The translations under genes and the position numbers were made by a program. A model generated the notes under the pieces. The model saw only the letters and a list, made by a program, of their open reading frames with translations, was not told where the DNA came from and searched no databases. Of a stretch of 27,118 nt of DNA, positions 1 to 27,118 are shown one piece after another (within the stretch, counting starts at the first letter, position 1; each line of letters opens with the position of its first letter). Origin of the DNA: a virus. The DNA is taken from positions 1 to 27,118 of the IMG/VR virus record IMGVR_UViG_3300032296_004527; one strand, 5' to 3'.

Positions 1-881
1 ACCGTCATGGCCCCGCTCCTGTAGAAGTAGTCGCACTCCGTGCCGGTTATAGGCCTGTCGTAGAGCTCGGAGCAGTGAATCTTTTTGTACCTTGCTAGCG
101 AGGCCATCTCGCCGACGATGCGCTCGTAATCGTCCTCGTTCGGCGTCCTGCCGTACCTGTCGCCGTAGGGGACCATGAAAAGCCTGCCGAAGGTGTGGCC
201 GCTAAGGACTGCCCTTGGCCTGACGGTGTGGAAGAGCTTCCTGACGGCCATGACTGGCGCAACGCTTTGCCTCTGGGGATCCTTTGGGGTCGGGAAGTTC
301 CTGTTGGGGTCGACGCCGTCTACCTCCCTGGATCTGGTGTAGGAGTCCGGCGAGACCACGGGCACGAAGTGTATCTCCCTCGTGTCGATGATGGATGTGG
401 CCTGCTCGTCCCTTCCGTACTCCCCGAGGAGGGTCCCGATGTAAGCCATGAGTGTGCCCGTGGCGAGAGGCTCGTTGCCGTGCAGGCAGCCGATGACCAT
501 GACTGGAACCTTCGGTGAGTCGCCCTTGGTGCTCGATATTTTCAGGCAGTGAAGGTCCGTTCCCCTGCTGCTCTGCCCGTAAACGCTGAGCGAGGTGAGG
601 TGCGGCGCCTCCTCGTTCCACCTCTTGAGCTGCTCCACGATCTCCGGATAGCTCAGGTGGTTTGGTACTTTCAGGGTGATGCTGGGTGTTACGGGGCCAT
701 TAGGCTTCCGCTCTAACTGGCTTTCCGCATGCTTTTCGGGCTCGGCTTGCCTTGGCGAGGGGGCGTAAGCCCGTGGATTCTTGGCCCAGTATGCGATGGC
801 GAGCGACAAGCCGAGTGCGACCACGGCGATCCTGATCCTCCAGTCGGGTTTCTGGGTGCCTAGTTCGGTGGTGGCTGTCAT
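1..881 (-). CDS. Membrane-anchored M14-family zinc carboxypeptidase, C-terminal part missing
   Basis: This gene runs off the left edge; 293 codons from its N-terminus are present. Reading from the ATG at 881, an N-terminal hydrophobic segment (about residues 17-32, IAVVALGLSLAIAYW) is followed by a charged, proline-rich linker and then a carboxypeptidase domain. Visible M14 hallmarks are the zinc motif HGNE (H134, E137), the substrate-binding DPNRNF (N193, R194, N195) and the third zinc ligand in SGH (H229). The catalytic glutamate lies beyond the edge. M14 enzymes remove C-terminal residues from peptides or cleave peptidoglycan stem peptides, so the substrate is open. The anchor predicts a catalytic domain outside the cytoplasmic membrane. 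An in-frame TGA two codons before the ATG fixes the start. It is divergent from the gene at 925 and shares the TATATA box at 913-918. It is the first of five peptidase genes in this window. Confidence 0.85.
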   Translation of the reverse strand, partial: MTATTELGTQKPDWRIRIAVVALGLSLAIAYWAKNPRAYAPSPRQAEPEKHAESQLERKPNGPVTPSITLKVPNHLSYPEIVEQLKRWNEEAPHLTSLSVYGQSSRGTDLHCLKISSTKGDSPKVPVMVIGCLHGNEPLATGTLMAYIGTLLGEYGRDEQATSIIDTREIHFVPVVSPDSYTRSREVDGVDPNRNFPTPKDPQRQSVAPVMAVRKLFHTVRPRAVLSGHTFGRLFMVPYGDRYGRTPNEDDYERIVGEMASLARYKKIHCSELYDRPITGTECDYFYRSGAMT

Positions 882-912
882 TCCTGCTCACGACAAATAG
901 GTGCGGTGGAGG

Positions 913-918
913 TATATA
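913..918. promoter_or_regulatory. T4-late-type promoter box, bidirectional
   Basis: TATATA lies inside the perfect 12-bp palindrome AGGTATATACCT (910-921), between the divergent genes starting at 881 (minus) and 925 (plus). By the spacing of T4 late promoters, transcription would begin about six bases after the eight-base box in either direction. This is inferred from similarity to other intergenic boxes in the window. Confidence 0.6.
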
Positions 919-924
919 CCTAAC

Positions 925-1158
925 ATGATGACTTTCCGTGAATACCTGAAGATGCGTGAGTGGTACGGCGGGTCGGCGAACGACCCGTCGAACGTCGAAG
1001 ATGAGGGTGACGGCGGGGACGGCGTCGAAAAGAGGATGGTGAAACCTGGCGCATTTCCGACCTACGGCGATGACGAGATGCCGATAACGGACAGAAACAG
1101 GAAATCCAAGCCAAGCTACATGAGGAAGGGCGGCGTCCGTCGCCGTGGAAAGATCTAA
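925..1158 (+). CDS. Small protein with capsid-targeting-like N-terminus
   Basis: Unknown 77-residue protein. It is rich in D/E and G in the middle and basic at its C-terminus (RKGGVRRRGKI). Its N-terminus, read from the second Met (928), is MTFREYLKMRE, which matches MNFKEWITISE of the next gene position by position. Both resemble MKTYQEFIAE, the T4 capsid targeting sequence that directs internal head proteins into the prohead. I start it at ATG 925 because the frame upstream of it contains the promoter box itself. No Shine-Dalgarno site lies between box and start, and the expected transcription start falls on or beside the ATG, so the message may be leaderless. It is probably cotranscribed with the gene at 1192. 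A packaged internal protein is an inference only. Confidence 0.6.
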   Translation: MMTFREYLKMREWYGGSANDPSNVEDEGDGGDGVEKRMVKPGAFPTYGDDEMPITDRNRKSKPSYMRKGGVRRRGKI

Positions 1159-1191
1159 GCAAAGTGATATTGGGGATGAAGTGGAGGTCTG

Positions 1192-1836
1192 GTGAACTTC
1201 AAGGAATGGATAACAATATCAGAACGAACATTGTATCACGGCACGGTTGTGGACAATGAGGAATCCATACGCAAATATGGTTTGCAGGGTGGATGGCAAG
1301 GGCCGTTGGGCAGTTTTGTATCTAAGTTCTATGATGATGAAGAGCACGGTGAGCCCACGGAGGATGACGAGGTCGTATTTGCATCTGACAGGAATTCCTT
1401 GGGTAAATCCGTGACTGCGATGGTGCATCATATCGCTCAGAAACTAGGAAAAAACTTTCATTCCGTAACCGATAATGACATAAGGAATCATGGCTTGTTG
1501 GTCATGATCAAGGACAGCGATTTGAAGCCTTATTCTGCTCATGATCGCAGTTGGGCTCACAGTGTTCCCCCGAGAGGGGTCGAGGAAGGCGACTATTTCG
1601 ACAACATGATGAGTGGCGACGTGTACTTGCGTGGTGCGGCTTTGCTTCGATTTTTGAAGAGGAATGGTCAGTGGCCTCGCAATTGGGGTGTTGATAGCGG
1701 AGGGCGTTCTGACGCATTGCGAGGTCGTTTAGGGGCTATGGCGATAAGTCGTGGGCATGAAAAAAGCGATGCTTTAGAAAAAATATCCAAAGCACCTCTT
1801 AGTGTGGTAAGTGATCAATTGAAAAAATGGATTTAG
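1192..1836 (+). CDS. Putative ADP-ribosyltransferase with T4-like capsid-targeting N-terminus
   Basis: This 214-residue protein begins at a GTG with a good ribosome site (GGAGG, four bases upstream). Residues 1-11 read MNFKEWITISE. Right after them comes TLYHGT with a following I-x-x-x-GL (IRKYGL), the first motif of H-Y-E-type ADP-ribosyltransferases (PARP/Tpt1-like fold, NAD-binding His). A second strand, VVFASDRNSLGKSV, fits the usual position of the [FY]-x-[ST]-D-x-x-x-A region. Near residues 142-150, GDVYLRGAA fits the final motif, but Asp stands where Glu is expected, so activity is uncertain. The family moves ADP-ribose from NAD onto protein or nucleic acid. T4 Alt is an internal head protein with a cleavable targeting leader, injected with the DNA to modify host RNA polymerase. 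The I-S-E just before the domain resembles the [LI]-x-E site of the T4 prohead protease. Fold assignment is moderate; the injected-effector role is inference. Confidence 0.6.
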   Translation: MNFKEWITISERTLYHGTVVDNEESIRKYGLQGGWQGPLGSFVSKFYDDEEHGEPTEDDEVVFASDRNSLGKSVTAMVHHIAQKLGKNFHSVTDNDIRNHGLLVMIKDSDLKPYSAHDRSWAHSVPPRGVEEGDYFDNMMSGDVYLRGAALLRFLKRNGQWPRNWGVDSGGRSDALRGRLGAMAISRGHEKSDALEKISKAPLSVVSDQLKKWI

Positions 1837-1863
1837 ATTGCACCGACTCGAGGCAAGAATCTT

Positions 1864-2589
1864 TTACTTGAGGGGCTGAAGGATGTAGTCCTTCTCGTAT
1901 GCTCCCTGCGTGCGGTTCCTGTCGATTATGGGCATCGTGGGCACCTTGGGAGCGTACTTCTTCGGGATTATGTCGTTGTCTGCGTAGATTGCCGAGACCC
2001 AGCCCTCGCCACGCCTCTTCCTGTGGAACTCCGCCATAGTCCATGTCCTGACGGCAAGAGTCCTGTCGGAGTTGTTGATGTACTTGACTATGCCTTTCTC
2101 CTCGTCGAAGTGGACGAGAAGCATGGCGTGGCCGGGAACGCAGAACAGGACGCCACGCCTTTCCTTGACGACGGCCTTCCTGATGAGGGACAGGTCCGAT
2201 GCGTTCTCGGTCGTCTCGAACTTTACTCCTAGCTGCCGCATCTTCCTGGCGAACGAATAGGCGTTTGCGTAGCTCTGGCAGTCAGGGTCGTCCGTCAGGT
2301 TCATGAGCTTGGGCTCTTCGGCGTAGCGGCCTAGCGCCTCCGTGGTTGCCCAAACGCACTGAATTCCCGTCTTGTTGTAAACCCTGTCCCTCATCGGTAT
2401 GGGGACCATCACGTCGGAAAGGTCCTCGTCCACTGCGCCCTCGATGGCCGCTATGGGGTTGGTGTCCTTCGCAAGGTAGACGTTCGGGTACTGAAGGTTC
2501 GCCAGCTCCTCCGGCTGGTCCGGTGCGATCTGGCCGGTGGCGGTCAGGTTCGCCAAAAGGAAAACGAAAGCGTAGAAAAATCTCTTCAT
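1864..2589 (-). CDS. Exported papain/C39-like cysteine peptidase
   Basis: A 241-residue protein starting at ATG 2589, chosen because GGGAGG lies just upstream and the product then begins with a clean signal peptide (MKRFFYAFVFLLANLTATGQ). After a proline-rich stretch, GIQCVWATTEA places the presumed nucleophile at C78 at the start of a helix. GHAMLLVHF (H154 or H160) and YINNSD (N172-D175) supply the His and Asn/Asp, in the order typical of the C39-like/papain superfamily. C104 and C150 could form a disulfide or be spare cysteines. These enzymes cleave peptide bonds, or in related groups amide bonds of peptidoglycan. The signal peptide predicts a periplasmic or external location. A T4-consensus late promoter (TATAAATA on the minus strand, 2653-2660) stands upstream. 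It converges on the ADP-ribosyltransferase gene with a 27-base gap. The superfamily is likely; the substrate is unknown. Confidence 0.7.
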   Translation of the reverse strand: MKRFFYAFVFLLANLTATGQIAPDQPEELANLQYPNVYLAKDTNPIAAIEGAVDEDLSDVMVPIPMRDRVYNKTGIQCVWATTEALGRYAEEPKLMNLTDDPDCQSYANAYSFARKMRQLGVKFETTENASDLSLIRKAVVKERRGVLFCVPGHAMLLVHFDEEKGIVKYINNSDRTLAVRTWTMAEFHRKRRGEGWVSAIYADNDIIPKKYAPKVPTMPIIDRNRTQGAYEKDYILQPLK

Positions 2590-2652
2590 GAACCTCCCTG
2601 TCATGTCAAGAATTGTTGAGGGCTGCTCTTCCATGCAGCTATGTATATCACT

Positions 2653-2660
2653 TATTTATA
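2653..2660 (-). promoter_or_regulatory. T4-late-type promoter, exact TATAAATA
   Basis: Read on the minus strand, 2660-2653 is TATAAATA, identical to the T4 late promoter consensus recognised by the gp55 sigma factor. It lies 63 bases before the ATG of the C39-like peptidase gene at 2589, in a short A/T-rich island. A second weaker A/T stretch (GATATACAT) follows closely. Confidence 0.7.
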
Positions 2661-2678
2661 TATTCATCTCACGCCCAC

Positions 2679-2710
2679 AAAAAACGAGCCCGGGCTGTTC
2701 GGCCCGGGCT
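2679..2710 (-). terminator. Rho-independent terminator of the acidic-protein gene
   Basis: A perfect 9-bp GC stem (AGCCCGGGC at 2687-2695 pairing with GCCCGGGCT at 2702-2710, six-base loop) is followed on the minus strand by six T residues (complement of 2679-2684). It lies 28 bases past the stop of the gene ending at 2738 and separates it from the peptidase gene downstream. Confidence 0.85.
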
Positions 2711-2737
2711 GTACCGTGACATTGTTGCGAATATCAC

Positions 2738-3031
2738 CTAATAGTTGTCTTCCTCGTCATCCTCCTCGTCGTAGTCCTCGTCGTCCTCGCTCTCCCAGTC
2801 GTAGTCATCGTCCTCGTCGTCTTCGTCCTTGTCCCAGTCGTCCTCTTCGTCTTCGTCGTCTTCGTCCCAGTCGTCCTCGTCCTCGTCTTCTTCTTCCTCG
2901 TCCTCGTCCCAATCATCGTCCTCGTCTTCTTCTTCCTCCTCGTCTTCGTCATCATCCCACTCGTCGATGTCGATGAGGCAGGGTTCGCCGAAGCGAGGCA
3001 TTCTCCAGAGTTCAACTAGGGCGAGGCTCAT
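2738..3031 (-). CDS. Extremely acidic Asp/Glu-rich protein
   Basis: A 97-residue protein with a normal first 25 residues (MSLALVELWRMPRFGEPC, then LIDIDEW). About 70 residues of almost pure Asp and Glu follow, broken by Trp at irregular 11-16 residue spacing and a few Tyr near the end. I start at ATG 3031, where AGGAG precedes it, rather than the in-frame ATG at 3079, which would overlap the divergent promoter region. No family is recognised. Strongly acidic phage proteins can mimic DNA, bind basic partners or calcium, or act as chaperones or scaffold parts, but nothing here selects among these. The gene has its own strong terminator, so it is probably well expressed. The region is a GAN-type trinucleotide-rich tract that could change length by slippage. 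Coding is likely because start, ribosome site and terminator agree. Confidence 0.7.
   Translation of the reverse strand: MSLALVELWRMPRFGEPCLIDIDEWDDDEDEEEEEDEDDDWDEDEEEEDEDEDDWDEDDEDEEDDWDKDEDDEDDDYDWESEDDEDYDEEDDEEDNY
2745..2960 (-). repeat. GAN trinucleotide-rich low-complexity tract
   Basis: On the minus strand this tract is an irregular run of GAC, GAT, GAG and GAA codons, giving the Asp/Glu tail of the acidic protein. The plus strand is correspondingly dominated by TCN triplets. Its long open plus-strand frame is a by-product of this composition. Confidence 0.8.
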
Positions 3032-3081
3032 GATCTGTCTCCTTTTATCAAAACTGTTAATACATATCATAGGAGACATTT

Positions 3082-3528
3082 ATGAAAATTGGTCATATAC
3101 TCTGCTGCATTTTTATGTTTTTTTCAAGCGGTTGTGCATTCGCACCTTTCCTTGTCAGCCCAATAGTCACGGGCGTTCTGATGTGGAAGGAAGGCGAGGC
3201 GAGGAAGTACTATAAGGACGAGCTCAAGACAATCCACCGCTCCGTCATCTTGTCTCTCAGGGAGCTTGGACACCCGGTTGCGGAAGACAAGCCCAGCAAG
3301 CAGGGCTTCTACATAGTCGCCGGCGAGGGAAGCAAGTTCAAAATCAAGCTCATCAAGGTCAAGGACAACATAACCGAGGTCCGCTGCAGGATAGACTTCA
3401 TGGGCGACAAGCCTTACGCCGAGCTGCTTTACGCAGAGATCGACTCAAACACTGACGTGGTTGAGTATGACGACGGCGGCAGGCCGACGAAGGGAAGGCG
3501 TCGCCTCAGGGACAGGCTGGGGAACTAG
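3082..3528 (+). CDS. Predicted lipoprotein, DUF3568-like
   Basis: A 148-residue protein. Its N-terminus MKIGHILCCIFMFFSSGC is a lipoprotein signal with lipobox S-S-G-C (C18 acylated). Residues 19-39 are hydrophobic. The soluble part, from about residue 45, reads like the small alpha/beta lipoproteins grouped as DUF3568: a helix (YYKDELKTIHRSVILSLREL), a strand pair, then D/N-rich strands. That family resemblance is tentative. The protein should sit in the envelope of a diderm host during infection, for example in superinfection exclusion or spanin-like work, though no spanin features are evident. The ribosome site AGGAG precedes ATG 3082 by eight bases. The divergent gap from the acidic-protein gene is 50 bases and holds only a weak box (TACATATCAT). 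Its TAG overlaps the stop of the convergent metalloprotease in a shared CTAG. Confidence 0.7.
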   Translation: MKIGHILCCIFMFFSSGCAFAPFLVSPIVTGVLMWKEGEARKYYKDELKTIHRSVILSLRELGHPVAEDKPSKQGFYIVAGEGSKFKIKLIKVKDNITEVRCRIDFMGDKPYAELLYAEIDSNTDVVEYDDGGRPTKGRRRLRDRLGN

Positions 3529-5234
3529 CAGACCCTGCGTGACGCCCTGTTGCAGACCCTTACGCCCTTGGACTGCCCGACGTTCAGCCTGGTGTAACAC
3601 CCCGTCTTTGGCGGGGGCGTAGGCGTTGGCGATGCGCAGTCGCACGGCCTTGGCAGGCAGTTCGTTCCGCTCCCGCACTTGACGCAGCCGGCGTTGTTCT
3701 TGGGCTTCCAAGGCTTTTGGTACTCCGGTGCGCCGGGTATGCAGTAGTTTGGCTTGTTGCAGCCGCACGCTGCGATCATGAGCCTGACGAGCTTGCCGTC
3801 CTCAACTGCGAATAGCGCCTTGTCGTCGCCGGAGGCTAGGTTCCTCGCCTCGATCTGGTCAAGGCAGGACATGGCTGCGTCGATCGCCTCCTGCCCTGTC
3901 GTCTCTATCGCTAGGGACATCACGCCGTCCCCGTCGAAGTAGTAGCAAGACTCGTCGGCAAGCTCTACCTCGGCCTGGTACAGCGGGTTTGCGGAAAGGG
4001 CGGTGACGGTGTCAGCAACCTTGCCTCTGCCTGCGCCCGATTTCCTGAGTATCTTGATGTCGCCAGCCGTGTCGATCAAGGCTGCCTCGCCGAGCTCAGA
4101 CAGCATCTGGTCGTATGTCTTAGACTCGAGCATCTTGATGACAGGCTGGATCAGCTTGTAGTCCGTGAAGACCGTACGCATGGTGTTCTGATGCGTGCCG
4201 CCGAGCGATGAGTCCGCCACGAGCATCTCTTGGCAGACGGCGTGCAGGAGCTTTGGCGTCCTGGGCACCTTGGAGACAGAGATGAGTAGGCGATCAATCA
4301 TGGCGTCCCTCGCCCGAAGGAAGGAATCCACTTGGCTTACTCCTGACTTGGCTATCTCCTTCGACGCCTCGACAACGAGGCGGTAGAATGCACCGCTGAA
4401 GACCCTGCCGAAGCTGTGCGGCTCGTTGATGAGCTGGCTGGTCGGGCCGTCGGCTGGCAAGGTCTCGGGTGCGACATAGTTGAAGCGCATGCTCATGTCA
4501 CGCATGCTGCCGTTCTCCTCGGTGTAGCCGGGAGCTACCTTCCTGAGGGACGCACCGACCTCCATCGCTATGCGTGTGACGGGGTTTGACAGGGCAAGGT
4601 TGCCGCCGGTGTCCGAGATCGCACGCTCGACCACATCCCTGTTCATGGTCACAGAGACGAGGCAGCATATGTCTGCGAAGGACTCGTGGAAGGCCCAAGC
4701 CTCCGGGGCCTGCAGGCTCCAGAAGTCGGGACGCATCGCATCGAGATAGGCGTGGCCGAACTCGTGCGCCACCACATGCCTGGAGTCGCACAGAAAGATG
4801 TTCCTGCGAATGCCGTGGTCGGGGAAGTAGAAGAACTTCAGCGACCTCCTGTCGTAGAAGGCGTTTGCGTCCTGACCGGCCCTCGCCTGTAGACTTAGAA
4901 CGGATGCAGCAGCCCACCTTGCTGGTTTTTTTGCCCTGCGGCTCAGAAGGTATACCAGCGTGTCGTTTACAATTTGCCTGAGGGCGGCCGCTTGCTGCGG
5001 GGCGGTCTGAAGCGGGTATCCTCCACCCTTCTCGCCGGTTGCGGACATCGGCCACGCAGTCTTGCTCGGTATCGGCGAGTCGATTATAAGGTTTGGGAAG
5101 GTTGGGTCGATCTTGTATGACTTGTTGTTGCTGACTGGCCTCTTGGGTGCGAGTGCCTCACGCTCATCAATTGCCCCCTGCGGCAGCAGAGAAAGCACCT
5201 GTCTCCGGAACCAACTGATCAATCCTTTAAGCAT
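3525..5234 (-). CDS. Thermolysin-like zinc metalloprotease (gluzincin) with Cys-rich tail
   Basis: A 569-residue protein. The zinc motif HEFGH (H157, E158, H161) is followed 22 residues later by E184 in AFHESFAD, the typical third ligand of M4/thermolysin-like gluzincins. NEPHSFG (H273) fits the transition-state His of that fold. No standard signal peptide is seen: the first 20 residues are amphipathic (MLKGLISWFRRQVLSLLP). The final 80 residues carry about ten cysteines with a PTPTPPP spacer and look like a separate small disulfide- or metal-stabilised tail. The family cleaves peptide bonds on the N side of hydrophobic residues. Virion-associated, envelope or intracellular roles are all possible. 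GGAGG precedes ATG 5234, and the box at 5263-5268 is shared with the divergent gene at 5286. Its stop codon is shared with the lipoprotein gene in CTAG. Confidence 0.8.
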   Translation of the reverse strand: MLKGLISWFRRQVLSLLPQGAIDEREALAPKRPVSNNKSYKIDPTFPNLIIDSPIPSKTAWPMSATGEKGGGYPLQTAPQQAAALRQIVNDTLVYLLSRRAKKPARWAAASVLSLQARAGQDANAFYDRRSLKFFYFPDHGIRRNIFLCDSRHVVAHEFGHAYLDAMRPDFWSLQAPEAWAFHESFADICCLVSVTMNRDVVERAISDTGGNLALSNPVTRIAMEVGASLRKVAPGYTEENGSMRDMSMRFNYVAPETLPADGPTSQLINEPHSFGRVFSGAFYRLVVEASKEIAKSGVSQVDSFLRARDAMIDRLLISVSKVPRTPKLLHAVCQEMLVADSSLGGTHQNTMRTVFTDYKLIQPVIKMLESKTYDQMLSELGEAALIDTAGDIKILRKSGAGRGKVADTVTALSANPLYQAEVELADESCYYFDGDGVMSLAIETTGQEAIDAAMSCLDQIEARNLASGDDKALFAVEDGKLVRLMIAACGCNKPNYCIPGAPEYQKPWKPKNNAGCVKCGSGTNCLPRPCDCASPTPTPPPKTGCYTRLNVGQSKGVRVCNRASRRVC

Positions 5235-5262
5235 GTTCCTCCAGAAGTAATTGGCTCGTATG

Positions 5263-5268
5263 TATATA
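5263..5268. promoter_or_regulatory. T4-late-type promoter box, bidirectional
   Basis: TATATA lies between divergent genes starting at 5234 (minus) and 5286 (plus). On the plus strand the spacing predicts transcription starting at or next to the GGAG ribosome site (5276), giving a leader of about ten bases. On the minus strand the leader would be about 21 bases and carry GGAGG. Confidence 0.6.
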
Positions 5269-5285
5269 GTGTTCAGGAGTTCAAG

Positions 5286-5807
5286 ATGAGCCGTGAAAGT
5301 CTCCTGAGGGAAGCAAGAACCACCGAGGCCATGAAGAAGGGCTACATGGGCCTTGAGGGCAAGTTTGCCGTCATCGCCAAGACCCTAGGCCATCCCATCA
5401 TCCATCACGGCGGCAACACCGTCGAAAACAACTTTATAGACGACCCGTTTGACCTGCGTGACGAAGACGACATGCCGACGATGGACGCCGAGGACTCGAG
5501 CCACGAGCTGGGCGTCCACTTCGACGGGCTGTCCAGCGGCATAAACTTGTCGATCACGGTGAACCACTACCACCGTGAAATATCCTGCACGTTCGAGGGG
5601 CGAAAGGTCTATGTCGAGATGTCTGGCGAGCTTGAGGGTTTTGCGCCCGGGGAGTCCTGGGAGTCACACATCGAGACGCTTTACGGCAGGGCAAGAAAGA
5701 TAGAGAAGACAAGGAAGCCTGAGGAAAGGAAGCGACTGAACGCAGAGGCCGACAGGAGGAGGAGACAAATCCTGGAGGATTTTAGGGATAAATGGGGTCT
5801 TACCTGA
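5286..5807 (+). CDS. Unknown protein with basic coiled-coil C-terminus
   Basis: A 173-residue protein of no recognised family. The N-terminal part is mixed (helix RESLLREARTTEAMKK). The middle, about residues 40-115, is rich in Asp and His and seems beta-structured (INLSITVNHYHREISC, then FEGRKVYVEMSGEL). The last 50 residues are a highly charged Arg/Glu/Lys helix (KIEKTRKPEERKRLNAEADR) likely to form a coiled coil. GGAG lies ten bases before ATG 5286, itself just downstream of the shared TATATA box. It leads a three-gene plus-strand unit with the genes at 5818 and 6222. It is cytoplasmic by sequence; no function is proposed. Confidence 0.6.
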   Translation: MSRESLLREARTTEAMKKGYMGLEGKFAVIAKTLGHPIIHHGGNTVENNFIDDPFDLRDEDDMPTMDAEDSSHELGVHFDGLSSGINLSITVNHYHREISCTFEGRKVYVEMSGELEGFAPGESWESHIETLYGRARKIEKTRKPEERKRLNAEADRRRRQILEDFRDKWGLT

Positions 5808-5817
5808 TGGAGTAAAA

Positions 5818-6180
5818 ATGGAAACCTTGCTTTTTGACCTGATGCAGAACGGATTCATGATATTTCCCAGCAACGGGAGGTTTGTGGTAAGGAAGGAGGC
5901 TGTGCCCTCCAACATGCGTGTTATCGAGAGCCAAGAGGTTTCGACATACGAGGAGGCCATAGAGCTGGCTAAGGAAATGCACCTTGCGCCGCAGCAGCTC
6001 GTCTGGACTTGTGTCGCAAGGTACAACCGGGGGCTTGGAGTCGAGTACAGGGTGCTCCCCGACGTCTTTGCAGCGACGATCGAGGAGGCGAGGGCTTTCG
6101 CACAGGCCGAGACCGCACGTGTTTTCGACAAAAAGACGGTCGTTTCCGAGATAAGGGTTAGGGTCAAAAACTCTCCATAA
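5818..6180 (+). CDS. Unknown small protein
   Basis: A 120-residue protein starting ten bases after the previous stop, with GGAG as ribosome site. It looks like a compact alpha/beta domain: a strand pair around residues 13-26 (FMIFPSNGRFVVRKEA), helix STYEEAIELAKEM, strands at VWTCVARYN and VEYRVLP, helix TIEEARAFAQAETARVF, and a final strand VVSEIRVRV. The two helices each begin with [ST]-x-E-E-A, suggesting an internally repeated beta-beta-alpha unit. No catalytic motif or membrane segment is seen. It is cotranscribed with its neighbours. Its function is unknown. Confidence 0.6.
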   Translation: METLLFDLMQNGFMIFPSNGRFVVRKEAVPSNMRVIESQEVSTYEEAIELAKEMHLAPQQLVWTCVARYNRGLGVEYRVLPDVFAATIEEARAFAQAETARVFDKKTVVSEIRVRVKNSP

Positions 6181-6221
6181 GGCATAGATAGCGAAGAGGG
6201 TTCTCTAACCAGAGGTACAAA

Positions 6222-6782
6222 ATGGACGGTAACGTCAAGATCGAGCGTTGGACACTTGAGGACGGCAGAAGAGCCGAGAAGCGCATCGTTGAGACCGTCG
6301 ACGGCAACGGACTTGCCGAGAGGGTCATAGAGCTTCACATCGAGGATCCGAAGCCTCTGAGGCTCCAGTCTAGGGTCGTCGAGAAGATCAGGCCGGTCAT
6401 CTTCGAGCGCAAGGTCGAGAAGATCGACCCCTCAAACGGCGCAGTCATCGAGCAGAAGTTCGAGACGATCGAGCCTAGGACTAGCGGCAGCGTTGCGGAC
6501 AGTATGGGTCCAGGCGGCGTGTCGGCCCAGTCTCTAGGCGACCCGTCCGTGAAAGACGAGATAGTGAACGCCGTGGTCGCCGCCCTAAAGAGGGATCATG
6601 GCTGCCACAAGAAGCACGCAGCGAGGGCGGAGGCGAAGACCGTTCAGTCCCTTGGTCTGGCCGAGGAGATAGAGAAGCTCCAGAAGCCTCAGAGCGATGG
6701 TATGTCGATAATGGACAAGGTTCTCCTCGTGATCATCGCTTGCCAGGTTTTGGGTCTTGGCTACATCCTGTTCTTTATGTGA
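6222..6782 (+). CDS. Tail-anchored membrane protein of unknown function
   Basis: A 186-residue protein. The N-terminal 90 residues are beta-rich with a near-repeat (RVVEKIRPVIFERKVEKI, then VIEQKFETIEP). A Gly/Ser linker follows, then a helical region with CHKKHAARAEAKT and EEIEKLQK. Residues about 165-186 (VLLVIIACQVLGLGYILFF) form one hydrophobic segment ending at the C-terminus, so it is probably tail-anchored with its bulk in the cytoplasm. AGAGG precedes ATG 6222. It ends the plus-strand unit, and a 14-bp inverted repeat lies 34 bases after its stop. No lysis signature is clear enough to call it a holin or spanin. Confidence 0.6.
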   Translation: MDGNVKIERWTLEDGRRAEKRIVETVDGNGLAERVIELHIEDPKPLRLQSRVVEKIRPVIFERKVEKIDPSNGAVIEQKFETIEPRTSGSVADSMGPGGVSAQSLGDPSVKDEIVNAVVAALKRDHGCHKKHAARAEAKTVQSLGLAEEIEKLQKPQSDGMSIMDKVLLVIIACQVLGLGYILFFM

Positions 6783-6815
6783 CATGGGCGAAGGCTGGAT
6801 GTCCTTAATGGGCGA

Positions 6816-6851
6816 ATGGGCAGGTTGTGTCAAGTTGCACAACCTGCCCAT
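6816..6851. terminator. Long perfect inverted repeat between convergent genes, probable terminator
   Basis: A 14-bp perfect stem (6816-6829 with 6838-6851; arm sequence ATGGGCAGGTTGTG) with an eight-base loop lies in the 168-bp gap between convergent genes ending at 6782 and 6951. The T-run is poor on both strands, so a protein-binding site or RNA-stability hairpin is also possible. The rest of this gap shows only a weak 6-bp hairpin at 6907-6928. Confidence 0.5.
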
Positions 6852-6950
6852 TTCACATATTGGGCCCGCAATCAAGCACCGCCAGATAAGTGCACTTGAG
6901 ATGCACGGCTCCGCAGCGCACTGGAGCCCTAGCGAATTCGGAGTGGCCGG

Positions 6951-7775
6951 TCAGGGCGTGATCAGGTCGCCCGAAACAAGAACATGTGGAATTTCTGTGA
7001 TTTCGCTCGGCACCGTGTTCCCTCCGACATAGACATACTGCGTCTTGCGAGCGAAATCGCCAACGCCGGCGCCTGCCCCGTATTCGATGACCTCGGTGAG
7101 TCTACCGCTGCCGTCGACGGTTTGCTTCCTGAACTTAAACAAGCCAGATGCCCTGCCACGCAGGAGCTCCCAGTCCGCCAGCATGTCGCCGGGCACGAAG
7201 CCGGCCTGCTCGATAATGTCCTGGTCTACAGGGTCTGTCTCGTCGAGGAGGATGAGCTGGTTGACCGAGTCAGGGAAGTCAAACCTCTCGGCGATGGTGT
7301 GCCTCTCGAAGTAGGTCGGTAGCTCGCTGACGCCTGCGAAGCGGTTGAAGTTCAGCTTCGTCTCCGCCCCGCCGTTGGAGATGTATGTCTTGACGACCTG
7401 CTTTGGCCTGTCCTGCTTGGCTCTGATGAGCACGCAGGGGTTTTCCTCGTAGGTTTGCACGACCGCCAGCCACATGCTTGCAAAAGTCGTGTTGGCGTTG
7501 AGTGCCGCCACGACCTCGTAAACGGTCGTTGCTGCCGGCGTCGCTCCAGCCACGTTTATAGAGAGGGCAGACCACGCCTTGAAGTCGATGTCGTAGGCGT
7601 AGTTGATGGTCAGCGTGTTGTCTGCGCTGAAGTCGTAGGGCCCCTTGTTGTATGCGATCATGAAGTTCGACGTGTTCCGGTTCGCCGGGCACGTGAACGT
7701 GAGGCTGTATTGCTTGTCAGCGAGAACCCAGTTGCCACGGAACTCGGTGTCGAAGCAGTTTTGGAAAAATGACAT
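6951..7775 (-). CDS. Probable virion structural protein
   Basis: A 274-residue protein without a recognised family name. It is rich in Asn, Thr, Ala and aromatic residues, has few Lys, and is predicted to be mostly beta-stranded (WVLADKQYSLTFTCPANR, NTLTINYAYDIDFKAW). It contains Ala/Thr/Val-rich stretches like those of phage head or tail accessory proteins. The C-terminal third carries FRKQTVDGSGRLTEVIEYG and ends with strands around VPHVL-type residues. It has a good ribosome site (GGGAGT before ATG 7775) and a late-type box (TAAATA) overlapping the stop codon of the ferritin-like gene upstream. A late promoter of its own and a similar style to the protein at 22593-23171 support a structural role, but that is inference from composition. 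Confidence 0.55.
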   Translation of the reverse strand: MSFFQNCFDTEFRGNWVLADKQYSLTFTCPANRNTSNFMIAYNKGPYDFSADNTLTINYAYDIDFKAWSALSINVAGATPAATTVYEVVAALNANTTFASMWLAVVQTYEENPCVLIRAKQDRPKQVVKTYISNGGAETKLNFNRFAGVSELPTYFERHTIAERFDFPDSVNQLILLDETDPVDQDIIEQAGFVPGDMLADWELLRGRASGLFKFRKQTVDGSGRLTEVIEYGAGAGVGDFARKTQYVYVGGNTVPSEITEIPHVLVSGDLITP

Positions 7776-7806
7776 GATGTACTCCCGACGGGTGATCTAT
7801 GTCAGT

Positions 7807-7814
7807 TATTTAGT
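7807..7814 (-). promoter_or_regulatory. T4-late-type promoter, ACTAAATA
   Basis: On the minus strand the eight bases read ACTAAATA, six of eight matching the T4 late consensus. The TAA in it is the stop codon of the ferritin-like gene (7810-7812). It would start a leader of about 25 bases for the structural gene beginning at 7775. Confidence 0.5.
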
Positions 7815-8244
7815 TCAGCCCTTTCAGGATTTGCCGAAACTCGTCAACGTCTTCCCTGCTGTGCTCGATCTGCTTCTCGAGGAAGATTTCCAGCCAGCGG
7901 GCGTTGACTGCATCCGACATCCGGCTGGCGTCCATGATCCTGTTCGTGTAGTTGTCCACGACCTGCTCCTCCATCTGGAGGGCGGCCTCAATGATCTCAC
8001 GGGGGTCAGACAGCATCTTGAAGACATGGGACTCGACCGTGGGGTTTCCTCCAAGCCCACGAATCATGTCGGAGAACTCCAGGACATGCTGCATCTCGCT
8101 GGCCGCCTCCTTGGCGAAAAGCTCCTTGAACTCGTGCCTGTGCAGGCCAACCACGGCGCTTGCGTGGTAAAGGTAGAAGTTCATGTGAGTCCACTCGTTC
8201 TTGAGGTCGCCGTTGAGGAGCTCGATCAATTTGTCCTTACTCAT
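7810..8244 (-). CDS. Bacterioferritin-like diiron protein
   Basis: A 144-residue four-helix-bundle protein. Diiron ligand positions of the ferritin superfamily are visible: E17 (in NEW), E50 and H53 in EMQH, E92/E93 in MEEQ, and H128 in KQIEH. The final ExxH of bacterioferritin reads QIEH here, so one ligand may be substituted (Q125) or supplied by E127 or E123. M51 in E-M-Q-H matches the place of the bacterioferritin haem-binding Met. The length is close to the usual 155. Ferritins oxidise Fe(II) and store it as mineral in a 24-mer, or 12-mer for Dps. I start at ATG 8244, which overlaps the end of the M28 peptidase gene by eight bases (ATGAGTAA) with AAGGA upstream, so translation is coupled to the peptidase. 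It may manage host iron or oxidative stress during infection, or serve as a virion part. Confidence 0.75.
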   Translation of the reverse strand: MSKDKLIELLNGDLKNEWTHMNFYLYHASAVVGLHRHEFKELFAKEAASEMQHVLEFSDMIRGLGGNPTVESHVFKMLSDPREIIEAALQMEEQVVDNYTNRIMDASRMSDAVNARWLEIFLEKQIEHSREDVDEFRQILKGLN

Positions 8245-9385
8245 CGTCTTTTCCTTCCGAGGGCTTGTCCTCGAATTGCACGCCCTTTTGCCCATGGTCA
8301 TGGTCATAGTTCATCTCGCTGAAAGACCCGAAGTCAAAAGCAGGCTTGATGCCGCTGTTGGCGACCAGCCATGACAGCTCGAAACCGTATTTTGCGACCT
8401 TTTCGAGCCCTTCGTAGTTGAGCTTGTCCGCAGTGTCGCTGGGAGTATGGTAGTACCTCGTGAGGCCCGTATGCAGGAAGGCGACTGGTATTTTCTTGTT
8501 GTAGAAGGGGGCGTGGTCGCTGCCGCTGGAGCCACGCAAGGTGATAGAGCTTGCGAAGGAGTACTTGGTGCTGAGGCTCCTGATCATGTCGCCTATGTCT
8601 GGCGAGCTGCTGCCGTCGTCGAATGCGAGTGTCTGGTTCTTGCCTAGGTTGCCGACCATGTCCATGTTGAGCATGAAGATGTGCTTTTTCAGGTCTGGGT
8701 TGCCCTTTGGGAATATGGGGTTGTTCACGTAGTGGAGACTGCCCTTGAGTCCCATCTCCTCTGCGGAGAAGGCCATGAACACCACGGTCCGCCTGTTCTG
8801 TCCTTTTAGCGATGCGAATGCCTTGGCGATCTCTATGAGCGCCGCCGTGCCCGATGCGTTGTCGTCTGCTCCTGGATGAATCTTGCCACCGCCCCAGCGG
8901 CTCATGCTTGGCCCATACCCGATGTGGTCGAGATGGGCGCCGACGACGACGACCTCATCCTTCACAGACGGGTCGTTCCCCTCAAGCCATGCGTAGACAT
9001 TCTGCGTGAAGTCGTCGCCTATTTCCCTTTTAGGTCCGGGGTTCATGCGACGGATCATGAACTTGTGGTATTCGGTGGGCAGCCCTGCCCGCTCGAACTC
9101 CTTCTTCACGAAGTCGGCTGCTAGCTTGTTGCCGTTCTTGCCGGACATCCTCCCCTCAAGCTCGTCGGATGTTAAATAGGACACGGACTTCTCGAGTTCG
9201 TTCTTGGTGATCTTGTCGAGGGCGTCCTTGACGGTCGGTTTTTGCTTTTCCTTGTCAAGCGGGAGGGCCGGAGGCGGCTCGAACTCCGGTGGCTTCTGGA
9301 TGCGCAAGCCAGAGTCCTGCTTCGTGTACAGCAGGACGATTATGATTACGGCCAGCGTTATGACTAGAACCTGTAGCTTGCGCAT
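8237..9385 (-). CDS. Membrane-anchored M28-family aminopeptidase
   Basis: A 382-residue protein. Residues 4-20 form a single N-terminal anchor (LQVLVITLAVIIIVLLY). A proline-rich linker (residues 30-50) and a helical region precede the M28 domain. All co-catalytic zinc ligands are present: H151 in GAHLDH, D174 in PGADDNASG, the E209/E210 pair in FSAEEMG, D242 in NMDMVG and H313 in YYHTPSD, plus SSGSDHAPF. The domain is therefore intact. The family removes N-terminal residues from peptides and would act here outside the cytoplasmic membrane. The last 30 residues are His/Asp/Glu-rich and could bind metal (NYDHDHGQKG). Its start is at ATG 9385 with GGTGA upstream. The TATATA box at 9413-9418 is shared with the divergent terminase. 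It is coupled to the ferritin-like gene by an eight-base overlap. Confidence 0.92.
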   Translation of the reverse strand: MRKLQVLVITLAVIIIVLLYTKQDSGLRIQKPPEFEPPPALPLDKEKQKPTVKDALDKITKNELEKSVSYLTSDELEGRMSGKNGNKLAADFVKKEFERAGLPTEYHKFMIRRMNPGPKREIGDDFTQNVYAWLEGNDPSVKDEVVVVGAHLDHIGYGPSMSRWGGGKIHPGADDNASGTAALIEIAKAFASLKGQNRRTVVFMAFSAEEMGLKGSLHYVNNPIFPKGNPDLKKHIFMLNMDMVGNLGKNQTLAFDDGSSSPDIGDMIRSLSTKYSFASSITLRGSSGSDHAPFYNKKIPVAFLHTGLTRYYHTPSDTADKLNYEGLEKVAKYGFELSWLVANSGIKPAFDFGSFSEMNYDHDHGQKGVQFEDKPSEGKDDE

Positions 9386-9412
9386 GCTTCACCCGTTTCT
9401 TTCCGCCAGGGC

Positions 9413-9418
9413 TATATA
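9413..9418. promoter_or_regulatory. T4-late-type promoter box, bidirectional
   Basis: CTATATATCA sits between the divergent M28 peptidase (start 9385) and terminase (start 9469). TATATA/TATATC can serve either direction. The terminase leader would be about 44 bases, the peptidase leader about 20 bases. Confidence 0.6.
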
Positions 9419-9468
9419 TCAGAGGCGACAAACACTCTATTGGGTATCAGAGTTTGCCGGCGAAAATT

Positions 9469-11325
9469 ATGGAACAGCAGACGTTTTTCAAGAGCGTTGA
9501 GGAATCGGCGTGGCGTGGCGAGTTCACGAGCCTCAAGGAGTACTACGAGGTTGGCGGCCCCTTCGTGCAGCAACTGAACAGGAGGCTTTACGAGAGGAAG
9601 TACTACGAGTTCGACAAGTACGAGCTGACAATAGACCCGGACGAGCCTCTTGATGCGGTAGAGAACTATGACGCCGCAAGACAGCGCAAGGAGATCATAC
9701 GCTGCTCCGAGAGCTTCGCCTACTTCTGCCACAAGTACGTGAAAATCCTGCACCCGATGCGTGGCCTCCTTCCCTTCGTGCTCTTCAAGTACCAGCGCAA
9801 GACGATACACGACTACGAGAACAACAGGTTCAACATCATCAGCAAGTTCCGTCAGGGCGGCCTGACCACCGTGACGCTCCTCTGGGGCCTGTGGCGGTGC
9901 ATGTTCCAGCTAGACCAGCAGATCATGCTGATATCAAAGACTGATCGTGAGGCTACCGACATCGGCATGATGGCTGACCGTGCCTGCGAGAACATGCCTG
10001 AGTGGCTGAGGCCCAAGAAGGACGGCAAGTGGAACGACCACCTGAAGATGTTCACGGACACCGGATCGGCGCTGAAGTTCTACTCCCCTGAGGCTGCCCG
10101 TGGTAAGTCGGTCACATTCCTCATCGTTGACGAGGCGGCTTTCATCACGGACATGGACAAGCACTGGAAGGCGATGTGGCCCATCCTCTCCACGGGCGGT
10201 TCGTGCACCCTGATATCAACCGTGAATGGCCTCGGCAACTGGTATCAGGAGACCTATCACGACGCACAGGAGGGAAGGAACAAGTTCCATGTCATCGACC
10301 TCGACTACTGGGATCACCCAGATTACAACAACGACCAGTGGGTGGCGGACCAGAGGTCGCAGCTAGGCGAGAAGGGCTTCAGGCAGGAGGTGCTGCGTGA
10401 GTTCCAGGGCTCGGGCGAGACCTACTTCTCCACCCGTGTGTTGACACGGCTGAACGAGCAGACAAGGAACAACTACCCCAGCAGGAAGCTCTTCCCGAAG
10501 TGGGTCAACCTGAAGGGGCGTGTGGCGCAGCTTGAGCACGACGAGTCCAAGGGCGCCATGTGGATATGGAAGGAGCCCGTGGAGGGCCACGAGTACGTGC
10601 TCGCCGCCGACTGCGCAGAAGGTCAGGCGGAGGACAACGACAGCAGCGTATTCCATGTGCTCGACATGAACACGCTGGAGCAGGTGGCCGAGTTCTACTC
10701 GAACATCGTGTTGCCACATGAGTTTAGCCAAGTCATAAAAGAGATAGCAATATATTACTACAACGCCCTCGTTGTTGTCGAGAACATGGGGCCTGGCACC
10801 GCAGTGTTAAGCGCCCTTCAGCACACTCATTTCTACGACAACCTTTATTTCGAGAACGTCAAGTCGGCCAACATCAAGCCCGGCATCAGGATGGGAACCC
10901 ACAACCGCAGCCTTCTCCTCGAGTGCCTGCAGAACCACCTGTCCAACGACACGGTGAGGATAAACAGCATGAGGTTCGTCTCAGAGCTCGACACGTTCGA
11001 GTACAACAAGGTGACCAAGAAAGCTCAGGCACGCAAGGGCAAGCACGATGACGCAATCATAGCGATGGCCGTGGCCCTTTACGTAAGGGACATTCAGATG
11101 AGGGATCTGCCCATCGGCGCAGAGACGAAGCAGCACATCGGCATCGTGAAGTCGGAGATATTTGACCAGATCAAGAGGGAGCTCATGGAGGGGCGACCCG
11201 AGGACATCCTCCTCGACAACGAGTATGACGTTCTAGCGCCGGACAGGGAGACTGTGATGGCGAACATGGGCATGCCCTTCATGGAAAGGAAGGGCGAGCG
11301 AATACTCAGGGAGTTCGGTTTCTAG
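9469..11325 (+). CDS. Terminase large subunit, T4 gp17-like
   Basis: A 618-residue ATPase-nuclease that pumps DNA into the prohead and cuts the concatemer. The ATPase motif I region reads KFRQGGLTT (residues 126-134), with Leu where T4 gp17 has the Walker A Lys (RQLGKTT). This variant should still be a terminase, because the Walker B FLIVDEAAF (D221, E222) and the motif III stretch TLISTVNG are intact. The RNase H-like nuclease domain shows its acidic triad at D381 (AADCAEG), E438 (VVVENMG) and D527/D528 (KHDDAI). Length matches gp17 (610). I prefer ATG 9469 over the TTG at 9454. It heads the run of genes at 11336-13622. No small terminase subunit is recognised beside it. Confidence 0.95.
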   Translation: MEQQTFFKSVEESAWRGEFTSLKEYYEVGGPFVQQLNRRLYERKYYEFDKYELTIDPDEPLDAVENYDAARQRKEIIRCSESFAYFCHKYVKILHPMRGLLPFVLFKYQRKTIHDYENNRFNIISKFRQGGLTTVTLLWGLWRCMFQLDQQIMLISKTDREATDIGMMADRACENMPEWLRPKKDGKWNDHLKMFTDTGSALKFYSPEAARGKSVTFLIVDEAAFITDMDKHWKAMWPILSTGGSCTLISTVNGLGNWYQETYHDAQEGRNKFHVIDLDYWDHPDYNNDQWVADQRSQLGEKGFRQEVLREFQGSGETYFSTRVLTRLNEQTRNNYPSRKLFPKWVNLKGRVAQLEHDESKGAMWIWKEPVEGHEYVLAADCAEGQAEDNDSSVFHVLDMNTLEQVAEFYSNIVLPHEFSQVIKEIAIYYYNALVVVENMGPGTAVLSALQHTHFYDNLYFENVKSANIKPGIRMGTHNRSLLLECLQNHLSNDTVRINSMRFVSELDTFEYNKVTKKAQARKGKHDDAIIAMAVALYVRDIQMRDLPIGAETKQHIGIVKSEIFDQIKRELMEGRPEDILLDNEYDVLAPDRETVMANMGMPFMERKGERILREFGF

Positions 11326-11335
11326 GGGAGTTCAA

Positions 11336-12295
11336 ATGGCGTTCAACAGGTTCTCTGAATTCGTCAGGCAGCGTGCGACCGGGTCGCACGATGTCGTCAT
11401 CGACACAAAAGAATACAGCGACACGGTTTATGCCGACCTTGCTGCCGCAGCCTTGAGGAACTCTCCGCTCATCGGGTCCAAGGACATGGTTTCTCTGGCG
11501 CTCCTAAGGGTTGAGCGCAAAATGGCCGAGATCGACTACCAGAACCATCACGCAGTCTGCGCAGCAATCAGCAGTGGCAACGAGAGCAGGCTCGCAGCGC
11601 AGCTTAGCCGACTTGAGAGGCATGTAACCGACAAGGCCATATTCTCAGAGGTCTCGGCGCTTTGCGAAAAGTCCTTCTTCGACTGCCAGCTTCCGGAGTC
11701 GTGCGTCCCTCTGGACATCGATTCGGTCAGGAACGAGCTGAAAGCGGTGGCCGAGGCGCAGGCGAGCAAGATATCCTGCGCAATTCGTGACGCCATGAAA
11801 AGCTGGCCGAAGACGACGATCAGGCTGGAGGCTCAGAGCCCGTCTGACGGACTGATATGCCAGTCGTTCAGGTGCAACATAGGTGATGCTTACGGCATAA
11901 GATTTGAAATTAGCGAGTCGCTTGACGTCACCAACGTTGAGTTCGCCGACGAGGACTCCCTCATCATGAGCGAATCCTTCTCAAGGCTCGTCGGGGAACT
12001 GTCCGGCGAGAGGAAGGCGAGGTCGTTCGGCGTCTACTACATGAACTACCCTAGGGCCATGAGGCACGTTATGGAGGCCAAGAGAAGGGACATATCACTT
12101 GGAATCAAGTGTTACATCCCAAGGTTCTCGAGGCTTGCATCATCGCCGTCCTTTGATGATGCCTCAGACACGTGGCGCCTGCGCATCGAGGACAACCTGC
12201 TTGAAAGGGTGGACGATTCCTCTTTTGAGGCGAAAAGCCAGGCAATGCTTAGGTCGGTTGACATGATTGGAGAGGCAAATGAAGACCAACACTGA
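11336..12295 (+). CDS. Unknown protein following terminase
   Basis: A 319-residue protein of no recognised family, starting ten bases after the terminase stop with GGGGAG as ribosome site. The N-terminus MAFNRFSEFVRQRATG resembles the F-x-E-[FWY]-[ILV]-x-x-R theme of several other proteins here. The first half is helical and Ala/Ser/Glu-rich (SRLAAQLSRLERHVTD, residues 82-97, a plausible coiled coil). The second half is mixed, with strands (TTIRLEAQS, YGIRFEISESLDV) and a late helical region around GVYYMNYPRAMRHVMEAK. There are no membrane segments. Position behind terminase suggests a packaging or head-assembly part, but this is position only. It overlaps the next gene by 17 bases. Confidence 0.6.
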   Translation: MAFNRFSEFVRQRATGSHDVVIDTKEYSDTVYADLAAAALRNSPLIGSKDMVSLALLRVERKMAEIDYQNHHAVCAAISSGNESRLAAQLSRLERHVTDKAIFSEVSALCEKSFFDCQLPESCVPLDIDSVRNELKAVAEAQASKISCAIRDAMKSWPKTTIRLEAQSPSDGLICQSFRCNIGDAYGIRFEISESLDVTNVEFADEDSLIMSESFSRLVGELSGERKARSFGVYYMNYPRAMRHVMEAKRRDISLGIKCYIPRFSRLASSPSFDDASDTWRLRIEDNLLERVDDSSFEAKSQAMLRSVDMIGEANEDQH

Positions 12296-12611
12296 TGAAC
12301 TGAAGGCGCACCTGAGGCGTGCGCTTGTCAGCGCACCAGACGACAACTCGCTGCGGGAGGCCAAGACGCACATACTGCGTGCGATAGAGGTCATCGAGGA
12401 GGTTGAGTCAAAGAGGGACAGGCGTCAGTCCGCACTCGTCGAGAGGCGTCAGAAGAACCTTTTCATTCCGGATGTCAAGTCTGCTTACAAGGCTATCGAG
12501 AGCGAGCTGGCTTCGGAGAAGGCGAAGCTTGAGCAGATTGTAAAAAGGAAGAGCTCAAGGGTTTTGGACAGGCCAGAGCCTCCGGAAGAAATGCAAAATG
12601 TTTTCGGATGA
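12279..12611 (+). CDS. Small highly charged helical protein
   Basis: A 110-residue protein, almost wholly helical and rich in Lys, Arg and Glu. A coiled coil is likely over residues 12-58 (AHILRAIEVIEEVESKRDRR-type heptads) and 72-96 (IESELASEKAKLEQIVKRK). I start at ATG 12279 with GGAGAGG upstream, inside the end of the previous gene. The alternative TTG at 12267 lacks a site. It overlaps the following gene by 14 bases, so the run is translationally coupled. Function unknown; a scaffold or small terminase-like oligomer would fit size and place, but no motif supports it. Confidence 0.55.
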   Translation: MKTNTDELKAHLRRALVSAPDDNSLREAKTHILRAIEVIEEVESKRDRRQSALVERRQKNLFIPDVKSAYKAIESELASEKAKLEQIVKRKSSRVLDRPEPPEEMQNVFG

Positions 12612-13110
12612 CCTGCCATACCTCATAGCCGAGCCGCCAGAGCACATCATGGACGAGATCGTCAACTGGGGCTACGAGAACATACCCAATTCATTGCTCT
12701 TCGAGGAGGATGGATATGGCAGGGAGCTGTATGTGCACCTGACTTTCCTTACCAACGTGGACATGAGGAGGAACACGATGCTCAACGAGACACTCGCCAT
12801 GCAATCCTCTGTCAATTGCACGCTCGGTAAGGTTATGACTTTCACCCAGAACAGCAAGTTTGACGTTGTCTGCCTCGAGATAGTCAGTGGTGAGGTGATG
12901 GACTTGCACAAGAGCCTGCACAATAGCATCATATACGAGCAGCTATATCCAACATTCATACCACACATAACTATAGCGTACGTTCAGAAGTCGCATGGAG
13001 AAAAGTTCCGTGGGAATACATACTTCGAGGGAAAGTCATTCAAGATTGACGACCTCGTGGTCTCCCACAACAGGGGAAAGAGCCAAGAAAGGGTGAGGCT
13101 AAAGAAATGA
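12598..13110 (+). CDS. 2H phosphoesterase (LigT/CPDase superfamily)
   Basis: A 170-residue protein with two H-x-T motifs, HLT at residues 47-49 (YVHLTFL) and HIT at 123-125 (PHITIAYV). These define the 2H phosphoesterase fold, whose members hydrolyse 2',3'-cyclic phosphates or 2'-5' linkages in RNA and small nucleotides. Spacing of 76 residues and a total length near 170 suit the superfamily. T4 Acb1 (gp57B) is a phage 2H enzyme that destroys cyclic oligonucleotide signals of CBASS immunity; a similar counter-defence role is possible, as are RNA repair functions. GGAAG lies before ATG 12598. It overlaps the preceding gene by 14 bases and the next by four (ATGA), so it is embedded in the terminase-led run. 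Superfamily good, substrate unknown. Confidence 0.75.
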   Translation: MFSDDLPYLIAEPPEHIMDEIVNWGYENIPNSLLFEEDGYGRELYVHLTFLTNVDMRRNTMLNETLAMQSSVNCTLGKVMTFTQNSKFDVVCLEIVSGEVMDLHKSLHNSIIYEQLYPTFIPHITIAYVQKSHGEKFRGNTYFEGKSFKIDDLVVSHNRGKSQERVRLKK

Positions 13111-13622
13111 GAAGCAACTGGAGAGGAATACTGAAGATCCTTGACATTCAGCACGTCAGGGACGGCAAGGTGATCTGGTCCGAGCAGAACATCCACAACC
13201 TGTTGCACACCGGCGGCGAGCAGTTCATGCTGCTCTGCGCATTCGACAACGACGGCAACGTCGTGCCCGCAAACTACTACTTCGGTTTGGACAACAGGAC
13301 GGTGGTCGCCGTCACGGACACCATGGCTTCGATATCCAGCACGGAGCCCACCTCCGGCGGGTATACGAGGCAGAGCGTCGCATCGAGCGGGGGGTTCACC
13401 GTTGAGGCCGTCTCTGGCATCTATCGTGCGGTCGGGCCGATCTTGACCTTCAACGCCACCGGGATCGGCTACGGGCCGGTCAAGAACCTGTTTCTGACGA
13501 CGGCTTCCGACAACAGCGGCTACCTCCTGTCAACGGCGGTTCTGAGCTCTTCAGTCACGCTAACCTCGGGGGACAGCATAAATCTGCGAATGTCCATCCA
13601 GCTTGCCGACATAACGCTCTAG
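13107..13622 (+). CDS. Probable virion protein, fibre or decoration type
   Basis: A 171-residue protein, beta-rich and Ser/Thr/Gly/Ala-rich, with low Lys content after the first 25 residues. The early part (KILDIQHVRDGKVIWSEQ, then NIHNLLHTGGEQFML) recalls N-terminal segments of small phage tail or baseplate proteins, with the phrase W-x-x-x-N-I-x-N-x-L-x-x-x-G-E found in several such families. The rest has a repeating strand pattern with many Ser/Thr. It overlaps the 2H gene by ATGA and its TAG lies in the CTAG shared with the convergent gene. It is the last gene of the terminase-led unit. Structural role is inferred from composition and place. Confidence 0.55.
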   Translation: MRSNWRGILKILDIQHVRDGKVIWSEQNIHNLLHTGGEQFMLLCAFDNDGNVVPANYYFGLDNRTVVAVTDTMASISSTEPTSGGYTRQSVASSGGFTVEAVSGIYRAVGPILTFNATGIGYGPVKNLFLTTASDNSGYLLSTAVLSSSVTLTSGDSINLRMSIQLADITL

Positions 13623-14068
13623 TTGAGGGTGTCAATCAGCATCTCGACAGGCTTTATCTCAACGAAATGCACGATGTTGTGCTCTCGCCTGGCGAGTTTT
13701 TTCTTGTAGTAGAACCTGAACTCGCAGCACTCGAAACCACCGTCGTCAAGGTCGAGCAAGCATTCGCTGGTCCCGATTCTTTGCTGAGCTGCCCTCACCA
13801 CCTCTGGGTCAGTTGGGCCGTCGCCGACAACCTCGAAGTATGGCAAATCGATGGCGAAGCCAGATTCTGTAGGCTCTAAGCCAGTCCTCTTCCTCGAGTT
13901 CCTAAGGGTGTAAGTGCAAAAGACTTCCTTGGCTGGTTCGCTGGTCTTTCCGTCTTGGAACCAGACTGGGACATACACTCCGCCGCAAACGACATCCTTT
14001 CCTGAGTTGATGTCGTACCTTTGGCTTCGATCGAGATAGAGGTAGTGAGATGCTGTCAGAGTAGCCAT
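13619..14068 (-). CDS. Unknown protein, CTAG stop shared with neighbour
   Basis: A 149-residue protein of unknown family. I start at ATG 14068 (MATLTASHYLYLDRSQ), preceded by AAAGGTGAT and a TATATA box; the longer in-frame start at 14116 would lie upstream of that box. The sequence is mixed, with several aromatic strands (YLYLDRSQRYD, VYVPVWFQDG, EFRFYYKKKL) and six cysteines, so a compact beta domain is probable. No signal peptide or membrane segment. The convergent gene at 13107-13622 shares its stop codon bases. It is divergent from the trypsin-like protease. Confidence 0.6.
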   Translation of the reverse strand: MATLTASHYLYLDRSQRYDINSGKDVVCGGVYVPVWFQDGKTSEPAKEVFCTYTLRNSRKRTGLEPTESGFAIDLPYFEVVGDGPTDPEVVRAAQQRIGTSECLLDLDDGGFECCEFRFYYKKKLARREHNIVHFVEIKPVEMLIDTLN

Positions 14069-14085
14069 ACAATCACCTTTTGCAA

Positions 14086-14097
14086 GATATATAAATT
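14086..14097. promoter_or_regulatory. T4-late-type promoter box, bidirectional
   Basis: GATATATAAATT lies between genes starting at 14068 (minus) and 14119 (plus). TATATAAA (14088-14095) faces right and TTTATATATC faces left. The plus leader would be about 18 bases and contains a G-rich ribosome-site stretch (CGGGGG). Confidence 0.6.
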
Positions 14098-14118
14098 GTA
14101 ACCGTTCGGGGGCCAAAG

Positions 14119-15021
14119 ATGTTCAAAAACATTATTTTTTCAGTATCTCTTCTTCTCTTCGGAGCGCCTGGGATGACGCAGGTCATACCCCCAAGCCAGA
14201 GGCAGTTCGCCGAGGTAGATCCCTTCGACAACATGCCCATCCTTGAGAGGGGCAACTACGGCGCAAACGCCAAGACGCCTGTCCCTCAGCGAGGGCCTGA
14301 GTTCCGTAGGTTTCTTGCTCCCTCGTGCAAGATAAGCGTCGGCAACGGCTCCGGCTCAGGGACGATCATACATTACGACGAGTCAAAGAACTTGGCCTAT
14401 GTGGCAACTTGCGGCCACCTCTGGCAGGAAGGAATTGTCGATCAGGAAAGGGCCAAGCGGATGAACATCAAGTGCAAGGTGATATTCTGGTATCACAATG
14501 ACCAGAGACTTGATGCCCCAAAGCAATATGATGCCACAGTTGCTTTCTACAGCTATGTGCGTGGGCAGGACACTGCGCTCGTCACTTTCAAGCCAGATTG
14601 GAAGCCGAACGTGTTCCCGCTTGCGGAGAAGGACTACAAGTACCCCAAGGGCCAGCACGCACACTCGGTTGGATGCGACGCAGGATCCGAGGTGGCCCAC
14701 TACGACATTGAGATGATAGGGCTTGAGTGGGATGACCTAGTGACCATCGGGAACAGCCCAAGGCCTGGCAGATCCGGAGGCGGCCTGATGGACGACAATG
14801 GTCTGTACATAGGGACTTGCTGGGGGACGCAGTACGTGGACGGTAGCGGCAAGGGGTTCTTCACCCCGATGCAGGTCATACATAAGTTCTGGGCAAACCA
14901 GAAGGACTACAGTTTCCTTCTCGAGCAGAGGAAATCTGGAGGTTTCCGCTACAACCTCAAGATTGTGGATCACAGCGGCTCAAAGGAATCGTTCCTGCCC
15001 GAGTATATCCTGCTGCCCTAG
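14119..15021 (+). CDS. Exported trypsin-like serine protease
   Basis: A 300-residue protein with a signal peptide (MFKNIIFSVSLLLFGAPG). The chymotrypsin-fold triad is readable: H100 in VATCGHLW, D151 in GQDTALV and S219 in PGRSGGGL, with the oxyanion-hole glycines before the serine. Between them lie the strands expected of the double barrel. Cysteines near H100 (C98), C119 and C233 may form disulfides. The His context TCGH differs from the usual TAAH or TAGH. It is about the right size for secreted bacterial trypsin/DegP-like catalytic domains and has no PDZ domain. It would act in the periplasm or outside. A late-type box at 14086-14097 and a G-rich ribosome site precede it. The stop is shared with the convergent nuclease in CTAG. 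Confidence 0.85.
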   Translation: MFKNIIFSVSLLLFGAPGMTQVIPPSQRQFAEVDPFDNMPILERGNYGANAKTPVPQRGPEFRRFLAPSCKISVGNGSGSGTIIHYDESKNLAYVATCGHLWQEGIVDQERAKRMNIKCKVIFWYHNDQRLDAPKQYDATVAFYSYVRGQDTALVTFKPDWKPNVFPLAEKDYKYPKGQHAHSVGCDAGSEVAHYDIEMIGLEWDDLVTIGNSPRPGRSGGGLMDDNGLYIGTCWGTQYVDGSGKGFFTPMQVIHKFWANQKDYSFLLEQRKSGGFRYNLKIVDHSGSKESFLPEYILLP

Positions 15022-15794
15022 GTGAGGCTGTAGAAGGGGCAAACCGTCCTGTAGTCGCACCGTTTACACTGGAACCCGACACGGCCATACACGTCGTCTG
15101 GCGAAGTGCTGATGATCTGCTTGTAAGTCTCGTGCAGCTCCTGCTCTGCGGTCTCGACGCTCTCCTGCGTGAACTTCGTGGATATGAGCTCGGCGCCGTC
15201 GAGGTAGAAAAGGGCAGCTCGTATGTTCTCCGGCTTGGCTCCGAAAATACGGTTCACCACCCTTGCGTAGCAGCGCAACTGCAGGTCGGAGCCGATGTTG
15301 CTGCGGTTCTTGCGCCACTTTCCCTTTTTCGTTGTCTTGTAGTCAAGTATGAAGTACTTGTCGTCACGCACGATCAGCCGGTCTATTACGCCGGTGACTA
15401 TGTGGTTGTCCGGCGGCTGCATGTCGTACCTGAACGGCCACTCGGTCTCGCCATCGAAGCCGATCCTGTCGGTAAGCTCCTTAATGTGCCTGATGTGCTC
15501 TGGCAGTTTCTTGCGGTAGCTGGCGTCAAGCTTTGGCGCCGACTCACCCTCCTCGACCTGTATCTTCCCGCTCAGGACGTCCGATGCGATGGACCCTATC
15601 TGCCGTGCTCCCTTCTCCTGAACGTAAACCTCGGCGATCTTGTGGACGACCTTGCCGTATGTGAAGTATGGCTGCTGCGGACCTTCAGGTATCATCCGTA
15701 GATGATATCTAAACTTGTACTTCGCCTGGCACTCAGACCAAGTCTGCCTGCGTGATACGCTTATGTGTTCGCAGATGAGGGTTTTGTGTTCCAT
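15018..15794 (-). CDS. Cas4/RecB-family PD-(D/E)XK nuclease with Fe-S cysteines
   Basis: A 258-residue nuclease. Motifs in order: the N-terminal Cys at C22, GKVVH (H51), GVIDRL (D138), ILDYKT (D151, K153) and the QLRCY motif (Q172, Y176), which together define the RecB/Cas4/AddB nuclease fold. Three further Cys at the C-terminus (C243, C246, C252 in CKRCDYRTVC) complete a probable [4Fe-4S] cluster with C22, as in Cas4 and AddB. The family degrades or trims DNA ends with a 5' or 3' exonuclease. Here it would assist replication, recombination or host-DNA breakdown. It is divergent from the primase, and that intergenic region lacks a TATATA box, fitting early expression. No CRISPR gene or array is present in the window. 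Confidence 0.88.
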   Translation of the reverse strand: MEHKTLICEHISVSRRQTWSECQAKYKFRYHLRMIPEGPQQPYFTYGKVVHKIAEVYVQEKGARQIGSIASDVLSGKIQVEEGESAPKLDASYRKKLPEHIRHIKELTDRIGFDGETEWPFRYDMQPPDNHIVTGVIDRLIVRDDKYFILDYKTTKKGKWRKNRSNIGSDLQLRCYARVVNRIFGAKPENIRAALFYLDGAELISTKFTQESVETAEQELHETYKQIISTSPDDVYGRVGFQCKRCDYRTVCPFYSLT

Positions 15795-15853
15795 GTTTTT
15801 CTCGGCTTTGGTACACTTCTACTGTAACCATCGTTCTTGCAAAGGCAGGAAAA

Positions 15854-16927
15854 ATGAGCATACCTTTCAAAAATTTCGAGAAGTGGGCCAAGGAGAAGTT
15901 CGGCGACGACGCCGTGAAGGTATCCGGCAACGAAATCAAGATCAACAGCATATTCGAGAGCGACGACGACGGCCACCACCTTTGGTGCAACCCGGACGGC
16001 GGCAAGAAGAAGCACAAGTTCGGCGCCTTCAACTGCTGGAAGAGCAACAGGAAGGGAAGCCTAGTCAAGCTCGTTATGATGGTCGAGGGCTGCGACCGTG
16101 ACGAGGCCGTGGCCAAGTTGATGGGCACCCAGACGATCAGGGAGCTCGAGAAGGACATCGAGGCCATATTCGCCGCTTCGGATGGATACTCCTTTGACGA
16201 GGAGGTCAAGACTTCGGGGCCGGCTGGTCTTTCGCTGCCTGAGGGTAGCGTGCTCATATCGTCCCTGCCGGTCGGCAACTGGTGGAGGTCGAAGGCTCAA
16301 ACCTATCTTGAGGACAGAAAGATACCGATAGATGGTCTGTATGTCTGTACCGAGGGCAGGTACAAGTACCGCATCGTGATACCGTACATCGGCAGGAAGG
16401 GTGAGGTCACCTACTTTAACTGCAGGCACATGGGCGACAGCAAGTGCAAGTACCTTGGCCCTCCCAAGGACATCGGCGTCGGCAAGGAGGATGTCGTCTT
16501 CATGGCCGGACCTTGGCCCGATGAAGGCGAGACCGTCTACATCTGCGAGGGCGAGTTCAACGCAATAAGCATGAGGCAGGCGGAGTTCCATGCGGCCGCA
16601 TGTGGAGGGAAGAGCATGAGCGAGAAGCAGGCCATACTGCTCTCGCCCTACAAGACGGTCATATGCCTTGACCGTGACAGGGCCGGAAGGGCTGGCACGC
16701 TGAAGATGAGCTCGATGGTGACTGCGCTTGGCACGGGCAAGAAGTCCAAGGACAGCCTAGGGTTCGTCATTCCGCCGGTTGGTTACAACGACTGGAACCA
16801 GTTCCTTAAGGAGAAGAATGCCGTCATGCTGCACCATTATGTCACAAAGAACACTCGGCCATTGGACTATTCTGGGCCCATCGGGACTACCGGAGACTTC
16901 TTCGGGTTCAGCGATCTCTGGCGTTGA
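15854..16927 (+). CDS. DnaG-type DNA primase with TOPRIM domain
   Basis: A 357-residue protein. The N-terminal region (residues 30-75) has a C/H-containing zinc-finger-like module (HHLWC, H54, AFNCW) and leads into a helical linker. The TOPRIM core shows E232 in YICEGEFNA and the D273-R-D275 pair in ICLDRDRAGRAG, with a later GYNDWNQFL. This matches phage primases that make RNA primers for lagging-strand synthesis. It is shorter than DnaG (about 580) but usual for phage forms; a fused helicase is absent. The first residues MSIPFKNFEKWAKEKFG resemble loosely the F-x-x-W theme of other proteins here. AGGCAGGAAAA stands before ATG 15854. The last 20 bases overlap the convergent small gene. It is divergent from the Cas4-like nuclease across 59 bases without a late-type box. 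Confidence 0.88.
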   Translation: MSIPFKNFEKWAKEKFGDDAVKVSGNEIKINSIFESDDDGHHLWCNPDGGKKKHKFGAFNCWKSNRKGSLVKLVMMVEGCDRDEAVAKLMGTQTIRELEKDIEAIFAASDGYSFDEEVKTSGPAGLSLPEGSVLISSLPVGNWWRSKAQTYLEDRKIPIDGLYVCTEGRYKYRIVIPYIGRKGEVTYFNCRHMGDSKCKYLGPPKDIGVGKEDVVFMAGPWPDEGETVYICEGEFNAISMRQAEFHAAACGGKSMSEKQAILLSPYKTVICLDRDRAGRAGTLKMSSMVTALGTGKKSKDSLGFVIPPVGYNDWNQFLKEKNAVMLHHYVTKNTRPLDYSGPIGTTGDFFGFSDLWR

Positions 16928-17141
16928 GCCACTCGCTGAAGCTCACGAATCCCTCGGTCTTCACCTTCTTTTTCTTCTTCTTTTTTCCCTTGCCCTTCTC
17001 CTCTGGGTAGTGAGCCTTGTCCCCCTTTTTCTTCATGTACCAGGCCAGAGCGAAAGGGTTGTCTATGTCTTTATGCTTTTTCATGGCCTTTACCGTGCCT
17101 GACCAGCCCGGCGGCGCCACCTCGTTCTTTTGCTCGCTCAT
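16908..17141 (-). CDS. Small basic protein with GW-TVKAMKKHK and FSEWL motifs
   Basis: A 77-residue protein. The N-terminal half contains APPGWSGTVKAMKKHKDI followed by DNPFALAWYMKKKG, a pattern recurring in small phage proteins. It includes the phrase P-F-A-L-A-W-x-M. Then come a Lys-rich stretch (KGKGKKKKKKKVK) and a C-terminal VSFSEWLNARDR that echoes the N-terminal F-x-E-W-L theme of the genes at 925 and 1192. GAGGAG precedes ATG 17141. Its last 20 bases overlap the 3' end of the primase gene. A candidate late box on the minus strand (17216-17221) lies about 75 bases upstream, inside the glycosyltransferase gene. Nucleic-acid binding would fit the charge, but the role is unknown. Confidence 0.65.
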   Translation of the reverse strand: MSEQKNEVAPPGWSGTVKAMKKHKDIDNPFALAWYMKKKGDKAHYPEEKGKGKKKKKKKVKTEGFVSFSEWLNARDR

Positions 17142-17171
17142 GATTTCTCCTCGATTTGAAGGGTTCCAGCC

Positions 17172-17954
17172 ATGAAAATAGGCATGATAGATGTCCACAA
17201 CCAGAACTATGAGGGTATATACGACATCAGCGCCCCGATTAAGAGGGCCTACTGCCAGAAGCACGGTTACGAGTTCGTGGAATACGTCGCCGATATGCCG
17301 CTTATACCGGAGTCTAGGCAGTACAACTGGAGCCGTGTACAAGGCATCATCTACAACCTCCACAGGTTTGACTGGCTCTTCTACCTTGACACCGACATAC
17401 TGATCATGAACGACTCGCACAGGATCGAGGATTTCATAGACGACAGCTACGACATGGTGGTCGGGCCGCTTCCGAGCGAGGGCCACATAATGACCAGCGG
17501 TATGCTCATTAGGAACTGCAGGTGGTCATACGAGTTCATGCTGGACATATACGCACAGACAGAGTACATCCAGCAGCCCTACTACTCGCCGGAGGGCTGC
17601 GACGCAACCGGCACACCATGCACCGGCGGATACTACTTCGAGCAGAGCTCCTTCCATCACCTGTACGACTCGGTCAAGAAGTATCGAGACAGGATCAAGC
17701 GTGTCGAGAGGAGGCACTTCAACTCCGAGACGAAATCCTACACGCCGGGCGACTTCCTGATCCATTTCCCTGGACAGGTCAACAAGACTAGGCTCATGAG
17801 GGCGATGCTTGAACGTGGGCACGACGCCGTCGTCGAGATGGCATATCCGGTGGACACGAAGGACTACCTTAGCAAAACGCTAAGCGACTACGAGAAGATC
17901 AAGGCACGAAACATGATGCGCAAGCAAAAACTTAACTCGGAGGCAGAAGGATGA
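17172..17954 (+). CDS. Glycosyltransferase, GT34-like (GT-A fold)
   Basis: A 260-residue protein. FDWLFYLDTDILIMN (DTD at residues 73-75) is the metal- and nucleotide-sugar-binding D-x-D of GT-A enzymes. The flanking phrases TSGMLIRNCRWS, YYFEQSSFHHLY and FLIHFPGQ agree with the galactosyltransferase GMA12/MNN10 family (GT34). It would transfer a hexose from a nucleotide sugar to an acceptor. Phage targets could be a virion protein, DNA base or host surface sugar. The C-terminal 40 residues are helical and basic. The gene starts at 17172, 30 bases from the divergent small gene, with GAAGGG as a weak ribosome site. It overlaps the next gene by ATGA. No promoter is visible in the 30-base gap. 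Confidence 0.75.
   Translation: MKIGMIDVHNQNYEGIYDISAPIKRAYCQKHGYEFVEYVADMPLIPESRQYNWSRVQGIIYNLHRFDWLFYLDTDILIMNDSHRIEDFIDDSYDMVVGPLPSEGHIMTSGMLIRNCRWSYEFMLDIYAQTEYIQQPYYSPEGCDATGTPCTGGYYFEQSSFHHLYDSVKKYRDRIKRVERRHFNSETKSYTPGDFLIHFPGQVNKTRLMRAMLERGHDAVVEMAYPVDTKDYLSKTLSDYEKIKARNMMRKQKLNSEAEG
17216..17221 (-). promoter_or_regulatory. Candidate late-type promoter inside the GT34-like gene
   Basis: On the minus strand the 13-base word GTATATACCCTCA is shared with the promoter at 19705-19710. It lies about 75 bases before the minus-strand gene starting at 17141. It sits in coding sequence, so chance is not excluded. Confidence 0.35.
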
Positions 17955-18349
17955 AAATCACTACGATAAAGAAGATGCAGGAGTGTTTCCTGAATAAGGT
18001 TTGCACGGTGTTGACGCTTGCCGTGAACAAGGGCAACTTCAACGATGTCCAGTTCGCCGACTTCTTCACCGGAATTGTTGACATGATAGACGAGGATGGA
18101 ATTATGCTAAGGCATCATATGACCGGATGCCGCAGCTTCTATCCCATGAGCCACATCACCGGAATACTGGAGGAGCAGGTCATAAGCGAGGACGACCCGA
18201 ACTACAGCAGGGTAGTCGAAGAGATCAAGAACGCACCGAAGGACAAGAGGCCCGTGGTGGCCACGGTCAATCCGACGAAGCAGCCTTATGTGGACCCCGC
18301 TATGTTCGCCAAGCTGGCCCAGCAGGCTCAGGAATTCAAGAAGACCTAG
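17951..18349 (+). CDS. Unknown protein coupled to the glycosyltransferase
   Basis: A 132-residue protein, starting in the ATGA overlap with the glycosyltransferase gene and therefore probably translated with it. The N-terminal two-thirds look alpha/beta (KKMQECFLNKVCTVLTLAVN; FADFFTGIVDMIDEDGIML; CRSFYPMSHITGILEEQVI). The last 45 residues are a proline- and lysine-containing tail. Three cysteines are visible. The phrase DEDGIMLRHHMTGCRSFYPMS resembles parts of Sm/RNA-binding-type beta folds in which a metabolite or nucleic acid could bind, but this is not a firm match. Its last 14 bases overlap the convergent gene. No function is assigned. Confidence 0.6.
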   Translation: MKITTIKKMQECFLNKVCTVLTLAVNKGNFNDVQFADFFTGIVDMIDEDGIMLRHHMTGCRSFYPMSHITGILEEQVISEDDPNYSRVVEEIKNAPKDKRPVVATVNPTKQPYVDPAMFAKLAQQAQEFKKT

Positions 18350-19688
18350 AGCCGAGATCCTCGAGCTCGACCACGGCGCTCATTAGCTGCTCGATGTCCT
18401 TGGCCGAGTCGATGAGCTCGGCGACCTCACGGGACTGCTCGTCCTCCATGTCGAGGCTCTCCTTCTTGGACTGGAGCATGCGCTTCATCTTGGCCATCGT
18501 GCGACGAGCCCTGTCAGAGGTGATGGGGTCTCCCATTGTCGAGATGAGCTCCTCCTTCTCCTGCTCGTCCGGCCAGTCCATCACGAGATCGACCACCTTG
18601 CTGGCGTCGTCCCTGTGTTCGTACTCGAGCTCCTCGGCGTCGAAGCGTTCGTCCCCGCCATCGCCCATGAGGAGGTCGGGCTGGGGCGCCCTGCTGTCGG
18701 GGGCGTCCCTCTCTTCCCGTGACTCGGGCTGCTCCGGCTGCCGTTCGCCGGCGGCACGGGTCTCTGCAGACGACCTTGATGAACGCAGCTCTGCCGCCTT
18801 GATCATGTCCTCGAGGTCTTCTGGGTTGGCGATCGGGTCTGACTCGTCCTCGAGGCGACCGTCTGACTTCATTTTGTTCAGCATGTCGGCCGACATCTCA
18901 TCACGGCGTGGGTCGCCGATTCTGAGGATCAGAGGCAGAGGGTGGCCGAGGAACCTCATCTGCGGGTCGTCTCCGCCACCGTGCTTGTTCCACGACTGCT
19001 TTTCCTCAGAGGACAGAGCGAGGAACTTCTTGCCGGTCGTCGGCTGCCCCTCTGGTGACTTCTCCGGCTCGGCTCTCTCGGGGCTAGGCTCGGGCCTTGC
19101 CTCTGGCTCGTCCGCCACGTCGGGGTCAACGCTGGGCGCAGGAGGCGCTTCGGACTTTGTCGGGAACGATGACAGCGCCGGCATCCTGTATTTCTCTGCG
19201 GGCTTGGGTGTCGGACCCGGCTGCGGGGCCTGCTGAATGCGGGCGAGCAGCCTTTTTGTCGTGTCCTTTAATCTGGATTTAAGCTCGTTGACCTTGGCGC
19301 TGATAATCTGGAAGATTTTGAGTTTGTCGTAATCCTCCGCCTCGCTGAAGACCCCTTCTATCTCGGAGCAAGCGACATGCAGCTCACGGAACTCCTCGAG
19401 GCTCAGCGAGTGCTCTCCGAGCCTGCCGAACTTGTTCCTCATGAGGTAGGGGTTGGTGGGGTTGTCCTCGCCGTGGTAGATGTTCGAGAATACGTTCTTT
19501 ATCCTGCCCCATAGCCCGGGGGCAGACTTGACGCCCGTGCCGGATATCAGAGCCTGCTTGAGGTCCCTAAGCCATGTGTCCAGAACGGAGTCGATCGATG
19601 CGTCTATGCGACGGGCCGTGTCGTCCGGCTTTGGCCGGCGACCCATTTCCTCGTGGAACCTTGATTTGTAGTCTTTGTATCCCAGCAT
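18336..19688 (-). CDS. Large charged, proline-rich protein, possible scaffold
   Basis: A 450-residue protein of no known family. An N-terminal helical region (1-135) contains GRIKNVFSNIYHG and LEEFRELHVACSEIEGVF. A Pro/Ala/Glu-rich linker follows (residues 150-220; repeated EPSPER and APP). A middle region has phrases like EKQSWNKHGGGDDPQMRFLG, and an acidic, helical C-terminal third carries many Asp/Glu and an EEL-x-MxD pattern. Low-complexity parts and length resemble phage core or scaffold proteins, but no domain hit can be named. It begins with MLGYKDYKSRFHEEMG, preceded by AAGGAG and a TATATA box at 19705-19710, giving a leader of about nine bases. The last 14 bases overlap the convergent gene. 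A Ser-rich 369-codon frame on the opposite strand is its shadow. Confidence 0.6.
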   Translation of the reverse strand: MLGYKDYKSRFHEEMGRRPKPDDTARRIDASIDSVLDTWLRDLKQALISGTGVKSAPGLWGRIKNVFSNIYHGEDNPTNPYLMRNKFGRLGEHSLSLEEFRELHVACSEIEGVFSEAEDYDKLKIFQIISAKVNELKSRLKDTTKRLLARIQQAPQPGPTPKPAEKYRMPALSSFPTKSEAPPAPSVDPDVADEPEARPEPSPERAEPEKSPEGQPTTGKKFLALSSEEKQSWNKHGGGDDPQMRFLGHPLPLILRIGDPRRDEMSADMLNKMKSDGRLEDESDPIANPEDLEDMIKAAELRSSRSSAETRAAGERQPEQPESREERDAPDSRAPQPDLLMGDGGDERFDAEELEYEHRDDASKVVDLVMDWPDEQEKEELISTMGDPITSDRARRTMAKMKRMLQSKKESLDMEDEQSREVAELIDSAKDIEQLMSAVVELEDLGSRSS

Positions 19689-19704
19689 ATACGCTCCTTG
19701 AGGG

Positions 19705-19710
19705 TATATA
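19705..19710 (-). promoter_or_regulatory. T4-late-type promoter box
   Basis: Minus-strand GTATATACCCTCAAGGAG precedes the gene starting at 19688. Expected transcription start falls at the first G of GGAG, so the ribosome site would sit at the very 5' end of the message, as at 5263-5276. Confidence 0.6.
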
Positions 19711-19719
19711 CTGTTTTTT

Positions 19720-20172
19720 TCAAGATTGTTCGCTGATGTACTCGCCGATCTTCTTGAGCGACATCAGGCATGAGTCGAAGCGGTGAAAGTCGCTCGATAT
19801 GTACTCGAGGGCCACCTCGTCGAACTTCTCGGCGGAGTTCTCGTCGACCTCGAAGTAGATCGCCTTGCCACGCCGACCCACGACTTTGTACTTGTGCATG
19901 AGGATGTACGCTGCGGCGCCGAGGTCGGTCACGAACCTGTTCCTCGTGTCGAAGTTGTACTCGCCGATCTTCTTCAGGGACATGATGCAGGCGTCGAACC
20001 TGTGGAATTCGCTGCTCAGGTAGTCCAGGGTCAACTGGTCAAACTTCGCTGGTGTGCACTTGTCATCGAGGAGAAAGAATATCTCCTTGCCCTTCCGGCC
20101 GATGACTTTCAGGTCGTGCATGAGCAGGTACGCAGCGGCTCCGAGGTCGCTGACGCTCTTTTGGCTTTTCAT
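19720..20172 (-). CDS. Tandem-duplicated DUF5659-like protein
   Basis: A 150-residue protein made of two copies of one domain, residues about 9-72 and 83-145. Both begin with DLGAAAY-L-M-H and go on with V-x-G-R-[RK]-G-K-x-I-[FY]-F, then F-D-x-[LV]-x-L-[DE]-Y-[LI]-S-S-[ED]-F-H-R-F-D and end with C-[IL]-M-S-L-K-K-I-G-E-Y. The arrangement agrees with DUF5659, a small phage/bacterial domain of unknown function. The copies are highly similar throughout, which points to a recent duplication. AAGGATG precedes ATG 20172. It follows the actin-like gene by 52 bases without a visible promoter, so it is probably the last gene of that minus-strand unit. Confidence 0.7.
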   Translation of the reverse strand: MKSQKSVSDLGAAAYLLMHDLKVIGRKGKEIFFLLDDKCTPAKFDQLTLDYLSSEFHRFDACIMSLKKIGEYNFDTRNRFVTDLGAAAYILMHKYKVVGRRGKAIYFEVDENSAEKFDEVALEYISSDFHRFDSCLMSLKKIGEYISEQS

Positions 20173-20224
20173 TCTTTCATCCTTCGCATTCTGTTGGTTG
20201 TGTTTGTTCTGTTTGCAGTTGTGC

Positions 20225-21229
20225 TTACTTCGCAGCGGCCTCGGCGGCTATCAGGCAGCCCCGGGCGACGCTGTAGAGCGGGTCGTCTGGCTTGATGATG
20301 TCGCCGATCTTGATCGGCAGGGTGGTCTGCTCGAGCACCTCACGGAACAGGTTGGCGAACCCGTTTGGCGAGCTCGTGCCGCCTGCGATCACGACATCGA
20401 CTGGTGCGTCTGTCCTGACCGTCTTCGTGACGTCGCTAAAGCCCTTCTTCAGTCCGGCGACGGTGTGCTCGATCATCAGGCGGTACTGCGTGTGGATCGC
20501 CCTCTCGACAAGGTTCGTCGGCTGCCTAAGGAGGTCAACCTTCGTCTTCTCCTTGTTGATGAAGGAGACACTCTCGCCGGTCGCCTTGGCTGCCTGGCGG
20601 TCAATCCAGTCGCCCGAGTTGACGATGGCAAACTTGAAGACGGGGTTGCCGTACATGGCGTAGCACACGTTGATCATGCCGCCGCCGAACGACATGGCGA
20701 TGCCGGTGTACGCCTTCTTGGCGAGCTCGGCGTATACGAGTGCCAGCGCCTCGTTGATCGGATGGGCGTCAACCGTGTAGCCGGTCTCGTCTCGGTAGGC
20801 CTTAAAAATGGCGTCGAGAATCCTCTGGTGGTAGTCAGCGTCGGTGTCGACGTTGATTGCGTTTGACGGCACGCAGTAGTACAGCAGGTCGCCGTCCTTC
20901 TTCACGCCGTCGACGAGGCTGTGGATCATGATGCTCATGATCTGGAACGCATCCTTCTCCTTGGGGTTCACGCAGCCGTGGATCATCGGCCTCTTGAGCT
21001 CGAGTGCGCTCATCGTGTAGGTCATGTTGACCGCCGCCTCGCCAAGGGCATAGGCCACGTTGTCACGCTCTATCAAGGGAACGCCGGCCCTCTTCATCAT
21101 GTCGAACACGAACCTGTTCTCGAGCGGCAGCTCGAGGAAGGCGTTGACTTCACGCTTGTAGACGAAGTCGCCGTCCTTGTCACGGTGGCACGAGACCAAG
21201 TTGTATGTTCCGCAATCAAATCCGGTCAT
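20225..21229 (-). CDS. Actin-like ATPase (ParM/MreB-type fold)
   Basis: A 334-residue protein. The actin-superfamily phosphate-1 loop is FDCGTYNLV (4-12). PINEALALVYA (157-167) fits connect-1, and AMSFGGGMINVCYA (178-191) fits phosphate-2, though the usual Asp before the Gly run is Ser180. VVIAGGTSSPNGF (279-291) fits the adenosine motif. The fold binds ATP and often polymerises. Phage relatives segregate or position DNA, as ParM/Alp6A-type filaments do. No adjacent adaptor or centromere repeat is evident; the small gene just upstream could be a partner. GAGGAG lies before ATG 21229, nine bases after the preceding stop. The order is small gene, actin-like, DUF5659-like. Superfamily good, subgroup open. 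Confidence 0.8.
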   Translation of the reverse strand: MTGFDCGTYNLVSCHRDKDGDFVYKREVNAFLELPLENRFVFDMMKRAGVPLIERDNVAYALGEAAVNMTYTMSALELKRPMIHGCVNPKEKDAFQIMSIMIHSLVDGVKKDGDLLYYCVPSNAINVDTDADYHQRILDAIFKAYRDETGYTVDAHPINEALALVYAELAKKAYTGIAMSFGGGMINVCYAMYGNPVFKFAIVNSGDWIDRQAAKATGESVSFINKEKTKVDLLRQPTNLVERAIHTQYRLMIEHTVAGLKKGFSDVTKTVRTDAPVDVVIAGGTSSPNGFANLFREVLEQTTLPIKIGDIIKPDDPLYSVARGCLIAAEAAAK

Positions 21230-21238
21230 TTGATCTCC

Positions 21239-21475
21239 TCACTCTTTCTTGCCGAAGTCGACCTTGGGAATCGGCCCGAAGTCGGGTATCTCCCAGAGAG
21301 TCTTGTCGCCTGCTTTGTTTTTTGCCGGGGCTGCCTCCTGCTCCTCCTGCTGCCTTGCGTTGACCACAAGCCCGTCAGAATTGAGGTTGATCGTCAGCTC
21401 TAGTGCGATGGTGACCTGCACCTCGCCGTCATTCGTGACGACCTTCACGTTTCCAGGCTTGATGAGCTGGGGCAA
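21239..21475 (-). CDS. Small protein upstream of the actin-like gene, probable TTG start
   Basis: A short protein of 78 residues if it starts at the TTG at 21475, which has AGAGG six bases upstream. The only longer in-frame ATG (21550) would lie upstream of the late-type box at 21531-21540, so it is unlikely. A beta-rich stretch (NVKVVTNDGEVQVTIALELT, then INLNSDGLVV) is followed by a disordered Glu/Ala/Lys tail ending WEIPDFGPIPKVDFGKKE. No family is recognised. It lies nine bases before the actin-like gene and likely shares its message. A partner of the actin-like protein is a guess from position. Confidence 0.5.
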   Translation of the reverse strand: MPQLIKPGNVKVVTNDGEVQVTIALELTINLNSDGLVVNARQQEEQEAAPAKNKAGDKTLWEIPDFGPIPKVDFGKKE

Positions 21476-21495
21476 GATGAACCTCTGACTTTTCC

Positions 21496-21513
21496 GGCCC
21501 CGCAAAAGGGGCC
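21496..21513 (-). promoter_or_regulatory. GC hairpin in the leader of the actin-operon message
   Basis: A 6-bp perfect GGCCCC/GGGGCC stem with a six-base loop lies between the promoter box (21531-21540) and the TTG start at 21475. It is not followed by T-residues, so it is more likely a leader structure than a terminator. Confidence 0.4.
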
Positions 21514-21530
21514 TCCCGATGGCAATCCAA

Positions 21531-21540
21531 GATATATTAG
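21531..21540 (-). promoter_or_regulatory. Late-type promoter box
   Basis: Minus-strand CTAATATATC between the GT9-like gene (ending 21570) and the small gene starting at 21475. It is a weaker match to TATAAATA than the others but sits in the only A/T-rich spot of the gap. Confidence 0.45.
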
Positions 21541-21569
21541 TTAGTGCCAAGACATAAATTTCGATAGTT

Positions 21570-22514
21570 TTACAGCGTTTTCAAGGCAAACTTGGCCGGA
21601 GTCGGCCACCTCTCGAACATCTGGCGGACAACTTGGCTTATGCGTCCGTCCGTGAGCGTCGTCAGGCAAGGCTTAAGGTCGTCTCTAGTCCTGCTGCAGG
21701 ACTTGTAGTCGTAGCATGGGCCGCACTCCCAGTCGCCGTCGTCGAAGTGTCTCTGGACGAGCAAGAAGTCATAGTGCTTGCCGTAAGTCTTGCCGTTGGC
21801 GAAGGTGAATATGCCGACCAAGGGCTTGCGGAGACCGCCAGCGACATGGAAGGCAGCGGAGTCAACGCTGATCACATAGTCTGCGGCGGCTATGAAGTGC
21901 ATCCACTTGCGAAGATTGCAGCCGTACACGCCCGGAACTCCTGCGGAGTCCAGCTCCTTTATGGGCCTGCTGTGGCTGCCGACAAGGTTTGCGGACCGTG
22001 TGGCCTCCACGACCTCCGAAATCTGGCTGGGCATGAGTGTCTTGGTTCTCACCGCCGAGACGGGTGCGAAGAGCACGGTCGGAGAGCCCGTATATCTCTT
22101 CAAGTCGTCAAGCTCCCGCCTGCACTCGCTGAGCAGCGCCTCATCCAAATTGAACTGCATGTCGTGCCTTTGGAGCTCGATACCGCAGTACAGGCCCCAT
22201 ATGTCCGACCTGTTGAGGGCGCACGACAGTCCATGTGCGTTCTCGTACTTGTTGGCTACGTAGATACATGTTTTGTAGTGCATCATGAAGTCAGAAAGCT
22301 CGACAGTCCTTGCGCAGTGGACGCCTGACAGCATGGGGTGGTCTGACACGACATCCCTGTAGTTGTCGAGGACTGCAAAGTGTATCTCCGCCTCAGGGTA
22401 GACACGCTTCACGTCCCAGAAGAGCATCCTCTGGATGAAAACGTCGCCGAGACCCCCAAGAGGCATCCAGAAAAGTATCCTGTTCCTTCTCTCGCTGAAA
22501 TCACGCAGAGACAT
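21570..22514 (-). CDS. Heptosyltransferase-like glycosyltransferase (GT9)
   Basis: A 314-residue protein of GT-B type. GGLGDVFIQRMLFW (residues 20-33) is the N-terminal Gly-rich loop of the ADP-heptose:LPS heptosyltransferase family. FAPVSAV and YVISVDSAAFHVAGGL followed by KPLVGIF (213-235; D218, S219, H223) are the family's C-terminal nucleotide-sugar site. Family members add heptose to lipopolysaccharide core; a phage copy may modify surface sugar or virion glycans. Cys-rich residues near 270-285 (CGPCYDYKSC) are unusual for the family. I prefer ATG 22514 to the one at 22535, which sits against the terminator T-run. No good ribosome site is seen for either. It is located behind a strong terminator and has no obvious box of its own. 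Confidence 0.8.
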   Translation of the reverse strand: MSLRDFSERRNRILFWMPLGGLGDVFIQRMLFWDVKRVYPEAEIHFAVLDNYRDVVSDHPMLSGVHCARTVELSDFMMHYKTCIYVANKYENAHGLSCALNRSDIWGLYCGIELQRHDMQFNLDEALLSECRRELDDLKRYTGSPTVLFAPVSAVRTKTLMPSQISEVVEATRSANLVGSHSRPIKELDSAGVPGVYGCNLRKWMHFIAAADYVISVDSAAFHVAGGLRKPLVGIFTFANGKTYGKHYDFLLVQRHFDDGDWECGPCYDYKSCSRTRDDLKPCLTTLTDGRISQVVRQMFERWPTPAKFALKTL

Positions 22515-22533
22515 TTGGCCCGATCTGGTCATC

Positions 22534-22577
22534 AAATAAAAGAGTCGGGCCCGACCGATAGAGGCCGGGCCCGACTC
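22534..22577 (-). terminator. Rho-independent terminator of the structural gene at 22593-23171
   Basis: A 12-bp perfect stem (GAGTCGGGCCCG at 22542-22553 with CGGGCCCGACTC at 22566-22577, 12-base loop) is followed on the minus strand by TTTTATTT. It lies 15 bases after the stop of the gene ending at 22593. Confidence 0.85.
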
Positions 22578-22592
22578 GAAATAGTTGATGGT

Positions 22593-23171
22593 TCAGCTCA
22601 GGCAGGCGCTCTTGACGCTTGCGATGATCTGGATGGAGGCCGCCGACCCGCTGGAGTTTGCGAAGTCGAGGCTGGTGACGGCCAAGTCGCCGTAGTTGAA
22701 GACTTGGGTGTCGCCGGCCATCAGGGTGAAGATCGCCCCCGCCAAGCCGTTCAGCTTGACGGAAACGTCTCCGCCGCCGGTAGCGTTGGAGATTTGGACG
22801 AAGTTGGCTGCTGCGCCGTAGTCGCCCACGATGTCGACGAGGTTGGCGCCGGCGTAGGTGCTGCCGTCGGCCACAGTGAGGGTGTAGACGGTGGGGAAGT
22901 TGTTTTCCTCGGGAATCGGGCTCCACACGCTGCCGTCGTCGGTGACGACCTCGATGAAGGCCTGGTCGAGACCAACCTGCGGGTAGGCGAACTTCTTCCA
23001 GTAGTTGCAGTCGGTGAAGGTGTCGCCGTCGTTAAGCTTGCGGTAAATCTTGTTCGGGCCGGTCACGAAGATCGTACGCTGGATCGAGGGGTCAAATTCC
23101 GCCCCGGTCGCCGGGTCAATGTCCAAAGTTCCTTGGACGGTGTTCTGAAGATTAACTCTGAATACGCTCAT
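22593..23171 (-). CDS. Probable virion structural protein
   Basis: A 192-residue protein starting MSVFRVNLQNTVQGTLDID at ATG 23171, with AGGAG upstream; the longer frame start at 23210 lies inside the promoter. It is Ala/Gly/Asn/Ser/Thr-rich, beta-structured and low in Lys, for example GSTYAGANLVDIVGDYGAA and QISNATGGGDVSVKLNGL, which suits a head-decoration, tail or fibre subunit. Single-gene unit with a T4-like box (CATAAATA, minus, 23214-23221) and a strong terminator, meaning high and isolated expression, as for an abundant virion protein. No family is named. The two Cys (C49 and C190) are at odd places but otherwise unremarkable. Confidence 0.6.
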   Translation of the reverse strand: MSVFRVNLQNTVQGTLDIDPATGAEFDPSIQRTIFVTGPNKIYRKLNDGDTFTDCNYWKKFAYPQVGLDQAFIEVVTDDGSVWSPIPEENNFPTVYTLTVADGSTYAGANLVDIVGDYGAAANFVQISNATGGGDVSVKLNGLAGAIFTLMAGDTQVFNYGDLAVTSLDFANSSGSAASIQIIASVKSACLS

Positions 23172-23213
23172 TTGTCTCCTTGGATGTAAAGGAAAGAATC
23201 CCCATCTCAAGGG

Positions 23214-23221
23214 TATTTATG
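23214..23221 (-). promoter_or_regulatory. T4-late-type promoter, CATAAATA
   Basis: On the minus strand CATAAATACCCTT matches the T4 late consensus in seven of eight positions and shares TAxATACCCT with the box at 19705-19710. It drives the structural gene starting at 23171 with a leader of about 40 bases. Confidence 0.65.
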
Positions 23222-23235
23222 CAGGACGGCGGCAA

Positions 23236-23859
23236 TCATGCCGGCAAGGATATGATTTCGCCATCCGGAAACATTCGCAGGAACAGATTTTCACCAAAAC
23301 CTGACCTGATGAGGGTCACGCACTTGCCTTCGGCAGCGGCCTCCCACAACTGGTCGCACTCCACACCGACCACCCAGTCGAATTCGCCGACAGGCTTGTT
23401 GATCTGCGCATCCGACCCACGGGCCCTGATGAAATCTAGGGCCAGCCTGATCTGGTCGCCTGACAGGCTCCGGTTGGGCTGAGAGCCGTTCGGCAGGAGC
23501 ACGCATGAGCCGTTCAGCTCGTGGAGAGGCCTCTTAGGCCGTGCGACAGGGCCAAACGGTATTGATGACTCGTCCATAAATGACTCGACCGGATGCCTCT
23601 CTCCATCGGAGACAAGCTCTCTGATGTAGGCGAAGCGACCACTAGACTCCTTCAGCTCAGTCCGGCTTAGCGTCCTTTCTTCACCCCTGAGTAGATACAT
23701 ATACTCATCACGACAGCAGATGAACACTTTGATGCCTGGAAACTCTGATTCCATGTAAGGCCTGAGCATTCTGAGCTGCACGACATAGTCCCTACAGTGG
23801 CCCATGTAGGCCACGCAGTAGTTGTCCTTGATCTTGGCGTATTCCGGGAGTGGTATCAT
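23236..23859 (-). CDS. Unknown, glycosyltransferase-like protein of phage sugar clusters
   Basis: A 207-residue protein. It starts with MIPLPEYAKIKDNYCVAYMG, then HCRDYVVQLRMLRPYMESEF; the strand-Gly-His-x-x-x-Tyr-helix pattern and the next strand IKVFICCRDEYMYLL recall a Rossmann-like N-terminal half of GT-B enzymes. Later segments VGEFDWVVGVECDQLWEAAA and KCVTLIRSGFG repeat the strand-loop-helix pattern. I cannot name the family and see no firm catalytic residues. The start at ATG 23859 lies directly against the ATG of the divergent gene (CATATG), and no Shine-Dalgarno site precedes it. The longer TTG start at 23898 is not supported. Other sugar-type genes lie nearby (21570, 24686). Confidence 0.55.
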   Translation of the reverse strand: MIPLPEYAKIKDNYCVAYMGHCRDYVVQLRMLRPYMESEFPGIKVFICCRDEYMYLLRGEERTLSRTELKESSGRFAYIRELVSDGERHPVESFMDESSIPFGPVARPKRPLHELNGSCVLLPNGSQPNRSLSGDQIRLALDFIRARGSDAQINKPVGEFDWVVGVECDQLWEAAAEGKCVTLIRSGFGENLFLRMFPDGEIISLPA

Positions 23860-24036
23860 ATGGGCGACCAGGAGAAAAACTTGATAGAGGCAGCTCAACT
23901 GTTCGCCAACCAGTTCGGGGACGACAGCGAGTACAGCCGCATGCTCATGGAGATAGTGCTCGAGGAGCTCATGCAGGCCAGCACGAAAAATTATAAAGCA
24001 GACGTGGAGGGGCAGAGTGGCAAGGATTTACAGTGA
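23860..24036 (+). CDS. Small acidic helical protein
   Basis: A 58-residue protein (MGDQEKNLIEAAQLFANQFG then DDSEYSRMLMEIVLEELMQA) starting directly after the minus-strand start codon of the divergent gene. GGGAG lies nine bases upstream, inside that neighbour's coding sequence. The middle is a Leu/Ile/Met-rich amphipathic helix (residues 24-42). It overlaps the following gene by 20 bases, so the two are coupled. No family is recognised. Confidence 0.55.
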   Translation: MGDQEKNLIEAAQLFANQFGDDSEYSRMLMEIVLEELMQASTKNYKADVEGQSGKDLQ

Positions 24037-24388
24037 CATATATCTATACCTAGCAAGGCGTGACAGGTCATCGGTCAGGATACTCTGCAAGCTAAGGGGC
24101 TACGAGATCAACGCCTCAAGGATACAGAACGTCGACACGCTGGGGCTGCCGCCCGACTGGACGACAGCCCTGAATCAGATAATCTACGACAACAGGATGC
24201 TTTGGGAGCCCTGGGTAGAGTCAGCCGACACATACGAAGATCTTAAGGACTCGCTGAGGCTGCGTGGTTACAAGAATCTGCCTATGAGCGGTCAGCCGGA
24301 ATTTACTGCGGCCAACACGGCGTCTCCGGTTGTGAACCCGAATGCTCTGCCGAGAAGGACCGTCATGGTGCAGAAGAGGAAGGACTAG
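24017..24388 (+). CDS. Unknown protein with GTG start
   Basis: A 123-residue protein starting at GTG 24017, with GGAGGGG just upstream inside the previous gene. The N-terminal 70 residues are helical and mixed (MARIYSDIYLYLARRD, SVRILCKLRGYEINASRI). A Trp-rich segment (DWTTALNQIIYDNRMLWEPW) comes in the middle, and the C-terminal 35 residues are disordered, Pro/Asn/Thr-rich and end in basic KRKD. The R-x-x-S-x-R-I-L-C-K-L-R-G-Y part may bind nucleic acid, but no motif is diagnostic. Its stop is shared with the convergent gene in CTAG. Confidence 0.6.
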   Translation: MARIYSDIYLYLARRDRSSVRILCKLRGYEINASRIQNVDTLGLPPDWTTALNQIIYDNRMLWEPWVESADTYEDLKDSLRLRGYKNLPMSGQPEFTAANTASPVVNPNALPRRTVMVQKRKD

Positions 24389-24693
24389 CCGTCCATTCTC
24401 CTCAGGTACATCCGGTGGATGAGGAATGAACCCTCGCTCACCGACACGTACATGTAGTGCCCGTTCTCCTCAGTGATCGAACCGCCGTTCTTCTTGAATT
24501 CCTTGGCGACCTCGTAGGTGTCGCCATCCTGCGTCTCCATGCGGGAGAGCAGCTTCTTGAAGGGAATCTTGGATTCGACTTTGACGCCGACGAGACGACT
24601 CTTGTCGTGGTCTGACTGATGGTTCATCCACTTCTTGAAGTCGCTGAAATTGAATGGACCGAATGGGTCCTTGTTGTCACTCCATTTACTCAT
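24385..24693 (-). CDS. Unknown small protein
   Basis: A 102-residue protein starting at ATG 24693, which overlaps the stop of the preceding gene by eight bases (ATGAGTAA), the same overlap as at 8237-8244. The N-terminus MSKWSDNKDPFGPFNFSDFK includes an F-x-D-F-x-x-W theme. Then a strand-rich middle (RLVGVKVESKIPFKKLLSRM, then DTYEVAKEFKKNGGSI) and HYMYVSVSEGSFLIHRMYL at the end look like a small alpha/beta domain. Its stop is shared with the convergent gene in CTAG. No function is assigned. Confidence 0.55.
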   Translation of the reverse strand: MSKWSDNKDPFGPFNFSDFKKWMNHQSDHDKSRLVGVKVESKIPFKKLLSRMETQDGDTYEVAKEFKKNGGSITEENGHYMYVSVSEGSFLIHRMYLRRMDG

Positions 24694-25555
24694 TTTTTTC
24701 ACCAACCTTGTTGAAAAAAGAAGGGAAGTCCTTCCCCTCTATGTATTCCGCATTCGAGTACTTTTTCGAGCTCGAGAAGTCATAAAGGTGAAAATCGTAG
24801 TGAGGGTGGTTCTTCAGCCAGTAAAACATCCCGTCCACGATGCCGCTGAGCTTGATGTGCTGTGGGTATGTGTGGAGGCCGTTCTCCAAGGAAACGGAAC
24901 CAGGCCGTCCGGCGTCAAAGCTATCGTCGCAGCAGAATAAGAATATGGATTCGGCGCCAAACCTGTAAGCCAAGCTTATGGATGCGCAGATCGGGTTCCT
25001 ATAGTCATCAACCTGCCATGACACCTCCTTTACGCCAAGCGATGCGTAAGAATTCTCGTTGACTGGGTAGTACCTGTACTTGTTTGTCTCGTACGCAGCA
25101 AGGAACTTGTGGTTCGTTCTCGACGAGGCGATACACTTTGGTAGGTTCATCCTGCGCCGTGGGAGGAACTTTAGGCAGTCTGCGTAAGGGTTGTTCACGA
25201 CATACCAGTTGATCGACCGGCTCTTAACATTCCACTTCTGAAGCGCACCGTTCACTGCGAATATAGTCCAATCCTTGGGCAGGTTTTCGAGAAGTGACTG
25301 CCTGCGCTCGAAGTCGTAGCCGTCGTTGACTATGACCACCTTTGGGAAGAAGAACTTCTCCGAGTCCACCCAAGGCATTCTGAGCATCTTGTTCTTAGTC
25401 TCGTTCTCGAGAAAAAGGAAGTGATCGGATCTCTGGATGGTTTCGTTGAGGTCGATTGACACGACGTTGGTCTTCGTGAAGTCACGCACCCACACGCCCT
25501 CCGGCGTCAGGAGGTAGTGATTGCCGTCTCTGCTTTTCTTGATTCTGGGGTTCAT
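24686..25555 (-). CDS. DUF115/MAF-like protein, probable sugar-cluster enzyme
   Basis: A 289-residue protein. PKVVIVNDGYDFERRQSLLE (about 71-90), WTIFAVNGALQKW and INWYVVNNPYADC show the Rossmann-like strand-loop-helix order of DUF115/motility-accessory-factor-type proteins. NPICASISLAYRFGAESIFL ending in FCCDDSFD fits their later nucleotide-sugar-handling region. This group includes enzymes that glycosylate flagellin or work near sialic/pseudaminic acid pathways; the exact reaction is uncertain. It is separated by one base from the repeat-protein gene (TGACATG) and has no ribosome site of its own, so translation is coupled to that gene. It may glycosylate the neighbouring repeat protein, but that is speculation from adjacency. 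Confidence 0.6.
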   Translation of the reverse strand: MNPRIKKSRDGNHYLLTPEGVWVRDFTKTNVVSIDLNETIQRSDHFLFLENETKNKMLRMPWVDSEKFFFPKVVIVNDGYDFERRQSLLENLPKDWTIFAVNGALQKWNVKSRSINWYVVNNPYADCLKFLPRRRMNLPKCIASSRTNHKFLAAYETNKYRYYPVNENSYASLGVKEVSWQVDDYRNPICASISLAYRFGAESIFLFCCDDSFDAGRPGSVSLENGLHTYPQHIKLSGIVDGMFYWLKNHPHYDFHLYDFSSSKKYSNAEYIEGKDFPSFFNKVGEKNE

Positions 25556-25556
25556 G

Positions 25557-27118
25557 TCAGGATGGGTTGCAAGGCACTATCGCCACGCACTGGGCCTTTC
25601 CGTCTTCGCCGGTGATCTTGGTCATATCGAGGTTGATTTTGACGTCGATCGGCGCACCTCTGTAAACGAGTTCGATCTCTGGCTTATCTGGCAGAACCAA
25701 CTGGATTGCCGACGGAGCGCCTATAAGCTCGATGGCGCTTGGTATACCGACCACTTGGATCTTCTCGGGTATGCCTGTGGTGTCCAGCTTGATGGTTGGC
25801 ATTTCATCAGGCATCTCGAGCTTGATCGTGCTCGGAAGCGACGAGGCGTCGATGCTAATGACCGAGGGAAGATCCGTCGCCTTAAGCTCGATGACTGAGG
25901 GGATGTCAGCGCCCACAATCTTGATCTCGCTTGGGATCGGCGTGGCAGGCCCGATGATCTTGATGTCCGGTATGTTGAAGCTCTCGACCCGAATCACGTT
26001 CGGGATGTCATGAAGAACCTTGATGTCCTGTATCTCAGGGACTTTGACGATGATCTCGCTAGGTATGCCGATCATGTTGCCGTCGATACTCAGCGATTCC
26101 ATAGGCTGATACACACCATCGCTGAACAAGTCTGGAGTCCTGAACGCCGGCGTTGCGGATGGGCACAGCACAGTAACGACGCAGCTAAGTGTCGGCGGCG
26201 ATCCCCAGTTGACGCTTAGCGTCGGGGCTGGTCCGAAGTCAATCGTCGATGGGATGGACGGACCGGGCCCGAAGTTAATCTGGCTTGGAATCTGGGGACC
26301 AGGCCCGAAGTTGATCAGGCTAGGTATCTGCGGCCCAGGGCCAAAGTTGATCAGGCTAGGTATCAGGGGGCCAGGCCCGAAGTTGATCAGGCTGGGTATC
26401 TGCGGTCCGGGGCCGAAGTTGATCAGGCTCGGTATCTGCGGCCCGGGGCCGAAGTTGATCAGGCTCGGTATCTGCGGCCCGGGGCCGAAGTTGATTTGTG
26501 ATGGAATTGTCGGCCCTGGACCGAAATTGATTAGGCTTGGTATCTGCGGCCCCGGACCGAAGTTGATCAGGCTCGGTATCTGCGGCCCCGGACCGAAGTT
26601 GATCTGTGATGGTATTGTCGGCGCCGGCCCGAACGGGATGTTGCTCGGGATGTTGGGCGCCGGCCCGAACGGGATGTTGCTCGGGATGTTGGGCGCCGGT
26701 CCGAACGGGATGTTGCTCGGTATGTTGGGCGCCGGCCCGAACGGGATGTTGCTTGGTATGTTGGGTGCAGGCCCGAACGGGATGTTGCTTGGTATGTTGG
26801 GTGCAGGCCCGAACGGGATGTTGCTCGGGATGTTCGGGGCAGGCCCGAACGGTATGTTCGTCGGGATGAACGGCGCAGGGCCGAAGGGTATGTTCGTCGG
26901 GATGAACGGAGCAGGCCCAAAGGGTATGTTCGTCGGGATGAACGGCACGGGACCGAACGGGATTCCTGGGATGTTCGGGAAAGGCCCGAACGGGATTCCA
27001 GGGACGTTCGGGAATGGCCCGAACGGGATGCCAGGGACGTTCGGGAATGGCCCAAACGGGATTCCAGGGACGTTCGGGAATGGCCCGAACGGGATGCCAG
27101 GAACGTTCGGGAACGGCC
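25557..27118 (-). CDS. Giant proline-rich repeat protein, N-terminus outside the window
   Basis: The gene runs off the right edge; 520 codons are visible and no start is present, since in-frame repeats continue to the last base. N-terminal part: at least four to five 11-residue units of type NVPGIPFGPFP (26949-27118). Then about 20 units of 12 residues, first PFIPTNIPFGPA (three), PNIPSNIPFGPA (six), then QIPSLINFGPGP-type (eleven). The repeats give way near 26220 to a short Cys-bearing bridge (LSCVVTVLCPS) and a C-terminal region (25557-26100) with degenerate IPS-x-I-x-[IL] units every 11-13 residues. The last residues are TGEDGKAQCVAIVPCNPS. The regularity suggests one extended fibre or solenoid, for example a tail or head fibre; this fold and role are inference. 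No known family is recognised. Confidence 0.75.
   Translation of the reverse strand, partial: PFPNVPGIPFGPFPNVPGIPFGPFPNVPGIPFGPFPNVPGIPFGPFPNIPGIPFGPVPFIPTNIPFGPAPFIPTNIPFGPAPFIPTNIPFGPAPNIPSNIPFGPAPNIPSNIPFGPAPNIPSNIPFGPAPNIPSNIPFGPAPNIPSNIPFGPAPNIPSNIPFGPAPTIPSQINFGPGPQIPSLINFGPGPQIPSLINFGPGPTIPSQINFGPGPQIPSLINFGPGPQIPSLINFGPGPQIPSLINFGPGPLIPSLINFGPGPQIPSLINFGPGPQIPSQINFGPGPSIPSTIDFGPAPTLSVNWGSPPTLSCVVTVLCPSATPAFRTPDLFSDGVYQPMESLSIDGNMIGIPSEIIVKVPEIQDIKVLHDIPNVIRVESFNIPDIKIIGPATPIPSEIKIVGADIPSVIELKATDLPSVISIDASSLPSTIKLEMPDEMPTIKLDTTGIPEKIQVVGIPSAIELIGAPSAIQLVLPDKPEIELVYRGAPIDVKINLDMTKITGEDGKAQCVAIVPCNPS
26229..26948 (-). repeat. Tandem 36-bp repeats (12-residue units)
   Basis: About 20 direct tandem units of 36 bp, in three sequence classes (PFIPTNIPFGPA, PNIPSNIPFGPA and IPSLINFGPG-type), all in frame. 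Neighbouring units differ mostly at third codon positions. Confidence 0.85.
26949..27118 (-). repeat. Tandem 33-bp repeats (11-residue units)
   Basis: At least four complete units of 33 bp encode NVPGIPFGPFP-type repeats and run to the window edge. Glycine codons in the GIP part alternate GGC and GGA between units, giving a 66-bp higher-order period. Confidence 0.8.

Follow-up and report, generated by a model that had tools for sequence, protein, structure and literature searches.

A repeat protein of three unit classes at a contig end

What kind of protein is built largely from tandem 11- and 12-residue units, and how did such an array arise? The question is posed by one end of a viral contig, a complete IMG/VR record (27,118 bases) that we refer to as the window. 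Here a minus-strand ORF of 519 aa plus a stop codon runs open into the contig end (Table 1), so the N-terminus of its product is absent from the window. A first-pass annotation made from the DNA alone, which overlooked the minus strand, had described at least 520 residues composed of repeat units in three classes. The three classes are borne out by a listing of the units, by TRF, which recovers the arrays at the DNA level with periods of 33 and 36 and scores of 276–425, and by the residue autocorrelation, which reaches 0.75 at lag 12. Each tandem unit begins at FGP: full and partial copies of the 11-residue unit FGPFPNVPGIP precede a 12-residue class, FGPAPFIPTNIP/FGPAPNIPSNIP, and then a second one. 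The claimed extent holds for residues 1–293, which are strictly periodic, but not for residues 294–345, which contain no repeats, and the ORF itself ends at 519 aa.

Table 1. Coordinates of the repeat ORF, its segments and other genes of the window.
Feature	Position	Strand	Remarks
Repeat protein ORF	25557..27116	-	519 aa; N-terminal (5') end missing; homologues found
11-aa class, residues 1–53	26958..27116	-	One partial and four full units, FGPFPN[VI]PGIP; TRF period 33
First 12-aa class, residues 54–161	26634..26957	-	Nine units, FGP[AV]P[FN]IP[TS]NIP; TRF period 36
Second 12-aa class, residues 162–293	26238..26633	-	Eleven units, mostly FGPGPQIPSLIN; TRF period 36
Non-repeat link, residues 294–345	26082..26237	-	Family motif FGxxPxxxVxWGxPPxxSC (alignments)
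Conserved C-terminal block, residues 346–497	25626..26081	-	~14 degenerate h-P-x-x-h-x-h units; P and I/V/L columns kept in 29 relatives
C-terminal tail	25560..25625	-	xCVAIVPC conserved in the window's subgroup
c1, MptE-like (PF01973)	24686..25555	-	Directly downstream neighbor, conserved beside the repeat gene
c7, glycosyltransferase family 9 (GT9)	21570..22535	-	Pfam 28.8 bits vs cut-off 22; conserved in operon
c3, actin-like protein (Pfam Volactin)	20225..21229	-	E 5e-65; conserved in operon
GT34	17172–17954		Above Pfam cut-off; further from the repeat gene than GT9
Peptidase-related ORF	14119–15021	+	
Peptidase-related ORF	8237–9385	-	
Ferritin-like protein	7810–8307	-	E 3.8e-20
Peptidase-related ORF	3525–5234	-	
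Protein of 113 aa, largely D and E	2738–3079	-	Tandem DNA repeats, period 39
Peptidase-related ORF	3–881	-	

The C-terminal end had been read as a degenerate continuation of the repeats. Its units are indeed weakly periodic: taken alone, residues 346–497 contain P-x-x-[IV] 10 times, compared with 5.1 in shuffled sequences, and 204 of 20,000 shuffles reach the observed count. Across 29 aligned family members, however, the h-P-x-x-h-x-h positions are kept, mostly 11 residues apart, and we therefore regard this block as a conserved part of the protein and not as decay, a status that the earlier reading had missed. Judged from the alignments, the array and its seemingly degenerate end consist of one kind of unit, position-locked at the end and free to change in the array.

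Turnover of the units

Differences between repeat units fall mostly at synonymous sites, and neighboring units resemble each other most; pN/pS is 0.14 and 0.20 inside the two 12-residue classes and 0.35 across all units. The DNA distance between units grows with their separation along the array (r = 0.65, a value reached in 0 of 5000 permutations), in agreement with the local amplification proposed in the first-pass annotation. In other words, the synonymous differences and the growth of distance with separation point to units that were duplicated in tandem and then came under selection at the protein level. A second contig (L002), which is 99.5% identical over 9.5 kb, has the same unit order as the window minus one 12-residue unit. 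Given the synonymous differences, the distance trend and this matching unit order, chance or assembly error is unlikely to be the whole cause of the repeats. Both contigs break off within the 11-residue array, and the unit counts apply to the part that they cover.

A family with constant ends and an array of variable length

Relatives were sought from 2 starting points. The C-terminus as a query retrieved 3 loci and an alignment of the C-terminus 39, so homologues exist; their absence from related phages, together with an unstructured prediction, was what the annotation had named as undoing its reading. Family contigs reach 532 kb, and the family also includes the uncultured phage LR756511.1 (595 kb), which is unannotated in the phage collection and has the repeat gene and gene order of the window family; the C-terminus of its repeat protein is 35–40% identical to that of the window and its array is rich in Cys (PPSFDCISFC). 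Such Cys-rich arrays, often with two Cys per unit, mark a subgroup of the family (repeat genes of L036, L037, L038, L039 and L005); the window array is Cys-free. The downstream neighbor c1 as a query gave 131 relatives, 80 of them retained, and the resulting loci partly overlap with the contigs of the 39-locus set. A readable gene lies upstream of c1 in 64 of these loci, and in 60 a filter on proline content accepted it as the repeat gene; among those rejected, L100 and L111 nevertheless end in the family C-terminus, while in L065 and L068 another ORF sits between.

Full-length relatives measure 608–2049 aa (median 781, stop-to-start estimates) and their arrays alone ~94 to 1554 aa, a more than tenfold range that bears out the suggestion to look for length variation among relatives. 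They share one plan: an N-terminal module (YPxxxDSDxTLF...NGFxxIxxELxYY...CxR..G...HHNQLVDAI), a PKD domain, the proline-rich array, an xVxWGxPPxxSC motif and the conserved C-terminus. The PKD domain is known from the relatives and falls outside the window. Pfam PKD_4 matches 20 of 21 N-terminal regions of relatives (best 9e-6), with the scores listed for repeat gene members below the curated cut-off, and the modeled PKD-like domain superposes on PKD structures with VIA Z values of 8.0–9.0 and an rmsd of 2.2–3.6 over 71–82 residues, a comparison that covers the PKD stretch alone and not the fold of the N-module. The family thus shares with PKD-domain proteins a PKD domain, placed after its N-terminal module, although this accounts for only ~80 residues of the repeat protein.

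A consensus drawn from 972 units in the arrays of 50 distinct proteins reads I-P-[S/T]-x-I-x-[F/I/V]-[G/T]-P; the modal spacing is 11, and most spacings are 10–12. Isoleucine occupies position +3 in 87% of the units (the unit filter itself demanded a hydrophobic residue there), F, I or V position +5 in over 80%, and Ser or Thr follows the proline in 75%. The arrays contain 18% proline, over 30% I, V and F, and very few K, R, H, Y and W.

The window protein gave nothing useful when scanned against Pfam and PHROGs, the C-terminal profile had no match in PDB at E 1, and in sequence searches of Pfam, PHROGs and PDB no match covers the repeats, leaving the repeat unit without a counterpart there. 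The family has no isolate match in the phage collection searched, and the lineage accordingly has no cultured relative in it; tblastn found no relative in bacterial and archaeal genome contigs, and hence no host clue. Descriptions of the repeat family were likewise absent from the mainly open-access literature searched.

In relatives the repeat gene lies in a tail-baseplate gene cluster

The window lacks the N-terminus of the repeat gene and the baseplate genes, and its tail-cluster context is taken from relatives. These keep the order ~350-aa gene, ~770-aa gene, repeat gene, c1 (MptE-like), c2, c4, c6, c5, GT9, actin-like gene, c9, c8. Three related genes thus stand in tandem, with the repeat gene last: hhalign finds its N-module and PKD region homologous to each of the two genes upstream (99.4%, 1.3e-21; 98.0%, 2.7e-13), and the PKD domain recurs in both paralogues. 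In 11 of 11 large contigs a baseplate wedge gene (phrog_219) lies ~7–12 kb upstream on the same strand, and in LR756511.1 the wedge is followed by Tail_P2_I (3e-10), Phage_tail_fib (6e-10) and then the three tandem genes. In the relatives, then, the repeat gene is encoded within a tail-baseplate cluster, which the first-pass annotation had missed along with the N-terminal module and the PKD domain. The N-modules weakly match PHROGs named tail fiber, virion structural protein and baseplate wedge, the best match to a named tail PHROG (6.9e-5) being weak and found in one of 21 members. Tail sheath families (PF04984/PF17482) were matched only in the 532-kb contig, and we therefore do not extend a contractile tail to the other contigs. 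Position and homology make the baseplate-gene neighborhood the strongest argument that the repeat gene probably encodes a tail protein.

Some loci are interrupted between the repeat gene and c1, either by an unrelated ORF of 277–280 aa (L065, 119–952; L068, 650–1492) or by an insertion of ~0.8–1.0 kb (L079, L083, L084 and L114). These are possibly candidate homing endonucleases.

A baseplate-anchored fiber as the best explanation

We favor, with a probability of roughly 0.6, the reading that the repeat protein is a fiber-type virion tail protein of huge tailed phages, anchored at their baseplate. Its attachment, beside the two related proteins encoded just upstream, would be the task of the N-terminal module and PKD domain, and the proline-rich array would form a stiff extended shaft in which each ~11-residue unit contributes a single short beta strand (xIx[FIV]) closed off by a turn at proline. 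By gaining whole units through tandem duplication and by losing them, the array would lengthen and shorten, so that the length and surface of the shaft could change fast while both ends stay fixed. The C-terminal block, made of the same type of unit, may serve as a fixed terminus for trimer registration or for contact, with the oligomeric state, the orientation and any receptor presumptive. Classical receptor-binding fibers are most variable at their C-terminal tip, whereas in this family it is the middle that varies and the C-terminus that is kept, a pattern compatible with a fiber of changing reach or surface, with a tether, or with a ruler. On this explanation a repeat-shaft tail protein is of a known kind, and the novelty would lie in the length-variable array of ~11-residue hP[S/T]xIxh units. 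The sequences would thereby define a family of tail proteins, in a lineage of huge phages, whose hypervariable part is the shaft and not the tip, with a natural series of array lengths for asking what fiber length does.

The annotation had proposed a regular extended fold, either a polyproline-type bundle or a beta-solenoid. The AlphaFold monomer places one 4-residue strand in each 12-residue unit (for example LINF) with a pLDDT of 55–65 and a pTM of 0.34, and the mean pLDDT of array models is 46; the prediction suggests regularity and leans to beta structure over a polyproline bundle, and at this low confidence it proves nothing. A Foldseek search of the low-confidence window model against BFVD gave nothing below 1e-3, which is uninformative at such confidence.

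Known repeat shafts offer partial parallels. In the adenovirus triple beta-spiral and the triple-stranded beta-helices of T4 gp5/gp12 type, hydrophobic residues alternate with turns at Pro or Gly, and the triple beta-spiral of adenovirus and reovirus type has a ~15-residue repeat with two strands. Like these fibers, the window family has a presumed extended repeat shaft between two distinct ends and shows this alternation of hydrophobic residues with Pro or Gly; unlike them, it has a period of ~11, in which each unit is predicted to hold a single short strand, is far richer in proline and has no sequence match to any PDB chain. The modal spacing of 11 and the single predicted strand do not fit a triple beta-spiral. 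The folds of such viral fibers are discussed in PMC4576200 and PMC3386624. The family resembles phage collagen-like fibers in that a probable tail protein carries tandem repeats rich in proline, but the units here, mostly of 9–13 residues and rich in I, V and F, lack G-x-y triplets; the sequence rules out collagen-like repeats, as the first reading had held.

Alternative readings of the array

The main rival is a brush or tether on the tail, flexible or polyproline-like and possibly sugar-bearing, that only spaces two folded ends. Low pLDDT over the array, its high proline content, the scarcity of K, R, H, Y and W, a unit length ranging mostly from 9 to 13 and the differences in sequence class among phages would all suit it. 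The content of I, V and F, however, is unlike typical disorder, and the near-constant hydrophobic positions +3 (with the filter's own demand at that position) and +5, the purifying selection on units and the hydrophobic alternation likewise conserved in the C-terminal block speak against it, so that we give it a chance of somewhat more than one in five.

Less probable still is a combination of a new ~11-residue beta fold with a sugar scaffold, in which the MptE-like and GT9 enzymes conserved alongside would add sugars to the Ser/Thr after proline and the number of units would set both fiber length and glycan count. The possible sugar enzymes noted nearby in the first reading are supported for GT9 and GT34, both above Pfam cut-offs; c1 is a possible sugar-transfer enzyme by its match to PF01973 in 15 of 21 members (best 6.4e-7), the window's own copy being weak (0.068). 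Maf enzymes, a type grouped here with the MptE-like ones and described as O-glycosylating Ser/Thr of flagellin (PMC11339370), serve only as an analogy. Structure would explain Ser/Thr after proline equally well, and we consider this proposal doubtful.

Slightly behind it comes an assembly ruler or scaffold that determines how long, or how widely spaced, some other part of the tail is and is not itself an exposed fiber. Fixed ends around a middle of variable length follow the logic of a ruler, and the gene sits in a tail cluster, yet known tape measures are largely helical and the PKD-bearing paralogues in tandem have the look of exposed parts, which makes a ruler improbable.

That short-read assembly created most of the repeats, an error against which the annotation had cautioned, is already largely refuted and highly improbable. 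Two near-identical contigs do both end in 11-residue repeats and differ by one unit, but differences among units are synonymous and follow position, the unit absent from one contig differs from its neighbors, and full-length relatives from many metagenomes show one common plan.

Other genes of the window

The actin-like gene c3 is kept in the operon in 31 loci, and its product is 65% identical in LR756511.1 and 32% identical in the 485-kb phage LR745208.1; Volactin was named from archaea. Peptidase matches in the window comprise M14 (9.9e-27), M28 (1e-43) and Trypsin_2 (4.9e-7), and the peptidase-like set also includes a 569-aa ORF with an HEFGH motif and no Pfam match. A ferritin-like protein and a short acidic protein encoded by tandemly repeated DNA are listed in Table 1.
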